From the NCBI RefSeq assembly GCF_028464145.1, contig NZ_JAQPCG010000002.1, positions 186,001-250,000 of the forward strand: DNA of 64,000 nt, read 5' to 3'. The notes beneath the pieces are model-generated. The model did not search any database and was not told the DNA's origin. It saw only the letters and a program-made list of their open reading frames with translations. Shown in pieces: positions 1-64,000 of this stretch. The position numbers and the translations under genes were made by a program. Numbering within the stretch: the first letter of the stretch is position 1; each line of letters starts with the position of its first letter. The stretch comes from Maribacter sp. PR1 (GTDB lineage Bacteria; Bacteroidota; Bacteroidia; Flavobacteriales; Flavobacteriaceae).

Positions 1-219
1 GGCATAGCATAAGAATGAAAATGACCAAAAATGGTAATGAATAGTTTTTTCTACCTTTCATGAACGGAGTTTTAGTTGGGTAATCAAGATACGTAATATT
101 GTCCGTTGGTCGGTGTGCGTACTAAAATCAATTGTGCAGTCTTTAACGGATATACCTTACAAAATTCAAAAAACAGAAATTAAAGATATTGAAGGTCAAA
201 GAACAATAAATAGGAGCCT

Positions 220-879
220 ATGAACATGCAGGAAATGAAAAGTACGGTAATGGAAGCTGGCAAGGAAACGATGCAGAAAGTTAATCACTTTGCCAAGTTG
301 GAACGTTTTATCGCTGCGGTATTGACACTGACACCCTTCATATTGTTTATAGTGGACGATAGTTACACCCAAGGCCTACGGGATAGTATTAGCAATTATG
401 TGTTTATGGAAAGGAGCTACTGGTTTGGAAGTTTATTGACCTTGGCCGGGGCGCTTTTCATCTTCAATGGTGCGCAACATCTGGGGGTACAACAATTTGC
501 CCAGATTTCCAAAGCGGAAAGCCGCTTTGGGAAAGGGTATAATATTATCTTTGGTCTGGCTTTGTTCGGGGTGCTCTTTTTTGACCATGAAAATTACACC
601 ATATTACATTATGTCTTTGCCATTATATTCTTTGTAGGCTGTGCCTTGGCCATGATAGTGACCAGGGAAACTCCGCTGAATACTTGGGGCGATGTTCTTG
701 GCACCCTTACCCTCCTGTCCCTGGGAGTTCATTTTCTGCTAGAGTATGTTATTTGGAAAAACGATAATCCTTTTTCCCTATTATGGGCAGAGTGGGCAGG
801 ACTTTTATTGATTGCGGTCTATTTTATTGCAGAGTCCATGCATCGGGATGAACGGGAGAAAAAAGTTGGGATACATTAA
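220..879 (+). CDS. Multi-pass inner-membrane protein, function unknown
   Basis: A 219-residue protein with a short charged N-terminus (about 30 residues) and about six hydrophobic segments spread from residue 30 to 208, ending in a charged tail. No catalytic or transport motif was recognised. An AGGAG ribosome binding site lies six bases before the ATG, which supports this start; a second ATG two codons later is also possible. It faces the DUF3500 gene on the other strand, and a hairpin lies between the two stop codons. It could belong to one of the DUF998/DUF-type small membrane families, but I cannot name one with confidence. Confidence 0.75.
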   Translation: MNMQEMKSTVMEAGKETMQKVNHFAKLERFIAAVLTLTPFILFIVDDSYTQGLRDSISNYVFMERSYWFGSLLTLAGALFIFNGAQHLGVQQFAQISKAESRFGKGYNIIFGLALFGVLFFDHENYTILHYVFAIIFFVGCALAMIVTRETPLNTWGDVLGTLTLLSLGVHFLLEYVIWKNDNPFSLLWAEWAGLLLIAVYFIAESMHRDEREKKVGIH

Positions 880-920
880 CTATATGTAGGTTTAGTTTTT
901 TATACAAACCCTATAGTTAA
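876..920. terminator. Bidirectional hairpin between convergent genes
   Basis: TTAACTATA at 876-884 pairs perfectly with TATAGTTAA at 912-920. GGTTT (889-893) can also pair with AAACC (906-910), which leaves a T-rich loop. The hairpin overlaps the stop codon of the upstream plus-strand gene and lies just past the end of the minus-strand DUF3500 gene, so it could end transcription from both sides. There is no long T run outside the stem. Confidence 0.5.
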
Positions 921-929
921 TCCATAAAC

Positions 930-1934
930 TTAGTGCGAATGTTTATGATTGGCGTAGTGTTCCTTTAGCAAGTCCCTGCCAAAATCTCCATCAAAATCCC
1001 GCCATACGGAATGTATATGGTTGGCGTTGTTTTGACTATTGTCAAATTCAATCAGAAAGGTTTTCCCTTGTATGCGGTAGTAATGTGCTTTTCCAAGGGT
1101 TGTGGCCCCCGCCCAAGCAAACAGTAGCTCGTCCATTTCTTCATTGCGGATGCTGCTCATACGATTCATGGCCTGTTCGGCAGGAATTGTGGAGGCATAT
1201 TCGTAAATAAGGTCCATAAGCAATTTTTTCTGTGGGTTGGTTAGGTTACCGACCAATATGCCTTCTGGGGCTAGTTTTTCCGCAGTTGGTTTGTTGTAAC
1301 TCACAATATCGTTATAGGCCTTTTCATTAAAAATGGCCTTCTTTCGCTGTTCCTTGTTGAGCATATTTATAAGTTGTAACCCCAAATCTTCCTCGTTTAC
1401 CAAAGGGCTAAAACCTTTCCGTTCCCCTTCCGAAATCCGTCCAGGGTTGGAACCAAAGAACCTTGGCGTATACGAAACGCTATCCGCTACAGTGGTAAAA
1501 TGTAGCGATATATGATGCCCTGCAAAGGTCCACATCCATACATCATCCTGTGCTGGATTTCCGTAAATGGAAACATAATACCGTTCCGGATCACGATACA
1601 CGGGATCGCCGGAACTGGCCGCCAATACCTTTTCTAAAGCAATGATTTCGGTGGTTTGTTGATACCCGGACGCACTTAGGGACGATTGAAGCAATTGATG
1701 CACCAAGGCTTTTTGGTTGGTACTAAGTTCTTTTAAGGGCAGTCCTTGCCGCTCAAAGGAACTCCAAGGTAAAAAGTGAAAATCATCTCGTGTGTCCGCA
1801 TTGAAATCTTGAACAATGGTTGCTTTTTGTTCTGCTGACAAAGAATTTATAAATCGCTTGGCAATGGTTACATCTTGGGAAAATCCCCAAAAGGGAAAAA
1901 CGGCAACCAACAGTGTAAGGATACTTTTTTTCAT
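930..1934 (-). CDS. Exported DUF3500 family protein
   Basis: A 334-residue protein with a Sec signal peptide (residues 1-19, cleavage after GFS). It resembles DUF3500: an N-terminal helical part, the block 'WMWTFAGHHISLHF' near residues 132-145, and 'PRFFGSNPG' shortly after. The C-terminus repeats the theme with 'FLIEFDNSQNNANHIHSVWRD' and ends in a His-rich tail (HKHSH). The function of the family is not established. The conserved His and Asp residues could suggest metal or substrate binding, but that is inference. It is monocistronic, with a 15-bp palindrome close before its start. Confidence 0.8.
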   Translation of the reverse strand: MKKSILTLLVAVFPFWGFSQDVTIAKRFINSLSAEQKATIVQDFNADTRDDFHFLPWSSFERQGLPLKELSTNQKALVHQLLQSSLSASGYQQTTEIIALEKVLAASSGDPVYRDPERYYVSIYGNPAQDDVWMWTFAGHHISLHFTTVADSVSYTPRFFGSNPGRISEGERKGFSPLVNEEDLGLQLINMLNKEQRKKAIFNEKAYNDIVSYNKPTAEKLAPEGILVGNLTNPQKKLLMDLIYEYASTIPAEQAMNRMSSIRNEEMDELLFAWAGATTLGKAHYYRIQGKTFLIEFDNSQNNANHIHSVWRDFDGDFGRDLLKEHYANHKHSH

Positions 1935-1953
1935 CTTACTATGAATTTAAGTT

Positions 1954-1968
1954 ACCTAATGATTAGGT
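1954..1968. promoter_or_regulatory. Perfect palindrome before the DUF3500 gene (possible operator)
   Basis: ACCTAAT-G-ATTAGGT is a perfect inverted repeat with 7-bp arms and one central base, centred about 27 nt upstream of the minus-strand ATG at 1934. Its size and position fit an operator for a dimeric repressor, or a small hairpin in the 5' leader. No second copy was noticed in the window, and no regulator gene is adjacent. Confidence 0.35.
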
Positions 1969-2277
1969 TGTTGTAAGATATTGATTTTTAAATACTTTTA
2001 GCAAATGTGCAGTATGTCCTTTTCCTGAGGTGTATCGATTTCAAATTAGCAAGAAACTTATTACATGTTGCCAATTTTATTTTATGGGTCAATTAATAAT
2101 TCTATTCGGTTCCCCCATCTTTTTTAAAAAAATATTAGAGTTTCTTTTGCGTATTATTTTTTCTTGGCATAAAGGATACTCCGTTCTAAATTCTGTTAAT
2201 TAATAATTCAACAATGAATGCAGTGTAAAATATGTAGGTGGAAATTGGAAAGAACTTTCTTAGAGGCTTTCTAATAG
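1969..2277. other. AT-rich intergenic stretch
   Basis: This 309-base stretch lies between the upstream side of the DUF3500 gene and the 3' end of the small minus-strand gene. It is AT-rich and I see no open frame, repeat or RNA signature in it. It should contain the promoter of the DUF3500 gene, but I could not find a convincing TTG-N19-TAnnTTTG pair. Confidence 0.5.
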
Positions 2278-2490
2278 TCAATTAGCATTAACCTCCTGCT
2301 TTCTGAGCAGGTTTTGGAACAATGCTACCGTTCGCTCTTGGTAGGCCTCTGGAATACGGCCCCCGATTATCCATTCGTATTTAATCCCTTTTCTGCTCCG
2401 GAGCTTAAACTCGTCCTTAAGGCATAGCAGCGCTTCTTCCCTAGTACTTTCGTCCATTTGTTTGAACAGCTTTCTAATGTTATCGGTCAT
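2278..2490 (-). CDS. Small hypothetical protein (70 aa)
   Basis: Short soluble protein beginning MTDNIRKLFKQ, rich in charged residues, with a central 'KYEWIIGGRIPEAYQERT' segment and no signal or membrane segment. The open frame extends to a TTG at 2523. That codon lies upstream of a -7 element at 2510-2517 on the same strand, so it should not be in the transcript, and the ATG at 2490 is preferred. I do not recognise the family. The clean start, promoter-like element and codon use suggest a real gene. Confidence 0.6.
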   Translation of the reverse strand: MTDNIRKLFKQMDESTREEALLCLKDEFKLRSRKGIKYEWIIGGRIPEAYQERTVALFQNLLRKQEVNAN

Positions 2491-2509
2491 GGTAGGTTTG
2501 GGTAAGCAC

Positions 2510-2517
2510 CAAATATA
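2510..2517 (-). promoter_or_regulatory. -7 promoter element (TATATTTG)
   Basis: On the minus strand this reads TATATTTG, an exact match to the Bacteroidota -7 consensus TAnnTTTG, 20 bp before the ATG of the small gene at 2490. The -33 position, 19 bases further upstream, has TTT instead of TTG. Confidence 0.45.
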
Positions 2518-2629
2518 TTTCAAATTTAGATTTTGAAAAATTTTAATCGTTGTATTGGAACACTAAAATTAACGCAATCCATTTTTTACGAGGAGTCAAC
2601 ACGTCCAAATCTACCGGTACCCGAAGAGT

Positions 2630-4033
2630 TTATTCGTGGGTATCGGTCAATTCGAACTCGTCCTTCATCATTTTTATGACATTGATCAAGGATCTGGTGT
2701 TATGATAGTTGACCTTCCAAATCTGGGCCTTGGCCCTTTTTTTGGCTTCGGGGCTCGTATCCAACCCAGCGTCGTACCAACCACCATAGGTCTGGTCTAA
2801 TAAATAGCTTTGGATATAGTGCCACTGTTTCTCGAACAACTCATAATATTTTGGTTCCTCGGGATACAATTTGGATAACAATAAAAGGGTGTTGAGGCAT
2901 TCCGCTTGTGTCCACCATACTTTTCGGTCGTCCTCTATGGTCCTGTCCTTGTTATCCCAATAATAACCCCCCTCATAAAATCCCCCTTTTGCATCATCCC
3001 AGCCCCAATCCAGCGCATGGTCCACCATTTTTTTTGTTTTTTTCATGGTAACGGAATCCTGTTTCTTTCCCAACACATGGGAGGTTTCCAAGAGTAGAAA
3101 AGCGGTCTCCACATCATGACCAAAGGAGACATGGTCCAAGAAGAAGTTTTCTTTTCGAGCGGCTTCCGTAGAATCTTTATAGGAGACAGGTGTCCAATCC
3201 CTTTGTAAATGCAGGGTCAAGTAGCCTATTTCTGTAGTTATCGTATCCCGAATCAACAAAAAAAGTTCCTCTAAGCGTTCCTTGACCAAGGCATTGGGCC
3301 AGACTTCATACAGGGCGGTAAAACTTTCCATGAGATGAATGGAGGAGTTTTGGTCCTTCCAATCCTTCCTTATAAAATTATCATAAGTGTTATCATTTTC
3401 GGTGACTTCCAACATCCATGAACCATCCATTTGCAACACGTCAAAATAGCCGCCATTTTCAGGATCATGGGCATGTTCCTCCAACCATTGGAAGGTTTTT
3501 TTTGCCATATTCAATGCTGCGGTATCTTTTGAAACTTTGTAATAGGTGGCCAGTCCATAGATGGCAAAGGAATTTCCATAAGCGCTCTTCCCTGATGATA
3601 GCAATTGTAAGGAATCTCCAGAGATACCCAAAAGGGTGTGGAAACCGCCGTGTTCCTCATCCCACATTTCGTCCCTTAAGAATTCGAAGCCATGTTTTGC
3701 GATACGTTCGTAGTTGGGGTCATCATAGTACAGGGCCAAGGTGGAGGCCGTCCAAACATGCCGCGCCTGACTCACCAACATTTTGTTCTGTGGGCCTACT
3801 TTGTCCCATTTATAATCAAAATCCGACCAAAACCCTCCGTTTGTACTATCAATCGTCTTGGGATACCAGACGTTCGACAAGGTATCCAAGGAAGCTTCGA
3901 ATTCTGAAAGCAGTTCTTTTTTGGTATCCGTGGTTTTCGTTGCTTTTTCCGTGCACGAAAAGGATAGGAGCAATACGAACAGGACTAAAAATGGATAGGA
4001 ATTACGTAGTAGGTAAGTGCGGACTAAAATCAT
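2630..4033 (-). CDS. Exported AGE-family sugar epimerase/isomerase (lipoprotein)
   Basis: A 467-residue protein resembling the N-acylglucosamine 2-epimerase/cellobiose 2-epimerase family, an (alpha/alpha)6 barrel that interconverts sugars epimeric at C2. The usual pattern is visible: 'FWSDFDYKWD' near residue 68, 'VSQARHVWTAS' near 87-97, 'DHVSFGHDVETAFLLLE' with the conserved histidine around 300, and 'VNYHNTRSLINVI' near the C-terminus. Family members are usually cytoplasmic. This one starts with a signal peptide ending in a lipobox (LLSFSC), so it should be a lipid-anchored periplasmic or surface protein. It lies downstream of a sulfatase lipoprotein on the same strand, across a 250-bp repeat-bearing gap. 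Glycan processing outside the cytoplasm is likely; the substrate is unknown. Confidence 0.85.
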   Translation of the reverse strand: MILVRTYLLRNSYPFLVLFVLLLSFSCTEKATKTTDTKKELLSEFEASLDTLSNVWYPKTIDSTNGGFWSDFDYKWDKVGPQNKMLVSQARHVWTASTLALYYDDPNYERIAKHGFEFLRDEMWDEEHGGFHTLLGISGDSLQLLSSGKSAYGNSFAIYGLATYYKVSKDTAALNMAKKTFQWLEEHAHDPENGGYFDVLQMDGSWMLEVTENDNTYDNFIRKDWKDQNSSIHLMESFTALYEVWPNALVKERLEELFLLIRDTITTEIGYLTLHLQRDWTPVSYKDSTEAARKENFFLDHVSFGHDVETAFLLLETSHVLGKKQDSVTMKKTKKMVDHALDWGWDDAKGGFYEGGYYWDNKDRTIEDDRKVWWTQAECLNTLLLLSKLYPEEPKYYELFEKQWHYIQSYLLDQTYGGWYDAGLDTSPEAKKRAKAQIWKVNYHNTRSLINVIKMMKDEFELTDTHE

Positions 4034-4108
4034 ATTTTGGCGTACGGATGATCTTAGATAAAGCTAATGAATTATTCCAAAAAATGTAAGGCCCTTTTTT
4101 TGGTGGAC

Positions 4109-4246
4109 TTCTCACGCTCGTGGCCCTCGGTTCGAAATGACGGCTGGCTCCTTTTTGTCATTCCTACAGCGTCCCGATAACTATCGGGACAACGAGGAGT
4201 CTCGTTTTTGGATTTCTCACGCTCGTTGCCCTCGGTTCGAAATGAC
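4109..4246. repeat. Intergenic repeat pair with a palindrome between copies
   Basis: A 33-base unit beginning TTCTCACGCTCGT and ending TTCGAAATGAC occurs at 4109-4141 and again at 4214-4246 with one mismatch. Between the copies lies the perfect palindrome GTCCCGATAACTATCGGGAC (4171-4190). The stretch also holds an open frame of 64 codons, whose repeated 'SFRTEG.EREKS' is a translation of the DNA repeat and not a gene. Such short repeats are scattered between genes in many flavobacterial genomes. Confidence 0.75.
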
Positions 4247-4280
4247 ATTTTAGGTTTTATAAACAATACAAATGACTAAT

Positions 4281-5837
4281 TTATTTTAACAACCCACGCT
4301 CAATCTTCGGAATCCGAAAACGTTCGGTTTCCGCATTAATGTGTTCGGCTTCAAAAATAGCAGCGGCCCTTTCCAAAATCTCTGGGTGTTCTTCCGCTAC
4401 ATTGTTCGTTTCGGCCAAATCGGTTTTTAGATTGTACAGTTCCAGGGTAGGATCTTCATCATCCTTTAGGTGTTGTCGCACCACCTTCCATTCGTTCATG
4501 CGTATGGCTACTTGCCCACCGTATTCTGGAAATTCCCAGTAGAGAAAATCATGAGGTTGTTGCCCTTCTTGCTGTAACAAGGTCGGTAAAAAGCTGATAC
4601 CGTCCGTATCGGCAGGTTTTTCAACCCCCACAATATCGGACAAGGTAGCCATCAGGTCATACTGAACCGAAATATGGTCCGTTTGTGTGCCAGGTTTTAT
4701 ATGGCCGGGCCAACTGGCAATCATAGGAACACGAATACCCCCTTCATATACAAACCCCTTGCCTTTACCGCGTTCCTCCCCAAAAGGACCAGAGCTATTG
4801 AAAAATTCACCATCTGTACCTCCGGTAAATGTTACTCCATTATCGGAACTAAAGACAATCAGAGTGTTTTCATAAAGGCCTTCTTTTTTAAGATGGGCGA
4901 TGAGTTTGCCCACGTTTTCGTCCAAATAGGAAATCATGGCGGCATATCCTGCCCTGGGATTTTGGTGTGGAAAATAGCCCTTGTCCCCAAGATAGGGTTC
5001 TTCGGGACCAAACTTTTCCTTGTAATAGTCTACCCAGCGTTGAGGTGCCTGTATGGCATTGTGGGGTATGGGCGTAGCCCAATAGAAAAAGAAAGGATTT
5101 TTTTGTTGGTCAGAAATAAAGTTGACCATCTGCTCGAACATCAGGTCGGGAGCGTAATCCGTAAGCGTATAATCGGCATAGCTTTCAGGGTCGTTGGGGT
5201 CGGTTCCATCCGGAAATTTAGTGGAAGGGGCAATGGTGTCGTTTTGTAAATGAACCCGGTTTTCATTGTGGTAGAGATGCAGGGGATAATAGGTATGCGC
5301 CTGCCGCTGACAGTTGTAGCCGTAGAAAAAGTCGAACCCCATTTTGGTAGGGATAGACGCTGTATGTGGAGCGCCTAAGCCCCACTTTCCGACCATTCCC
5401 GTGGTATATCCCTGCTCCTTCAATTTTTGTGGTAGCAAAACGGTATTCGAGGGTATGGGTCGCTGCCCTTCCAAGGTAGAATCTTTGGCCATCGCCCTAT
5501 AATTCCAGACATCGCCCCGCACGCCCCACTCATCGTTACCGCGTATAAATGCGTGACCGGAATGCTTTCCAGTCAACAACATATAGCGGGCCGGGGCGCA
5601 TACCGGGGCACTGGTATAATGTTGGGTAAACAACATTCCGTTATGGGCCAGGGCATCGATATTTGGGGTTTCGATTTTTTCCTGCCCATAAACACCAAGC
5701 TCGCCATAGCCCAAATCATCCGCAAGAATGTAAATGATGTTTGGCTTAACTGTAGCGGAGGTTTCCTCGGTTTTTTGCTCTTTGCAACTTAATGGCAATA
5801 GGAACAGAACGGGCAGAAGATAAAGGGTTGATTTCAT
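4281..5837 (-). CDS. Type I sulfatase, exported lipoprotein
   Basis: A 518-residue arylsulfatase-type enzyme that would remove sulfate esters from a glycan. It has a signal peptide with lipobox (LLPLSC, Cys18), metal-ligand aspartates in 'ADDLGYGELG' (residues 39-48), and the formylglycine motif C80-A-P-A-R84 followed by 'LLTGKHSGH'. 'GKWGLG' near 151 and 'SSDNG' near 330 complete the active site. The motif has Cys, so the enzyme needs maturation to formylglycine. No radical-SAM maturase lies in the window, and the FGE-like protein nearby lacks the catalytic cysteines. It lies upstream of the exported epimerase on the same strand, consistent with sulfated polysaccharide use. The substrate cannot be read from sequence. 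Confidence 0.92.
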   Translation of the reverse strand: MKSTLYLLPVLFLLPLSCKEQKTEETSATVKPNIIYILADDLGYGELGVYGQEKIETPNIDALAHNGMLFTQHYTSAPVCAPARYMLLTGKHSGHAFIRGNDEWGVRGDVWNYRAMAKDSTLEGQRPIPSNTVLLPQKLKEQGYTTGMVGKWGLGAPHTASIPTKMGFDFFYGYNCQRQAHTYYPLHLYHNENRVHLQNDTIAPSTKFPDGTDPNDPESYADYTLTDYAPDLMFEQMVNFISDQQKNPFFFYWATPIPHNAIQAPQRWVDYYKEKFGPEEPYLGDKGYFPHQNPRAGYAAMISYLDENVGKLIAHLKKEGLYENTLIVFSSDNGVTFTGGTDGEFFNSSGPFGEERGKGKGFVYEGGIRVPMIASWPGHIKPGTQTDHISVQYDLMATLSDIVGVEKPADTDGISFLPTLLQQEGQQPHDFLYWEFPEYGGQVAIRMNEWKVVRQHLKDDEDPTLELYNLKTDLAETNNVAEEHPEILERAAAIFEAEHINAETERFRIPKIERGLLK

Positions 5838-6002
5838 GGATTATGTTTTCTGTGTCTACAAGCTACTAAAAAACTTTTTTGCACGGTTAAAACATCAAGT
5901 ATTAAGTTTTGAGTCAATAATCAACTTAAAAAATCGATATATTTTGAATCAATCATAAAATGATTTGTTTGATGCCTTAGGAACCAAAACAAAATAAGCA
6001 AT

Positions 6003-6710
6003 ATGTCAAATCAAGAAAAAAAACCATCCGAAGACCAAAAGAGTAAACTACCCTTGGTCATCTCCCTGCTTCTGGTGGTAGGCATTGTCGTTTCTTATTT
6101 TGTTTTCCCCGAAGTACAATCCTTTTTTAATGAAGCCTGGGACGTTCTGACGAGCGACGATGAGGAACGCATAAAATCTTGGGTCAGTGGGTTTGGATGG
6201 ATGGGTCCTGTAGTTCTGGTATTGACTATGATAGCTCAAATGTTTCTATTGGTCATTCCTACGGTATTATTAATGGTGGTATCCATTTTGGCCTATGGGC
6301 CTCTTTGGGGAAGTCTGATTATTTTCGCAGCAGTATTTGCTGCGTCTTCAGTAGGATACCTAATCGGGGGTTACTTTGGAAGCTCTTTGGTGAATAAAAT
6401 TATAGGAAAGAAATCGGAGCAAAAAGTAGAAGACTTTTTGGACGATTATGGTTTTTGGGCGGTCATTATGACGCGCCTCAATCCTTTTTTATCCAATGAT
6501 GCGATCAGTTTTGTAGGTGGACTTTTGCAGATGGGCTATTGGAAGTTTATCGGGGCGACCTTGGTGGGTATTGCCCCTTTGACCCTCTTTATTGCCTATT
6601 TCGGGGGTTCCACGGACGGATTAAAAACAGGGTTACTCTGGGGTTCTCTGGTGAGTTTGGTCGCCTTCGGCCTATATGTTTGGTGGGACAAAAAACTGAG
6701 GGATAAATAA
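6003..6710 (+). CDS. TVP38/TMEM64 family membrane protein (VTT domain)
   Basis: A 235-residue integral membrane protein: a charged N-terminus, one membrane segment at about 18-36, and then the VTT (DedA-like) domain. The domain shows 'GWMGPVVLVLTMIAQMFLLVIP', the re-entrant glycine pattern 'ASSVGYLIGGYFG', and the typical 'VIMTRLNPFLSNDAISFVGGLLQMGYWKF' followed by 'GIAPLTLFIAYFG'. Family members have been linked to lipid scrambling or membrane homeostasis, but the substrate of this one is unknown. It is divergent from the sulfatase and is followed by an independent gene. Confidence 0.85.
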   Translation: MSNQEKKPSEDQKSKLPLVISLLLVVGIVVSYFVFPEVQSFFNEAWDVLTSDDEERIKSWVSGFGWMGPVVLVLTMIAQMFLLVIPTVLLMVVSILAYGPLWGSLIIFAAVFAASSVGYLIGGYFGSSLVNKIIGKKSEQKVEDFLDDYGFWAVIMTRLNPFLSNDAISFVGGLLQMGYWKFIGATLVGIAPLTLFIAYFGGSTDGLKTGLLWGSLVSLVAFGLYVWWDKKLRDK

Positions 6711-6833
6711 TAATCCCGGGATTATTGATTGCTGTTATTCAACAAGAATTTATACTCATTCTAGAATTCACCATTCAAAAAACAGATACTTTCTTATATT
6801 TACTAGGAACCATCTAGCGTTTTTCAACAATAC

Positions 6834-7763
6834 ATGAAATCCTTTCAATTAATATTGAGCCTGTTCTTACTATTTTCGTTAAGCCAAGAACCTAAAGGGT
6901 ATACCCAACAATTACCAGGTAGTGCGTTACAGATTGAAATGGTTCCAATTCCTTCCGGAACCTTTATGATGGGAAGTGAAATCCCAGAAGATGAAAATGC
7001 CCACCCTCAGCGAGAAGTTGCTATTGACGGATTTTGGATGTCGTCCAAAGAGATTACCTGGGAGCTTTACAGGGAGTTTTTAAAAAGGGAGCTGGATGCC
7101 TCCGCGATAAAAAGCAAGGAGATGCTTCCTGAAGTAGATGCCGTCATTGGTGCCACAATTCCTTACGTGGATATGGGATTGGGCATGGGCTCAGAGGGTT
7201 CGCTGCCCGTGGGTAATGTTACTGTTTTAGGGGCATCCCAATTTTGTAAATGGCTTTCTGCCTTAACGGGCGTCTATTACCGACTTCCAACAGAGGCGGA
7301 ATGGGAATATGCCGCTAGGGCAGGCAGTGAATCTCCTTATTTTTTTGAGGACGGAAAGGAAATTGGAAAGTATGCCTGGTTTGAAGATAATAGTGATGAT
7401 AGCTATCAAGAAGTCGGGCTAAAAGAACCAAATCCTTGGGGACTCTATGACATGTATGGAAATGTTGCCGAATGGACCTTGGACCAATATCATAAAGAGG
7501 CCTACCAAGGCGAACAAATACTACACCCAGTTTCAAAACCATATCCTACCGTGGTACGAGGAGGTTCCTATAAAGATAAAGCTGAAAGTTTACGGTCATT
7601 TGAACGGATAGGTTCAGACCTTATCTGGAAAGTAAGGGACCCACAATTTCCACAAAGCAAATGGTGGAACACCGATGCAGCCTTTGTTGGATTTAGAATC
7701 GTTAGACCCATAAAACCACCGGACATTCAAGATGACAATTCATTTTGGATTTCTGTAAATTAA
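6834..7763 (+). CDS. Exported FGE/SUMF1-fold protein lacking the catalytic cysteines
   Basis: A 309-residue protein with a signal peptide (about residues 1-24) and the formylglycine-generating-enzyme fold: 'MVPIPSGTFMMGSE' (36-49), 'RLPTEAEWEYAARAGSE' (about 149-165), 'NPWGLYDMYGNVAEWTLD' (about 200-217), 'VVRGGSYKD' (about 239-247), and a terminal 'AFVGFRIVRP'. True FGEs use a Cys pair near the C-terminus (Cys336/Cys341 in the human enzyme). Here the only cysteine is in 'SQFCKWL', so sulfatase maturation is unlikely. The fold is also used for binding and structural roles, as in gliding proteins GldJ/GldK. The gene lies 13 bp before an oxidoreductase gene and forms an operon with it. Confidence 0.82.
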   Translation: MKSFQLILSLFLLFSLSQEPKGYTQQLPGSALQIEMVPIPSGTFMMGSEIPEDENAHPQREVAIDGFWMSSKEITWELYREFLKRELDASAIKSKEMLPEVDAVIGATIPYVDMGLGMGSEGSLPVGNVTVLGASQFCKWLSALTGVYYRLPTEAEWEYAARAGSESPYFFEDGKEIGKYAWFEDNSDDSYQEVGLKEPNPWGLYDMYGNVAEWTLDQYHKEAYQGEQILHPVSKPYPTVVRGGSYKDKAESLRSFERIGSDLIWKVRDPQFPQSKWWNTDAAFVGFRIVRPIKPPDIQDDNSFWISVN

Positions 7764-7776
7764 TAATAACAATACA

Positions 7777-9099
7777 ATGGAACAAAAGAAAAACACACGC
7801 AGGAAATTTGTTAAACAAACGACGATGGCATCCGCGGGCATCGTTTTAGCCCCTTCCTTAAAGTCCAACGCCATGTACAATATCTTTAACGAAAAGAAAC
7901 TTAAAGTTGCCCTTGTAGGATGTGGAGGAAGAGGTTCCGGAGCGGCGAACCAGGCCCTACAGGCGGACGATAATATTGAATTAGTGGCTATGGCCGATGC
8001 TTTTGAGGACCGTTTGCTTACTAGCTACGATAACCTGTATGAGAAGTACAAGGATTCTGGCAAAGTCAAGGTAAAGGAGAAAAATAGGTTTGTGGGCTTT
8101 GATGCCTATAAAAAAGCCATCGATTTGGCCGATGTGGTCATTTTAGCGACCCCTCCGGGGTTTCGACCTACCCATTTTGCCTATGCCGTGGAACAAGGGA
8201 AGCATGTATTTATGGAAAAACCTGTGGCCACAGATGTTCCCGGTATTCAGAAAGTCTTAAAATATGCCCGAGAGGCAAGCAATAAAAACCTAAAGGTGGT
8301 CGTAGGGCTTCAAAGAAGATATCAGGAGAACTATTTGGCAGTGTTGGAACAAATTAAAAAGGGTGTCGTAGGAAAATTGGTCGGCGGCCAGGTGTATTGG
8401 AACAGTGCCGGGGTTTGGGTAAGGCCACGTAAACCGGAGTATACCGAATTGGAATATCAAATGCGAAATTGGTATTATTTCAATTGGCTTTGCGGTGACC
8501 ATATTTTGGAACAGCATATTCATAATATCGATGTGGCGAACTGGTTTTTGGATGAGTTTCCCGTTTCGGCCCAGGGTATGGGAGGAAGGCAGGTACGTAC
8601 CGGTAAGGAACATGGAGAAATATTCGACCACCATTTTGTAGAGTTTACCTATCCGAGCGGAGCGGTCATTTCCAGTCAATGTAGGCATCAACCGGGCACG
8701 TACAACCGAGTGGCAGAGCAGTTTCAGGGTACTAAGGGATTCGTGAATACCAATGATGCCGCTGCGGCATTGATCTATGACTTAGAAGGAAATGAAATTG
8801 CCAAATTGGAAAGTTCCGAAGGACATAATCCCTATCAGGAGGAGCATAATCGATTGTTCAAAGCTATTCGTGAAAATAGCGTCCTGAATAATGCAGAATA
8901 TGGAGCCAAAAGTACATTGACTGCCATCATGGGGAGAATGGCCACGTATAGCGGGGAGGTAATTACATGGGATGATGCCATAAAATCTACTCACCAGATA
9001 GTCCCAGATGAAATGACTTGGGATACGCCACCACCGGTAATGCCAAAACCAGATGGGTATTATGAAATCCCTACCCCGGGAAAAACAAAGGTTTTGTAG
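7777..9099 (+). CDS. Gfo/Idh/MocA family oxidoreductase, Tat-exported
   Basis: A 440-residue NAD(P)-dependent sugar or sugar-derivative oxidoreductase. The N-terminus has a Tat-type signal (NTRRKFVKQTTMASAG, residues 6-21). The Rossmann motif 'VALVGCGGRGSGAA' follows near residue 44, then 'VVILATPPGFRP' and 'GKHVFMEKPVATD', which carries the conserved EKP lysine, near 146-158. The C-terminal substrate domain has 'GDHILEQHIHNIDVANWFL'. Tat export suits an enzyme that carries tightly bound NAD to the periplasm. Partner genes suggest action on exported glycans, but the substrate is unknown. It is co-transcribed with the FGE-like gene. Confidence 0.9.
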   Translation: MEQKKNTRRKFVKQTTMASAGIVLAPSLKSNAMYNIFNEKKLKVALVGCGGRGSGAANQALQADDNIELVAMADAFEDRLLTSYDNLYEKYKDSGKVKVKEKNRFVGFDAYKKAIDLADVVILATPPGFRPTHFAYAVEQGKHVFMEKPVATDVPGIQKVLKYAREASNKNLKVVVGLQRRYQENYLAVLEQIKKGVVGKLVGGQVYWNSAGVWVRPRKPEYTELEYQMRNWYYFNWLCGDHILEQHIHNIDVANWFLDEFPVSAQGMGGRQVRTGKEHGEIFDHHFVEFTYPSGAVISSQCRHQPGTYNRVAEQFQGTKGFVNTNDAAAALIYDLEGNEIAKLESSEGHNPYQEEHNRLFKAIRENSVLNNAEYGAKSTLTAIMGRMATYSGEVITWDDAIKSTHQIVPDEMTWDTPPPVMPKPDGYYEIPTPGKTKVL

Positions 9100-9234
9100 A
9101 ATCTGATAAAAAAGGCTGCCCAGAATCATGAACTTATAAAAAGGACCGTTCCCAATGGTAATCCTTGGGCCTGACACTTTATTACCTCAAATGTTATGCT
9201 TAAATTTCTGTTCAAAATCAAACTAATTCAAAAA

Positions 9235-11850
9235 ATGAGTTCAAAAATTAAAGGGTACAAGGTCCTATGTACGACTCTTGTACTAACGTTGGCATGTGTA
9301 TTCCAAACCTGGGCACAGCAAGTTCCCTCTCCAAAAGATGTTTATGGTTTCCAGGTCGGGGATGATTATAAATTGGCAGATTATGCACAAATAGAGGATT
9401 ATCTAGGCAAGCTTGCCGCTGCTTCCAATCGGGTTCAAATCAAGGAAATAGGAACTACTGTTTTGGGGCGTAAGATGTATATCCTGTTCATTTCAAGTGA
9501 GGAAAACCTGGCCAACTTGGACAAATGGAAAGACATAAGTACCAAATTGGCCCGGGTTAAGGTTTCGGATAAAGAGGCCGTGCAACTTTCGGAAGAAGGC
9601 AAAGCGGTAGTATGGATAGATGGTGGGATGCACTCCACAGAGTTGGCCCACGGTCAAATGACTTCCGAGCTGGCGTATACCTTGGCTACTTCTGAGACAA
9701 CGGAAATGAAAAAAATCAGGGATAATGTCATTACTATTTTAATGCCGGTAATGAATCCCGACGGATTGGATATTGTGGTAGATTGGTATAGAAAGAACAT
9801 GGGTACCCCTTATGAGACCTCCCGCCCTCCAATTTTATATCATTATTATATGGGGCATGATAACAATAGGGATTGGTTCATGAATACCATGCCAGAAACC
9901 TATAATGTGACCAAGGTCATTTATAATGAGTGGTATCCACAGATTGTTTATAATCACCACCAATCTTCTCCTTCTTGGACTAAGATTTCCATACCACCTT
10001 ACGCGGATCCCGTAAACCCTAAAATACATCCTGCTATTACGGCAGGGGTAAGCGAAGTAGGTTCGGCCATGTCCAAACGATTTTCCTTGGAAGATATGCC
10101 CGGTGCCATTGCAGATAATTTCTATACCATGTTTTGGAATGGTGGTGGCCGTACGGTTCCTTATTACCATAATATGATAGGTATCCTAACGGAAACAGGA
10201 CATACGACACCTACGCCCAGATTTTATGATCCTGAAAAACTACCAAAAACAGTAGCGGGAAGCACCCCTACAGATGGTACGGATATAATGTATCCAGATC
10301 CTTGGAAAGGTGGGGAATCCCATTTTAGGGATGCGGTCGATTATATGCTGACTGCTACTTGGGCTACTTTGGACTTGGCAGCAGACCGCAAGAGTAATTA
10401 TCTGTACAACATTTATAAGATGGGAGCCTCCGCCATTGAGAAATCAAAAACTGAAGGCCCTTTTGCTTATGTTATCGGAAAGGATCAATGGGATGCATTT
10501 GAGTCGGTCAATTTGGTCAACGTACTCCTAAAAGGAGGGATAGAAATTGAAAAAGCGACCAAAAGCTTTACCATCGGCGATAGGAAATACGAAAAGGGTT
10601 CTTATATCATCTACGGAGGCCAAGCTTTTAGGCCCTATCTCATGGATCTGATGGAAAAACAGAACTACCCAACACGTTTTCAATATCCAGGAGGACCACC
10701 GGATACACCATACGACTTAGCGGGATGGACCCTGCCCATGCAGATGGGAGTTACCGTAGATAAGATAAAGGAGTCCTTTGACGTTTCTACCGAAAAGGTG
10801 ACAACAGTTGCAGGTTATTACGAAGGAGATGTAGATGGAAAAGCCTCGTTCGGATATGCCCTTAGTGCCAACTCCAATGCTGCTGTGATTGTTACCAATA
10901 AGGTCTTAAAAGCGGGTGGTAAGGCCTATAAAACAAAAGCATCCTTAAAAGTGGGGAAAACAACTTTGCCCGCTGGTTCTTACATCGTTTCTGGAGGGAG
11001 CGCATCCTTAGAGGAATTAGCTGATTCCTACGGATTAGAAATTATGGGGCTTTCGGATAAACCGGAAATTGAATTGACCAAAATTCACCTTCCCAAAGTG
11101 GGACTTTATAAATCGTGGGTATCCAATATGGATGAAGGATGGACACGTTTTGTGATGGATGAGTATGAATTTGAAATGGATACACTTCATGATAAGGATA
11201 TTCAAACCGTTGATTTATCGCAATATGATGCATTGATCATACCATCGCAACGACCAAAATCTATTTTACATGGACATACGAATTTGGAAATGCCAGAAAA
11301 GTTTACTGGAGGAATTGGGCTCGAAGGCTCCCTAGCCTTGAGCAAATATGTAAAGGCAGGTGGAACATTGATTGCCTTCGATGCAGCGAGCAACTATGTT
11401 ATTGAACAATTCGGGTTGCCTTTAAGCGATGCCACAGAAGGTGCCGATAGTAAAGAGTTTTTTATTCCCGGGTCCCTGATCAAGACAGGGATAGACACCA
11501 AACATCCTTTGGCCTTTGGTATGCAGGATACGGTAGCCGTTTCTTTTAACCGAAGTCGCGCTTTTAAAATTGACAAACAAAGTAAAAAAGGAGAAGGGGG
11601 CGAAGAAGATATTGAAGATGCCCCAGCACCGGAAGTTGAGGTAATTGCCAATTATGCCCCAAAGGATTTATTGATGAGCGGTTGGGCCATGGGCGAGGAT
11701 AAATACATTGCTAAAAAACCTGCTCTGGTAAAGGTAAGTTATGGGGAAGGTTCCGTGATTCTCTTTGCTTTTAGACCGCAATTTAGAGCGCAACCCCGTG
11801 GTACGTATAAACTAATATTCAATGCCTTATATGAGGGTGCTTCCGAATAA
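9235..11850 (+). CDS. Exported M14 family zinc carboxypeptidase-like metallopeptidase
   Basis: About 871 residues from the ATG at 9235. An ATG 39 bases upstream (9196) is open too, but the downstream one gives a normal signal peptide (MSSKIKGYKVLC to TWAQ). Zinc ligands follow the M14 pattern: 'GGMHSTE' (HxxE), the downstream 'YNHHQSS' histidine, and the catalytic glutamate in 'GILTETGHT'. The C-terminal third, including 'YDALIIPSQRP' and 'VKAGGTLIAFDAASNYVI', looks like the class I glutamine-amidotransferase-like domain that Bacteroidota attach to M14 peptidases. It would act in the periplasm or at the surface on peptides or peptide-bearing polymers. It ends at a strong terminator. Confidence 0.88.
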   Translation: MSSKIKGYKVLCTTLVLTLACVFQTWAQQVPSPKDVYGFQVGDDYKLADYAQIEDYLGKLAAASNRVQIKEIGTTVLGRKMYILFISSEENLANLDKWKDISTKLARVKVSDKEAVQLSEEGKAVVWIDGGMHSTELAHGQMTSELAYTLATSETTEMKKIRDNVITILMPVMNPDGLDIVVDWYRKNMGTPYETSRPPILYHYYMGHDNNRDWFMNTMPETYNVTKVIYNEWYPQIVYNHHQSSPSWTKISIPPYADPVNPKIHPAITAGVSEVGSAMSKRFSLEDMPGAIADNFYTMFWNGGGRTVPYYHNMIGILTETGHTTPTPRFYDPEKLPKTVAGSTPTDGTDIMYPDPWKGGESHFRDAVDYMLTATWATLDLAADRKSNYLYNIYKMGASAIEKSKTEGPFAYVIGKDQWDAFESVNLVNVLLKGGIEIEKATKSFTIGDRKYEKGSYIIYGGQAFRPYLMDLMEKQNYPTRFQYPGGPPDTPYDLAGWTLPMQMGVTVDKIKESFDVSTEKVTTVAGYYEGDVDGKASFGYALSANSNAAVIVTNKVLKAGGKAYKTKASLKVGKTTLPAGSYIVSGGSASLEELADSYGLEIMGLSDKPEIELTKIHLPKVGLYKSWVSNMDEGWTRFVMDEYEFEMDTLHDKDIQTVDLSQYDALIIPSQRPKSILHGHTNLEMPEKFTGGIGLEGSLALSKYVKAGGTLIAFDAASNYVIEQFGLPLSDATEGADSKEFFIPGSLIKTGIDTKHPLAFGMQDTVAVSFNRSRAFKIDKQSKKGEGGEEDIEDAPAPEVEVIANYAPKDLLMSGWAMGEDKYIAKKPALVKVSYGEGSVILFAFRPQFRAQPRGTYKLIFNALYEGASE

Positions 11851-11878
11851 GGATATAGATTAAATAAAGAAAACAAGT

Positions 11879-11910
11879 AGACCCACCTTAAATAGGTGGG
11901 TCTTTAGTTT
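11879..11910. terminator. Rho-independent terminator between convergent genes
   Basis: AGACCCACCT (11879-11888) pairs perfectly with AGGTGGGTCT (11894-11903) around a 5-base loop, followed by TTAGTTT. The reverse strand has a T-rich tail as well (from AAAGAAAAC), so it can serve both the peptidase gene and the convergent TauE/SafE gene. Confidence 0.85.
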
Positions 11911-11913
11911 ATA

Positions 11914-12651
11914 TTACCCCACCATAATCAATAAGGCACCTAAAGCTGTAAGGACCAAAATCATTTTTCTGAAAAATTCCTCATTAATTAATTTGATGAT
12001 GCGAATACCTACAAAGAAGCCCAAGAATATACCAGGCAACAATTTTACATTGAGAACCAAGGATTCCCAGGTAATGGTCTCCCAAACAAAGAAGTGAAAA
12101 GGAAGTTTTAAAACGTTTATAATTAAAAACAACCAAGCTGCCGTACCGATAAAGTGATTTTTTGGTAGGCGCATAGCCAAAAAGTAAATATTGGAAAAAG
12201 CTCCTGCTAAATTTCCGACCATTGTCGTAATTCCCGCAAGCGTACCAATGGAGCTCGAAAATGTCCAATGTGTAGGTACGGTTTTTATCTTTTTTCTGTC
12301 CCACCAATACATCATAAAAACCGTAATGATGATGATGACGGCCATCCCTATTCTAAAGAGACTCTCCGGGAGATCTTTTCCGATAAAAACACCTATGACC
12401 AACCCAAAGACCATCCAGGGTAATACCTTAAAAACATAGCTCCACTGGGTATGGCGATTGTAATAGATAACGGCAAATATATCGGCTAGAATTAAGAGCG
12501 GAACCACCATGCCCGTGGATTCCTTAGCGCCAAAAGCCAATGCCATAAACGTTACATTGATAACGGCAATACCTTTTATTCCGGCTTTTGACATCCCTAT
12601 CACAAAGGCGGCCAACGTAGCCAAAATCCAAGATGTTAAAGAAACTTCCAT
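11914..12651 (-). CDS. TauE/SafE (TSUP) family permease
   Basis: A 245-residue polytopic membrane protein with about eight hydrophobic segments. The TSUP pattern is clear: 'AAFVIGMSKAGIKGIAVINV' at the N-terminus (residues 14-33), the mid-protein 'GTLAGITTMVGNLAGAFSNIYFLAMRLPKNHFIGTAAW', and 'LLPGIFLGFFVGIRI' near the end. Members export or import small sulfur-containing or organic anions such as sulfite or sulfoacetate. A role in handling sulfate or sulfite released by the nearby sulfatase is possible, but rests only on proximity. It is divergent from the symporter gene, with 89 bp between their starts. Confidence 0.88.
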   Translation of the reverse strand: MEVSLTSWILATLAAFVIGMSKAGIKGIAVINVTFMALAFGAKESTGMVVPLLILADIFAVIYYNRHTQWSYVFKVLPWMVFGLVIGVFIGKDLPESLFRIGMAVIIIITVFMMYWWDRKKIKTVPTHWTFSSSIGTLAGITTMVGNLAGAFSNIYFLAMRLPKNHFIGTAAWLFLIINVLKLPFHFFVWETITWESLVLNVKLLPGIFLGFFVGIRIIKLINEEFFRKMILVLTALGALLIMVG

Positions 12652-12740
12652 GGTTCAAAGGTAATAGCCCAAAGGTTTTGGGCAAATCACAAAAGTATCT
12701 TAAAATATTATATCTTTAGAAGCTAACTAACAACCAAACT

Positions 12741-14552
12741 ATGGAATTAAGCACCCTCGACTACAGTTTTATAGTGGTCTTCTTCTCAATTGTCTTAGGG
12801 ATAGGAATTTATGTTTCGAAAAAATCGGGAAAGGATTCTTCGGAATTTTTTCTTTCAGGGCGAACCATGCCCTGGTGGTTACTTGGGCTGTCCATGGTCG
12901 CAACAACCTTTTCAACTGATACTCCCAATCTGGTAACGGATATTGTAAGGTCAACCGGTGTTTCGGGTAACTGGGTATGGTGGTGTTTTTTAATTACAGG
13001 TATGCTGACTGTTTTCGTTTATGCAAAACTATGGCGTAAATCCAATGTAAATACCGACTTGGAATTTTATGAAATGCGGTATGGGGGTAAACCTGCGAGC
13101 TTTTTAAGAAAGTTCAGGGCCATTTATCTTGGGGCTTTGTTCAATATCATCACCATGGCCTCAGTAACATTGGCTGCCATTAAAATAGGTGGAATCATGT
13201 TAGGCTTGGAACCTTGGGAAACCGTAGTGGGCGCAGGGCTTATTACTGTAATTTTCAGTGCCCTTGGAGGTTTTAAGGGAGTGGTCTATACCGACTTTCT
13301 CTTATTTTTTGTGGCTATGTCCGGTGCCATTGGGGCAGCCTACTATCTGGTCAACATTCCCGAAGTGGGAGGAATTACTGCCTTAATGGAAAATGAGAAT
13401 GTGACCAGTAAGCTTAATATTCTGCCGGATTTTGATAATACCCAAGTTCTGATAACCCTCTTTATTATTCCTATAGCCGTGCAATGGTGGAGCTCGTGGT
13501 ATCCAGGTGCGGAACCGGGCGGTGGAGGATATATTGCCCAAAGAATGTTGGCGGCAAAGGATGAGAATCACGCCATAGGGGCAACTTTCTTTTTTAATAT
13601 TATGCATTATGCATTACGCCCGTGGCCTTGGATTTTAGTAGCCTTGGCTTCTTTGGTGGTGTACCCTGATATTGCGAGTATTGCAGAGGCTTTTCCTAAT
13701 GTAGCGGAGAGCAAATTAGGTAATGACCTGGCTTATTCTGCGATGCTAACAAAGCTTCCGAGCGGTCTTTTAGGTGTTGTTTTAGCTTCTTTGATTGCTG
13801 CGTATATGAGCACCATTTCAACACAATTGAATTGGGGCTCTTCCTATATTGTTTTTGATTTTTACAAAAGACAAATAAATCCAGATGCTACTGAAAAGCA
13901 AATGGTAGCGGTAGGTAGGATTTCCACGGTAGTATTAATGGTTTTAAGTGCACTATTCGCTTTGACGCTTCAAAATGCCTTTGAAGTTTTTGATTTGTTG
14001 ATACAATTTGGTGCGGGTACAGGTCTGGTATTTATCCTTAGATGGTTTTGGTGGCGGATTAATGCTTGGAGTGAAATTACGGCTATGTTCGCATCAGGAA
14101 TCTTGGTGATTATGTTGGCAAAAACGGATTTAGGTACAATATTGTTCGCTCCTGAGACCGGAATATTCCCGGAATGGGCCAATTATCCATTCATCGTAGT
14201 TGTGACCACATCGATTTGGGTGCTCGTAACCTTATTGACACCACCCGAGTCCGATGAAACGCTAAGATCTTTCTATAAAAGAATTCAGCCCGGCGGACCA
14301 GGATGGAAAAAGGTGGTTGATAAATCTGTTGCGGATAATGAAGAAATCGTTAAACCAGGAGAGAAATGGAGTGTACCTCAGGGTATTACCGCCATGTTAT
14401 TGGGTATCACCCTAATTTACTCCATTATGTTCGCTACTGGGTATTGGATTTATGGAAGAACCACAAGTGCCCTAGTGCTATCCGTAATCGCCTTAGTTAC
14501 CGGATTTCTACTGATAAAGGCATGGGGACGAATGAAGGATAACATACTTTAA
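12741..14552 (+). CDS. Sodium:solute symporter (SSS family)
   Basis: A 603-residue protein with about 13-14 membrane segments and the SSS signature elements: 'FFLSGRTMPWWLLGLSMVATTFSTDTPNLV' (residues about 37-66), 'AALGGFKGVVYTDF'-like text near 178, and 'LIAAYMSTISTQLNWGSSYIVFDFYKR' (about 353-380), which holds the sodium-site Ser/Thr residues. The length suits sugar- or sialic-acid-type SSS proteins of Bacteroidota. It lies 10 bp upstream of the acyltransferase gene, so the two are probably co-transcribed. An imported amino sugar or sugar acid is a reasonable guess for substrate. Confidence 0.92.
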   Translation: MELSTLDYSFIVVFFSIVLGIGIYVSKKSGKDSSEFFLSGRTMPWWLLGLSMVATTFSTDTPNLVTDIVRSTGVSGNWVWWCFLITGMLTVFVYAKLWRKSNVNTDLEFYEMRYGGKPASFLRKFRAIYLGALFNIITMASVTLAAIKIGGIMLGLEPWETVVGAGLITVIFSALGGFKGVVYTDFLLFFVAMSGAIGAAYYLVNIPEVGGITALMENENVTSKLNILPDFDNTQVLITLFIIPIAVQWWSSWYPGAEPGGGGYIAQRMLAAKDENHAIGATFFFNIMHYALRPWPWILVALASLVVYPDIASIAEAFPNVAESKLGNDLAYSAMLTKLPSGLLGVVLASLIAAYMSTISTQLNWGSSYIVFDFYKRQINPDATEKQMVAVGRISTVVLMVLSALFALTLQNAFEVFDLLIQFGAGTGLVFILRWFWWRINAWSEITAMFASGILVIMLAKTDLGTILFAPETGIFPEWANYPFIVVVTTSIWVLVTLLTPPESDETLRSFYKRIQPGGPGWKKVVDKSVADNEEIVKPGEKWSVPQGITAMLLGITLIYSIMFATGYWIYGRTTSALVLSVIALVTGFLLIKAWGRMKDNIL

Positions 14553-14562
14553 AATCCGTAAT

Positions 14563-15648
14563 ATGAAAAATAGAATTCTTTCGGTCGATATATTTAGGGG
14601 AGCAACTATTTTGTTAATGGTTTTGGTGAATACACCGGGTACTTGGTCCAACGTATATGCCCCTTTTTTGCACGCGCAGTGGCACGGTTATACCCCAACA
14701 GATCTAGTGTTTCCTTTCTTCTTGTTCATTGTGGGAACATCTATTGTGTTCTCCTACCGGAATAAGGAAGTCAATTCCGGTACGTATAAGAAAATTATAA
14801 TTCGGACTTTAAAATTAATTGGATTAGGACTTTTTCTCGGAGCATTTTTAATCGAGTTTCCATTCTTTAAGGCATGGGAAAATATTCGTTTCCCGGGAGT
14901 GCTCCAACGTATAGGAGTCGTTTTCTTTTTTGCCTCTGTCCTATTCATCAATTTTAAATGGAAAACATTGCTAGGTATTGCGATTGGATTATTAGTGGGG
15001 TATTGGTTGTTGATGACCGTAATACCCGTGGAAGGCGTGGCATCCACCTTGGAAAGAGCGCCCAATAATTTTGCCAACTGGTTGGATGTAAAGGTTTTTG
15101 GTTCCCATAATTATAAAGCGGATTATGACCCTGAAGGACTATTGAGTACCATACCATCGATAGCAAGTTCACTATTAGGAATTTTTACAGGATTAATTCT
15201 TGTTTCCAAGCAGAAAAAAAAGGCAACATTGTTAATGGGTATTGGAGGTAGTCTTTTAATTGTTGGCCATGTTTGGGATTTGGTTTTTCCCATAAACAAA
15301 GCCTTATGGACCAGTAGTTTCGTATTGGTCACGGCTGGATGGGCCAATCTGGTCTTGGCTTTAATTTATTACATAACCGATGTAAAACAGATTAAGTTCG
15401 GTAGCATATTCAGATATGCAGGAGCCAACGCTATCATCATTTACTTTCTATCAAGTTTTATTGCCAAGGTCATGGGACAAATTAAAGTGGGTGACACATC
15501 ACTTCATGGATGGTTGTTTCAGAAAGTATACGTTCATGACGCCATTTCCTTGGAAATGTCCTCGCTATTATACGGCCTTACAGTGGTGGCGTTTTATAGT
15601 TTATTGGGATATATCCTGTATCAAAGGAAGATTTTCATTAAAGTATGA
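14563..15648 (+). CDS. HGSNAT/YeiB-like acyltransferase family membrane protein
   Basis: A 361-residue polytopic protein beginning 'RILSVDIFRGATILLMVLVNTPG', the typical start of the heparan-alpha-glucosaminide N-acetyltransferase-like (DUF5009/DUF1624) family. 'APFLHAQWHGYTPTDLVFPFFLFIVGTSI' carries the conserved histidine and the D-x-x-F-P-F-F motif, and 'FPGVLQRIGVVFF' follows near 107. About ten membrane segments are visible. The lysosomal relative acetylates terminal glucosamine across a membrane, so acylation of an amino sugar is a fair inference. The neighbouring SSS symporter may import the same compound. The stop codon overlaps the next start (ATGA). Confidence 0.88.
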   Translation: MKNRILSVDIFRGATILLMVLVNTPGTWSNVYAPFLHAQWHGYTPTDLVFPFFLFIVGTSIVFSYRNKEVNSGTYKKIIIRTLKLIGLGLFLGAFLIEFPFFKAWENIRFPGVLQRIGVVFFFASVLFINFKWKTLLGIAIGLLVGYWLLMTVIPVEGVASTLERAPNNFANWLDVKVFGSHNYKADYDPEGLLSTIPSIASSLLGIFTGLILVSKQKKKATLLMGIGGSLLIVGHVWDLVFPINKALWTSSFVLVTAGWANLVLALIYYITDVKQIKFGSIFRYAGANAIIIYFLSSFIAKVMGQIKVGDTSLHGWLFQKVYVHDAISLEMSSLLYGLTVVAFYSLLGYILYQRKIFIKV

Positions 15649-16214
15649 TGGTTTGGCATTGTTTCACCGAAAGGTTTTCTTTCCATCTATTTTTCCTCCT
15701 TTCCTTAATGACGTATACGGTCGTTGGGCAGGAGGATTACAAAGAAGGTCATGTGGTTACTTTAAAAGGGGATACTTTGTATGGTTTCGTTAGTGACCGA
15801 AAGCTTGGTGCATTCGGTGGAATTCATGACAAGATAAAATTTAGGGGAAAGCGACTAAAAAAGCGGTTTTCTCCCGATCAGGTCCTATCGTACAAAAAGG
15901 GGGATTCCATCTACAGGAGCTTAATTTTGGAAGGGGAGGCCGAATTTCTCCGTGTCGTATCCGAAGGATTCGTTTCCTTATATATGTATGAATTGCAGGA
16001 ACAAGGAGAAGAAATGGTATTGGACATCGCGTATCTGAAAAAAGAGAAGAACAGTGACTTGGTGCGTGCAGACCAAGGTTTATTGGGTTTAAAACGGAAA
16101 GTACTGACACGGTTTTTTGATGATTGTCCTCCTCTAGTGAAAAAGATTCGGGATAAGCAATTTAAGTACGCCTATCAATTAGTAGATTATTATAACGAGT
16201 GGAAGAAACGGTAA
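15645..16214 (+). CDS. Exported protein of unknown function, coupled to the acyltransferase
   Basis: 189 residues. The ATG at 15645 overlaps the stop of the upstream gene by 4 bases, indicating translational coupling. It has a signal-like N-terminus (residues about 1-28, cleaved after VVGQ) and then a basic, beta-rich domain starting 'EDYKEGHVVTLKGDTLYGFVSD'. This N-terminal block recurs in uncharacterised Bacteroidota secreted proteins, but I cannot assign a function. The C-terminus has a helical segment rich in Lys and Tyr. It overlaps the DUF2237 gene downstream by 16 bases. Confidence 0.7.
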   Translation: MMVWHCFTERFSFHLFFLLSLMTYTVVGQEDYKEGHVVTLKGDTLYGFVSDRKLGAFGGIHDKIKFRGKRLKKRFSPDQVLSYKKGDSIYRSLILEGEAEFLRVVSEGFVSLYMYELQEQGEEMVLDIAYLKKEKNSDLVRADQGLLGLKRKVLTRFFDDCPPLVKKIRDKQFKYAYQLVDYYNEWKKR

Positions 16215-16573
16215 AAAATGTTTTGGGAACGGCCTTAAGCGCTTGCTGCTATGAACCAAAGACCGGTTTCTATAGGGATGGGTTTTGTAAGACCGGAAAA
16301 GAGGATTCCGGTACACATGTGGTATGCGCCATAATGAGCAAGGAGTTTTTGGCCTATACCAAAACCATGGGCAATGATTTGTCTACACCAATTCCACATT
16401 GGAATTTTCCGGGCCTTAAGGAGGGAGTCAAATGGTGTCTGTGCATTACACGTTGGTTACAGGCGGAGAAAGCTGGTAAGGCCCCAAAAATAGTACTGGA
16501 GGGAACACACAGCAAGGCACTGGATTATACCACTTTGGAAGTTTTGCAGGCCTATGCGGTCGAAGAATCGTAA
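16199..16573 (+). CDS. DUF2237 family protein
   Basis: 124 residues starting at GTG (16199), 16 bases inside the previous gene. The family motif begins only eight residues in ('NVLGTALSACCYEPKTGFYRDGFCKT'), which supports this non-ATG start. Other conserved blocks are 'DSGTHVVCAIMSKEFL', 'GNDLSTPIPHWNFPGL', 'WCLCITRWLQA' and 'TLEVLQAY'. Several conserved cysteines suggest metal or redox chemistry, but the function is not established. It is the last gene of the symporter-acyltransferase chain and converges on riboflavin synthase with an 11-bp gap. Confidence 0.88.
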   Translation: MEETVKNVLGTALSACCYEPKTGFYRDGFCKTGKEDSGTHVVCAIMSKEFLAYTKTMGNDLSTPIPHWNFPGLKEGVKWCLCITRWLQAEKAGKAPKIVLEGTHSKALDYTTLEVLQAYAVEES

Positions 16574-16583
16574 AAATATCGTG

Positions 16584-17171
16584 TTACGAACCTTGCATCA
16601 ATTTGGCCACATACTTACCAATAACATCGAATTCCAGATTGACCACCGTTCCTGCTTTGTAGGTGTTAAAACGGGTGTTTTCATACGTATATGGAATTAT
16701 GGCAACATCAAAAGTAGTTCTTCCGGAATTCACAACAGTTAAACTGGTACCATCAATGGTGATAGAACCTTTTTCAATAGTCGGGTTTCCATTGGCAGCA
16801 TCATAGGAGAATGAAAATATCCAGCTTCCATTCGCTTCCCTGACATTAGTACACAAACCTGTTTGATCCACGTGGCCCTGAACAATATGTCCGTCCAACC
16901 GAGAACCCATAATCATCGCACGTTCTAAATTAATGGAGTCACCAATTTTTAAATCACCAAGATTTGTTTTCTTTAAAGTTTCGGAAATGGCCGTTACCGT
17001 ATAGGTGTCCCCGGAGATTTCAACGACGGTAAGACACACCCCATTATGTGCTACACTCTGGTCTATTTGAAGTTCAGAAGTAATGCTGGACTTTACGGTC
17101 AAATCTAAGTTCCCTCCGGTAGTTTCCAATTGGGTAACGGTACCTAATGTTTCAATGATTCCGGTAAACAT
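16584..17171 (-). CDS. ribE: Riboflavin synthase, alpha subunit
   Basis: 195 residues, the usual length. It catalyses dismutation of two 6,7-dimethyl-8-ribityllumazine molecules to riboflavin. The start 'MFTGIIETLGTV' is diagnostic, and the two lumazine-binding repeats are visible: 'SVAHNGVCLTVVEI' (about 39-52) and 'GHIVQGHVDQTG' with 'ITIDGTSLTVVN' in the second half. It stands alone and is divergent from pdxA, with 58 bp between starts. No FMN riboswitch was seen. Confidence 0.97.
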   Translation of the reverse strand: MFTGIIETLGTVTQLETTGGNLDLTVKSSITSELQIDQSVAHNGVCLTVVEISGDTYTVTAISETLKKTNLGDLKIGDSINLERAMIMGSRLDGHIVQGHVDQTGLCTNVREANGSWIFSFSYDAANGNPTIEKGSITIDGTSLTVVNSGRTTFDVAIIPYTYENTRFNTYKAGTVVNLEFDVIGKYVAKLMQGS

Positions 17172-17229
17172 GTGTCGTTTTATTTAAGTAATTTTGAAGA
17201 TTATATTAGAAAACAAAGGTACATATATA

Positions 17230-18276
17230 ATGAAGGAAAATGGGAAGATAAAATTGGGTATCTCAATTGGTGATTTGAATGGTATTGGGTGCGAAGTAGC
17301 GCTAAAAACCTTTGAGGATAGCCGTATGTTGGATTTTTGTACGCCCGTTATCTTTGCCTCCAATAAAACAATATCCGGGCAGCAAAAGGAATTGGGTATA
17401 TCCATTCCCTTCAATGGTGTTCAAGAGGCTTCCAAGGCTGTAGACGGTAAATTGAATATTGTCAATGTTTGGAAACAAGTTCCTGAAATTAAGTTTGGCG
17501 AAGCTACGAAGGAGGCGGGAGAGTTTGCCCTTCAATCCTTGAAGGCTGCAGTTGCATCCCTAAAGAAGGGCGATATAGATGTATTGGTAACGGCACCCAT
17601 CAATAAGAACAATATACAGTCGGAAGAGTTTACCTTTCCGGGCCATACGGATTACCTGGCACAGGAACTGGAAGGTGATAGCCTCATGTTCATGGTTACG
17701 GATAAACTTAAGGTAGGTTTGTTAACTGACCACGTGGCCGTTAAGGATGTAGCTTCTGCAATTATCCCTAGATTGATACGAGATAAGGTGAACACCATAG
17801 AAAAGTCACTTAAAATGGATTTTGGTATTAGAAAGCCTAAAATAGCCTTGCTGGGCATAAATCCGCACAGTGGTGACAATGGTGTCATTGGAAAGGAAGA
17901 CGAGGAGGTCTTGAAACCGGTCATTAAAGAAATGGTCAATATGGGACATTTGGTTTTCGGGCCCTATTCGGCGGACAGTTTTTTTGGATCGGATGGTTAT
18001 ACCAATTTTGACGCCGTCTTGGCCGCTTACCATGATCAGGGACTAATTCCGTTTAAGACTCTGTCCTTTGGTCAAGGAGTTAACTTCACGGCAGGCTTGG
18101 ATAAAATAAGAACTTCACCAGATCATGGAACCGCCTATGAGATAGCTGGTAAAGGCAAAGCGGACCATAGTTCTTTTAAAGAAGCTGTGTTTATGGCTTT
18201 GAAGATTTTCAAGAACAGAACCGAGTATTTAGCACTAACTGAAGATGTTTTAAAAAAACAGAGAATCAAGCGCTAA
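17230..18276 (+). CDS. pdxA: 4-hydroxythreonine-4-phosphate dehydrogenase
   Basis: About 348 residues from the ATG at 17230. The frame is open to a TTG at 17194, but the family starts close to 'KIKLGISIGDLNGIGCEV', so the ATG is preferred. The enzyme oxidises 4-phosphohydroxy-L-threonine in the DXP-dependent pyridoxal phosphate pathway. Visible signatures are 'TAPINKNNIQ', the metal ligand in 'FPGHTDYLA', 'GINPHSGDNGVIG' and 'AAYHDQGLIPFK', with a final conserved 'RTSPDHGTAYEIAGK'. It is followed by the DUF177-rpmF promoter. Confidence 0.96.
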   Translation: MKENGKIKLGISIGDLNGIGCEVALKTFEDSRMLDFCTPVIFASNKTISGQQKELGISIPFNGVQEASKAVDGKLNIVNVWKQVPEIKFGEATKEAGEFALQSLKAAVASLKKGDIDVLVTAPINKNNIQSEEFTFPGHTDYLAQELEGDSLMFMVTDKLKVGLLTDHVAVKDVASAIIPRLIRDKVNTIEKSLKMDFGIRKPKIALLGINPHSGDNGVIGKEDEEVLKPVIKEMVNMGHLVFGPYSADSFFGSDGYTNFDAVLAAYHDQGLIPFKTLSFGQGVNFTAGLDKIRTSPDHGTAYEIAGKGKADHSSFKEAVFMALKIFKNRTEYLALTEDVLKKQRIKR

Positions 18277-18328
18277 AGAAAGGGAAGATGGAGGCCAAAA
18301 AGTTATGAAGATAAATAGTTAACAACTA

Positions 18329-18358
18329 TTGTCCGTTATTAAAATAATAGTATCTTTG
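18329..18358 (+). promoter_or_regulatory. Promoter of the DUF177-rpmF-fabH cluster
   Basis: A -33 TTG at 18329-18331 and a -7 TATCTTTG at 18351-18358 are separated by exactly 19 bases. Both elements match the Bacteroidota consensus (TTG-N19-TAnnTTTG). It lies 45 bases before the ATG of the DUF177 gene. Confidence 0.8.
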
Positions 18359-18403
18359 CACCCGCCTTTTAAGGTAAGGATTTAATATTAAGAGTTGTAC
18401 GTG

Positions 18404-18934
18404 ATGAAGCAAAAGGAGTTTAATATTCCTTTTTCAGGATTGAAACAGGGAAAGCACGACTTTAATTATAAAATCGACAATACGTTCTTTGAATCTTTTG
18501 GTTACGATGAGTTTAATGAAGTAGATGTTGATTTAAGTGTTGTGTTAAGCAAAACAAGTACCATGTTGGAGCTTGATTTTGAGGCTATCGGCAATGTAAA
18601 CATCGACTGTGATATTACCAGTGAACCTTACGACCAACCTATAGATGGAGATTTACATTTGGTGGTAAAGTTTGGGGATGCATATAATGATGACGATGAC
18701 GAGATTTTGATTTTGCCTCATGGTGAGCATCAAATCAATGTGGCACAATACATCTACGAGATGATTATACTGGCAGTACCTCAAAAAAGAGTGCACCCAG
18801 GTATAGCAGATGGCACATTAAAATCGGAAGCCTTGGATAGACTTCAAGAACTTCAACCAAAGGACAAGAAAAACAATAACGACGAGAGTGATCCCAGATG
18901 GGACGAATTAAAAAAACTATTAACGGATAAATAA
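18404..18934 (+). CDS. YceD/DUF177 family protein
   Basis: About 176 residues from the ATG at 18404. TTG and GTG codons three and one codons upstream are in frame but less likely. DUF177 proteins sit directly before rpmF in most bacteria, and in plants and E. coli relatives are linked to 23S rRNA processing. This one shows the usual acidic middle ('[18 protein letters not shown]') and the conserved '[11 protein letters not shown]' tail that follows a Lys/Asn-rich linker. It lies 8 bp before rpmF and under a clear promoter. Confidence 0.9.
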
Positions 18935-18942
18935 GGTTACAA

Positions 18943-19140
18943 ATGGCACATCCAAAAAGAAAAATTTCCAAAACTAGGAGAGACAAAAGAAGAACACATT
19001 ATAAAGCAGTTGCACCTACATTGGCTACGGATTCTACAACTGGAGAAATGCATTTGTACCATAGGGCACACTGGCACGAGGGTAAATTATACTACAGAGG
19101 TCAGGTTTTGGTAGACAAAACTGAGGATGTAGAGGCCTAA
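18943..19140 (+). CDS. rpmF: 50S ribosomal protein L32
   Basis: 65 residues: '[21 protein letters not shown]' with the typical basic N-terminus, and '[20 protein letters not shown]' at the C-terminus. The four zinc-binding cysteines found in some L32 proteins are absent, so this is a zinc-free form. It is directly downstream of the DUF177 gene, and a strong terminator follows, separating it from fabH. Confidence 0.97.
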
Positions 19141-19162
19141 TCCACTTTCAAAAAATAATGAT

Positions 19163-19196
19163 AACTCCCACTTCGAAAGAAGCGGGAGTTTTTTTT
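19163..19196 (+). terminator. Rho-independent terminator after rpmF
   Basis: AACTCCCACTTC (19163-19174) pairs with GAAGCGGGAGTT (19179-19190) with one mismatch around a GAAA tetraloop, followed by six T residues. Confidence 0.85.
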
Positions 19197-19377
19197 AGGC
19201 AAAATCCCATGTGATTCTTTATTCGGCAGAGAAAGAGATAAGTAGGAATCGATTTTATATAAAGCGATGATTTTTTTCAAAAACAGGTTGTTTTGCAACA
19301 AAAAGTCGATGAAAATCACTAATTTTCACAACTTTTGACGTGTTTTTGAAAGTTTTTCACACGAAAGCAATTAAAAT

Positions 19378-20370
19378 ATGACCAAAATTACGGCAGCCAT
19401 AACCGCTGTGGGAGGCTATGTTCCCCAATTTGTCCTCACCAATAAAATGTTGGAAGAAATGGTAGATACCAACGATGAGTGGATTACTACCAGAACTGGA
19501 ATAAAGGAGCGGCGTGTGCTAAAGAAAGAAGAGGGAGAAGGATCTTCATACTTGGCCATCCAAGCCGCAAAACAGATACTTGAAAAGAAGGACTTAGACC
19601 CTACGGAGATAGATTTGGTCATTGTAGCAACGGCAACGCCGGATAGTATGGTCGCTTCAACGGCAGCTTTTGTAGCTTCCCAAATTGGAGCGGTAAATGC
19701 ATTTGCTTATGATTTGTTGGCCGCATGTTCCAGCTTTTTGTTTGGAATGTCCAATGCAGCTAGTTATATTGAATCTGGAAGGTATAAGAAGGTATTATTG
19801 ATCGGTGCGGACAAGATGTCCTCGATAATCGATTATACCGATCGTACTACCTGTATTATCTTTGGCGATGGAGCCGGGGCAGTGTTATTTGAACCCAATG
19901 AGGAGGGATTTGGCTTGCAGGATGAATACTTGAGATCCGATGGATCGGGCCGACAATTTTTGGGAATGGAAGGGGGAGGTTCCCTTATGCCGGCTACGGA
20001 ACAAACCGTGAAGGACAGAAAACATTTTATTTTTCAAGATGGTAAGACCGTATTTAAATTTGCGGTTTCCAATATGGCAGATGTAGCAGAACGTATTATG
20101 AAAAGGAACGACCTTACGGATAAGGATGTCTCTTGGTTAGTACCACATCAGGCCAATAAACGTATTATAGATGCAACGGCAAACCGTATGGGGCTGGACC
20201 ATGCTAAGGTACTTATGAACATTCAACGGTACGGGAATACCACATCGGCAACCTTACCATTACTATTGAGCGATTACGAGGACCAATTAAAAAAAGGAGA
20301 TAACCTAGTTTTTGCCGCCTTTGGTGGTGGATTTACTTGGGGTTCCATTTATTTAAAATGGGCCTATTAA
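19378..20370 (+). CDS. fabH: Beta-ketoacyl-ACP synthase III
   Basis: 330 residues, the usual length. It condenses acetyl-CoA with malonyl-ACP to start fatty acid synthesis. The catalytic triad is visible: Cys117 in 'LLAACSSF', His in 'VPHQANKRI' and Asn in 'YGNTTSATLP'. The N-terminal 'DEWITTRTGIKERR' also fits. It is followed 31 bp later by accB and then accC. plsX, which often lies between rpmF and fabH, is absent here. Confidence 0.97.
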   Translation: MTKITAAITAVGGYVPQFVLTNKMLEEMVDTNDEWITTRTGIKERRVLKKEEGEGSSYLAIQAAKQILEKKDLDPTEIDLVIVATATPDSMVASTAAFVASQIGAVNAFAYDLLAACSSFLFGMSNAASYIESGRYKKVLLIGADKMSSIIDYTDRTTCIIFGDGAGAVLFEPNEEGFGLQDEYLRSDGSGRQFLGMEGGGSLMPATEQTVKDRKHFIFQDGKTVFKFAVSNMADVAERIMKRNDLTDKDVSWLVPHQANKRIIDATANRMGLDHAKVLMNIQRYGNTTSATLPLLLSDYEDQLKKGDNLVFAAFGGGFTWGSIYLKWAY

Positions 20371-20401
20371 CGGGAAGACCAACTAATATATATGTACAAC
20401 T

Positions 20402-20899
20402 ATGGATATTAAAGAAATTCAAAGCCTAATTAAGTTCGTAGCTAAATCTGGAGCTAGTGAAGTAAAATTGGAGACGGACGATATAAAAATCACCATCCGT
20501 ACCGGAAGTCAAGGTAGTGGCGAGACAACATATGTCCAATCCATTCCTATGGCCCAGGCCCCAGTGGCACCTGCAGCAGCACCGCCTGCGCAACAAGAAG
20601 CTCCTGCAGCTCCCGCTGCACCTACCAAGGAAGCGGAAAAGAAAGACGACGATTCCAAATACATCACGATAAAATCGCCGATTATTGGAACCTTCTATAG
20701 AAAACCATCTCCCGATAAACCTACATTTGTAGAGGTGGGCGATACCATTTCTTCCGGAGATGTACTTTGTGTAATCGAGGCAATGAAGCTTTTCAATGAC
20801 ATCGAGTCCGAGGTATCAGGAACTATAGTAAAAGTATTGGTAGACGATTCCTCACCTGTGGAGTTCGATCAGCCATTGTTTTTGGTAGATCCAGCTTAA
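20402..20899 (+). CDS. accB: Acetyl-CoA carboxylase biotin carboxyl carrier protein
   Basis: 165 residues. There is an N-terminal domain, a long Ala/Pro linker (about 50-80), and a C-terminal biotinyl domain with the biotin-accepting Lys129 in 'EAMKLF'. '[23 protein letters not shown]' marks the thumb-containing bacterial form. It delivers carboxybiotin to the carboxyltransferase in malonyl-CoA synthesis. It lies between fabH and accC, in the usual order. Confidence 0.97.
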
Positions 20900-20972
20900 A
20901 TCGGTTTCAACCGGTTCATTGGGCAAATAGTCCATTGCTTAAGAAGTAAGACGTACACTAAAAGATCAAGAG

Positions 20973-22325
20973 ATGTTTAAAAAAATATTGATTGCAAATA
21001 GGGGAGAGATCGCTTTGCGAGTTATTCGTACCTGTAAGGAAATGGGTATAAAAACCGTGGCGGTATACAGTAAGGCCGATGAGGAGAGTCTTCATGTGCG
21101 TTTCGCGGATGAAGCGGTCTGTATTGGACCTGCGCCCAGTAGCGAATCCTATTTGAAAATACCGAATATCATTGCGGCCGCCGAAATTACCAATGCGGAC
21201 GCCATACATCCAGGATATGGTTTCCTTTCGGAAAATTCCAAATTTTCAAAAATATGTGCGGAGCACGATATCAAATTTATTGGAGCTTCTGCTGAGCAGA
21301 TAGACCGTATGGGAGACAAGGCTACGGCCAAGGCGACAATGAAGGCCGCAGGGGTACCTTGTGTACCTGGTTCTGAGGGACTGTTGAAGGATTTGGCCGA
21401 TGCCAAGAAGACCGCTAAAAAAATGGGTTATCCCGTGATGATAAAAGCCACTGCCGGGGGTGGTGGTAAAGGGATGCGTGCCGTTTGGGGCGAGGATGAA
21501 ATGGAAGATCATTTTGAAAGTGCCGTGAAGGAAGCTACTGCAGCTTTTGGGAACGGAGGCATGTATATGGAAAAGTTGATTGAGGAACCCAGGCATATTG
21601 AAATCCAAGTAGTGGGTGACCAGTACGGAAAAGCCTGTCACCTTTCGGAGCGTGATTGTTCCATACAGCGTCGCCATCAAAAATTAACTGAGGAAACCCC
21701 ATCCCCTTTTATGACGGACAAATTACGCGATGAAATGGGGAAAGCAGCCGTAAAAGCTGCGGAATATATTAAATATGAAGGTGCCGGTACGGTAGAATTT
21801 TTGGTGGACAAACATAGAAAGTTCTACTTTATGGAGATGAATACCCGTATTCAGGTAGAGCACCCGATTACCGAACAGGTTATCGATTACGACTTGATCC
21901 GTGAGCAGATTTTAGTAGCTGCCGGGGTTCCTATTTCTGGTAAGAACTATACACCAAAACTACATTCCATAGAATGTAGGATTAATGCGGAAGACCCGTA
22001 TAACAACTTTAGGCCTTCTCCGGGAAGGATAACGACCTTGCATACCCCTGGAGGTCATGGTGTTCGTATGGATACCCATGTGTATAGTGGCTATAGTATA
22101 CCACCGAACTATGATTCCATGATTGCCAAACTGATTACCACGGCACAGACTAGGGAAGAAGCGATTAATAAAATGAAAAGGGCCTTGGACGAATTTGTTA
22201 TTGAAGGTATTAAAACCACGATTCCGTTCCATAGGCAATTGATGGACCATCCGGATTATTTGGCGGGGAATTATACCACCGCCTTTATGAACGACTTTAA
22301 GATGGATCCTCCACCTGAAAATTAA
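20973..22325 (+). CDS. accC: Acetyl-CoA carboxylase, biotin carboxylase subunit
   Basis: 450 residues, the standard length. Conserved elements include the N-terminal '[23 protein letters not shown]', the ATP-grasp glycine loop '[14 protein letters not shown]' (about 156-169), '[14 protein letters not shown]' and the active-site region '[18 protein letters not shown]'. It carboxylates biotin on AccB using ATP and bicarbonate. It is the last gene of the fabH-accB-accC unit, and a perfect 12-bp terminator stem follows at once. Confidence 0.97.
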
Positions 22326-22332
22326 AATGATA

Positions 22333-22368
22333 AAAACTCCAACAGCCATGTTGGAGTTTTTTTTTGGT
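22333..22368 (+). terminator. Rho-independent terminator after accC
   Basis: AAAACTCCAACA (22333-22344) pairs perfectly with TGTTGGAGTTTT (22349-22360) around a 4-base loop, and the T run continues beyond the stem. Confidence 0.92.
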
Positions 22369-22380
22369 ATATATTGGTCA

Positions 22381-22478
22381 CTGAGCGAAGTCGAAGTGAC
22401 ATCCTGCCCTCCGAAACGACAAAAAAGGTCTAGTAGAAGCTTGTCCCGAGAAGCTTGCCCTGAGCGGAGTCGAAGGGG
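22381..22478. repeat. Intergenic GAGCGnAGTCGA repeats
   Basis: CTGAGCGAAGTCGAAGTGAC (22381-22400) and CTGAGCGGAGTCGAAGGGG (22460-22478) are near-copies about 80 bases apart. Related units occur at 24631-24721. They lie in non-coding DNA between accC and the next gene, together with AGAAGCTTG repeats (22435-22456). They are typical of short repetitive elements dispersed in flavobacterial genomes. Confidence 0.7.
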
Positions 22479-22681
22479 AGACGAGGGATAGCTGAAGGTA
22501 GCCGAAATGCCATTGGCCTGTAAGCAGCAGCGATAAACGAATTTCCGCAAAGCATAATCAAAAACGGGCCATCTATAAAACCGTAATCCATTTCCTAATC
22601 GGGATTTGGTTATCTTAGGTGTATTGTGTGTAAATGACCAATGATTATATTCAATTGTTATGTATAATCACAATAAACTAT

Positions 22682-23134
22682 ATGAAAACACTTTCTCTAA
22701 TTTCTTTGTTCTTTTTTTCATTTGCCATTCATGCTCAAAACTTTCAGGGTAATCAAGAGGATATTAACTTAATTCTTTCCAATATTAAGGACTTTTCAAG
22801 CTCCGTCATGAATTCGGAGTATCAATCCATTGGTAATGCATATACGGATGATGCCAAGATTTTTCCAAATAATAGAGAAATAATAAAGGGGCGTGAGGCC
22901 ATAATCGGGTATTGGACGCTTCCTGAAGGTGTTCAAACCAAATACCACAAAATTACTCCTGAAGAAATTAAGATTATTGGAAATGAGGCCTATGATTATG
23001 GATACTACGAAGGTATCACTTTAAGGCCGGATGGAACGGAATCAAAATGGAAAGGAAAATATGTAATTGTCTGGAAAAAAATCAATCAAGATTGGAAGAT
23101 GTATCTGGATATTTGGAATGGAATAAAGGATTGA
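22682..23134 (+). CDS. Exported SnoaL/NTF2-like protein (DUF4440 type)
   Basis: About 150 residues from the ATG at 22682, where a normal signal peptide begins (MKTLSLISLFFFS, cleavage after IHAQ); the longer frame to 22634 adds an unlikely extension. The mature part has the NTF2-like pattern: 'NAYTDDAKIFPNNREIIKGREAIIGYW', then 'IIGNEAYDYGYYEGI' and a terminal 'WKGKYVIVWKKINQDWKMYLDIWN'. This fold binds small molecules or acts as an isomerase. The specific role is unknown. Confidence 0.8.
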   Translation: MKTLSLISLFFFSFAIHAQNFQGNQEDINLILSNIKDFSSSVMNSEYQSIGNAYTDDAKIFPNNREIIKGREAIIGYWTLPEGVQTKYHKITPEEIKIIGNEAYDYGYYEGITLRPDGTESKWKGKYVIVWKKINQDWKMYLDIWNGIKD

Positions 23135-23191
23135 CAATATATGTAGAAACCTAATGGATCAACTATCTTTAAGCAAGAAGTTGATGCATTT

Positions 23192-24583
23192 ATGAAAACC
23201 CTCTCCACAGTTCTTATTTTATTTTTTTTGACACTCACCCTAACGGCCCAAGACATCGCTGGCGACTGGCACGGGATGCTAAAAGTTCAGGGTGTACAAC
23301 TGCGGTTGGTGTTCCATATTCAAGAAGAAGGTGAAGGCTATACCACCACTATGGACAGCCCAGATCAGGGAGCCAAGGGTATTCCTGTAACTTCCACTTC
23401 TTTTGAACATCCTACTTTAAAAATAGGGATGCCCAATTTGGGGATTGTGTATGAGGGCACTTTAAACGAGGCAGGTACCATCACCGGGGATTTTAACCAA
23501 TATGGGCAGATCCTACCCTTGGAACTGAGTCGGGAAGTCCCAGAAAAGGGAACCGTACTACGCCCTCAAGAACCTGTAAAACCCTATCCCTATTATACAG
23601 AGGAAGTCACCTTTACCAACAAAAAGGCGAATGTGGAGTTGGCCGGGACCTTAAGCCTACCACAACAGGAAGGTGTTTTTCCTACAGTAGTTTTGATTAG
23701 TGGCAGTGGCCCCCAAAACCGGGACGAGGAATTGTTTGGGCATCGGCCTTTTTTGGTCCTGGCCGATTATTTAACCAAAAATGGTATTGCCGTGCTGCGT
23801 TATGATGACCGTGGGACTGCCTTGTCCACAGGAAATTTCAATTCGGCTACAAGTAGGGATTTTGCAGAGGATGTAACGGCTGCTGTTTCCTTTTTAAAAA
23901 CAAGAAAGGAGATAGACAAGAACAACATTGGTCTTATCGGTCATAGTGAAGGAGGTATTATAGCGCCCATGGTTGCAAGCAGCTCACAAGATATTACCTT
24001 TATTGTGCTCATGGCAGGAGTGGGCATACCCGGGGATGAACTATTATTGCTACAGCAACGCGCTATCGGCAAAGTTTCAGGCTTTAGTGATGATATGCTC
24101 ATGGATATTGAAATGGCGAATAGGACCGTTTTTTCCATGATCAAAGAATCCACCGACCTCACGCAGCTAAGTTCGGACCTTACCCAATACCTAAAAGAAC
24201 ACCCAGACAAGTCCAAACCAGCCGGGGTCGAGGCGGACACCTATGCACAACTTAAGGTGGACCAATTGCTGAGTCCTTGGTGGTTAAATTTTATTAGGTA
24301 CGACCCGGCTATAGCCCTTGAGGAGGTTCAGTGTCCTGTATTGGCCATCAACGGTGAGAAGGATCTACAAGTTCTTCCAAAGCAAAATCTTGTGGCCATT
24401 AAAGCGGCTTTGGAACGCGGAGGAAACCAAAAATTAACTATAAAAGAGTTGCCGGGACTTAATCACCTGTTTCAGGAAAGCAGCACAGGTTCCCCTGCCG
24501 AATACGGGCAGCTATCCCAAACCTTGGCCCCTGAAGCATTAGACACCATTTTAACATGGATCCAAAAACAGGTACGCCCATGA
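23192..24583 (+). CDS. Exported alpha/beta hydrolase with N-terminal beta domain
   Basis: 463 residues with a signal peptide (1-19, cleaved near LTAQ). Residues about 20-130 form a beta-rich domain ('DIAGDWHGMLKVQG...RLVFHI') seen in Bacteroidota secreted hydrolases. The alpha/beta hydrolase part follows, with 'VVLISGSGPQNRDEE' (oxyanion region), 'VLRYDDRG', and the nucleophile elbow 'GLIGHSEGGIIAP'. The acid and base lie in 'INGEKDLQV' and 'GLNHLFQE'. It is probably a periplasmic esterase or peptidase; the substrate is unknown. Confidence 0.88.
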   Translation: MKTLSTVLILFFLTLTLTAQDIAGDWHGMLKVQGVQLRLVFHIQEEGEGYTTTMDSPDQGAKGIPVTSTSFEHPTLKIGMPNLGIVYEGTLNEAGTITGDFNQYGQILPLELSREVPEKGTVLRPQEPVKPYPYYTEEVTFTNKKANVELAGTLSLPQQEGVFPTVVLISGSGPQNRDEELFGHRPFLVLADYLTKNGIAVLRYDDRGTALSTGNFNSATSRDFAEDVTAAVSFLKTRKEIDKNNIGLIGHSEGGIIAPMVASSSQDITFIVLMAGVGIPGDELLLLQQRAIGKVSGFSDDMLMDIEMANRTVFSMIKESTDLTQLSSDLTQYLKEHPDKSKPAGVEADTYAQLKVDQLLSPWWLNFIRYDPAIALEEVQCPVLAINGEKDLQVLPKQNLVAIKAALERGGNQKLTIKELPGLNHLFQESSTGSPAEYGQLSQTLAPEALDTILTWIQKQVRP

Positions 24584-24630
24584 ACCTAAGCGATTTTATA
24601 TAATTTTGAATGTCTGGTCGAGCCGTCATA

Positions 24631-24721
24631 TCGAGCGCAGTCGAGATGCGAGACCTTATGTAAAATACACTATGACTATTGGCCTCTCGACTTTAGTTTA
24701 TCTTGAGCGAAGCCGAAAGAC
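24631..24721. repeat. Intergenic GAGCGnAG(T/C)CGA repeats, inverted pair
   Basis: TCGAGCGCAGTCGAGATG (24631-24648) and CTTGAGCGAAGCCGAAAGAC (24702-24721) share the core found at 22381-22478. They lie between the hydrolase and the FAD oxidoreductase genes. No open frame of interest is present here. Confidence 0.6.
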
Positions 24722-24782
24722 AAGAGGTGACACTAAGAAATTATTAATTGTTGACCGAGTTTAATAAATACGAAAGAACTAA

Positions 24783-25895
24783 ATGAACCTAAGCTATTGG
24801 GAATATAAGTCTTGGTTTACCGATATGGATTTCACCATTGTGGGTAGTGGTATCGTTGGACTGAACTGTGCACTTCGATTAAAGGAAAAACACCCCAAAG
24901 CGAACATTATTATTTTGGAAAAAGGAGGGCTGCCCCAAGGCGCCAGTACCAAGAATGCTGGGTTTGCTTGCTTTGGTAGTATTTCAGAAATCCTGTCCGA
25001 CCTAAAATCCCACACTGAAGCCGAATTGCTAGCTTTAGTGGAACAACGGTATTTGGGCATCCAGTCCCTTCGGAAACTCTTGGGCGATGATAACATCGAG
25101 TATTATAACTATGGTGGCCATGAAGTGTTTTTGAAGAATGATAAGGTCCTTTATGATACGTGTTTGGATGGTCTCGATGCTGCCAATCAATTGCTAAAAC
25201 CTGTTTTTAAGGAAGCTCCTTTTCAGGTGACCGAGAACCTCTTTGGGTTTAAGGGCATACAGGACAACTATATCACCCATAGTTTTGAGGGGCAAATCGA
25301 TACGGGTAAAATGATGCGGTCGCTGTTACAGAAAGTGCAACAATCCGGCATTCAAGTCTTGAATGCCACAGAGGTCATCCAAATGGAAGACTTGGGTACT
25401 TCGGTTTTGGTAAAGTGTACCGATTTTGAGTTTAAAACCATGAAGCTTTTGGTCGCCACGAACGGATTTGCCCAGCAGCTTTTAGATGAACCCGTGAAAC
25501 CGGCCCGCGCACAGGTTGTCATCACTAAACCCATTTCAGGATTGCCAATAAAAGGGACCTTCCATTTAGAGGAGGGGTATTATTATTTTAGAAATATTGA
25601 TAACAGAATATTGCTTGGTGGAGGTAGAAACCTCGACTTTAAGACAGAAGAAACCACTGACTTTGGTTCTACTGCAATAGTACAAAACAAATTAATGGAC
25701 CTATTGCAAACCGTCATCTTACCTGATCAGGAAGTTGAAATCGACTATGCGTGGAGCGGTATCATGGGTGTGGGCAGGCAAAAGCGACCCATCATCAAAC
25801 ACCTTTCGGAAAACATAGCCTGCGGCGTTCGTCTAGGCGGTATGGGCATTGCCATTGGAACCTCTGTGGGAAGGCAATTGGGCGACTTGTTTTAG
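24783..25895 (+). CDS. FAD-dependent oxidoreductase (DadA/glycine-oxidase-like)
   Basis: 370 residues. The DAO-family dinucleotide motif 'FTIVGSGIVGLNCALRLKE' lies at about 17-35, followed by 'ILEKGGLPQGASTKNAGFACFGS', where the 'S-T-K-N-A-G' segment is the usual site near the flavin. The C-terminal 'DYAWSGIMGVGRQKRPIIKHL...GMGIAIGTSVGRQLGDLF' closes the FAD site. I kept the upstream ATG: the first 15 residues (MNLSYWEYKSWF) are typical of flavobacterial homologues as I recall them. It oxidises an amine or amino acid; the substrate is unknown. It is monocistronic. Confidence 0.88.
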   Translation: MNLSYWEYKSWFTDMDFTIVGSGIVGLNCALRLKEKHPKANIIILEKGGLPQGASTKNAGFACFGSISEILSDLKSHTEAELLALVEQRYLGIQSLRKLLGDDNIEYYNYGGHEVFLKNDKVLYDTCLDGLDAANQLLKPVFKEAPFQVTENLFGFKGIQDNYITHSFEGQIDTGKMMRSLLQKVQQSGIQVLNATEVIQMEDLGTSVLVKCTDFEFKTMKLLVATNGFAQQLLDEPVKPARAQVVITKPISGLPIKGTFHLEEGYYYFRNIDNRILLGGGRNLDFKTEETTDFGSTAIVQNKLMDLLQTVILPDQEVEIDYAWSGIMGVGRQKRPIIKHLSENIACGVRLGGMGIAIGTSVGRQLGDLF

Positions 25896-26204
25896 GGAAT
25901 TATACCAGTTCTGGTTTAGGAATGTGCCAAAATTTACGCTGTTGCTTTTTTCTGTGCCGAAGCCGTGGAGATTGCAAATAGCCTGGGTTCTTTGCAATTT
26001 TCACAATGAAGGCATAGGGAAAATGAACAAGTAAATTGGCTCATTTTTAAATTGGAAATGGTTTTACTACCGTTCAACTATTTTTAAACCTTCTTGTCCT
26101 TAACCATATTCTGGATTCCATTTTCTTCCTATATTGCATGTTCCCGTTTCTGGGAATAAAGTGCCCCAAGCCTTTATAATGTCTTCCTACCTTTTTGCTT
26201 TTTT
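25896..26204. other. Intergenic stretch, no feature recognised
   Basis: These 309 bases lie between the FAD oxidoreductase and the lipoprotein gene. Short overlapping open frames exist, but none has a convincing start or product. No hairpin terminator or consensus promoter stood out. Confidence 0.5.
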
Positions 26205-26831
26205 ATGTTTAAAAGAGAACTCCGTTATATGGGAAGAAGTTTCCTTGTTACATTACTTTTGGTTTGTCTGTTTTCATCTTGTGCGGTGAACCAGACCAAA
26301 TATCAGCGTAGGTATAATGAGGTTTGGCGTGAGATGATTCAGTCGCAAGCCTGGAAAGAGTCGCTAAAGCAAAATAATGAAGTAGCCGACACAGGGCTCT
26401 ATGCGAGCACAGAAGATGAAGTTCTTTTGGATTCAGAAACCAATAGCTATAAGAAGAATTTGGCCTTTGAGCAAACCTACCAAACCTTGGTTTCCAGAGC
26501 TTATTTTAAGATTATAACGGAAGCAGAGAAATTGGACGCCCGTATTACCGCAGAATATAAACAGATACAGAACCATCCAGAAAATTTTTCCAAAAAGGAA
26601 CGAGAGGAAATGGAACGCAAATTTAAGGCACACAGGGCCATGTTAAGCGGGTTACGATCATGGAATGTTTTTAGTGAGGATAGGTCGGGTGACTTAGACT
26701 ACTTTAAAAAGGAAAATCGAGGCGCTATCCAAAAAATGATGGATGATAACCAAGGCTCAGATCAAATGATTAACTTCCTGATCTATAAATTAGCCGATTT
26801 ATACCATGTTGAAGAAGCATCTGGAAATTAA
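26205..26831 (+). CDS. Lipoprotein of unknown function
   Basis: 208 residues with a signal peptide and lipobox (LFSSC, Cys26 from this start; an alternative ATG lies eight codons in). The mature part is charged and predicted to be helical, including 'NHPENFSKKEREEMERKFKAH' and a tail with 'IYKLADLYHVEEASGN'. I do not recognise a family. Its 3' end overlaps the GreA/GreB-like gene by 26 bases, which implies translational coupling between an envelope lipoprotein and a cytoplasmic-looking protein. Confidence 0.72.
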   Translation: MFKRELRYMGRSFLVTLLLVCLFSSCAVNQTKYQRRYNEVWREMIQSQAWKESLKQNNEVADTGLYASTEDEVLLDSETNSYKKNLAFEQTYQTLVSRAYFKIITEAEKLDARITAEYKQIQNHPENFSKKEREEMERKFKAHRAMLSGLRSWNVFSEDRSGDLDYFKKENRGAIQKMMDDNQGSDQMINFLIYKLADLYHVEEASGN

Positions 26832-27270
26832 GAAAATTGCGTATCAACATTGTGAGGACTTTGTCTCCAATCGTTCGTCACGGTTAAAAAAACAAGTAAA
26901 GGAACTGGAGGAAGCCTTGACCTCAGAGACCAAAAGTAGTGCCGGGGACAAGCACGAAACGGGCAGGGCCATGGTTCAGTTGGAACGGGAAAAACTGGGC
27001 AATCAACTGGCCGAATGTGAAAAAATGCAGGAACTGCTCAATAGGGTACAACCAGATTCCCAGAATAGTACCGGAGGTATGGGCGCCTTGATCGAAACGG
27101 CAAATCAATACTACTATATTGCTATTTCGGCTGGAGAAGTTACATGGGACGGAGTTTCTATTTACTGTATTTCTTCGGCTACACCCATAGGCAAATTGTT
27201 ATTGGGAAAAACTGTTAGGGAGACCTTTTCATTTAACGGGAACACTTTTTCCGTTTTATCGATATCCTAA
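26806..27270 (+). CDS. GreA/GreB-like C-terminal domain protein with coiled coil
   Basis: 154 residues with no signal peptide. Residues about 1-80 are strongly helical and charged ('RLKKQVKELEEALTSETKSS'), consistent with a coiled coil. Residues about 98-154 ('YYYIAISAGEVTWDG...IYCISSATPIGKLLLGKTVRETFSFNGNTFSVLSI') resemble the FKBP-like C-terminal domain of GreA/GreB transcript cleavage factors, including the 'SPLG-ALLGK' segment. The coiled coil is shorter than in GreA and the acidic tip is not evident, so cleavage activity is unproven. It may be an RNA-polymerase secondary-channel binder. It overlaps the lipoprotein gene upstream. Confidence 0.7.
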   Translation: MLKKHLEIKKIAYQHCEDFVSNRSSRLKKQVKELEEALTSETKSSAGDKHETGRAMVQLEREKLGNQLAECEKMQELLNRVQPDSQNSTGGMGALIETANQYYYIAISAGEVTWDGVSIYCISSATPIGKLLLGKTVRETFSFNGNTFSVLSIS

Positions 27271-27329
27271 AAAAATCGTGGATTTTTTGACTATCTTGAC
27301 GCCAAATTAATGATTGTTGCGACTTTCCT

Positions 27330-29051
27330 ATGGATAAAAAGAAAAAGCTACGGAGTTCAGAATGGTTCGGGGATGATGGTAAAATGGGTTTTGTACACCG
27401 TTCTTGGTTGAGAAACCAGGGATATCCCGATGATTATTTTGAAGGTAGGCCCGTCATCGGTATCTGTAATACCTGGTCCGAGCTTACTCCCTGCAATGGT
27501 CATCTTAGGGATTTCGCCGAAGTGGTCAAAAAAGGCATTTTAGAAGCGGGAGGTGTTCCAATGGAGTTTCCCGTCATGTCCTTGGGAGAAACCATTATGA
27601 AACCGACCACTATGTTGTTTCGAAATTTGGCAAGTATGGATACCGAAGAATCCATCAGGGCCAATCCGTTGGACGGGATTGTATTATTAACGGGTTGCGA
27701 CAAAACCACCCCGTCTACGATTATGGGAGCTTGTAGTGTAGACCTTCCTACGCTTGTAGTACCTGGCGGACCCATGTTGAGCGGTCGCTTTAGGGGAGAA
27801 AAGGTAGGTTCCGGATCCATGAACTGGATGATCAAGGAACGGCAGGAAAACCAAGGGTATTCCGCAGCCGATATTCGCGAAGCCGAAGTATGTGTAGCAC
27901 GGAGTATAGGTCACTGTAACACAATGGGAACGGCATCGACAATGGCCACCATGACCGAAGCTTTAGGCTTGACCCTTCCGGGATACTCTTCGATTCCCGC
28001 AGCGGATTCCAGAAAAAAAATGTATGCACAACTCTCAGGACGTAGGATTGTGGAGATGGTGAAAGAAGATTTGACCATGTCCAAAGTATTAACAAGAAAC
28101 GCCTTTGAAAATGCCATTATCGTCAATGCGGCCGTAGGAGGCTCTACGAACCTGATCATTCACCTTACCGCTATAGCGCGTAGAATTGGAATCGATTTGA
28201 AATTGGAGGATTTTGATACCATTGGAAGCAAGATTCCTTTGCTGGTGAATATGAAGCCTTCCGGTAAATACTTGATGGAAGATTTCTATTATGCGGGAGG
28301 TCTTCCCGTGGTGATGAAGGAATTGACACCACTTTTACATAAAGAAACCATAACCGTTAACGGAAACGCCTTGATAGCTAATTATACCGATGCGGTTTGT
28401 TATGATACCGATGTCATTGCGAAGCTTGAAAAACCTTTTCAGGATAAATCCGGCATCGCCGTGCTCAGGGGTAATCTGTGCGAAAATGGGGCGGTAATCA
28501 AACCTTCGGCAGCTTCGCCCAAACTGATGAAGCATCGGGGTAAGGCCGTGGTCTTTGAAACGATGGAAGATTACCACGAACGGATAGATGCCCCCGATCT
28601 AGATATTGACGAAAATAGTGTCATCGTACTTAAAGGGGTAGGTCCCAAAGGTTATCCCGGAATGCCGGAAGTTGGTAATGTGGATTTACCCAAAAAATTG
28701 TTGGCCAAGGGTATTACGGATATGGTCCGTATTTCTGATGGCCGCATGAGTGGTACCGCAGCGGGAACCGTTGTGCTTCACGTTTCACCGGAATCAACAG
28801 TGGGAGGAACGCTTGCCATAGTTGAAAATGGAGATTGGATAGAACTGGACGTAAACGAAAGAACCTTGCATTTGGATATTGATCAGGCCGAGTTGGACAA
28901 ACGAAAGAAAGCATGGATACCACCGAAACCTGTGGCAGATAGGGGTTACGTAAAAATGTATATTGATCATGTGGAACAGGCCGATCAAGGAGCCGATTTG
29001 GACTTTTTGGTCGGAGGCTCGGGGTCCAAGGTAGAACGCGATTTACACTGA
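27330..29051 (+). CDS. IlvD/Edd family dehydratase, probably acting on a sugar acid
   Basis: 573 residues. It dehydrates a 2,3-dihydroxy acid using an Fe-S cluster. The cluster cysteines are Cys55 ('ELTPCNGHL'), Cys123 ('TGCDKTTPS') and Cys196 ('GHCNTMGTAS'), the pattern of [2Fe-2S] members. 'KGVGPKGYPGMPE' and 'ISDGRMSGTAAGTVVLHVSPES' mark the C-terminal domain. The N-terminal 'LRSSEWFGDDGKMGFVHRSWLRNQG' is typical of arabinonate/xylonate-type dehydratases and not of biosynthetic IlvD. A GntP permease starts 1 bp after its stop, which agrees with sugar-acid catabolism. Confidence 0.88.
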   Translation: MDKKKKLRSSEWFGDDGKMGFVHRSWLRNQGYPDDYFEGRPVIGICNTWSELTPCNGHLRDFAEVVKKGILEAGGVPMEFPVMSLGETIMKPTTMLFRNLASMDTEESIRANPLDGIVLLTGCDKTTPSTIMGACSVDLPTLVVPGGPMLSGRFRGEKVGSGSMNWMIKERQENQGYSAADIREAEVCVARSIGHCNTMGTASTMATMTEALGLTLPGYSSIPAADSRKKMYAQLSGRRIVEMVKEDLTMSKVLTRNAFENAIIVNAAVGGSTNLIIHLTAIARRIGIDLKLEDFDTIGSKIPLLVNMKPSGKYLMEDFYYAGGLPVVMKELTPLLHKETITVNGNALIANYTDAVCYDTDVIAKLEKPFQDKSGIAVLRGNLCENGAVIKPSAASPKLMKHRGKAVVFETMEDYHERIDAPDLDIDENSVIVLKGVGPKGYPGMPEVGNVDLPKKLLAKGITDMVRISDGRMSGTAAGTVVLHVSPESTVGGTLAIVENGDWIELDVNERTLHLDIDQAELDKRKKAWIPPKPVADRGYVKMYIDHVEQADQGADLDFLVGGSGSKVERDLH

Positions 29052-29052
29052 T

Positions 29053-30381
29053 ATGGTACTGATTTACTTGCTTCTGGCCATTGTGGCCATCATTTTTCTC
29101 ACCACCCGATTGAAGGTTCATGCCTTTATGGCCCTGTTGATCGTTTCCATTGCTTATGGCCTCTTTTCAGGAATGTCCTATTCCAATATAATAGTTTCCA
29201 TAAATGAAGGTTTTGGAGGGACTTTGGGAAAAATTGGGTTGATTATTGTCCTTGGGGTCATCATTGGGGCGTTTTTGGAGAATACAGGTGGAGCTTTCGC
29301 GATTGCCGAAAAGGTATTAAACTTCATTGGTAAAAAAAGAATTATCACTGCCATGGGGGTTTTGGGATATATCGTTTCCATTCCCGTTTTTGCCGATAGT
29401 GGGTTTTTACTCTTACATCCGTTATCGAAAAGTCTTTCCCAAAAAGCCAAGATTTCTATTGCAGGTCCGGCCATAGCATTGGGACTTGGGCTTATGGCAT
29501 CACATACCATGGTGCCCCCAACACCGGGACCCATTGCTGCTGCAGGTATTTTAGGAGCAGATTTGGGAATGGTCATTGCCTTTGGATTTCCAGTGAGTAT
29601 TATAGCTTTGATCGTGGGGATTTATTTTGCGGCCAAATATGCCTCCAAAACCTATATTGAACCGGAGTTGATTGGTGGTGCGGATTCCGAAAGAATTTAC
29701 AAAGAACGCCCCAGTGCCTTAAAGTCATCCATACCTATCGTCATTCCTATATTACTTATCGTATTAAGGTCTGTTTTGAATCCGGAGCGGACGGGAATCG
29801 ACAATAGTTTCGTGGACTTTTTGGATTTTGTGGGCGAACCCGTTATCGCTTTGTTAATAGGTGTTTTTCTATGTTTGCTTTTACCTAAGAAATTAGATTA
29901 CGAAATGGTCTCCTCCTCGGGTTGGATAGGGAAGGCCATTATGGACGCAGCATCTATAATTCTGATTACCGGTGCCGGTGGTATTTTTGGAAAAATTCTA
30001 CAAAACTCGGGAATTGCAGAAACATTGGGTGATTTATTGAGCAGTTATAACCTAGGGATTTTACTCCCTTTTATTATTGCCGCCGCCATCAAATCCGCAC
30101 AAGGTTCTTCTACCGTTGCGTTGGTAACTGCTGCCTCTATTATTTATCCCATGATGACCTCCTTGGGCTTTGAAACGGAGATTCAAAAAGCCTTGGTCGT
30201 CGTAATCATTGGGGCGGGGTCTGCAGTTGTTTCCCATGCCAATGATAGCTTCTTTTGGGTCGTGACCCAAATGAGTGGAATGAATGTTAAGAACGGATAT
30301 AGATTGTTTAGTCTTGGAAGCGGTATACTTGGTTTCACCGGCGCCCTTTCAGTTTTTATTTTATATACCCTATTCGCTTAA
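29053..30381 (+). CDS. GntP family gluconate-type permease
   Basis: 442 residues with about 12 membrane segments. Family patterns include 'GFGGTLGKIGLIIVLGVIIGAFLENTGGA', 'GYIVSIPVFADSGFLLLHPL' and 'LGLGLMASHTMVPPTPGPIAAAGILGAD'. The C-terminal 'AAIKSAQGSSTVALVTAASI' and 'VSHANDSFFWVVTQMSGM' also match. Members import gluconate or related acids with protons. It is directly downstream of the sugar-acid dehydratase and probably supplies its substrate or precursor. No regulator or downstream aldolase gene lies nearby. Confidence 0.92.
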   Translation: MVLIYLLLAIVAIIFLTTRLKVHAFMALLIVSIAYGLFSGMSYSNIIVSINEGFGGTLGKIGLIIVLGVIIGAFLENTGGAFAIAEKVLNFIGKKRIITAMGVLGYIVSIPVFADSGFLLLHPLSKSLSQKAKISIAGPAIALGLGLMASHTMVPPTPGPIAAAGILGADLGMVIAFGFPVSIIALIVGIYFAAKYASKTYIEPELIGGADSERIYKERPSALKSSIPIVIPILLIVLRSVLNPERTGIDNSFVDFLDFVGEPVIALLIGVFLCLLLPKKLDYEMVSSSGWIGKAIMDAASIILITGAGGIFGKILQNSGIAETLGDLLSSYNLGILLPFIIAAAIKSAQGSSTVALVTAASIIYPMMTSLGFETEIQKALVVVIIGAGSAVVSHANDSFFWVVTQMSGMNVKNGYRLFSLGSGILGFTGALSVFILYTLFA

Positions 30382-30424
30382 AAACCATGGCATTTTCTTA
30401 TTCTGTATGGAAGACAAAGTACTT

Positions 30425-30826
30425 CTAAAACTCAGGTTTGTTACGGTTGGCTTTTTTCTGGGACTTTAATTTTTTAGATTTTAACCTTCTTTCTATGGAA
30501 GATTTCGAAGGTTTGGTGCGCTTTCTTTTTTTTCGAACAACTAAAGCAGATTCCAAAAGATGAAAAAATCTTTTAATGACCAATTCCTTGTTTTTGTGTT
30601 GACTTCTAGATTCGTCGCATTGCAGAAGTAAGTTTCCTTCTTGGGTTAGTTTGGAATGGAGCTTCCTCAAGATTCGGACTTTTTCGGTATTTGAAAGTCC
30701 ATCCGAATGGTTCAAATCGAAAGTCAACGCTACCTTGGACGAAACCTTATTGGCGTGTTGTCCACCGGGGCCACTACTTCTAATAGCCTTGAATTGAAGT
30801 TCCTTTAATACAATTTCCTTGTCCAA
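30425..30826 (-). CDS. arfB: Alternative ribosome-rescue factor ArfB (RF1-like hydrolase)
   Basis: About 133 residues. The GGQ motif in 'RSSGPGGQHANKVSSKV' hydrolyses peptidyl-tRNA on stalled ribosomes, and the C-terminal tail is very basic ('RKKRKRTKPSKSSIERRLKSKK'), as needed to enter the empty mRNA channel. There is no ATG before GGQ. The longest frame starts at TTG 30844, but that codon is inside a -7 element (30842-30849). I therefore place the start at the TTG at 30826, giving 'MDKEIVLKELQFKAIRSSG'. It is convergent with the GntP gene. Confidence 0.88.
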   Translation of the reverse strand: MDKEIVLKELQFKAIRSSGPGGQHANKVSSKVALTFDLNHSDGLSNTEKVRILRKLHSKLTQEGNLLLQCDESRSQHKNKELVIKRFFHLLESALVVRKKRKRTKPSKSSIERRLKSKKLKSQKKANRNKPEF

Positions 30827-30841
30827 ATTATCTTTTGGATA

Positions 30842-30849
30842 CAAAGGTA
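30842..30849 (-). promoter_or_regulatory. -7 promoter element of arfB (TACCTTTG)
   Basis: On the minus strand TACCTTTG matches TAnnTTTG exactly. It lies 15 bases upstream of the proposed TTG start at 30826, so the leader would be very short. No TTG is at the ideal -33 position. Confidence 0.5.
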
Positions 30850-30869
30850 AACAAACCTATAGGGACCTC

Positions 30870-30941
30870 TTACTTTATGAACATAGGTGCAATTAGCAAT
30901 GCAAAAACAATCAATGTCAAAAATAGATGTATTCTTTTCAT
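30870..30941 (-). CDS. Possible 23-residue hydrophobic peptide
   Basis: A small open frame reads MKRIHLFLTLIVFALLIAP and then MFIK before TAA. It has a basic start and one continuous hydrophobic helix, which suits a tiny membrane peptide. It occupies the gap between arfB and the ABC ATPase gene, which is otherwise empty. No strong ribosome binding site was found, and chance cannot be excluded. Confidence 0.3.
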   Translation of the reverse strand: MKRIHLFLTLIVFALLIAPMFIK

Positions 30942-31044
30942 GGTTAAAACGATTTAAATTTATCGGTTAACGCAAGAAAATTGATTTTAGTTTACTGTTT
31001 TTAAATTAATTATCAAATTTGAGAAAATCACCAATGAGGTAATG

Positions 31045-32034
31045 TTAATCGGAAGCAGTTGTTTGTAATCTTTGATTGATGGTTTCAAGGGAAACGTTTA
31101 GGTAGACTTTTTTTTCAGGTTCTAATTTTACAGGTGAATGAAAGAATAATTTTGCTTCGTCCTCAGTTTCTCCCAACACGAGATAGAAAGGGCCCATCGC
31201 ATAACAGGTTTTCACGACGGTAGGAATCCCAGAGGTTTCAGAAATCCTGAATTCATGGGCATAAACAATTATTTTCCGCTTGGTGTTGGCATATGATTTT
31301 AGCACATCAATGGAAATACTATTTGCTTCGCCAAATAGTGATGCTACATAAAGACTTTTTGGATTTTTGTAAAGGTCCATGGGCTTACCTTTGGCCATTA
31401 CCTTTTTATCTTTTAATACAAATACTCTGTCCGTAAAGGGAAGTACATCTTCATAATCATGTGTTGCCACAACACATGTAATTCCGTTTTCTTTTAAATA
31501 CTTAAAAATATTTCTTCTTAAGCTATTCTTTAGAAAGTTGTCAATATGGCTAAAAGGTTCATCCAATAATAGAACTTCAGGTTTTTGTGCCAACACTCTG
31601 GCCAAGGCGACCCTTTGCTGCTGACCGCCACTTAGATTCTTCACTTTCTTGTCGGCGAACTCCGTCATTTCTATCATTTCCAGTAGCTCATGGGTACGCT
31701 CCTCTAATTCTTTTGGGTAAAAGACAGAAAGATATTGGCTAATATTCTCTGATACGGTTATGAAGGGCATCAGGTCAAAATCTTGAGAAAGATATTTCAT
31801 AAAAGAGGCTCCAGGTACAAGGTTGAAAGCTGGTCCAAGGACAGCTTCATCCTCCCAGAAAATTCCACCTTGTTCTAAATCCATCAATCCGTAAATAATC
31901 TTGAGCAAAGTGCTCTTGCCACAACCACTTTCCCCAATGATGGCAACATGCTCCCTCCGCTGAATCCTTAAATTAATATCCTCAAGAATAGCGTCCTTAT
32001 CATAGGTAAAGGAAACATTTTCAATTCGTAGCAT
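31045..32034 (-). CDS. ABC transporter ATP-binding protein, stand-alone
   Basis: About 329 residues from the ATG at 32034; the frame continues to a TTG at 32061, which would fall within the terminator of the next gene. Walker A 'GESGCGKSTLLK', Q-loop 'YLSQDF', signature 'LSGGQQQRVALARVLA', Walker B 'VLLLDEPFSHID' and the H-loop 'VATHDYED' are all intact. A C-terminal beta-rich region of about 90 residues resembles the regulatory (TOBE-like) part of PotA-type importers. No permease or binding protein gene is adjacent, so partner and substrate are unknown. Confidence 0.9.
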   Translation of the reverse strand: MLRIENVSFTYDKDAILEDINLRIQRREHVAIIGESGCGKSTLLKIIYGLMDLEQGGIFWEDEAVLGPAFNLVPGASFMKYLSQDFDLMPFITVSENISQYLSVFYPKELEERTHELLEMIEMTEFADKKVKNLSGGQQQRVALARVLAQKPEVLLLDEPFSHIDNFLKNSLRRNIFKYLKENGITCVVATHDYEDVLPFTDRVFVLKDKKVMAKGKPMDLYKNPKSLYVASLFGEANSISIDVLKSYANTKRKIIVYAHEFRISETSGIPTVVKTCYAMGPFYLVLGETEDEAKLFFHSPVKLEPEKKVYLNVSLETINQRLQTTASD

Positions 32035-32060
32035 ACTTGGTGTTCTTGTCTTAAAATACA

Positions 32061-32092
32061 AAAAATCCGCTCTTAAGAAGAACGGATTTTTT
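32061..32092 (-). terminator. Terminator after prolyl oligopeptidase gene
   Basis: AAAAATCCG (32061-32069) pairs with CGGATTTTT (32083-32091). On the minus strand the stem is followed by a T run (plus-strand A tract). It sits between the oligopeptidase gene and the downstream ABC ATPase gene. Confidence 0.75.
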
Positions 32093-32117
32093 AACCTTTT
32101 ATTGATTTGAGAATCCG

Positions 32118-34274
32118 TTAATCTTTGAATTCCTTGAGTATAGACTGATTTGGCAATTCTTCGTATCCCATATTATATAGCGTAAATCCAAAAATATCCG
32201 CATACTGTTCTATGGTTTTGCTTACCGGCGTACCCGCACCATGACCTGCATTAGTTTCAATTCTAATAAGGGTAGGATGCTCACCTGCTTGTTTTTCCTG
32301 TAGCTCTGCGGCAAACTTAAAGCTATGGGCAGGAACAACACGGTCATCATGATCTCCCGTGGTTACCAAGGTTGCCGGGTAGGACGTACCCTCCTTTACA
32401 TTATGAACGGGAGAATAGCCCTTTAGATAATTGAACATCTCCTCACTTTCCTCTGAGGTCCCATAGTCATAGGCCCATCCGGCACCTGCCGTAAAGGTAT
32501 GATACCTTAGCATGTCCATGACACCCACCGCAGGTAAAGCCACTTGCATTAAATCCGGTCGCTGGGTCATTGTAGCCCCTACCAACAGACCCCCATTAGA
32601 CCCTCCCCGAATTGCCAAGTATTCCTTAGACGTATACTTGTTTTGGATTAAATATTCCGCAGCTGCGATAAAATCATCGAAAACATTTTGCTTTTTGGTC
32701 TTTATACCGGCATTATGCCATTTTTTACCATATTCGCCACCACCCCTAAGATTTGGAACAGCGTAAATACCACCTTGCTCCATCCAAACAGCATTGACAA
32801 TACTAAATGAAGGAGTAAGGCTTACATTAAATCCACCATACCCGTATAAAATAGTCGGGTTTTCACCATTGAGCTCAACACCTTTTTTATGGGTAATGAT
32901 CATCGGGATTTTGGTACCATCCTTGGAAGTGTAAAAAACCTGTTTGGATTCGTATTCATCAGGGTTAAAATCGATATTTGGTTTCCAATATTGAGCATAC
33001 TCACCAGTTTCCACATTGTATTTATAGGATGATCCCGGGGTATTATAATTGGTAAAGGAAAAATAAAACTCCTTTTCTTCTTTTTTGCCGCCAAACCCAC
33101 TGGCACTGCCTAATCCGGGCAGTTGTACCTCACGGACCAAATTACCATCATAGTCATATTGAAAGACTTTGGAAATAGCATCTACCATATACTCAGCAAA
33201 AAAGTAACCTCCGCCGGTATTGGGGCTTAGTACGTTTTCGGTTTCAGGAATAAAATCTTCCCAGTTTTTCGGAGAAGGATTTTTGGCATCTACGGTAACG
33301 ATTTTCTGATTGGGCGCATTTCTATTGGTTACAATGTATAACTTGGAGTCGACGTTTTCAATAATGTAGTTGTCCGAATCTGTATCATCGACTATTGGGA
33401 TCAAGAGTCCATTTGGATCTTTCAAGTCTTGTATAAAAAGTTTGTTTCCAGAAGTGGATACAGATGCAGAAATAACCAAGTACTTTTCATCTTCTGTAAC
33501 ACTTGCACCTATATACCTATGCTTTTCAATGGGTTTCCCCCCATAGATTAATTGGTCCTCAGTTTGAGGTGTTCCCAGTTTGTGATAGAATACTTTGTGT
33601 TGATCGGTCTTTGCCGAAAGTTCACTTCCCTCAGGTTTGTCATAACTGGAATAGTAAAAACCATCATTTCCTTTCCAAGAAATACTACTAAACTTTATAT
33701 CGACCAACGTGTCTTCAACAATTTCACGCGTTTCCGTATCCATTACTATTGCTTTGCGCCAATCACTACCCCCTTCTGATATTAAATAAGCTGCTAGAGA
33801 ACCATCCTTGGTGAACCGTAATCCGGCCAAAGAAGTTGTGCCATCCTCGGAAAACGTATTGGGATCCAAGAATACTTCGGCCTCTTCATCCCCTTGGGTC
33901 CGGTAGACCACATATTGATTTTGTAAGCCATTATTTTTATAGAAATAAGTATAATCACCTTCTTTGAAGGGAGCGCTAATTTTTTCGTAATTCCATAGTT
34001 TTTCCAACCGATTTTTGATATCGTTCCTATAGGGTATGTTTTCCAAATAACCGAACGTGGTTTCATTTTGTTTTTTTACCCATGCCTCGGTTTCCGGGCT
34101 TCGGTCATCTTCCAGCCACCGATAGGGGTCTTTAACTTCGGTTCCAAAATAATTATCTATGGTATCAACTTTGGTTGTCTCCGGATAGTTCACAGTGATA
34201 AGCTCTTTTTTTGTTTCTTTCTTACAGGATGCCAAAAGTATGGCAATGAGCGAAAAGAACAGGAATTTTCTCAT
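32118..34274 (-). CDS. Prolyl oligopeptidase (S9A), exported lipoprotein
   Basis: 718 residues. The lipobox (ILLASC, Cys17) puts it in the periplasm or at the outer membrane. It has the S9A layout: a seven-bladed propeller (about 60-430, starting 'DPYRWLED') and a C-terminal alpha/beta hydrolase. The nucleophile is in '[12 protein letters not shown]', the aspartate in '[12 protein letters not shown]' and the histidine in 'NAGHGAGT'. It cleaves short peptides after proline. It is transcribed alone between two terminators. Confidence 0.95.
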
Positions 34275-34311
34275 GGTGTTTTTGAATTAGTCAGGTTAAA
34301 AATACCATAAA

Positions 34312-34345
34312 AAAACCTCCAAAACATAGCTGTTTTGAAGGTTTT
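34312..34345 (-). terminator. Terminator after asd
   Basis: AAAACCTCCAAAACA (34312-34326) pairs with TGTTTTGAAGGTTTT (34331-34345) with one mismatch around a 4-base loop. On the minus strand the stem ends in TTTT followed by further T residues. Confidence 0.8.
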
Positions 34346-34366
34346 AACATTATTTGGAGTTTACGA

Positions 34367-35356
34367 TTATACCAGACCTTTCGCTACCAAATATTCAGCG
34401 ATCTGTACGGCATTAGTGGCTGCACCTTTTCTTAGGTTATCTGCAACAATCCACATATTTAAAGTGTTCCGTTGTGTTTCGTCCCTTCTGATTCTACCCA
34501 CAAAAACCTCGTCCTTATCGTGCGCATAAATTGGCATGGGATAGGTATTGGTATCCGGGTTGTCCTGAACGGTAACCCCAGGGGTATCGTTTAAAATTTT
34601 TCGGACTTCCTTCAAATCGAAATCATTATTAAATTCAACATTTACCGATTCGGAATGTCCGCCGGCCGTTGGGATACGTACTGCAGTAGCACTTATCGAA
34701 AACGAACGGTCATCCAATATTTTTTGAGGTTCACGGGCCAATTTCATTTCCTCTTTGGTGTACCCATTTTCCAAGAAAACATCACAATGTGGTAAGGCAT
34801 TTCGTCCTATGGGATATGGATAAGCCATTTCACCAGAAACTCCCGCTATTTCATTTTCCAATTGTTGAACTGCCTTTACTCCAGTCCCAGAAACGGATTG
34901 GTAGGTTGAAATAATCACCCTTTTCATTTGATATTTTTTGTGAAGCGGGGCAAGAGCCATAACCAATTGAATGGTAGAGCAGTTTGGATTTGCAATTATT
35001 TTGTCGTCTACAGTAAGGGTATCGGCATTGATTTCCGGTACGACCAGCTTTTTATCAGGGTCCATACGCCAGGCCGAAGAATTGTCCACTACAGTGGTAC
35101 CTGCCGCTGCAAATTTTGGAGCCCATTCCAAGGAGGTATCTCCACCTGCTGAAAATATGGCGATGTCCGGTTTAGCCGCTACGGCATCTGCAAGACCTAT
35201 AATAGCGTATTCATTGTCCTTATAGGAAAGCTTCTTCCCTATAGATCGCTCCGAAGCCACCAATAAGAGTTCGCTTATGGGGAAATTGCGTTCTGCCAAG
35301 ACTTTCAACATCACCTCACCTACCATCCCCGTGGCTCCAACTACAGCTACTTTCAT
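34367..35356 (-). CDS. asd: Aspartate-semialdehyde dehydrogenase
   Basis: About 329 residues from the ATG at 35356; a GTG nine codons upstream is in frame but coincides with the promoter. It makes L-aspartate 4-semialdehyde for lysine, diaminopimelate, threonine and methionine. Motifs are the N-terminal 'KVAVVGATGMVGEVMLKVL', the catalytic cysteine in 'ANPNCSTIQLVMAL' and the histidine in 'PTAGGHSESVNVEF'. It is monocistronic, with a consensus promoter and its own terminator. Confidence 0.97.
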   Translation of the reverse strand: MKVAVVGATGMVGEVMLKVLAERNFPISELLLVASERSIGKKLSYKDNEYAIIGLADAVAAKPDIAIFSAGGDTSLEWAPKFAAAGTTVVDNSSAWRMDPDKKLVVPEINADTLTVDDKIIANPNCSTIQLVMALAPLHKKYQMKRVIISTYQSVSGTGVKAVQQLENEIAGVSGEMAYPYPIGRNALPHCDVFLENGYTKEEMKLAREPQKILDDRSFSISATAVRIPTAGGHSESVNVEFNNDFDLKEVRKILNDTPGVTVQDNPDTNTYPMPIYAHDKDEVFVGRIRRDETQRNTLNMWIVADNLRKGAATNAVQIAEYLVAKGLV

Positions 35357-35382
35357 ATGTATATCATGTTTTGATAAGGGCA

Positions 35383-35412
35383 CAAAAATAGGTAATACTA
35401 AGAGGTGGGCAA
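35383..35412 (-). promoter_or_regulatory. Promoter of asd
   Basis: On the minus strand a -33 TTG (35410-35412) and a -7 TATTTTTG (35383-35390) are separated by exactly 19 bases, matching the Bacteroidota consensus. The asd ATG lies 27 bases downstream of the -7 box. Confidence 0.8.
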
Positions 35413-35591
35413 GAGAAAAAAGATTAAATAATTAAAATATAACAAAAAGTTTTAAATTTAACAATTGGATATTCCAAATTGTTTGTTGCTATTGACCCTT
35501 AACGATAGCTGCATTACTATGCTATTATATTTGAAATGCCGTATAGGTAAATGATTGCATGCAAATTCATCCCAAATAGTAATTATCTTAT

Positions 35592-35636
35592 AAAAAAAGA
35601 CCGCCAATCTGTTAGCGAAACAAGATTAGCGGTTTT
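35592..35636 (-). terminator. Terminator after mscL
   Basis: CCGCCAATCT (35601-35610) pairs with AGATTAGCGG (35623-35632) with one mismatch. On the minus strand the stem is followed by a run of T residues (plus-strand A tract from 35592). It lies 43 bases beyond the mscL stop. Confidence 0.75.
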
Positions 35637-35679
35637 AAAATTAGACTGCAGTGCAGCGGTTCACCCTTTCAGAGGATGT

Positions 35680-36087
35680 TTATTTTTTCAAGGCATCCCT
35701 AATTTCCATAAGAAGTTCCTCCGTAGTTGGTCCTTTTGGTTTTTCTGGAGCAGGTTCCTCCTTCTTTTTAGTTTTGTTATAGGCCTTAACGATTATGAAT
35801 AGTACAAAACCAACGGTAATCAAATTGATTATGGCGTTGACCCATTTTCCGTACATAATTGCATTCTCAGGTTTGATAACTTCTCCATCGGTACCAACAA
35901 CAGCTTCGTCCAATACAATTTTCATATCGGCGAAATCCAATCCTCCTGCAAAGTGACCTACAATGGGCATCATAATATCCGATACAAATCCATTGACTAC
36001 AAGCCCAACGGCTCCAGCCAGAATTACCGCAACTGCCAAGTCGATGACATTTCCGGTCATAATAAAGTTCTTAAATTCCTTAAGCAT
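35680..36087 (-). CDS. mscL: Large-conductance mechanosensitive channel
   Basis: 135 residues. It opens under membrane tension to release solutes during osmotic downshock. 'MLKEFKNFIMTGNVIDLAVAVILAGAVGLVVNGFVSDIMMP' is the conserved N-terminal helix and first membrane segment. A periplasmic loop follows (about 50-85), then the second membrane segment 'WVNAIINLITVGFVLFIIVKAYNK' and a charged C-terminal bundle helix. It is monocistronic. Confidence 0.96.
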   Translation of the reverse strand: MLKEFKNFIMTGNVIDLAVAVILAGAVGLVVNGFVSDIMMPIVGHFAGGLDFADMKIVLDEAVVGTDGEVIKPENAIMYGKWVNAIINLITVGFVLFIIVKAYNKTKKKEEPAPEKPKGPTTEELLMEIRDALKK

Positions 36088-36168
36088 GATTTAGTGTTTT
36101 TAAAATGGTTAATAAGCCTGCAATGTAAGAAAAAAATGCCTTCTTAATAATATGTTAATGAGAGGTTT

Positions 36169-37275
36169 CTATGGGATGTATACTCTTTTTACACGCTGAG
36201 ATATTCCTGTAATCAACTCATAGGATATGGTGTCAGCTGTTTTTGCTACTTGGTGCGCGGATAATTGGGGGCCAAAAATAATGACTTCGTCACCTTCTTT
36301 ACAATCAATATCGGTTACGTCTATCATAATCATATCCATACAAACGTTTCCAATAATTGGTGCCAACTTGTCCTTTACGAGAACATGCGTCTTTTCTTTT
36401 CCGTATTGCCTTCCTATTCCATCCGCATGACCAATAGGTAAGGTGGCCGTAGTTCGGTTGGTTTTGGAAAAGTAGGCTCTATTATACCCTACACTTTCAC
36501 TAGGGTCTATTTGGTGTAGTTGTGATATAATTGTTTTTAAGGTCGCAATAGGTTTTAATTGAACATCTATTTTTGGGTCATTGCCATATCCGTATAAGCC
36601 AATACCGCTACGAACCATGTCATATTGGGCATCCCCATAATTTAGAATACCGGAAGTGTTCAATATATGTCTTATTGGCTGTATATTTAAGCTGGCGCAG
36701 AATACCGAACTTAATTGTTCAAAAAGGGTAATTTGATTTCGGGTGAATTCTTCTTCGTTTTTATCTTCGGTTGCGGCCAAATGGGAAAATACGGAAACTA
36801 CCGATATGGACTTGTTATCTTGTACTCTTGACACTAGTTTCTGCAAGTCCTTTTCCCCAAAACCTAATCTGTTAAGTCCAGAATTAAACTTAATGTGTAT
36901 AGGATAATGATCTAATTCCTTTTCTTGAACAGTAGCCAAGAACTGATCTAAAATTCCGAAGGAATAGATACTGGGTTCCAAGCAATGTTCTATGAGCGCT
37001 TCAAAATTTACCGCTTGCGGATGGAGTACTAATATGGGTTTTGTAATACCCGCTTTTCGTAATGTAACCCCTTCTTTTGCATAGGCAACGGCAAAATAGT
37101 CCGTCCCCAATTCCTGAAGCTTTAAGGCAACGATTTCAGAATCACTTCCATAAGCAAAAGCCTTTACCACGGATAAAAATTTGGTTTCAGCCTTTAGTTT
37201 AGATCGTAAAAAGCGATAATTGTGTTCTAGTGATTTTAAGTCGATTTCTAGAACGGTTTCTTTGGCCTTAGGCAT
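36169..37275 (-). CDS. alr: Alanine racemase
   Basis: 368 residues, the usual length. It is a PLP enzyme making D-alanine for peptidoglycan. The PLP lysine lies in 'LSVVKAFAYGSD' (about 39); the commoner form is VKANAYGHG. The catalytic tyrosine lies in 'ESVGYNRAYF', and 'GNVCMDMIMIDVTDI' is the C-terminal domain signature. Its start overlaps the end of tdk by 8 bases, so the two are transcribed and probably translated together. Confidence 0.95.
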   Translation of the reverse strand: MPKAKETVLEIDLKSLEHNYRFLRSKLKAETKFLSVVKAFAYGSDSEIVALKLQELGTDYFAVAYAKEGVTLRKAGITKPILVLHPQAVNFEALIEHCLEPSIYSFGILDQFLATVQEKELDHYPIHIKFNSGLNRLGFGEKDLQKLVSRVQDNKSISVVSVFSHLAATEDKNEEEFTRNQITLFEQLSSVFCASLNIQPIRHILNTSGILNYGDAQYDMVRSGIGLYGYGNDPKIDVQLKPIATLKTIISQLHQIDPSESVGYNRAYFSKTNRTTATLPIGHADGIGRQYGKEKTHVLVKDKLAPIIGNVCMDMIMIDVTDIDCKEGDEVIIFGPQLSAHQVAKTADTISYELITGISQRVKRVYIP

Positions 37276-37912
37276 CGGAATTTTTGTTAGGGTCTTTTAT
37301 TTCTTCGGAATCAACATCCATGTGCCTTACCTTTTCTTTTAACATGGCTTTGTAAAACGCCCCACGGCTTAGAGGTTCATATTCGTTGGTTTCCCCGAGC
37401 ATGACCAAATTGTCATTGTTGGATTTTCTAAAGCTATAATTAGCCAAATTACCGGTGCGTGTACAAATAGCATGGACTTTGGTAACATATTCTGCAGTGG
37501 CCATAAGTGCAGGCATGGGGCCAAAAGGATTTCCTTTAAAATCCATGTCCAGCCCAGCTACAATGACCCTGACGCCTTTATTTGCCAAATCATTGCAAAC
37601 TGTTACAATTTCATCATCAAAGAATTGGGCCTCATCTATTCCTATGACATCACAGGTGTCTGCCAAAATACGAATATTTGCCGCTGCCGGAACGGGTGTA
37701 GAGCGTATCTCATTGGCATCATGGGAAATTACCATATCATCATCATAACGGGTGTCTACCATGGGCTTGAAAATCTCTACCTTAAGTTTAGCGAACTGGG
37801 CCCTCTTTAATCTGCGTATTAATTCCTCTGTTTTACCTGAAAACATGGAGCCGGCAATGACTTCTATCCAGCCGAATTGTTCCTTGTGGTTAACGGTATT
37901 TTCGAGAAACAT
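37268..37912 (-). CDS. tdk: Thymidine kinase, type II
   Basis: 214 residues. It phosphorylates thymidine with ATP in the salvage pathway. The P-loop 'AGSMFSGKTEELIRRL' is at about 21-36, the Walker B-like 'IGIDEAQFFDD' at about 100-110, and the lasso region 'YEPLSRGAFYKAM' near the C-terminus. Most relatives bind zinc through CxxC pairs. Here the corresponding positions read 'AICTRTGN' and 'PLSRGAF', so only one of the four cysteines remains. It lies upstream of and overlaps alr. Confidence 0.95.
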   Translation of the reverse strand: MFLENTVNHKEQFGWIEVIAGSMFSGKTEELIRRLKRAQFAKLKVEIFKPMVDTRYDDDMVISHDANEIRSTPVPAAANIRILADTCDVIGIDEAQFFDDEIVTVCNDLANKGVRVIVAGLDMDFKGNPFGPMPALMATAEYVTKVHAICTRTGNLANYSFRKSNNDNLVMLGETNEYEPLSRGAFYKAMLKEKVRHMDVDSEEIKDPNKNSDA

Positions 37913-38019
37913 TTTGTATTTTTAGACGAAAATAAGAGGTTTTTCCGTTCTTATTCATAGAATCTTAAAGTTATTAAAAAAAGGTGCGGAATTAGCGTGG
38001 AATAAACTAATTTGTAGTT

Positions 38020-38703
38020 ATGAAGGAAAAACTAAAGGCGGATTTGATTAAAATGTCGACGGATATCATTACCTCAAGAGAGATTAATGATATTACGGAC
38101 TTGTATGAAGCTGCCAAGAAGCTTTACGAAAAAATCGCAGTATTAAAATTTATAGAGGAGGAATTGAACGACATTCAGGTGGATGTTTCCAAAAACGTAA
38201 TTGCCGAAAAGTTCGAGAAAATGGCTAATGCAGTTATGCGAGGCAATACATCTGTTCCAGAAAACAACCCACATGAAGAGGATATCATGATTCCAGGAAT
38301 GGATACGATAAAGGATATGGTCTCCGAAATGCCCAATTCCGATAATCTTGAGGAGGTTTTAACAGAATTTATGTCCAAACCGGACCTCATGAAAAACGAT
38401 AAGGATTTGTTTATGCCTCCTTCAGGTTCAAAAAAGGAAGAGATTCCAAAATCCTTAAATGATCGTTTGGTGACCAAAGAGCTCAAGGTAGATCTCAACA
38501 ATAGGTTGGGTTTTATAAAGCATTTGTTTAATGGGAGTACCGAGGATTATAATCGGGTATTGTCACAACTAAGCACTATTGATAGTCACGAACGTTCTGT
38601 TTCCTTCATTAAAAACATGGTAAAGCCAGATTACAACAATTGGGATGGAAAAGAAGAATATGAGTTGCGTTTTATGGAGTTTATAGAACGTAGATTTTCG
38701 TAA
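38020..38703 (+). CDS. Conserved hypothetical cytoplasmic protein
   Basis: 227 residues with no signal or membrane segment. The N-terminal part (1-80) is helical ('IADLYEAAKKLYEKIAVLKFIEEEL'-like), followed by an acidic, probably flexible middle with many Met, Asp and Asn (80-150). The C-terminal helical domain begins 'SLNDRLVTKELKVDLNNRLGFIKHLFNGS'. As I recall, it is widespread beside rsmI in Flavobacteriia. Its function is unknown. It has its own terminator. Confidence 0.78.
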   Translation: MKEKLKADLIKMSTDIITSREINDITDLYEAAKKLYEKIAVLKFIEEELNDIQVDVSKNVIAEKFEKMANAVMRGNTSVPENNPHEEDIMIPGMDTIKDMVSEMPNSDNLEEVLTEFMSKPDLMKNDKDLFMPPSGSKKEEIPKSLNDRLVTKELKVDLNNRLGFIKHLFNGSTEDYNRVLSQLSTIDSHERSVSFIKNMVKPDYNNWDGKEEYELRFMEFIERRFS

Positions 38704-38724
38704 AAGATATTTTAAAATCAAACG

Positions 38725-38752
38725 AACCCAACACCAGATGTTGGGTTTTTAG
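38725..38752 (+). terminator. Rho-independent terminator after the hypothetical gene
   Basis: AACCCAACA (38725-38733) pairs perfectly with TGTTGGGTT (38739-38747), followed by T residues. It lies only 10 bases before the rsmI start. Confidence 0.82.
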
Positions 38753-38761
38753 TTTCTAAGG

Positions 38762-39433
38762 ATGGGAAAATTGTATTTGGTGCCAACACCTATTGGAAAT
38801 TTGGAAGATATAACCTTAAGGGCCATTCGCATTTTAAAAGAGGTTGATTTGATTTTAGCTGAGGATACAAGGACAAGCGGCAAGCTTCTTCAACATTTAT
38901 CGGTCACGACATCTATGCAAAGTCATCATATGCATAATGAACACAAAACCGTAACCGGTATTGTTAATAGATTAAAAGGTGGTGACTCCATTGCCTTAAT
39001 TTCCGATGCAGGCACACCTGCAATTTCCGACCCAGGATTTTTGTTGACCAGAGCCTGTGTGGAGGCAGGTGTTGAAGTGGAATGTCTTCCAGGTGCAACC
39101 GCTTTTGTACCCGCATTGGTAAATAGCGGTTTACCCAATGATAAGTTTGTATTTGAAGGTTTTTTACCGGTTAAAAAGGGAAGACAAACGCGATTGACCC
39201 TTTTGGCCGAGGAACCTAGAACGATGATTTTTTATGAATCTCCACATAAGCTAATAAAAACACTCGCCAATTTCGTGGAATATTTTGGAGCGGACAGACC
39301 TGTTTCAGTCTCTAGAGAGTTAACCAAGCTATATGAGGAAACTGTTCGAGGCACTGCAAAAGACGTATTAAAGCATTACACGGAAAAACCACCCAAAGGC
39401 GAAATTGTTATTGTTGTAGGTGGAAAGGAATAA
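38762..39433 (+). CDS. rsmI: 16S rRNA (cytidine-1402-2'-O)-methyltransferase
   Basis: 223 residues, short for RsmI because the C-terminal extension is missing, as in other Bacteroidota. It methylates the ribose of C1402 in the decoding centre. Signatures are 'LYLVPTPIGNLEDITLRAIRIL', 'LAEDTRTSGKLL', 'ALISDAGTPAISDPGFLL' and 'PGATAFVPALVNSGLPNDKFVFEGFLP', all of the tetrapyrrole-methylase fold. Confidence 0.96.
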   Translation: MGKLYLVPTPIGNLEDITLRAIRILKEVDLILAEDTRTSGKLLQHLSVTTSMQSHHMHNEHKTVTGIVNRLKGGDSIALISDAGTPAISDPGFLLTRACVEAGVEVECLPGATAFVPALVNSGLPNDKFVFEGFLPVKKGRQTRLTLLAEEPRTMIFYESPHKLIKTLANFVEYFGADRPVSVSRELTKLYEETVRGTAKDVLKHYTEKPPKGEIVIVVGGKE

Positions 39434-39488
39434 TTTTTTCAACCAAATAAATCATTTGCCAGCACTAAAAATAACCTAAATTGATCCC

Positions 39489-40622
39489 ATGTTAACGCCA
39501 TGGTTCATTTCTGGGTTTACAGTAATTGCAGTCTATTTTTTGGACCGATGGGAAAATAGGCATATAAAATCCTTGTTCGATTGGGTTCCTGCCATTTTGC
39601 TCGCTTATATTATACCCGCCATTATTTCGTATGTTTTCAACGTAGACTATTCCCAGGCCGAAATCCATAATTTTAGTAGGGATTACTTTATTCCCTTGGC
39701 CATAATTGCGGTTATGAGCAGTTTATCCCTAGGTCAGTTGAAGTCTATTGGTTATAAGCCGATACTGGTTTTTCTGGCGGGCTCCTTTTTCATCGCTGTT
39801 TTTCCGGTAGTTCTTATGATGCTTTTTTCAGATACTGAAGTTATTTCAAAAACTTTGTTGACCGAAAGTTATTGGATGGGCATACCGCCCATAGTGGGCA
39901 GCTGGATCGGAGGGAGTACAAGTCAGCTCGTACTAAAGGAATTGGTGGAATGTCCTGAAAATATTTTTCTTATGGTTTTGGTCATGGATAATATATTGGT
40001 AAATATTTGGACCATACTCATGTTTCAAAGTATAAAAAGAACCAATACCCTTAATCGGTGGTTTAAGGTTACTGATGTGGCACTGCCTGAAGATATTCGT
40101 ATTGAAAATAAACGTGGATGGAACCCTTGGCTTACCTCCTTTACTCTTTTTGGAATTGTACTATTGAGTAATTATTTAATAGAAAGTTTTGTGTTGAAGG
40201 TGGTTTTACTGTCATTTGCTGGGCTTGCCTTTAGCAACTTTATTCCCAAATGGAATTCTGGCTTTGCCTTGAAGGCCGGTAGTATTTTGATTATCGTGGT
40301 AATGGCTGTTTTAGGACTCAAATTACAGATAGCAACTTTAGGGTTTAACATACCCTTTCTTGGTTTTTTAAGTATTTGGCTTGTTGGTCATTTTATTTTT
40401 ATGGTCCTGGTGGCTAAGCTGTTGAACGTGAACATGGCCTGGGTGCCTATTGCCAGTATGGCTAACGTCGGCGGTATCGCAACGGCTCCCGCAGTAACCG
40501 CAGCCTACAATTTAAAGTGGATGCCCCATGCCATAGTATTGGCAATATTAAGTATGGCCACCGGAACTTTTTGGGGCATGTTGACGATTTGGCTTTTAAA
40601 AAATTTAGTGATACTTCAATAG
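39489..40622 (+). CDS. DUF819 family membrane protein
   Basis: 377 residues with about ten membrane segments. DUF819 (YjcL-like) elements include 'PPIVGSWIGGSTSQLVLKE' (about 135-153), 'VMDNILVNIWTILMFQ' and the pseudo-repeat 'VPIASMANVGGIATAPAVTAAYN' near the C-terminus. The paired glycine-rich stretches suggest an inverted-repeat transporter. The substrate is unknown. It is convergent with the next gene, with a 15-bp gap. Confidence 0.87.
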   Translation: MLTPWFISGFTVIAVYFLDRWENRHIKSLFDWVPAILLAYIIPAIISYVFNVDYSQAEIHNFSRDYFIPLAIIAVMSSLSLGQLKSIGYKPILVFLAGSFFIAVFPVVLMMLFSDTEVISKTLLTESYWMGIPPIVGSWIGGSTSQLVLKELVECPENIFLMVLVMDNILVNIWTILMFQSIKRTNTLNRWFKVTDVALPEDIRIENKRGWNPWLTSFTLFGIVLLSNYLIESFVLKVVLLSFAGLAFSNFIPKWNSGFALKAGSILIIVVMAVLGLKLQIATLGFNIPFLGFLSIWLVGHFIFMVLVAKLLNVNMAWVPIASMANVGGIATAPAVTAAYNLKWMPHAIVLAILSMATGTFWGMLTIWLLKNLVILQ

Positions 40623-40637
40623 GTTTATTATTCAACA

Positions 40638-41240
40638 CTAATACCTAGACCCATCATGCTTGCCCTTCTCCCAACCATTTTTACTTAGGTATTGGTCGGC
40701 ACTTTCCACGGCTCCACCTTCAATTGTGGTGCCCATAGAGTCGTTCCAACGGTTGAGATAGCCAAATAGGGAAATCACGCCCAACATTTCCACAATTTCG
40801 CCTTCGTCCCAATATTTGTAAAGTCGTTCTTTTATTTCGGCATCTACAGCGTTGGGAACTTGGGAGGCCTGTAATGAAAAGTCCAATGCAGCCCGTTCCG
40901 CATCTGAAAAAGCGGAATGAGTGCGATACTCCCAAATATTGTCCAATTTTTCCTGTTCCGCACCATAACGTTCAGCCGCCCTAATAGCATGTGCCTGGCA
41001 ATACCTGCAACCTGTGGCGTTACTACTTACCCAGGCTATCATACGTTTCAAAGCAGAAGTAACCCTACCCTCGTTGGCCATAACCGCCTTATTAAGGTTT
41101 ATGAATGCTTTCGAAATAGCTGGCCTATGCTGCATGGTCAATACGGAGTTAGGGCAAAAACCTAAAGTTTCATTAAAGAATTCAGCCAATTTTTTTGTTT
41201 CAGGGTCGTGATTGGGGTCAAGGGGTGTTACCAGTGCCAT
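40638..41240 (-). CDS. Carboxymuconolactone decarboxylase/AhpD-like protein
   Basis: 200 residues. It is a helical AhpD-fold protein with the redox pair in 'ATGCRYCQAHAIRAAE' (CxxC, followed by the conserved His). 'MIAWVSSN' precedes it, and the rest, including 'WEYRTHSAFSDAERAALDFSLQAS', fits the peroxidase-related subfamily. It is a likely thiol peroxidase or alkylhydroperoxidase. It is divergent from the OsmC gene, another peroxide-type protein, which hints at shared control, though no operator was seen. Confidence 0.88.
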   Translation of the reverse strand: MALVTPLDPNHDPETKKLAEFFNETLGFCPNSVLTMQHRPAISKAFINLNKAVMANEGRVTSALKRMIAWVSSNATGCRYCQAHAIRAAERYGAEQEKLDNIWEYRTHSAFSDAERAALDFSLQASQVPNAVDAEIKERLYKYWDEGEIVEMLGVISLFGYLNRWNDSMGTTIEGGAVESADQYLSKNGWEKGKHDGSRY

Positions 41241-41268
41241 AGGATGCGCTTTTAGAGTATAATTATGG

Positions 41269-41276
41269 TATTTTTG
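41269..41276 (+). promoter_or_regulatory. -7 promoter element (TATTTTTG) of the OsmC-recJ unit
   Basis: An exact TAnnTTTG match lies 24 bases before the OsmC ATG. The ideal -33 position does not have TTG. Confidence 0.45.
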
Positions 41277-41299
41277 TAATCTACAAGAAACAAAAAATT

Positions 41300-41728
41300 A
41301 TGGGTACAACAAATCATATATCAACCAAATGGTTGGGGAACATGGCCTTTGAAAGTAACAACCCTTCTGGTCATAATCTAAAAATAGATATCGCAAAAGA
41401 AGATGGGGGTGACGGGAGCGGATACAGACCTAAAGCCTTAATGTTGTCCGGTCTTGCAGGTTGTTCCGGTCTTGATATAGCCGGACTTATTAAAAAAATG
41501 AAACTGGAAGTTGCAGAATTTCATATAGAGACTATTGCCAACCTTACGGACGAACACCCAAAATATTATGACAAAGTTTTAATCGAATATCATTTTCATG
41601 GCTCCAATCTAGAGGAGAAAAAGTTACAACGGGCTGTAGATCTTTCCGTTGAAAAATATTGTGGGGTTATGGAAATGTTCAGGAGGTTCGCAGAACTTGA
41701 TATAAAAACTATTTTTCACAAGATATAG
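41300..41728 (+). CDS. OsmC/Ohr family protein
   Basis: 142 residues. The family reduces organic hydroperoxides with two cysteines. The second-cysteine helix is seen in 'SVEKYCGVMEMFRRFAEL', and 'MLSGLAGCSGLDIAGLIKKMKLEVAEFHI' holds the first Cys near the start of the long helix. The YhfA-like subgroup fits better than Ohr. It is followed 11 bp later by recJ and is probably co-transcribed with it. Confidence 0.9.
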   Translation: MGTTNHISTKWLGNMAFESNNPSGHNLKIDIAKEDGGDGSGYRPKALMLSGLAGCSGLDIAGLIKKMKLEVAEFHIETIANLTDEHPKYYDKVLIEYHFHGSNLEEKKLQRAVDLSVEKYCGVMEMFRRFAELDIKTIFHKI

Positions 41729-41739
41729 GACTTCAGTAT

Positions 41740-43428
41740 ATGCGCTGGACCATTAAACCCAAACCTAAGCAAGCCGATATTGAATTTTTGGCCAATGAAT
41801 TGAATGTGGACGAGTTGGTTGCACATTTACTGCTTCAGCGCGGTATTAAAACCTATGAAGAGGCAAAAAACTTCTTTCGTCCTCAGTTAAAGGATTTGCA
41901 CGATCCTTTTTTAATGAAAGATATGGATTTAGCGGTGGCCCGAATAGAAAAGGCCATGGCTACAAATGAAAATATTCTAGTCTTTGGAGATTATGATGTG
42001 GACGGTACCACTGCAGTGGCACTTCTCTCTTCATATTTGTTATCATATTACCCCAATGTAGCCACCTATATTCCGGATCGCTATTCGGAAGGATACGGCG
42101 TATCCTACAAGGGAATCGATTTTGCGGAAGACAATGGATTCTCATTGATTATTGCTTTGGATTGCGGTGTAAAGGCTGTGGACAAAGTAGACTACGCCAA
42201 GGAAAAGGGAATTGATTTTATTATTTGTGACCACCATAGACCGGATAAAACATTGCCCGCTGCCGTGGCCGTTTTGGATGCTAAAAGGGAGGATTGTGAC
42301 TATCCGTATGATGAGTTATGTGGATGTGGTGTAGGATTTAAATTGATTCAGGCACTTGGTTCCCGACGTGGTCAAGGAATTGAGGATTTGCTGCATTACC
42401 TTGATTTAGTGGCTACGGCAATTGGTGCGGATATCGTTCCGATTACTGGAGAGAATCGAATATTGGCATTTTACGGGCTTCAGGTTATAAATCAAAATCC
42501 AAGGGCCGGTTTTAAGGCGATAATACAACAGGTAAAGAAGTCAACACTTACCATTACCGATGTCGTTTTTATTATCGCTCCTAGAATCAATGCGGCAGGA
42601 AGGATGGAACATGGTCAATATGCGGTAAACCTGCTTATGGAAACAGATTTATCGGTTGCCACGAAATTTGCTGCAGAAATAGAAAAATTTAATACGGATA
42701 GAAGAGGGTTGGACCAGGAAATAACGGAAGAGGCCCTTATACAAATTCGGCAAAACAAGGAGGAAAACCGCTTTACTTCCGTAGTATTTCAGGAGGATTG
42801 GCATAAAGGCGTTATTGGCATAGTAGCTTCACGGTTAACTGAAACGTATTATAGACCTACCTTGGTCTTTACAAAAAGTGGGGATAAATTGGCGGCATCC
42901 GCACGTTCCGTAAAGGGCTTCGATGTATATAACGCCTTAGAGCTTTGTTCCGATTGTATAGAGCAATTTGGGGGTCATAAGTATGCCGCTGGACTCACAT
43001 TGCTGGAGGAACAGTACGATACTTTTAAAGGACAGTTTGAAAAAGTAGTCAAGGAAACCATAGACCCTATGTTATTGACTCCGGAAATTATTGTGGATGC
43101 GATTATGGAGCTAAAGGATATTACCCCAAAGTTATTACGGATCATAAATCAGTTTGCACCTTTTGGCCCCGGGAATATGTCACCCGTATTTATGGCAGAG
43201 CAATTGGTGGATACAGGATATGCCCGAACGGTAGGTCAGGAAGGGGCACATTTAAAGTTAGCTGTAACGCAACAGGGTAGTCATAAAATTGAAGGTATAG
43301 GCTTTAATTTGGGGGATAAACTTTCAAAGGTTACGAGTAGAAAACCTTTCAATGCGGTATTTTCCATCGATGAAAATGAATGGCAAGGAAATATTAGTCT
43401 ACAACTTAAACTTCGCGATATTCAATGA
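41740..43428 (+). CDS. recJ: Single-stranded-DNA-specific 5'-3' exonuclease RecJ
   Basis: 562 residues. It degrades single-stranded DNA during recombinational and mismatch repair. The DHH-superfamily motifs are intact: 'VFGDYDVDGTTAVALL' (about 80-95), 'LDCGVKAV', 'IICDHHRPD' and 'RINAAGRMEHG'. The DHHA1 part 'VKGFDVYNALELCSDCIEQFGGHKYAAGL' and the OB-fold end ('QFAPFGPGNMSPVFMAEQ') follow. Its stop overlaps the next start (ATGA). Confidence 0.96.
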   Translation: MRWTIKPKPKQADIEFLANELNVDELVAHLLLQRGIKTYEEAKNFFRPQLKDLHDPFLMKDMDLAVARIEKAMATNENILVFGDYDVDGTTAVALLSSYLLSYYPNVATYIPDRYSEGYGVSYKGIDFAEDNGFSLIIALDCGVKAVDKVDYAKEKGIDFIICDHHRPDKTLPAAVAVLDAKREDCDYPYDELCGCGVGFKLIQALGSRRGQGIEDLLHYLDLVATAIGADIVPITGENRILAFYGLQVINQNPRAGFKAIIQQVKKSTLTITDVVFIIAPRINAAGRMEHGQYAVNLLMETDLSVATKFAAEIEKFNTDRRGLDQEITEEALIQIRQNKEENRFTSVVFQEDWHKGVIGIVASRLTETYYRPTLVFTKSGDKLAASARSVKGFDVYNALELCSDCIEQFGGHKYAAGLTLLEEQYDTFKGQFEKVVKETIDPMLLTPEIIVDAIMELKDITPKLLRIINQFAPFGPGNMSPVFMAEQLVDTGYARTVGQEGAHLKLAVTQQGSHKIEGIGFNLGDKLSKVTSRKPFNAVFSIDENEWQGNISLQLKLRDIQ

Positions 43429-43820
43429 GGATAGAACATTTGGCCATTTGGGTAAGTAACTTGGAACGTATGCGAAATTTTTATGAGGAATATTTCGGAG
43501 CAACTTCGGGGGCCAAATATATTAATGAGAAAAAGGGATTTTCTTCCTTTTTTTTAAGTTTTAAGGGTGGTCCAAGGTTGGAAATAATGCATCGACCTGA
43601 CATATCGAAAAAAAAGTGGAAGCAAGACCCTGCAGATGAATCTTTGGGACTAATACATTTTGCAATATCTGTTGGTTCCATGGAAAAAGTGAATAACCTG
43701 ACAGCGCAACTAAAGCTAAAAGGAATACGGGTACTGGGGGAACCAAGAACTACGGGGGATGGATATTACGAAAGTTTGGTAGTGGACCCCGAAGGAAACA
43801 AAATAGAAATTACCGTTTAG
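43425..43820 (+). CDS. VOC family (glyoxalase/dioxygenase-fold) protein
   Basis: 131 residues. The start 'MRIEHLAIWVSNLERMRNFYEEYFGA' and the end 'DGYYESLVVDPEGNKIEIT' are typical of the paired beta-alpha-beta-beta-beta modules. The metal ligands His5, an internal His in 'LGLIHFAISV' and the C-terminal Glu can be placed. The substrate is unknown. It overlaps recJ by 4 bases and is followed 3 bp later by the MFS gene, forming a compact operon. Confidence 0.9.
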   Translation: MRIEHLAIWVSNLERMRNFYEEYFGATSGAKYINEKKGFSSFFLSFKGGPRLEIMHRPDISKKKWKQDPADESLGLIHFAISVGSMEKVNNLTAQLKLKGIRVLGEPRTTGDGYYESLVVDPEGNKIEITV

Positions 43821-43823
43821 TGT

Positions 43824-45092
43824 ATGAGCAAAAACATTGATTCGTACGCAGCCTTACGATTTAAGGAATTCAATATTTTCTTACTGGTCCGTTTTGCCAT
43901 GGTTTTTGCATGGTCCATGCAATTTATAGTAATAGAATGGCAGGTATATTCTTTAACCAAAGACCCGTTATCCTTAGGTATCATAGGATTAATGGAAGTA
44001 ATTCCCGCGGTAGGAATGGCCCTGTTTGCTGGGCATATTGTTGATCAAAAGGAAAAAAGGAATTTATTGGTCAAATGTATATTTGGCTTTTCCGTGATTA
44101 GTTTTGGTTTATTCGTTCTCAGTTGGCCCTCCTTGGAAGAGACTTTGGAGACTCATACTATTCTGTACGGTATTTATGGCCTTGTTTTTTTAGGTGGGTT
44201 GGTAAGGGCCTTTTTAGGACCTACCATTTTTTCGTTGATAGCACTTATAGTCCCCAAGAAAATATACCCTAATGCCGCAACATGGAGTAGCTCTACATGG
44301 CAATTGGCATCTGTTTTAGGACCGGCATTAGCTGGTTTTTCTATTAGTTTTATCGGCGTTCATTGGTCTATGTGCGTCATCTTTGGATTTTCTATTCTAG
44401 CATTGATAGCACTTTTTCAAATACCCAGAAAACCAATAATGAACCCAAAAATAGGGGAACCTGTTTTTCAAAGTCTACTTGAGGGACTCAAATTTGTGTT
44501 TAATACCAAGGCAATATTGGGTGCATTGACTTTGGATATGATTGCGGTACTCTTTGGTGGTGCAGTGGCCTTACTTCCGGTTTTTGCCCAGGATATTTTG
44601 CATGTTGGTTCGGAAGGGTTTGGAATACTTAGGGCGGCGCCCGCTGTAGGTGCTTCAATTACTATGTTGGGGTCTACAAGATTTCCATTACATAAGAATG
44701 CTGGTAAAAAGTTATTGTGGGCCGTCTTCGGATTTGGGATATGCATTATTGTTTTTGGCATGTCCACCTATTTTTGGCTTTCAGTAATCGCTTTGTTTGT
44801 TAGCGGGGCGGTTGACGGAATTTCCATGATTATACGCCAGACCATTCTTCAGTTAAAGACTCCAGATCATATGCGGGGAAGAGTGGCGTCCGTGAATTCT
44901 ATGTTTGTGGGATCTTCCAATGAACTTGGGGCTTTTGAAAGTGGCGTTACCGCAAAGCTGATGGGAACTGTGACCGCGGTAATTTTTGGAGGCGGTATGA
45001 CTTTGATAACAGTTGGAATTACCGCCTTTGCATCCCCTACTTTTAGAAAATTGGACCTTACAAAGGACATCGAGGATCATGAAAAGGAATAA
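43824..45092 (+). CDS. MFS transporter (EntS-like efflux type)
   Basis: 422 residues with about 12 membrane segments. It starts 'SYAALRFKEFNIFLLVRFAMVFAWSMQFIVIEWQVY', has the loop motif 'AGHIVDQKEKRNLL' (motif A-like) between segments 2 and 3, and 'DGISMIIRQTILQLKTPDHMRGRVASVNSMFVGSSNELGAFESG', typical of the enterobactin-exporter/DHA3 group. It may be an exporter of a small molecule. It is the end of the OsmC-recJ-VOC unit. Confidence 0.9.
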   Translation: MSKNIDSYAALRFKEFNIFLLVRFAMVFAWSMQFIVIEWQVYSLTKDPLSLGIIGLMEVIPAVGMALFAGHIVDQKEKRNLLVKCIFGFSVISFGLFVLSWPSLEETLETHTILYGIYGLVFLGGLVRAFLGPTIFSLIALIVPKKIYPNAATWSSSTWQLASVLGPALAGFSISFIGVHWSMCVIFGFSILALIALFQIPRKPIMNPKIGEPVFQSLLEGLKFVFNTKAILGALTLDMIAVLFGGAVALLPVFAQDILHVGSEGFGILRAAPAVGASITMLGSTRFPLHKNAGKKLLWAVFGFGICIIVFGMSTYFWLSVIALFVSGAVDGISMIIRQTILQLKTPDHMRGRVASVNSMFVGSSNELGAFESGVTAKLMGTVTAVIFGGGMTLITVGITAFASPTFRKLDLTKDIEDHEKE

Positions 45093-45113
45093 TACCTGTA
45101 TAAAAAGTCGTCT

Positions 45114-45503
45114 TTATCTTATAAAGGTTGCAATTAAAACATTATCAAAAATCATTTCATATTCATTAAGATGAATCATCCCTTGAACGGAATCGTTTAA
45201 ATACAAAATTTGATTATCCCCATTATGTCTTAGTTCAAATGGGTAGGTGCCAGAACTGGGCCCAAAATATTCTCGCTTTCTTTTAATGTGTACTTGATTG
45301 TTGATTGTGTCAAAATCCCAAGTAATAACACCTTTATTATAATGTGAAAATTGGCCCGTAAAACCTCCGCCATAACTGGTAAGACTCCAAGTTCCAGAAA
45401 TAGAGTTCCTTTTGTTTGGAACTACCTCGTCATTACTAGAACAATTAATGAGAAAGACTGAAAAGATAGAAATGAATACACTAAAAAATAATCTTGTTCT
45501 CAT
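45114..45503 (-). CDS. Small lipoprotein, lipocalin-like
   Basis: 129 residues. A signal peptide ends in a lipobox (FLINC, Cys21). The mature part 'ISGTWSLTSYGGGFTGQFSHYNKGVITWDFD' and later beta strands ('PFELRHNGDNQILYLND', 'YEMIFDNVLIATFIR') match the lipocalin-like fold common in Bacteroidota lipoproteins. No ligand can be proposed. It is convergent with the MFS gene. Confidence 0.7.
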   Translation of the reverse strand: MRTRLFFSVFISIFSVFLINCSSNDEVVPNKRNSISGTWSLTSYGGGFTGQFSHYNKGVITWDFDTINNQVHIKRKREYFGPSSGTYPFELRHNGDNQILYLNDSVQGMIHLNEYEMIFDNVLIATFIR

Positions 45504-45569
45504 CTTTTATTATTAAACATAAAGATGAATTTATAGCAAAAGGTTGCGCAATTTTAAAGGGAATAAACA

Positions 45570-46331
45570 TCAATATTTTTCTAATTTTAAATTTTGTCCT
45601 TCGAAAACGGCATAGGTGAAATAGTTTATCCAATCGCCTGTATTGGTATATTTAGAATTTTCCGATAGGCTTATTTCTAATGGTAAATGCCTATGGCCAA
45701 AAATAAAATGGTCATAATGTTCCGTCTCTAATTTACGCTTGGCGTATTGCACCAACCATTCATTTTCCTCCCCTAAAAATTTGGCGTCATCATCGCCGGA
45801 AATCAATTTATTCTTTACCGAGAAGTATTGTGCCACCTTTACACCTAAGTCTGGGTGCAGCCACCTAAAGAACCATTTTGCAACAGGATTTGTAAAAACC
45901 CTTTTCATACGCTTGTATCCTTTGTCATGAGGACCAAGGCCGTCACCATGACCTACAAAAAATGAAACTTCATTGATTAAAAATTGTTGGGGTTTGTGAA
46001 AAACAGGAATATTCAGTTCTTCTTCAAAATACCCGTCCATCCACAAATCATGGTTACCTACAAAATAGTAAATTGGGATTCCGGTATCGGATAATTCTGC
46101 CAATTTTCCAAGGGTTCTAATAAAACCTTTGGGAACTACGGTTCGGTATTCGAACCAAAAATCGAACAAATCACCCAACAAAAATAGAGCGCCTGCATCG
46201 GTCTTTATTTCATCTAGCCAGGCTACGAATTTTTTTTCCCTCGGAAAACTTGCTTCTGAATTTGGAGCTCCCAAATGATTATCGCTGGCGAAGTAGACTT
46301 TTTTGCCTTTAGGAAGTGCTATAGTGGTCAT
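45570..46331 (-). CDS. lpxH: UDP-2,3-diacylglucosamine diphosphatase
   Basis: About 253 residues from the ATG at 46331; the frame is open further to 46388, but that would overlap queD and adds no family sequence. It is the calcineurin-like hydrolase of lipid A synthesis, releasing UMP. Metal-ligand motifs are 'FASDNHLGAPN' (D-x-H), 'LLGDLFDFWFE', 'FVGNHDLWM', 'FVGHGDGLGP' and 'IFGHRHLP'. It lies 28 bp after queD on the same strand. Confidence 0.9.
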   Translation of the reverse strand: MTTIALPKGKKVYFASDNHLGAPNSEASFPREKKFVAWLDEIKTDAGALFLLGDLFDFWFEYRTVVPKGFIRTLGKLAELSDTGIPIYYFVGNHDLWMDGYFEEELNIPVFHKPQQFLINEVSFFVGHGDGLGPHDKGYKRMKRVFTNPVAKWFFRWLHPDLGVKVAQYFSVKNKLISGDDDAKFLGEENEWLVQYAKRKLETEHYDHFIFGHRHLPLEISLSENSKYTNTGDWINYFTYAVFEGQNLKLEKY

Positions 46332-46359
46332 TGACAGTAAAGATATGAAATGTTCATTC

Positions 46360-46809
46360 TTAATTGTCACTTGCGTACCACTCCGCAAAGGAGGTGTCCG
46401 TTTCCTGTAATTTTAAGGAAAACAATTGAATGTTCTTTGGAAGTCTGGACTTGATTTTTTTTGCAAAATCTATGACCATGTTTTCACTGGTGGGTTGATA
46501 ATCGGCTAGGATAACGTTATGCCCCCGATTCGTTAACTCCTTTGCCAAATCTACATGGGGCGTGTTTTTATTGAATACTGTGGCATGATCAAACTTATCC
46601 ACTATTTCTTCCTTAACTATTTTTTTTAGGTCACCAAAATCTATGACCATACCCAATTTTACATGGGATGTATCCGAAATTGGTCTACCTATAACCGTTA
46701 CCGAAAGTTTATAGCTATGTCCATGTACATTTCTGCACTTGCCATCATAACCATATAGTGCATGACCTGTCTCAAAATTGAACTGTTTGGTAATCCTAAT
46801 ATTTCCCAT
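46360..46809 (-). CDS. queD: 6-carboxytetrahydropterin/6-pyruvoyltetrahydropterin synthase family
   Basis: 149 residues. It converts 7,8-dihydroneopterin triphosphate in the queuosine/pterin pathway. Zinc histidines are visible in 'FNFETGHAL' and 'NVHGHSYKLSV'. 'GMVIDFGDLKKIVKEEIVDKFDHATVFN' and the terminal 'LKLQETDTSFAEWYA' (catalytic Glu region) fit QueD. It is upstream of lpxH, with a strong -7 box 19 bases before its start. No other queuosine gene lies nearby. Confidence 0.93.
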   Translation of the reverse strand: MGNIRITKQFNFETGHALYGYDGKCRNVHGHSYKLSVTVIGRPISDTSHVKLGMVIDFGDLKKIVKEEIVDKFDHATVFNKNTPHVDLAKELTNRGHNVILADYQPTSENMVIDFAKKIKSRLPKNIQLFSLKLQETDTSFAEWYASDN

Positions 46810-46827
46810 TATATGCTATTGATAGTG

Positions 46828-46835
46828 CAAAGGTA
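46828..46835 (-). promoter_or_regulatory. -7 promoter element of queD (TACCTTTG)
   Basis: An exact TAnnTTTG match on the minus strand, 19 bases upstream of the queD ATG at 46809. The -33 position has GTG in place of TTG. Confidence 0.55.
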
Positions 46836-46841
46836 TTCAAT

Positions 46842-46874
46842 TTGTAAAACCGACCACTTTAAGAACTACATTTG
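46842..46874 (+). promoter_or_regulatory. Promoter of the 2OG-Fe(II) oxygenase gene
   Basis: TTG (46842-46844) and TACATTTG (46867-46874) lie 22 bases apart, slightly longer than the ideal 19. The ATG follows 22 bases later. It is divergent from the queD -7 box, so the two genes share a 90-bp control region. Confidence 0.5.
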
Positions 46875-46896
46875 TCGGCTTTTTAACTGAAATCAA

Positions 46897-47541
46897 ATGT
46901 CCGGACTGGCAGAACAATTAGAGTTTGCAGAGAACCCTTTATTTGAAAAACTTATTGCCGATATCTTGAGGGATGGGTATAGTATTTTGGATGATTTTTT
47001 CCCTATTTCAACAATTGATGGATTACGGTCTGACCTATTGTTTAAGTATGAAGATGACCTTTTTAAGAAAGCAGCAATCGGAAATAGAATAAACGAGGTG
47101 ATTAAGACGGAGGTTAGGGGAGATTTTATTCTTTGGATGGACGAGAAATCGGTAAATAAAACCCAAGAATCTTTTTTTTCGAGAATTAATGACCTATCCA
47201 ACTATCTGAATAAAACCTGTTTTTTGGGAATACTGAAAAAGGAATTTCATTACGCGGTGTATCCTGAAGGTAAGTTTTATAAAAGACATTTAGATACTTT
47301 TCAAAATGATGACTGTCGCAGACTTTCGGTAGTCTGCTATCTAAATGAAAATGACTGGTTGCCTGAACATGGGGGAGAGTTAGTTCTTTACCTGAAAGAT
47401 GAAAAGGGGCTGGAATTTGAAAAAACAGTTTTCCCGTTGCCAGCAAGAGCGGTGATTTTTGAGAGTCAGAAAATAGAACATGAGGTAAAACCCGCAAAGA
47501 GGGAGCGGTTAAGTATTACCGGTTGGTTAAAGACAAGATAG
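46897..47541 (+). CDS. 2-oxoglutarate/Fe(II)-dependent oxygenase (prolyl-4-hydroxylase-like)
   Basis: 214 residues. The iron triad is His131 and Asp133 in 'FYKRHLDTF' and His195 in 'KIEHEVKPA', and the 2OG-binding Arg is in 'RERLSITGW' (about 204). 'RRLSVVCYLNENDWLPEHGGELVLY' is the central strand pair of the P4H family. Such bacterial enzymes hydroxylate ribosomal proteins, EF-Tu or other targets; this target is unknown. It is divergent from queD. Confidence 0.9.
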   Translation: MSGLAEQLEFAENPLFEKLIADILRDGYSILDDFFPISTIDGLRSDLLFKYEDDLFKKAAIGNRINEVIKTEVRGDFILWMDEKSVNKTQESFFSRINDLSNYLNKTCFLGILKKEFHYAVYPEGKFYKRHLDTFQNDDCRRLSVVCYLNENDWLPEHGGELVLYLKDEKGLEFEKTVFPLPARAVIFESQKIEHEVKPAKRERLSITGWLKTR

Positions 47542-47544
47542 TTT

Positions 47545-47658
47545 CTAACGCCTAAACTTGCGTCTGGTTCGTACTCTATTAACGAAATAAATAACCACTA
47601 CAAATAAGGCGAGCAGTGGAAAGACAAGGTCTCCGTTTAAAAACTGTAGAATATCCAT
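47545..47658 (-). CDS. Small single-pass membrane protein (37 aa)
   Basis: ATG at 47658 to TAG at 47545. The product starts MDILQFLNGDLVFPLLALFV, continues with a hydrophobic helix and ends in a very basic tail (NRVRTRRKFRR). The layout of a short N-terminus, one membrane helix and a positive cytoplasmic tail is that of a real small membrane protein. It fills the space between the oxygenase and the enoyl-CoA hydratase genes and lies 45 bp downstream of the hydratase on the same strand, so it may be co-transcribed with it. Confidence 0.6.
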   Translation of the reverse strand: MDILQFLNGDLVFPLLALFVVVIYFVNRVRTRRKFRR

Positions 47659-47703
47659 TTAAATCAATTTATCAATACAACGAATGTGACTAGGTCTTAT
47701 TGC

Positions 47704-48471
47704 CTACTTTTTAAATTTCGAAAGAGCATTTCTGGTGAAGTCCGAAAGCACCAAAGTCCCGGTAATTGCGGCACGTTCTACCAACAATTGTTCCCAATGT
47801 TCCGTATTTTTCCAAAGTACTTTTTTCCACTCGGTTAAACCCTCTGGGTTATAGGAAGCCAATTGATGAACAAAAAAATCGAGTTCCTTGTCCAATTCAG
47901 AAATTGAATCGAACACTTTGCCAAAGAGGCCTTTCTCTTGGGCCCAATAGGCGTTTTTCCATTCGGTGGGAGCCAAGGACAACTCGGAAAGTGCACCAAC
48001 ACCTATCTTACGTTCCACGGCAGGGGCTATGACTAAGGGAGCTATGCCAATACTTAACTCAGAAAGTTTTATGGATGCATTTTCGTGGGCATAAACGTAA
48101 TCGCATGCTGCAGCTAAACCTACACCACCACCTACGGTTTTTCCTTGAATTCTTCCCACAATCACTTTTTTACAGGTTCGCATGGCGTTGATAACATACG
48201 CAAAACCACTGAAAAACTCCTTTCCCTCTTCTAAGTTCGATACAGCCATTAATTCATTAAAAGAAGCTCCTGCACAAAATGTCTTATCCCCTTCGGACTT
48301 CAGCAGAATTACATGGACGTCTTCATTTTCGGATAGTTCGTTAAATTCCTTTGCGAGTCTTTCCAGTAAAACGGCAACAAAGGAATTACTTGCCCGATGG
48401 CCAAACTCAATGGTAGCTACCTTGCCGTTGATGCTCGTATATAAACTTCCGTTCTCTCTATCGGTCCCCAT
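47704..48471 (-). CDS. Enoyl-CoA hydratase/isomerase family protein
   Basis: 255 residues of crotonase fold. The oxyanion-hole segments are 'TFCAGASFNELMAV' (about 69-82) and 'IQGKTVGGGVGLAAACDYVYA' (about 108-128). The glutamates of hydratases are not clearly in place ('LSELSIGIAPLVIAP' holds one), so the reaction (hydration or isomerisation) is uncertain. The C-terminus is shorter than in FadB-type proteins. It is a likely acyl-CoA enzyme of amino-acid or fatty-acid degradation, followed by the 37-residue membrane protein gene. Confidence 0.87.
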   Translation of the reverse strand: MGTDRENGSLYTSINGKVATIEFGHRASNSFVAVLLERLAKEFNELSENEDVHVILLKSEGDKTFCAGASFNELMAVSNLEEGKEFFSGFAYVINAMRTCKKVIVGRIQGKTVGGGVGLAAACDYVYAHENASIKLSELSIGIAPLVIAPAVERKIGVGALSELSLAPTEWKNAYWAQEKGLFGKVFDSISELDKELDFFVHQLASYNPEGLTEWKKVLWKNTEHWEQLLVERAAITGTLVLSDFTRNALSKFKK

Positions 48472-48492
48472 AGTATATCATTTCTATCAAAA

Positions 48493-49827
48493 TTAGTGGT
48501 TTTGTAAAAGGGGCCGAAACTTTCTTCTGAATTTAAAAACCAAAGCTCCTCCCCGGATAAGCATCCAAATGGTAAATGCTATCCAAATGCCCAGTAAACC
48601 CCAGTCTAACCATTTCCCTAAAAACAAAACGGGCACAAAACCTAAAAAAGTCGCTATTAGAAGGGTATTCCTCAAGTATTTCATTTCTCCTAATCCTTTA
48701 AAAACACCATCCAATACAAAAGCAATAGTGTTTAAGGGTAGCCCCAAGATTATAATATAGAACACACTATAAAAGGTAGTTAAGACCAGCTCCTCATTCG
48801 AGAAAAGGTTTCCTATTGGTCTGTAAAAGAGGAAGGAAATTCCCATGAGGACCAAACTTACATATAAGCCATACTTCACTATTTTTTTGGCTAAAAGCCA
48901 TAGACCATCATAATTTTTTTCACCTAAGAGCCGGCCTCCCATAATATTGCCTGCAGCACCATATCCATCTATAAAAAAGGCTGAAAAAAGCCAAAGGTTT
49001 ATAGCGATGGTATGAGCCCCTATAAATTTATCTCCCAAAGCGGTCGCTTCCCTAACCGCTAATATTAGTGCAGTATTCAGTGCCAATGCCCTTACGAAGA
49101 GATTTAAACTCATAACCACCAATCGACCTAACTCAGGATGTATCGGAAAGGTTAACCTCAAACTTATTTCGGTCTTTTTCCATAAAAGCCATAATGCCAT
49201 TACGGCCATTACGGACTGGGAAATTAAACTTGCCCATGCCGCTCCATCTAAATATAATGGCTCCAAGAAACCTTCTATGCCATAAACGAGTAAAAAATCC
49301 AATAGTACATTGAGCACTGCCCCTGTAATGGCAATCAGCATTGGCCAATAGGTGTTTTGTAACCCCCTGAATATACCCATGACCGCAAAAACAAAGAGCG
49401 TTAATGGAAACCCCCAAACCCGAATGGAATAATAGCTGATACAATACTCCAAAATTTTTCCTGAAGCATTTAAAAGCTCGAATATCTCACGAATTATAAA
49501 AACGGTAGACAATAAAATGAGAACACTTAAGGCAATGTTCAAGAAAATGGCCTGTGCGGGTAAGGTTTTAACTTCTTCTAACCTCCCTGCGCCTAAATAT
49601 TGTGAAATAATGGCTGATATAGCACTTCTGGTTTGGCCCAAAACCCAAATAAGCATGGACAAGAATGACCCCACGATACCTGCAGCTGCGAGAGATTCGA
49701 GTCCGTCCACGGGAATGTTCCCTACAATGGCCGTATCCGTAATGGAAAGTAAAGGTTCCGCTATGCCGGCAATTGTTGCTGGTATGGCCAGGCTGTTTAT
49801 TTTTTTTAAGGTAACGCTCGTTTTCAA
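48493..49827 (-). CDS. MATE family efflux transporter (DinF/NorM type)
   Basis: 444 residues with 12 membrane segments. It starts 'LKKINSLAIPATIAGIAEPLLSITDTAIVGNI', the DinF-like MATE pattern, and has the second half repeat 'NTALILAVREATALGDKFIGAHTIAINLWLFSAFFIDGYGAAGNIMGG'. The first codon is TTG (49827); an in-frame TAG lies five codons upstream and no ATG precedes the conserved start, so TTG initiation is required. The upstream GNAT gene ends 7 bp before it, which suits coupled translation. It would expel cationic drugs or metabolites. Confidence 0.9.
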   Translation of the reverse strand: MKTSVTLKKINSLAIPATIAGIAEPLLSITDTAIVGNIPVDGLESLAAAGIVGSFLSMLIWVLGQTRSAISAIISQYLGAGRLEEVKTLPAQAIFLNIALSVLILLSTVFIIREIFELLNASGKILEYCISYYSIRVWGFPLTLFVFAVMGIFRGLQNTYWPMLIAITGAVLNVLLDFLLVYGIEGFLEPLYLDGAAWASLISQSVMAVMALWLLWKKTEISLRLTFPIHPELGRLVVMSLNLFVRALALNTALILAVREATALGDKFIGAHTIAINLWLFSAFFIDGYGAAGNIMGGRLLGEKNYDGLWLLAKKIVKYGLYVSLVLMGISFLFYRPIGNLFSNEELVLTTFYSVFYIIILGLPLNTIAFVLDGVFKGLGEMKYLRNTLLIATFLGFVPVLFLGKWLDWGLLGIWIAFTIWMLIRGGALVFKFRRKFRPLLQNH

Positions 49828-49834
49828 AATAATT

Positions 49835-50335
49835 TTAAACTACAAGTTCATAGCAATGAAAAGGATATGTACTTTGTTTAGGAAAATAAATATCTTCCAG
49901 CTTTTTATATCCTCTCGCTTCGTAAAATTTCTGATTTCGTTTGTTTTGACTAAATGTGTCCAACCTTACGGAGATAAATTCATTCGCTATGGCAAATTTT
50001 TCTGCATAATCCATCAACTTTTGGGCATATCCTTTACCCTGCAGATCAGGGTTCACGGCAAGCCTATGTACGTATAGATTTTTGGTGTTTGGAGTTAACC
50101 AGTTTACATTTTCATACTCTTCATCCATTAAGGTAGAGATAACTATACAGCCTATAATTTTATCGCTCTTTTTCAGGACATATAACTCATTTCTATCAAC
50201 ATCCTCCAAAAATTGGGCTTTTGATGGATATTCCGTTGTCCATTGAAAAATGTTCTTAGACTCCATATGAACCCTACAGGCCTCTGTCATTATAAGAATA
50301 TCAGGAATTTCAGATATCTTTGCAGGCTGAATCAT
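49835..50335 (-). CDS. GNAT family N-acetyltransferase
   Basis: 166 residues. Acetyl-CoA binding motif A is seen in 'LYVHRLAVNPDLQGKGYAQKLMDYAEKFA' (Q/RxxGxG/A pattern, about 96-124). 'GCIVISTLMDEEYENVNWL' is strand 4, and the C-terminal 'KFYEARGYKKLEDIYF' is motif B. The substrate is unknown. It is upstream of the MATE gene on the same strand with a 7-bp gap. Confidence 0.9.
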   Translation of the reverse strand: MIQPAKISEIPDILIMTEACRVHMESKNIFQWTTEYPSKAQFLEDVDRNELYVLKKSDKIIGCIVISTLMDEEYENVNWLTPNTKNLYVHRLAVNPDLQGKGYAQKLMDYAEKFAIANEFISVRLDTFSQNKRNQKFYEARGYKKLEDIYFPKQSTYPFHCYELVV

Positions 50336-50386
50336 AAAACGATTTATTAAAATTGTAAATTTAGAGGAATAAACAATAAAACAACC

Positions 50387-51184
50387 ATGAAGAATATTCT
50401 TGTTCCCATAGGCACGTCACCTGATGCCAGCGAAACCTTACAATATGCTGTGGACTTTGCAACCGATTTTGGAGCTGCGGTCTATGTAATGGAAGTATTT
50501 AACGTTACTTCAAAAGCAGGAACTTTAGCAAATGTATCTGAGATAGTTGCGGAAAGCGGTAAGGAACGTTTAAAAGGAGTCATCGCTCAAATAGATGCCA
50601 AACAGATTGATATAAAAATAGCTTCCTATAATGGGGAGTTGGTAGATGGCCTTAAGGAAATAGATAAGGAATTAGGTATCGATTTGATTATACTTGCTCC
50701 ACGAAGTAATGACATTCAAGAGGAAGTATACCTAGGTTATACCTCCGGAAAAATTGTGAAGCAAACTAATATTCCTACTTTGGTAGTTCCTAAGGGCACC
50801 CCTTATAAAGTGTTTGACAATGTCTTGGTTGCCTTTAAATCAGGCATATTGAAGCGAAAAAGAATTTTGAATCCATTGATTACAATATCCGGAAAGCATC
50901 GGTCGAATGTAAATTTACTATTGGTGAAAACACCGGGGTATTCCGATGATGATTTGAAGATAAATACAGCACTCATGGATATTAGCTCCCAGCTCACAAT
51001 TACTGAAAATGCTTCTACCTATTTGGGTGTATTGGAGCATTTCCAATCCAAACACCCAGATTTACTGTGTGTATTCAGAAGAAAAAGGGGATTTTTTAAG
51101 AAACTTTGGGAGAAAAGTACCATTTTAAAATCTGAGTTTTCTGTTCGCATTCCAGTATTGATTTTGAGTACGAAGAAAGATTAA
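50387..51184 (+). CDS. Universal stress protein family, two-domain
   Basis: 265 residues. The first domain (1-140) has 'MKNILVPIGTSPDASETLQYAVDFA' and the nucleotide-binding segment 'LGYTSGKIVKQTNIPTLVVPKGT'. The second half is a diverged domain starting 'KVFDNVLVAFKSG', without a complete binding motif and ending 'FSVRIPVLILSTKK'. It is divergent from the GNAT-MATE pair and lies just before tRNA-Ala. Regulation is unknown. Confidence 0.9.
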   Translation: MKNILVPIGTSPDASETLQYAVDFATDFGAAVYVMEVFNVTSKAGTLANVSEIVAESGKERLKGVIAQIDAKQIDIKIASYNGELVDGLKEIDKELGIDLIILAPRSNDIQEEVYLGYTSGKIVKQTNIPTLVVPKGTPYKVFDNVLVAFKSGILKRKRILNPLITISGKHRSNVNLLLVKTPGYSDDDLKINTALMDISSQLTITENASTYLGVLEHFQSKHPDLLCVFRRKRGFFKKLWEKSTILKSEFSVRIPVLILSTKKD

Positions 51185-51192
51185 GTTGTATT

Positions 51193-51222
51193 TTGATACC
51201 TTCTAAAAAAGTATTTTCTTTG
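51193..51222 (+). promoter_or_regulatory. Promoter of tRNA-Ala
   Basis: A -33 TTG (51193-51195) and a -7 TTTCTTTG (51215-51222, one mismatch to TAnnTTTG) are separated by exactly 19 bases. The tRNA begins 15 bases downstream of the -7 box. Confidence 0.6.
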
Positions 51223-51236
51223 ACGGGCTCAAAAAT

Positions 51237-51313
51237 GGGGGATTAGCTCAGTTGGCTAGAGCGCTTGCCTGGCAGGCAAGAGGTCACCGGTTCGAATCCG
51301 GTATTCTCCACCA
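51237..51313 (+). tRNA. tRNA-Ala (anticodon GGC)
   Basis: 77 bases including an encoded CCA. The acceptor stem GGGGGAT pairs with ATTCTCC and contains the G3:U70 pair that identifies alanine tRNAs. The D-arm reads TAGCTCAGTTGGCTAGAGC, the anticodon stem-loop CTTGC-CTGGCAG-GCAAG has GGC at positions 34-36, and the T-arm CCGGTTCGAATCCGG is perfect. A promoter lies upstream and a terminator downstream. Confidence 0.97.
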
Positions 51314-51324
51314 ATAAATACAGG

Positions 51325-51350
51325 GCTTCCAAGAAATTGGAAGCTTTTTT
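51325..51350 (+). terminator. Rho-independent terminator after tRNA-Ala
   Basis: GCTTCCAA (51325-51332) pairs perfectly with TTGGAAGC (51337-51344) around GAAA, followed by six T residues. Confidence 0.88.
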
Positions 51351-51953
51351 GTTTTAGTGTTGCACGCAGATTGCATGCATTTTATTTTTAATGCTTTTTT
51401 ATAAACTAAAAAGCAAAAATAACATTGAGGGCATAACGGCTTCAATGGTCATTTAAAGATTAGTTTCTTAGAATAAGATGAGTAAAAGCATAAGATGAAG
51501 GGCACTATAGCCTTGAATTCTTAAGTAACAATAATTCCTTATTTAATAAAATCCCTTGATTTAATCAGTTCAGTTAGTAATTCTGTTGTATTGCTGCTGA
51601 ATATCAATCATATTGGGAAATCGAATATAAATCAATAGTTCTTTAATAGGAACAGCTAAAGAGACTTACTACATTTTCTAAAGAGCTTTGTAAAGCGGCC
51701 TTTTTTAGGGACTTTCTTACATTGGAAAATCATTGGACTAAATTGCATATTTTTAATGTTCGTGTAATGGATATATTAACCATGCGAATTATATCCCTAC
51801 GTCTCGAATTGCATTCGGCTATGCCGACCTGAAATGCTATGTTTCGATACTCGAAACCCCGCATCACAGGTTATGAAATTCAATGGAAGCAATTTGACCA
51901 GACATTCATAAAGGTAATTTCAAAATGACAAATTACTTAGTATATCAAGGATT
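51351..51953. other. 603-base AT-rich non-coding stretch
   Basis: I see no open frame of note, tRNA fragment or integrase remnant. A patch of higher GC at about 51790-51880 holds short self-complementary pieces such as TTTCGATACTCGAAA (51842-51856), but no clear terminator. It separates the tRNA from an AT-rich accessory block, so it may be a scar of past insertion. That is inference. Confidence 0.4.
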
Positions 51954-53084
51954 ATGGACACAGGAACGATTGTAATCATACTTCTACTGGCTGTTGGCTC
52001 AATACAAGGATTAATTTTTGGATTTATCCTTTTAAAATCCACTAAATATAATAGGTTCGCTAATAGAATATTAGCAATTATTTTAATTCTACTCTCTTAC
52101 CGTCTTTGTGTTCAAATAATGAGGTTATTTGGTTTGGGATATTATGATAGCTGGTATTATATAATGATAGACATAAGTTGGGTCTATGGTGCGCTTATTT
52201 ACTTTTACACAAAAGCACAAACACAATCCAGTTATAAGTTTTCAAGAAAAGATTGGATACATTTTCTTCCTGTCATTATTCAAATATGCTGTAGTGTTTT
52301 TGTAAGACTTCAGAATTTATATTGGGATGGTACAAAAGAAAGTTTGTCGTGGTTAGGATATTATGGTTATGTACTATGGATGAACAATTCAACCATTTAT
52401 ATAGTGGCTAGTATTTTAATTATTGTGTATGCCTACAAATCTCAAAAACTGTTGAATTCAGTAAATGAAAAGATTGAAATTAATACTATTAAATTGGCCT
52501 GGATTAAACGTATTATAAAATCATTTTTGGTCTATTTCTCATTAGTTTTAATTGTTCTTTTAGTTGACCTAATAATTTATAAATCTGCAAACGATGGTTC
52601 TTATTTTTACTTTACACGATTTTATTACTATCCTTTCTTTATAGGGATTGCCATAATAACATATTGGATAGGATTAGAAGGTTTTTCTAGACGAAACGAC
52701 CCAGAGCTTACAATTAAGACCATTATTAATCCTGACGATTTAGAACGACTTAAAGACATATCTAGAAAGCTTGAAAATGCAATGGAAAACGATAAGTTAT
52801 TTAAAGACCAAGAGCTTTCACTCAATAGTATTTCAGAACAGTTAAATATTAAACCGTACCTCATTTCAAAAAGTCTAAGTGAGGTTTATAACAAACGATT
52901 TAATGACTTTGTAAATGAATATAGAGTAAAAGAAGTACAATCACTTTTGCAAAATTCCAATCATTCAAAATATACTTTGCTGAGTATAGCTATGGACGCA
53001 GGTTTTAATTCAAAGTCTTCATTTAACCGCGCTGTTAAAAAGCAACTCGGCATTTTACCAAGCGAATTAAAGACTAAAAAGTAA
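51954..53084 (+). CDS. AraC-family transcription regulator with N-terminal membrane domain
   Basis: 376 residues. Residues 1-245 hold seven hydrophobic segments, starting 'TIVIILLLAVGSIQGLIFGFIL'. Residues about 275-376 form the AraC-type double helix-turn-helix: 'ISEQLNIKPYLISKSLSEVYNKRFNDFVNEYRVKEVQ' and 'LLSIAMDAGFNSKSSFNRAVKKQLGILPSEL'. This membrane-sensor plus AraC layout is common in Bacteroidota. It lies upstream of a broken secreted protein gene and a hydrolase gene that it may control. The region is AT-rich. Confidence 0.9.
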   Translation: MDTGTIVIILLLAVGSIQGLIFGFILLKSTKYNRFANRILAIILILLSYRLCVQIMRLFGLGYYDSWYYIMIDISWVYGALIYFYTKAQTQSSYKFSRKDWIHFLPVIIQICCSVFVRLQNLYWDGTKESLSWLGYYGYVLWMNNSTIYIVASILIIVYAYKSQKLLNSVNEKIEINTIKLAWIKRIIKSFLVYFSLVLIVLLVDLIIYKSANDGSYFYFTRFYYYPFFIGIAIITYWIGLEGFSRRNDPELTIKTIINPDDLERLKDISRKLENAMENDKLFKDQELSLNSISEQLNIKPYLISKSLSEVYNKRFNDFVNEYRVKEVQSLLQNSNHSKYTLLSIAMDAGFNSKSSFNRAVKKQLGILPSELKTKK

Positions 53085-53202
53085 GGTGTCAATTCTCATA
53101 ATGATACTATTTTAATGCACTAACTAGGTTTCAATTTGCCATTTGAAACTATTTTTCATTATCAAAAATATAGGTTTGTGTCAAATCAAAAAATCTATAA
53201 AT

Positions 53203-53595
53203 ATGAAAATTATTAATGTATTATTATTTAGTTTATTACTGTCAATTCCTAGTAATATGCGAGCCCAATCCACAGATATTGACTTAAATGTTTTAGTTGG
53301 TAAATGGAAACTCGATATGAGCCCACAGGATAAAACAGATTCAAATTTTGCTATGATGAACATCACTAAAATTGAAGGCAACACATTAAAAGGCGAATTT
53401 TATCGCGAAGGTGTAAAAATCAGAAATGCTCAAATCAACACGCAACTGGAAGTTATATATGGTGCTTTAGTTTCAGGTGATAACTCAGGTATTTAGAATA
53501 CTACTTTCTATTATAAAGATGGTATGTTGCAAGGCACGACACACTCAATAGATAAAAATTTTTTAGCAGTTTGGACAGCAACAAAAAGTAATTAA
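53203..53595 (+). pseudogene. Secreted small protein interrupted by an in-frame TAG
   Basis: From ATG 53203 there is a signal peptide (MKIINVLLFSLLLS, cleaved after RAQS) and a beta-rich domain ('DLNVLVGKWKLDMSP...TKIEGNTLKGEFYREG'), ending at TAG (53494-53496) after 98 codons. Past the TAG the same frame continues without break for 32 codons ('NTTFYYKDGMLQG', then 'NFLAVWTATKSN') to TAA at 53593-53595. The continuation looks like the natural C-terminus of the domain, so a single base change probably created the stop. A functional truncated protein or readthrough cannot be excluded. It lies 6 bp before the hydrolase gene. Confidence 0.75.
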
Positions 53596-53601
53596 AAGCC
53601 T

Positions 53602-55089
53602 ATGAAATCTAACCTATACTTAATTGCACTTATTTCTATTTTAATAAATTGCAAATTGGCACAAAATTCAGCAACAGAATTTGTTCCGACTTTTTCAGTT
53701 TCTAAAAAAACTACTCATAAAATTCCTGAAGGACAAGACTATACTTTTGGATATTTAGAAGTTCTCGAAAACAGAAATAACCCTAACGGAAACAGAATAA
53801 AGTTACCAATATACATTTTCAAAAGTCGAAGCAAAAACCCAAAACCCGACCCCATTTTATATACTGTTGGTGGTCCTGGTTATACTTCTATGCGTGCATC
53901 AAAATATATGGAATACTACAAGTATCTTGATGATAGAGATTTTATTTTATTCGAGCAAAGGGGTACTCAATACGCAAAACCAAGTTTAGATTGTCCCGAA
54001 TGGGCGCATGCGGTTTATGAATCTAATCTTCCTAATTTCGACACTACCAAAACCGATAGCCTTTTCCAGAAAGCAGCCAAAATATGCAACGAAAGGTTAC
54101 GAAAGAATGGAATTGACTTAAACAGTTACACAACTAACCAAATTGCTGCCGATATTAACGACTTAGTAAATGTATTGGGAATTGAAGAATACAACTTGCT
54201 TACTATGTCTTACAGCACTAAAATTGGACAGGTTTTAGTACGAGATTATCCAGATAAAATTAGGAGTGTAGTAATGGATTCACCGCTTCCATTAGAAGTT
54301 AATTATGATGAAGAAAGCGTGAACAATCTTTTAGGGGCATTAGATAAATTACTTAGTGATTGCCAAGCAGATTCTGATTGCAATAATGCGTTTCCAGACA
54401 TTAAAAGTCGCTTTCTCAAATATTTGGAAGAAAAAACAATTAATCCACTTGAGGTAAAAGTAGAAAATCCCAAAAGTGGCGAACCGGAAACTTTTTATCT
54501 CAAAGGAAAAGATTTAACAACCGTTTTCACTTCAGCTTCTACGGGAAGTGTACCTAATATTCCATTCGAAATAAACAAACTACTTAATAATGATTTAACT
54601 TCAGTAAAAGAAAGACTTCAATATTTATTCCAAGAACCTGGTGGTGGAATTGGAAAGGGAATGCGCTTATCAGTTTGGTGCGCAGAAGAAAATCCATTTA
54701 ATTCTCAAGAAAAAATCGCTCTCGAAACGAACAAATATCCAGCAGTTAAGGGGTTATCACCAACCGTATTTGGTAATGAAATATGTAATATTTGGAATGT
54801 TCAAAAAGTTTCAGAAATCGAGAATGAGTCCATCAAAAGTGATATTCCAACTTTATTAATAAGTGGAGAATATGACAATGAAACACCCGTTAAATGGGCT
54901 AGATTAATGACAAATAATTTAACGAACAGCCATCACTTAATTTTTAAAGGTTGGAAACACGGCCCAACTACTTATTGGAGCAATCCATGTGCTATGCAAG
55001 CTGCGAACGAGTTTTTTAACAATCCGACTTTTAAACCAAATCCAGAATGTTTTGGACAAATAGAAAGTCCTATATTTAAAACTGATTAA
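53602..55089 (+). CDS. Exported alpha/beta hydrolase, TAP-like (tripeptidyl aminopeptidase family)
   Basis: 495 residues with a signal peptide (lipobox-like 'ILINC', Cys17). 'PILYTVGGPGYTSMRASKYMEYYKYL' is the oxyanion region and 'RDFILFEQRGTQYAKPSLDC' is typical of proline-iminopeptidase/TAP proteins. The nucleophile elbow reads 'LTMSYSTKIGQ', that is T-x-S-x-S where G-x-S-x-G is usual. The C-terminal TAP domain has the Asp in 'ISGEYDNETPVKWA' and the His in 'GWKHGPTTYWSNPCAMQAANEFF'. It lies downstream of the broken gene and the regulator. Confidence 0.85.
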   Translation: MKSNLYLIALISILINCKLAQNSATEFVPTFSVSKKTTHKIPEGQDYTFGYLEVLENRNNPNGNRIKLPIYIFKSRSKNPKPDPILYTVGGPGYTSMRASKYMEYYKYLDDRDFILFEQRGTQYAKPSLDCPEWAHAVYESNLPNFDTTKTDSLFQKAAKICNERLRKNGIDLNSYTTNQIAADINDLVNVLGIEEYNLLTMSYSTKIGQVLVRDYPDKIRSVVMDSPLPLEVNYDEESVNNLLGALDKLLSDCQADSDCNNAFPDIKSRFLKYLEEKTINPLEVKVENPKSGEPETFYLKGKDLTTVFTSASTGSVPNIPFEINKLLNNDLTSVKERLQYLFQEPGGGIGKGMRLSVWCAEENPFNSQEKIALETNKYPAVKGLSPTVFGNEICNIWNVQKVSEIENESIKSDIPTLLISGEYDNETPVKWARLMTNNLTNSHHLIFKGWKHGPTTYWSNPCAMQAANEFFNNPTFKPNPECFGQIESPIFKTD

Positions 55090-55705
55090 TAACTGCTTAC
55101 AAGCTATATATAAAACCGTCACATTATTTTTTATTGTGCCATAAAACGAACGATTTTTGGGACTCATATTTGCAATTGAACTTGGTGGGAGACAAAAATT
55201 GGTTTATCAGAAAGTAAGTCATCTTACTTTAAGGTCATTTATAAAAGCGATAGGAAATTGATCAACAGTGAAGTTTTCGAATGTATTAATGATTGAAATA
55301 TGATTAATATAATAGTTAAGATCTAATCCTGCCACCCAGACAATTTGAAATTAAAGTCTGAAAAATCAGTGTTTTAAATTTTTTAAAACTACCCAACCCC
55401 CAACGTATCACGCTATCAGCGAGCCTTAATCGCTTGCCTATTCGCATTCTTTTATTACGTATACCCTGTATTTATTGGAGTTCAATATCTTTTTCAGTTA
55501 GCTAATATTCAATGGGGAGCGTTAATTTCTCTATAATATAGATTCTTGACTTTCAATTTTTAAACGTAGTTCTCGATTAATTGATTTTTCGCAAAATTTA
55601 ACTTAATCTGTTAAGTAGTTTGATCAAGATGGTTGTTTAAAAAAATGTATATCAATCGGTATACTCGATTTTCATTAAATAAAATTCAAAACTGATCTGA
55701 CCAAA
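55090..55705. other. 616-base AT-rich non-coding stretch
   Basis: No open frame of interest and no RNA signature was seen. The only notable pieces are an A/T tract near 55360-55390 and some short inverted repeats. It marks the boundary between the hydrolase block and the LtaS-like/kinase pair. Confidence 0.45.
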
Positions 55706-57667
55706 ATGCGCATCAAATTCTCAAAACGTTTTACGTTAGTAGGGGCTTTTGCCCTTATATTTATTTTCCTTTCATTCTTTCTTAGGCTGGTATTTTTGCT
55801 ATGGAATTTCACTGAAGTCGACTTTGGATTAATTGGACTGTCTACCTTAATTTTAATTGGATTGTTTTATGATATAGGTACAGTTTCCTTTTTTGGGGCA
55901 GTTGCCGCCCTTTATTTTATGGCCATGCCCAAAAGATTTATAGGTTCCTATATTGACAAAATAATATGTTATTCCGGTTTCGCAATAGGTCTTTTGATTA
56001 TATACTTTTCCTTCTTTGCTGAATTTACATTTTGGAGTGAGTTTCATAGGCGTTTCAACTTTATAGCTGTGGATTACTTAATATACACATACGAAGTAGT
56101 TAAGAATATTAATGAATCTTATCCATTGCCATTTCTAGTTGGAGGTGTTTTATTATTGGTCATTTTAACGGTTTTTATTTTAAGCAGATATAAAATTTTC
56201 AATCAAGCTTTTAGTAGTAAGGATAACTTTAAAAAGCGTTTAATTCCAAGCTTGGCCATTTTTGGGATAATGATATATTTTACATTGTTCGTTAAGAACG
56301 AGCATGCAGAAATCTCCGAAAACAGATATAATAATGAGTTGGCCAAGGCCGGAATCTATTCATTTTTCGCTGCCTTTAGGAACAATGAACTTAGTTACAA
56401 AGAGTTCTATAAAACCATTAATAATCAGGAAGCCTTTAAAGAGGTCAACAAGAAAATTGCGACCGATAGTACTTATTCCGATTTATACAGTTTGAGAAGG
56501 TTTATAGTTAATGATGGCGAGGATAGAAAACCTAATGTAATTTTTATATGTGTTGAGAGTTTAAGCGCTAAATTTTTAGGTGTATTTGGGAATGAGGACC
56601 AACTTACACCAACTTTAGACTCACTATCTGGAAAAGGGCTGTTTTTTGACAATTTATTTGCTTCAGGCACCCGAACTGTAAGGGGTATGGAAGCGATTTC
56701 ACTTTCCATTCCACCAACACCCGGAAGAAGCATTGTTAAACGCCCTAAAAATCAAAACTTATTTACCATAGGGGAAGTGTTCAAATCAAAAGGCTATAGC
56801 CGAACTTTTTTTTATGGAGGTGATGGCTATTTTGATAATATGGATAAATATTTCAGTGGGAATGGTTTCGATATTGTTGATAGGGGAAGGGGTTTCCTTC
56901 CCTCTGGGGATATAGTTACGAACCGAAAAAATATTGATGATAATGAAGTGACTTTTGAAAATGCCTGGGGCGTATGTGACGAAGATATTTATAAGAAAGT
57001 AATTAAGGAGTCTGATATCTATGCGGCAAGTGGAAGACCATTCTTCAATTTTATAATGACTACATCCAACCACAAACCTTATACTTATCCTAAGGGCAAA
57101 ATTGATATTCCATCTGGGTCAGGTAGAAATGGCGCTGTGAAGTATACGGATTTTGCCATTCGCAAATTTTTAGAGGAGGCAAGGAAAAAACCATGGTTCA
57201 ATAATACAGTCTTTGTTATTATGGCCGATCATTGTGCAAGCAGTGCGGGGCGTTGGGAGTTAGATGTGGCCAATTACCACATACCTGCAATGATTCTAAA
57301 CCCCAATATTACCAAAAACGAACATATTGAAAAACTCTGCTCCCAAATCGATATTTTCCCAACTTTGTTCGCCCAATTAGGTTGGGACTATGAAAGTAAT
57401 CTATTTGGCAAGGATGTATTTAAAATGAATAAGCAAGATGAACGGGCATTTATTGGTAATTATAGAAAGTTAGGATTATTAAAGGGCGATGAGCTCATGG
57501 TCCTCGGAGACCAAAAAACGGCTAATTTTTATCATTGGAATAAATCGGATAATAGTTTGGAGGCGTTGCCTTCCAATTCCGAATTTTTAAAGGAATCAAT
57601 ATCCTATTTTCAGGTGGCCGATTATTTGTACAATAATGATGGGTTAACCATAAAAATGAACCCATGA
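55706..57667 (+). CDS. LtaS-like phosphoglycerol transferase / sulfatase-superfamily membrane protein
   Basis: 653 residues. Five or so membrane segments occupy residues 10-200, and then a large exported catalytic domain of the alkaline phosphatase superfamily follows. Metal-ligand Glu284 is in 'VIFICVESLSAKFLG', the nucleophile threonine in 'LFASGTRTVRGMEA' (about 318-330), and the Asp/His pair in 'FVIMADHCASSAGR'. The membrane part has 'RFNFIAVDYLIYTYEVVKNINESYP', shared with related Gram-negative enzymes. LtaS-type enzymes move phosphoglycerol from phosphatidylglycerol onto an acceptor and leave diacylglycerol. The acceptor here is unknown. Its stop overlaps the start of a diacylglycerol kinase gene by 4 bases. 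Confidence 0.88.
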   Translation: MRIKFSKRFTLVGAFALIFIFLSFFLRLVFLLWNFTEVDFGLIGLSTLILIGLFYDIGTVSFFGAVAALYFMAMPKRFIGSYIDKIICYSGFAIGLLIIYFSFFAEFTFWSEFHRRFNFIAVDYLIYTYEVVKNINESYPLPFLVGGVLLLVILTVFILSRYKIFNQAFSSKDNFKKRLIPSLAIFGIMIYFTLFVKNEHAEISENRYNNELAKAGIYSFFAAFRNNELSYKEFYKTINNQEAFKEVNKKIATDSTYSDLYSLRRFIVNDGEDRKPNVIFICVESLSAKFLGVFGNEDQLTPTLDSLSGKGLFFDNLFASGTRTVRGMEAISLSIPPTPGRSIVKRPKNQNLFTIGEVFKSKGYSRTFFYGGDGYFDNMDKYFSGNGFDIVDRGRGFLPSGDIVTNRKNIDDNEVTFENAWGVCDEDIYKKVIKESDIYAASGRPFFNFIMTTSNHKPYTYPKGKIDIPSGSGRNGAVKYTDFAIRKFLEEARKKPWFNNTVFVIMADHCASSAGRWELDVANYHIPAMILNPNITKNEHIEKLCSQIDIFPTLFAQLGWDYESNLFGKDVFKMNKQDERAFIGNYRKLGLLKGDELMVLGDQKTANFYHWNKSDNSLEALPSNSEFLKESISYFQVADYLYNNDGLTIKMNP

Positions 57668-58548
57668 AAAAGGTTCATTTTGTAGTAAACCCAAAAGCGG
57701 GCAAAGGAAAAAGTAAAATAAGCGAAGAATATTTACTAAGATTCTTTAATAAGTACAACTATAAAATTGTAGTCAAATATTCCAATTACAAGGGACACGC
57801 TAAATTTTTAGCAAAAGAATCGGTTGTTGAGAAGGCTGATATTATAGTCGCTTGCGGTGGAGACGGAACCATAAATGAAGTTGCATCAGCAATTGTAAAT
57901 TCCCATATTATCTTAGGTATTGTCCCTATAGGATCTGGTAATGGATTGGCTTCCAACCTAAACATACCCAACGATACAAATAAGGCCATTGCTCTTATCA
58001 AGAAAAATAAAACCTCACGTATAGATATCGGTAAGGTTAACGATTCTTATTTTTTCAGCAATATGGGAATTGGTTTTGATGCTGCCGTAATCAATTCTTA
58101 CCACCTAGGAAATAGACACCAACTTCTGGGTTATTTAAAGTCTACAGTAAAAACGTTTTTTAACTTTAAACCCTTGCAGGATATTACCCTGGAACTGGCC
58201 GGAAAAACTAAAAATATCAACCCGTTTTTGTTCTTTATATCCAACTCCAATATGTTGGGCTACAATGTTTCACTTACAAGAAAGGCATCTTTACAAGATG
58301 GACTTTTGGACATTGTTTTAATTGAACACGCCAACAAACTGAAAATCTTGTGGTTTGCTTTTTTACTGTTTATTGGGCAATCTCAAATAATAAAAGGGCT
58401 AACCTATAAGCAAGTCAAAACTCTAAAATTGCATTGTAAAAATGGAAGCTATAAATGGCTTATCCAACAAGATGGAGAACCATTGGTAGTGGAAAAAAAC
58501 GAGATTGATGTTGAGGTATTGCCCAATGCACTAGAGGTCTTGGTATAA
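57664..58548 (+). CDS. Diacylglycerol/lipid kinase family protein (YegS/DgkB type)
   Basis: 294 residues. The catalytic N-domain has 'KVHFVVNPKAGKGKS', the G-G-D-G-T motif in 'VACGGDGTINEVASAIVN' and 'GIVPIGSGNGLASNL'. A beta-rich C-domain follows. It phosphorylates diacylglycerol or a related lipid in the cytoplasm. Its ATG sits inside the stop of the LtaS-like gene (ATGA), so the two are translated as a unit. This agrees with recycling of diacylglycerol made by the transferase. Confidence 0.9.
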   Translation: MKKVHFVVNPKAGKGKSKISEEYLLRFFNKYNYKIVVKYSNYKGHAKFLAKESVVEKADIIVACGGDGTINEVASAIVNSHIILGIVPIGSGNGLASNLNIPNDTNKAIALIKKNKTSRIDIGKVNDSYFFSNMGIGFDAAVINSYHLGNRHQLLGYLKSTVKTFFNFKPLQDITLELAGKTKNINPFLFFISNSNMLGYNVSLTRKASLQDGLLDIVLIEHANKLKILWFAFLLFIGQSQIIKGLTYKQVKTLKLHCKNGSYKWLIQQDGEPLVVEKNEIDVEVLPNALEVLV

Positions 58549-58845
58549 TTTTTCATAGGTATTCCACTTATTTGATATTGTAAATTATTATTCAGTCTAG
58601 CCAATTAAAAATTAATCAATTCAGTGTTGTGTAATAAAGCATAAATAGTTGTTTTATTAATGAAAGTTCATTGATTTTATCAGTTAGTCTAAAATACTTC
58701 AGAACGGTATGCATAACTCTAGCGATATGAAGTTCATATGGAGTTTACTAATAATTGATCCTAGTAAAATATTTGAATAAAATGAGGGAATCTCAAAGAC
58801 GAAACATAAAAATAAGCGCAACCCAAAAAGTAAAATTAAAATAAG

Positions 58846-59289
58846 ATGAAAAAGCGGATAATATTAATGTTCATCCTGGCAATGACTATCGGAAATAGTG
58901 TTTTTGCCCAAGATTGGCTCAAAGATTTTTCCAAAGCGAAAGAATTGGCCAAAACAGAAAACAAATCCATTGTTTTGGTATTCCAAGGTTCGGACTGGTG
59001 CGCTCCTTGTATCAAGTTGGACAGAAGTATTTGGAGTTCCGAGGAGTTTAAAACGTATTCAAAAGAGCATTTCCTTATGGTGCAGGCAGATTTCCCCAGA
59101 AAAAAACAAAATGCACTACCTAAAGAACAAGCAGATGCAAATGCCAAATTGGCCGAGGCCTATAACAAAAACGGAGTTTTTCCCTTAGTTGTCGTATTTG
59201 ATAAAAACGGTAAGTTATTGGGCGAAACTAGTTATAAGAAAATAACACCAAAGGAATATATCAGTTTGTTAGAATCTTTTACACTCTAG
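58846..59289 (+). CDS. Exported thioredoxin-fold protein
   Basis: 147 residues with a signal peptide (1-21, cleaved after FAQ). The redox pair is Cys52/Cys55 in 'GSDWCAPCIKLDR', within the fragment 'SIVLVFQGSDWCAPC'. The cis-proline region is 'NGVFPLVVVFDKNGKLL'. This is the DUF953/thioredoxin_7-like family, working in the periplasm as a disulfide reductase. It is the first gene of a compact redox operon, 3 bp before apbE, with DsbD four genes later as the probable electron donor. Confidence 0.9.
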   Translation: MKKRIILMFILAMTIGNSVFAQDWLKDFSKAKELAKTENKSIVLVFQGSDWCAPCIKLDRSIWSSEEFKTYSKEHFLMVQADFPRKKQNALPKEQADANAKLAEAYNKNGVFPLVVVFDKNGKLLGETSYKKITPKEYISLLESFTL

Positions 59290-59292
59290 ATT

Positions 59293-60285
59293 TTGAAAAA
59301 TTGGGCTTACTTTATACTATTTCACTTCATATGTATATCGGCAACATCACAACAAGTCTATCCACGCACTTTAAAGTTAATGGGGAACAGGTTCGATCTA
59401 ACCGTTGTGGCAGTCGATTCAACTTCTGGCAATAGCTTCGTTAATGAAGCCATCGCGGAAATATCAAGAATTGAACGTTTGATATCCTCGTGGGACAAAA
59501 ATTCACAGACATCGGAAATCAATAGAAATGCAGGTGTAAAACCAGTTATTGTTGATGACGAATTATTTCTACTTATTAAACGAGCTATAAAAATTTCAAA
59601 ATTAACGAACGGTGCTTTTGATATTAGTTATGCATCCATGGACAAAATCTGGAAGTTTGATGGTTCTATGACCGAAATGCCTACAAAAGAAAAAATCCAA
59701 AAATCAGTTGAAAAAGTCGGGTATGAAAATATAATCCTGAACGCGGAAAACCATTCCGTTTTTTTAAGGCTCCCGGAGATGAAAATTGGTTTTGGCGCTA
59801 TTGGCAAAGGATATGCTGCTGATAAGGCGAAAGCATTATTACAAAATAAGGGTGTAGTTGCGGGTATTATCAATGCATCTGGAGACTTAGATACTTGGGG
59901 CAAACAACCAAACGGAGAAGACTGGACGGTAGCCATAGTTAACCCTTTAAATAAAGAAAAAGTTTTTTCGTGGATGCCCATCCATAATAGTGCAGTAGTC
60001 ACATCTGGTAACTACGAAAAATATGTAAGATTCCATGATATTTTATATACTCACATTATTGACCCTAGAACTGGGTATCCTTCAACTGGAATTTTAAGTG
60101 CAACCATTTTTACAAAAACAGCAGAGTTTGCCGATGCATTGGCAACATCACTTTTTGTAATGGGTGTAGAAACTGGGTTGGATTTTATAAATCAACTAAA
60201 TGGTGTTGAATGTATTATCGTAGATAAAGACAATAAAATTATAACCTCAAAAAATATTGAATTAAAACAACTTGAAAATGATTAA
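59293..60285 (+). CDS. apbE: FAD:protein FMN transferase (ApbE), exported
   Basis: 330 residues. It transfers FMN from FAD to a Ser/Thr of a target protein in the periplasm. The first codon is TTG (59293), 3 bp after the upstream stop, and it gives a proper signal peptide (MKNWAYFILFHFIC). Signatures are 'MGNRFDLTVVAVD', 'EISRIERLISSWDKNSQTSEINRNAG', 'GFGAIGKGYAADKA', 'INASGDLDTWG' and the Mg-binding 'THIIDPRTGYPSTG' with 'ADALATSLFVMG'. The target is not obvious in the window; the DUF3570 protein two genes down is the first to test. It overlaps the DUF4266 gene by 8 bases. Confidence 0.93.
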   Translation: MKNWAYFILFHFICISATSQQVYPRTLKLMGNRFDLTVVAVDSTSGNSFVNEAIAEISRIERLISSWDKNSQTSEINRNAGVKPVIVDDELFLLIKRAIKISKLTNGAFDISYASMDKIWKFDGSMTEMPTKEKIQKSVEKVGYENIILNAENHSVFLRLPEMKIGFGAIGKGYAADKAKALLQNKGVVAGIINASGDLDTWGKQPNGEDWTVAIVNPLNKEKVFSWMPIHNSAVVTSGNYEKYVRFHDILYTHIIDPRTGYPSTGILSATIFTKTAEFADALATSLFVMGVETGLDFINQLNGVECIIVDKDNKIITSKNIELKQLEND

Positions 60286-60490
60286 AAAAGCATTGTTAAT
60301 AGTAGTTATTCTTACCTCATTTAGTTCTTGCGTGGTTGTTAAAGAATATGAAAAGGTTAACCTAAATGATCCGGATATGGCCTTGTCACAAAAGAGATTT
60401 GATCGGTTTCAAACCAATTTTCAAGTATATAGGGAAAGTGCTTCTGGAGCCAATGGTGGTAAGTCTGGTGGTGGTTGTGGCTGTAATTAA
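60278..60490 (+). CDS. DUF4266 lipoprotein with Gly/Cys-rich tail
   Basis: 70 residues from the ATG at 60278, whose codons overlap the apbE stop; a TTG two codons earlier is also in frame. The lipobox is in 'LTSFSSC'. 'VNLNDPDMALSQKRFDRFQTNF' and 'YRESASGANGGKSGGGCGCN' are the DUF4266 hallmarks. The C-terminal CGC pair could bind a metal or be the redox partner of the thioredoxin-like protein, but the function is unknown. The gene always seems to travel with apbE and DUF3570 genes, as it does here. Confidence 0.88.
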   Translation: MIKKALLIVVILTSFSSCVVVKEYEKVNLNDPDMALSQKRFDRFQTNFQVYRESASGANGGKSGGGCGCN

Positions 60491-60510
60491 TTTGTTATAA
60501 GCATAAGATT

Positions 60511-61962
60511 TTGAAAAATTTATTCATAATAGTGGCTATATTTTCCTTAGGAAAAATAATTGCCCAGAACGATTCAAGTAAAGAATATAAAAAGCGTGTT
60601 TTGGAATCTGCGGAAGTAGATTTTTTGTCTAGTTATTATGTTCAAAATGGAAAAAATGCTTCAGTAACCGGTGGTATTGGTAATGAACATCTTACAGATT
60701 TTACACCTACAATTGTAGTAAGTATCCCATTAAATGAAGATGATATACTCACTGTAGATGCAGGTATATCTACGTATACATCGGCATCTTCCAGTAATGG
60801 AAATCCTTTTGACAGAAATATACAAGTTCCAAGTGGAACTAGAATTGTCACAGGAGCTTCTTCGAGTTCCAAAGAAACTACGTATACGAATGTATTTTCA
60901 CCTACACCATGGGCAGCTTCAACGGGGGCTTCCCGTCAAGATACTTGGGCCAGTTTTAGTTTGGATTATTCACATAGTTCAGATAACAGAAACACTATTT
61001 GGAATGCAGATGCATCCGTTGCAACAGAATATGACTATTTTTCCATAGGTTTTGGAGGAGGATTGTTAAAGCAATTCAATGAAAAAAATACCACATTAGG
61101 GCTGAGTGCAAAGGTGTATTTAGATATATGGAAGCCCGTTTACCCCACTGAATTAAAAGCTTATGAGGCTGTAAATGGAAATTTGAATTTAGGATTTTTT
61201 AGTGGAATAACCATATACGATCAAAACGGTAACGAAAGTACAAATTGGAGTCCTATAAGCGGATTTAGTCTGATTCAAGATAAATCTCGTAATTCCTATT
61301 CAGCATCAATTAGATTTTCACAAATATTAAGCAAGAATGCTCAGATATCTTTCTTTTTAGATGTAGTAAAACAACAAGGTTGGTTATCAAATCCTCTGCA
61401 AAGGGTATATTTTGGTGATATCCCAAATTACTATATTGGTAATCCTTCGAGTATACCCAATTACACTTCCTTTACTAATAAGGATGTTTTTCAGTTGGCC
61501 GATGATATAGAAAGAATGCCCAATAGCAGATTTAAAATTCCAATAGGTATGCGTTTTAATTATTACATAAACGAATACCTTGCCCTAAGAACTTATTACA
61601 GGTATTATTTTGATGATTGGGGAGTAAATTCGAATACGGCAAATTTAGAAGTTCCAATTAAAGTTTCTGAAAAATTTACGTTCTACCCTGCATTTAGGTA
61701 TTACAATCAGACCCATGCGGATTATTTTGCACCATACGAACAAAATTTATCTACGGGAACTTACTATACCTCAGATTATGATTTGTCAAAATTTAGTGCC
61801 CAGCAATACGGTTTAGGTGTGGGGTATACGGATATTTTTACAAAATACCATCTTTTAAAATTTGGGTTAAAAAGCATCAATTTAAGATATAGTGCATACC
61901 GTCGTAATTCTGGTTTTAAAGCAAATATTATTACCGGGGGTTTCACATTCGTATTGGATTGA
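60511..61962 (+). CDS. DUF3570 outer-membrane beta-barrel protein
   Basis: 483 residues, starting at TTG (60511) in the same sequence setting as apbE. The signal peptide is about residues 1-19 (FSLGKIIAQ). The rest is rich in alternating aromatic strands ('LALRTYYRYYFDDWG', 'FTFYPAFRYYNQTHADYFAPY', 'YGLGVGYTDIF') and ends in an aromatic/charged final strand ('ANIITGGFTFVLD'), as outer-membrane barrels do. The exported N-terminal part has two TGAS tetrads (114-117 and 138-141), which resemble the [S/T]-G-A-[S/T] core used by ApbE. The function is unknown. It lies 20 bp after the DUF4266 gene. Confidence 0.85.
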   Translation: MKNLFIIVAIFSLGKIIAQNDSSKEYKKRVLESAEVDFLSSYYVQNGKNASVTGGIGNEHLTDFTPTIVVSIPLNEDDILTVDAGISTYTSASSSNGNPFDRNIQVPSGTRIVTGASSSSKETTYTNVFSPTPWAASTGASRQDTWASFSLDYSHSSDNRNTIWNADASVATEYDYFSIGFGGGLLKQFNEKNTTLGLSAKVYLDIWKPVYPTELKAYEAVNGNLNLGFFSGITIYDQNGNESTNWSPISGFSLIQDKSRNSYSASIRFSQILSKNAQISFFLDVVKQQGWLSNPLQRVYFGDIPNYYIGNPSSIPNYTSFTNKDVFQLADDIERMPNSRFKIPIGMRFNYYINEYLALRTYYRYYFDDWGVNSNTANLEVPIKVSEKFTFYPAFRYYNQTHADYFAPYEQNLSTGTYYTSDYDLSKFSAQQYGLGVGYTDIFTKYHLLKFGLKSINLRYSAYRRNSGFKANIITGGFTFVLD

Positions 61963-61995
61963 AACGGTATTTAATTTATAAACAAACGGTTTCAA
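61959..61995 (+). terminator. Possible hairpin between the DUF3570 gene and dsbD
   Basis: TTGAAACGGT (61959-61968) can pair with ACGGTTTCAA (61986-61995) with one internal G-G mismatch, followed by AATTTT. The stem overlaps the stop codon of the DUF3570 gene. It is weak and may only attenuate transcription into dsbD. Confidence 0.35.
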
Positions 61996-62015
61996 AATTT
62001 TAATCCCATTCTATT

Positions 62016-63971
62016 ATGAAGAACCTTATACTAGCAGTCTTTTTGATAATTTCCAGCGTTACTGTAATGGAATCTCAAGATGTAGAACCAGTAACATGGG
62101 AAGTTTCTGTTTCAGAAATATCCAAAAATGAATTTAATATAATTATCCAGGGTAATTTACTAGATGATTGGCATTTATTTTCACAATTTACAGACGAGGG
62201 GGGCTCGTTACCTGCCAAATTAAATTTTATTAATTCCGGGGAGAACTATCAGTTAATCGGCCCTACTACGGAAGGTGACACTTTTAAAGCTTACAATGAC
62301 ATTTTTAATGTAGAAGAAACCTATTTTATCAATGAGGCCAGGTTTACTCAAAGGGTTAAATTATTAAATACCGATGTACGCCAGATTAGTGTAATTCTTA
62401 GTTATCAAGTCTGTAATGAAGTTTGTTTAAATAAGGAGAAGCAATTTAATATAGGACTTGATGGTGGAAACGCGACTATGGATACTGTTGTCCTGGACGA
62501 GAAGAGTGAGGTTTTTTCAAAGGCATTGCGCCTTGATCTAAAGAACAAGCAGTTGCTCCAATCTTCTGCTACTCCTTTAAGTAATGATAGTAGCCTGTGG
62601 AAAATATTTGTTCTAGGTTTCCTTGGGGGGTTGGTAGCATTGTTGACGCCTTGTGTGTTTCCTATGATTCCGCTTACGGTTTCGTATTTTACCAAGCAAT
62701 CCGGTTCAAAGGTAAAAAGCACTATGAACGCTATGACCTATGGTCTTTTTATCTTTTTAATTTACCTCGCATTGAGTATTCCATTTCATTTCTTGGATTC
62801 GGTGAATCCAGAAATTCTTAATACCATATCTACCAATGTGTGGTTGAACATTGCATTCTTTTTGATTTTCGTGGTGTTTGCATTTTCCTTTTTTGGGTAT
62901 TTTGAGTTAACCCTTCCACATAGTTGGTCCAATAAAATGGATTCATCTTCTAACATTGGTGGTATTTTGGGCATATTTTTTATGGCATTGACCTTGGCCT
63001 TGGTTTCCTTTTCATGTACAGGGCCAATTTTGGGATCACTTTTAGCAGGTTCACTTTCTGCAGATGGGGGAGCCATGGAACTAACGGCAGGTATGGGAGG
63101 ATTTGGTATTGCCTTGGCCATGCCATTTGCCTTATTCGCACTCTTCCCAAAGTTATTGGTTTCCCTTCCAAAATCAGGAAGTTGGTTAAATACGGTAAAA
63201 GTTGTGTTAGGTTTTATAGAGCTTGGAATGGCCTTTAAATTCTTGTCTAATGCCGATTTAGTGAGCCATTGGGGATTGTTGAAAAGAGAAGTGTTTATTG
63301 GAATTTGGATAATTTTATTTGTGTTATCGGCCCTATACTTCCTTGGTATAGTTCGCTTTCCTCATAAAAAGAGAAAGAAACTTAGTTTTGGCAACATAGC
63401 AACGGGAATTATTATAGGGGGCATTATTATTTACCTTAGTTCCGGGCTTCAGAAAAACGCTCCATTAACACTGCTCAGCGGTTTTCCGCCACCATCTTTC
63501 TATAGTCTTTACGACCAGGAATACGACTGCCCTCTAGGACTTGATTGTTTTAAGGACTTCGACGAAGGTTACGCCTATGCCAAAGCAAAGGATAAACCAA
63601 TCTTGTTGGATTTTACCGGATGGGCATGCGTTAACTGTAGAAAAATGGAAGAAAATGTTTGGAGTATTCCCAAGATTCATCAAATTTTAAAAAATGATTT
63701 TGTATTGATTTCATTGTATGTTGACGACAGAAAACCATTGGGCAAACTTTCAGAATTTAATTATAAAGTTAGCGATACGCACTTAAAACTAATCAACACT
63801 GTCGGTGACAAATGGGCAACTTTTCAGTCTATAAACTTTAAAACTTCCTCCCAACCTTATTATGTCACATTAAATCCAAATCTTGAGTTGTTGAACCAGC
63901 CAATTCAATATTCCGGAATAGAAGAATATTATTTGTGGCTAAAGAGAAGTCTAGACAAAACGAATTATTGA
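62016..63971 (+). CDS. dsbD: Thiol:disulfide interchange protein DsbD
   Basis: 651 residues in three parts. The exported alpha domain has Cys133/Cys137 ('YQVCNEVC', CxxxC). The eight-segment membrane domain has Cys213 in 'LTPCVFPMIPL' and Cys334 in 'SFSCTGPILG'. The C-terminal thioredoxin domain has Cys538/Cys541 in 'GWACVNCRKMEEN'. All six redox cysteines are present. The protein carries electrons from cytoplasmic thioredoxin to periplasmic partners. It is downstream of thioredoxin-like, apbE, DUF4266 and DUF3570 genes on the same strand, which makes it the likely electron source for the group. Confidence 0.95.
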   Translation: MKNLILAVFLIISSVTVMESQDVEPVTWEVSVSEISKNEFNIIIQGNLLDDWHLFSQFTDEGGSLPAKLNFINSGENYQLIGPTTEGDTFKAYNDIFNVEETYFINEARFTQRVKLLNTDVRQISVILSYQVCNEVCLNKEKQFNIGLDGGNATMDTVVLDEKSEVFSKALRLDLKNKQLLQSSATPLSNDSSLWKIFVLGFLGGLVALLTPCVFPMIPLTVSYFTKQSGSKVKSTMNAMTYGLFIFLIYLALSIPFHFLDSVNPEILNTISTNVWLNIAFFLIFVVFAFSFFGYFELTLPHSWSNKMDSSSNIGGILGIFFMALTLALVSFSCTGPILGSLLAGSLSADGGAMELTAGMGGFGIALAMPFALFALFPKLLVSLPKSGSWLNTVKVVLGFIELGMAFKFLSNADLVSHWGLLKREVFIGIWIILFVLSALYFLGIVRFPHKKRKKLSFGNIATGIIIGGIIIYLSSGLQKNAPLTLLSGFPPPSFYSLYDQEYDCPLGLDCFKDFDEGYAYAKAKDKPILLDFTGWACVNCRKMEENVWSIPKIHQILKNDFVLISLYVDDRKPLGKLSEFNYKVSDTHLKLINTVGDKWATFQSINFKTSSQPYYVTLNPNLELLNQPIQYSGIEEYYLWLKRSLDKTNY

Positions 63972-64000
63972 ACCCGGCACAAAAAATCCAATTTTATAGT

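Follow-up and report, generated by a model that had tools for sequence, protein, structure and literature searches.

A cluster of five genes in Maribacter sp. PR1 (58846-63971 of the window, the whole 64,000-nucleotide stretch of DNA analysed) belongs to a known type of flavinylation locus and probably moves electrons from the cell interior to flavins on an outer-membrane barrel. The explanation that fits best, to which we give slightly less than an even chance, is that the cluster encodes a relay without haem, in which thiol electrons pass to flavins at the outer membrane, and which probably serves the redox chemistry of iron or other transition metals. All five open reading frames lie on the + strand within 5.1 kb (Table 1), with gaps from gene 1 to gene 5 of 3, -8, 20, and 53 bp; the open reading frame list and the Pfam matches agreed with the first-pass annotation on this arrangement. 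Each gene exceeded its Pfam cut-off (Thioredoxin_7, ApbE, DUF4266, DUF3570, and DsbD_TM). The DUF4266 gene may start at TTG 60272, giving 72 aa, or at the in-frame ATG 60278, giving an 8-base overlap with the ApbE gene. A DsbD_N domain scored 20.9 bits in the window DsbD, below the cut-off of 25. The six cysteines originally attributed to this protein hold for the canonical pairs only, as the total is eight (133, 137, 213, 334, 505, 511, 538, and 541).

Table 1. Features of the Maribacter sp. PR1 cluster (positions within the window)
Feature	Position	Strand	Basis
Thioredoxin-like protein, periplasmic, 147 aa, CAPC active site (Cys52, Cys55)	58846..59289	+	PF13899 Thioredoxin_7, 6.3e-15
ApbE, FAD:protein FMN transferase, 330 aa, TTG start	59293..60285	+	PF02424, 3.6e-82
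DUF4266, small lipoprotein-like, C-terminal GGGCGCN	60278..60490	+	PF14086, 2.5e-20; lipobox by eye
DUF3570, predicted 16-strand outer-membrane barrel, 483 aa, TTG start	60511..61962	+	PF12094, 4.6e-44
Strand 3-4 loop, DUF3570 residues 92-143	60784..60939	+	Strand limits from AlphaFold; low-confidence loop
DsbD, membrane thiol:disulfide electron carrier, 651 aa	62016..63971	+	PF02683 DsbD_TM, 1.1e-23; C-terminal PF13899, 4.4e-11

We rejected the idea that the cluster is undescribed, because the main text of PMC8238504 (Meheust et al., eLife 2021) describes such sets of flavinylation genes and names them "DsbD systems". In the clusters presented there, the same five families as in the window are found together. 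That text also reports that the DUF3570 protein of Chlorobium luteolum, the one species in which covalent FMN on this family is known, is flavinylated by its ApbE at two [S/T]GA[S/T] sites; the window DUF3570 likewise has two such motifs (TGAS at 114-117 and 138-141), plus a YTSAS. The first-pass remark that no experimentally defined role was known for DUF4266/DUF3570 is not supported, since flavinylation of DUF3570 was tested and the cluster named in 2021. A further shared trait is the C-terminal CXC of DUF4266 (GGGCGCN in the window), which the same text reads as a pair possibly undergoing redox cycling. We found no experiment on the function of this cluster in the open-licence literature.

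The first pass had guessed from the sequence that DUF3570 is a barrel, and two AlphaFold models support this, both giving an outer-membrane-type barrel with 16 strands by manual count. The model of the window protein had a mean pLDDT of 86.5 and a pTM of 0.81, and the structural matches of the DUF3570 model were outer-membrane barrels. With its putative signal peptide and even number of strands, DUF3570 is predicted to be an outer-membrane beta-barrel. The first DUF3570 model drew on 71 of the 80 DUF3570s from the best 80 of 543 loci (see below) plus the window protein, and the second on 54 of those 80 plus the window protein. Every candidate flavin site, namely Ser93 (YTSAS), Ser117 (VTGAS), and Ser141 (STGAS), falls in the loop between strands 3 and 4. 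Ordinary barrel topology places this loop outward, where it may be exposed at the surface; its pLDDT is below 50 in parts of the window model, and in the model of a second DUF3570 (L120) three of the eight outward loops are as short as inward turns. The YTSAS site of the window protein may also carry a flavin. Among 45 more distant DUF3570s, 23 have [S/T]S[A/P]S without [S/T]GA[S/T], and two have neither motif, which counts against our best reading. The barrel model with its outward-loop sites, the extra YTSAS, and the serine motif variant elsewhere go beyond PMC8238504, whose main text uses none of the terms barrel, porin, copper, ferritin, or heavy metal.

The association of these genes is far beyond chance. 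Co-occurrence of the families, put forward at first pass as a check, was borne out for the two DUFs across 395 genomes of Bacteroidota: DUF4266 was present in 113, DUF3570 in 118, and both in 113, so that every DUF4266 genome (113 of 113) also has DUF3570. From a scan that matched DUF4266 at 543 loci we took the best 80, which for that reason represent near kin and not a random sample. These 80 of 543 contained DUF3570 (80/80), the thioredoxin-like protein (80/80), and ApbE (76/80), with the same-run ApbE missing in four Aquimarina loci. A census of 122 loci, in which thioredoxin counts came from a rebuilt profile, combined these 80 with two stretches of the window genome and 40 loci chosen to cover most of the genera matched. 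DUF4266 appeared in the gene maps of 64 of the best 80 of 543 and 99 of the 122 loci, both under-counts because the gene is displaced by long overlapping reading frames; 79 DUF4266 open reading frames were recognised before filtering in the 80 loci (best of 543), all of which had been fetched through DUF4266. We rejected DsbD as a constant member of the cluster, contrary to the first-pass annotation, which had counted it as part of the set. Only 3 of the best 80 of 543 loci had a DsbD gene anywhere in them, and 7 of the 122 census loci had one at most three genes away (six when only the first core copy per locus is viewed, which misses L101).

In the relay that we propose, DsbD would pass electrons from cytoplasmic thiols to the periplasmic thioredoxin-like protein, which would hand them to the lipoprotein DUF4266 at its Cys-Gly-Cys tail; from there they would reach FMN on serine residues in one long DUF3570 loop. 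The thioredoxin-like protein may, as the first pass suggested, protect or assemble this CGC lipoprotein. ApbE would attach the FMN to the unfolded DUF3570 chain in the periplasm; after barrel insertion, the flavin loop would lie on the outer side or fold into the pore mouth. The Chlorobium flavinylation presented in PMC8238504, the motifs of the window protein, and the barrel model all favour a redox relay toward the outer membrane with flavin on the barrel, as initially proposed. The electron path and the metal substrate are those that we infer, and the direction of flow is assumed. In nature the relay would most likely control the redox state of iron or of another transition metal in the cell envelope, a job that in many relatives may be linked to genes for exporting or storing metal (CusA/CzcA-family pump, VIT1, and ferritin).

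Multihaem cytochromes dominate the usual picture of how electrons are moved across the outer membrane, and in porin-cytochrome conduits of the MtrCAB kind electrons cross this membrane through a barrel. The window cluster may be alike in outline, with the barrel as the outer-membrane electron route. However, the MtrCAB kind uses a multihaem CxxCH cytochrome, whereas the window cluster is without a haem motif: no CxxCH was present among the cysteine contexts of the thioredoxin-like protein, ApbE, and DsbD, the cysteine pair of DUF4266 is CGC, and the window DUF3570 has no cysteine at all. If true, a flavin-bearing, thiol-fed barrel would be a second solution to outer-membrane electron transfer, from a family (DUF3570) that occurs in 118 of the 395 Bacteroidota genomes. 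Such a barrel could instead serve respiration or general extracellular electron transfer to minerals or humics, with the metal genes merely incidental. In its favour are the cytochrome b and multihaem cytochrome genes that adjoin the cluster in L098, L099, and L101 (L099 to L102 form one group, possibly of green sulfur bacteria), and the fact that 10 of the 122 census loci have a Rieske protein gene at most three genes away. We consider it unlikely, as cytochrome neighbours are absent from the maps of the window and its close relatives, and thiol electrons would be costly for respiration.

Metal-transport genes recur in one apparent operon with relatives of the cluster, and this is a new clue. 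Same-strand runs included a CusA/CzcA-family pump in 11 of the 122 census loci (111 without; 80 of the loci being the best of 543) and VIT1 also in 11 of the 122 (111 without, same sample). The second copy of the cluster in the same genome (L034) has a pump of this heavy-metal RND efflux family and an adaptor in its run. The pump matched TIGR00914 with 1172.6 bits (cut-off 701.45); the adaptor scored above the cut-off of the general RND adaptor model and below those of the CzcB and CusB models, and so points to no particular metal. All 11 run-linked pumps carry DFGxxxDGAxxxVE, which we take to mark divalent-metal pumps, and a Cu(I)-specific reading was set aside on this basis. Because RND genes are common (32 RND match pieces in the window's genome), a handful of chance pump neighbours is expected. 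The window copy (L033) has no pump, VIT1, or ferritin gene within three genes, and the VIT1 and ferritin-like genes of its genome are on other contigs. This lack of a metal gene beside the window copy, and the usual position of DsbD away from the cluster, are points against the best reading. Ferritin linkage was seen in nine census loci, seven of them in one Aquimarina clade. The runs with a CusA/CzcA-family pump go beyond the main text of PMC8238504, which leans to ferric-iron assimilation on the basis of VIT1 in 25 clusters.

According to the assimilation model, flavins on the barrel would convert Fe(III) to Fe(II) at the outer membrane for subsequent uptake. The VIT1 link, both in the main text of PMC8238504 and in our census, is consistent with this, as are the ECF sigma (15 of 122 loci) and FecR (13 of 122) genes within three genes of the cluster, adjoining TonB-plug proteins. 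However, no ferrous importer such as FeoB was seen among the recurring neighbour families of the census loci, the linked RND pumps belong to an efflux family, and the VIT1-type domains of characterised bacterial MbfA act in iron export, as described in PMC7762939. We assign assimilation a low probability. The metal-gene runs shift the reading from the printed suggestion of iron assimilation toward export, and they make metal handling a testable hypothesis for a redox cluster whose function is uncertain. A more specific form of the relay, which we regard as possible and rather doubtful, is that a thiol-fed flavin-barrel conduit working with CzcA-type pumps and VIT1 sets the redox state of the expelled metal, with ApbE loading the unfolded chain before insertion at a motif relaxed to [S/T]S[A/P]S in much of the Bacteroidota.

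The presence of a heavy-metal pump and VIT1 in runs would also suit metal sequestration, in which the DUF4266 cysteine pair, kept reduced by the thioredoxin-like protein, would bind metal and the flavins would serve a separate step or sense redox state. Cys20, Met36, Glu55, and GGCGC are invariant across 15 diverse DUF4266 members, and the CGC tail was present in 43 of 43 and 79 of 79 DUF4266 open reading frames, counts that are partly circular because the profile was built from C-terminal parts. The majority of loci lack metal genes, and PMC8238504 interprets the two cysteines of the CXC motif as possibly cycling between redox states; we hold sequestration to be improbable.

The tree of the loci had 121 rows, after removal of the additional paralogues that L099, L100, and L101 carry, and long branches were flagged in it; its label changes count gains and losses alike. 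A paired test of pump against VIT1 linkage on this tree yielded few informative pairs. Spread by plasmids was set aside; a tblastn search of DUF3570 against 72,556 plasmid records gave five matching records, namely two Hymenobacter plasmids (84% and 93% query cover, ~30% identity) and three partial matches from Vibrio.

The five same-strand genes of the operon lie at the coordinates and with the gaps that the first-pass annotation gave, as the ORFs of the window bear out, and each matches its own named family above the Pfam cut-off. For DsbD, six cysteines had been reported, but we counted eight; the match to its N-terminal domain fell under the cut-off. The four-gene core (thioredoxin-like, ApbE, DUF4266 and DUF3570) occurs twice in the 4.73 Mb genome. 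The other copy, on a different contig, comes 85 bases after a pair made up of a CusA/CzcA-family pump (1444 aa, with a fused outer-membrane efflux domain) and the pump's adaptor. No efflux, VIT1 or storage gene was found within three genes of the window copy.

Features beside the operon and second core copy in the same genome
Feature	Position	Context
Sulfatase-family membrane protein (PF00884) and diacylglycerol kinase-like protein (PF00781)	window 55706-58548	directly upstream of operon
Second four-gene core copy, without DsbD beside it	L034:2158-11163 (contig C20)	in same-strand run after pump and adaptor

A full-text search of the open-licence literature for DUF4266 or DUF3570 matched PMC8238504 alone. 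That paper shows that a Chlorobium (C. luteolum) DUF3570 is flavinylated by its ApbE at two [S/T]GA[S/T] sites. It describes 285 flavinylation clusters with DsbD, in which ApbE, DUF3570 (227), Thioredoxin_7 (183) and DUF4266 (221) are typical, and 316 further clusters with the other four families and no DsbD nearby. The window operon is of this kind and so belongs to a class that already has a name; the earlier idea of a redox relay was right at its core but not new, having been published there. The paper terms the function uncertain and suggests iron assimilation, based on VIT1 in 25 clusters. To this our analysis adds a modelled barrel and loop placement, a candidate serine variant of the flavin motif, and runs with metal genes, which make the cluster's function testable.

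The suggested check of family co-occurrence bore out the pairing of the two DUFs. In a sample of 395 genomes from the phylum, 113 had DUF4266 and 118 had DUF3570, and all 113 DUF4266 genomes also had DUF3570. The five genomes in which only DUF3570 occurs come from a single family grouping, f18; excluding it, 51 genomes had DUF4266, 51 had DUF3570 and 51 had both. In one sampled genome (G304) the two genes are ~41 kb apart.

The pieces of the cluster fit a relay that would run from DsbD via the thioredoxin-like protein and the CGC lipoprotein (DUF4266) to flavins on the predicted DUF3570 barrel. In 15 of 15 diverse DUF4266 members the lipobox Cys (assigned by eye), Met36, Glu55 and GGCGC are conserved. 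The CGC tail terminates 43/43 and 79/79 ORFs identified with a profile (the latter from the best 80 of 543 loci), counts that are partly circular since the profile was built from C-terminal parts. One 476-aa ORF (L083:8403-9833) matches both the thioredoxin-like protein and ApbE, a natural fusion of two core genes.

According to PMC12052999, the ApbE motif as tested is D-x-x-[S/T]-G-A-[S/T]; changing D to A had minor effects and G to A lowered flavinylation to about half. Within the first 260 residues, all 80 close DUF3570 homologues (best 80 of 543 loci) have at least one [S/T]G[A/P][S/T] and also Y[T/S]SAS[S/T]. Among 45 other DUF3570s, 20 have [S/T]GA[S/T], 23 only [S/T]S[A/P]S and two neither, against means of 2.4 sequences with [S/T]GA[S/T] and 3.5 with [S/T]S[A/P]S in shuffled controls. 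Inspection of the aligned stretches by eye pairs DSVSGAS in f18 with DHYTSAS in other Bacteroidota. We infer that [S/T]S[A/P]S may also be a flavin site. Four Aquimarina loci (L123, L131, L144, L150) have DUF4266 directly after the thioredoxin-like gene with no ApbE between, and their DUF3570 retains both motifs. Between two DUF3570 genes at L101:8417-9730, an ORF opens with MAAIDFISGAS, which is a canonical ApbE motif, and continues with three Big_5 Ig-like repeats; its product is possibly a further flavinylated protein.

In PMC8238504 the Chlorobium DUF3570 received its flavin in E. coli; most of the protein was in the pellet, and its purification was a denaturing one. These properties suit flavin loading on an unfolded chain ahead of insertion, which would make it easier to reconcile an ApbE in the periplasm with a loop that faces outward.

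We read 122 loci, namely 42 genome stretches (including both copies in the window's genome) and 80 named loci (best 80 of 543, mostly Flavobacteriaceae), taking near as within three genes and a run as same-strand genes with gaps of at most 150 bases, whose co-transcription is putative. DsbD, counted earlier as part of the set, was near the core in 7. The CusA/CzcA-family pump, its adaptor and VIT1 were each in the run at 11 loci, with pump and VIT1 together at six (L065, L066, L069, L074, L082, L170). At L170, a Winogradskyella MAG, a single 11-gene run reads pump, adaptor, VIT1, two other genes, Crp, the four core genes and DsbD. Near the core were also Rieske proteins (10 loci) and ferritins (9).

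Of 60 genomes of the family, 12 have VIT1 above its cut-off; if a genome is assumed to hold some 3,000 genes, chance would place ~0.1 VIT1 neighbours in 122 runs of ten genes, whereas 11 were observed. Ferritin-like genes occur in 52 of the 60. RND-type genes are abundant, with 32 match pieces in the window's genome, and a few of them are expected beside the core by chance, so linkage to the pump, taken alone, carries less weight than linkage to VIT1. Because the loci are related by descent, none of these comparisons is a formal test. On the DUF3570 tree (121 rows), minimum label changes, counting gains and losses alike, were 8 for the pump, 5 for VIT1 and 4 each for DsbD, ferritin and Rieske, so these linkages arose or were lost repeatedly.

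Given the recurring efflux, VIT1 and storage neighbours, and the iron export ascribed in PMC7762939 to characterised bacterial proteins with VIT1-type domains, we favour, with modest confidence, a role in metal redox handling that is linked to efflux rather than to uptake. Cytochrome genes adjoining the clusters at L098, L099 and L101 speak for respiration instead, a rival that we retain but consider less likely than metal redox handling.

Other neighbours recur as well. Two-component genes were near the core at 15 of the 122 loci, ECF sigma factors at 15 and FecR at 13; sulfatase-family proteins were near at 11 and DAGK at 9, in six downstream within the same run. Just past the window's end (L033:11994-15968) lie an ECF sigma factor, FecR and a TonB-plug protein, and similar trios are divergent from the thioredoxin-like gene in many relatives. 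At L098:8155-9333 a protein with many CxxCH motifs (Cytochrome_C7 match) is encoded just upstream of the thioredoxin-like and DUF4266 genes. An AraC/O6-methylguanine-DNA-methyltransferase fusion shares the core's same-strand run at nine loci (L079, L120, L123, L131, L144, L145, L150, L161, L176), eight of them Aquimarina.
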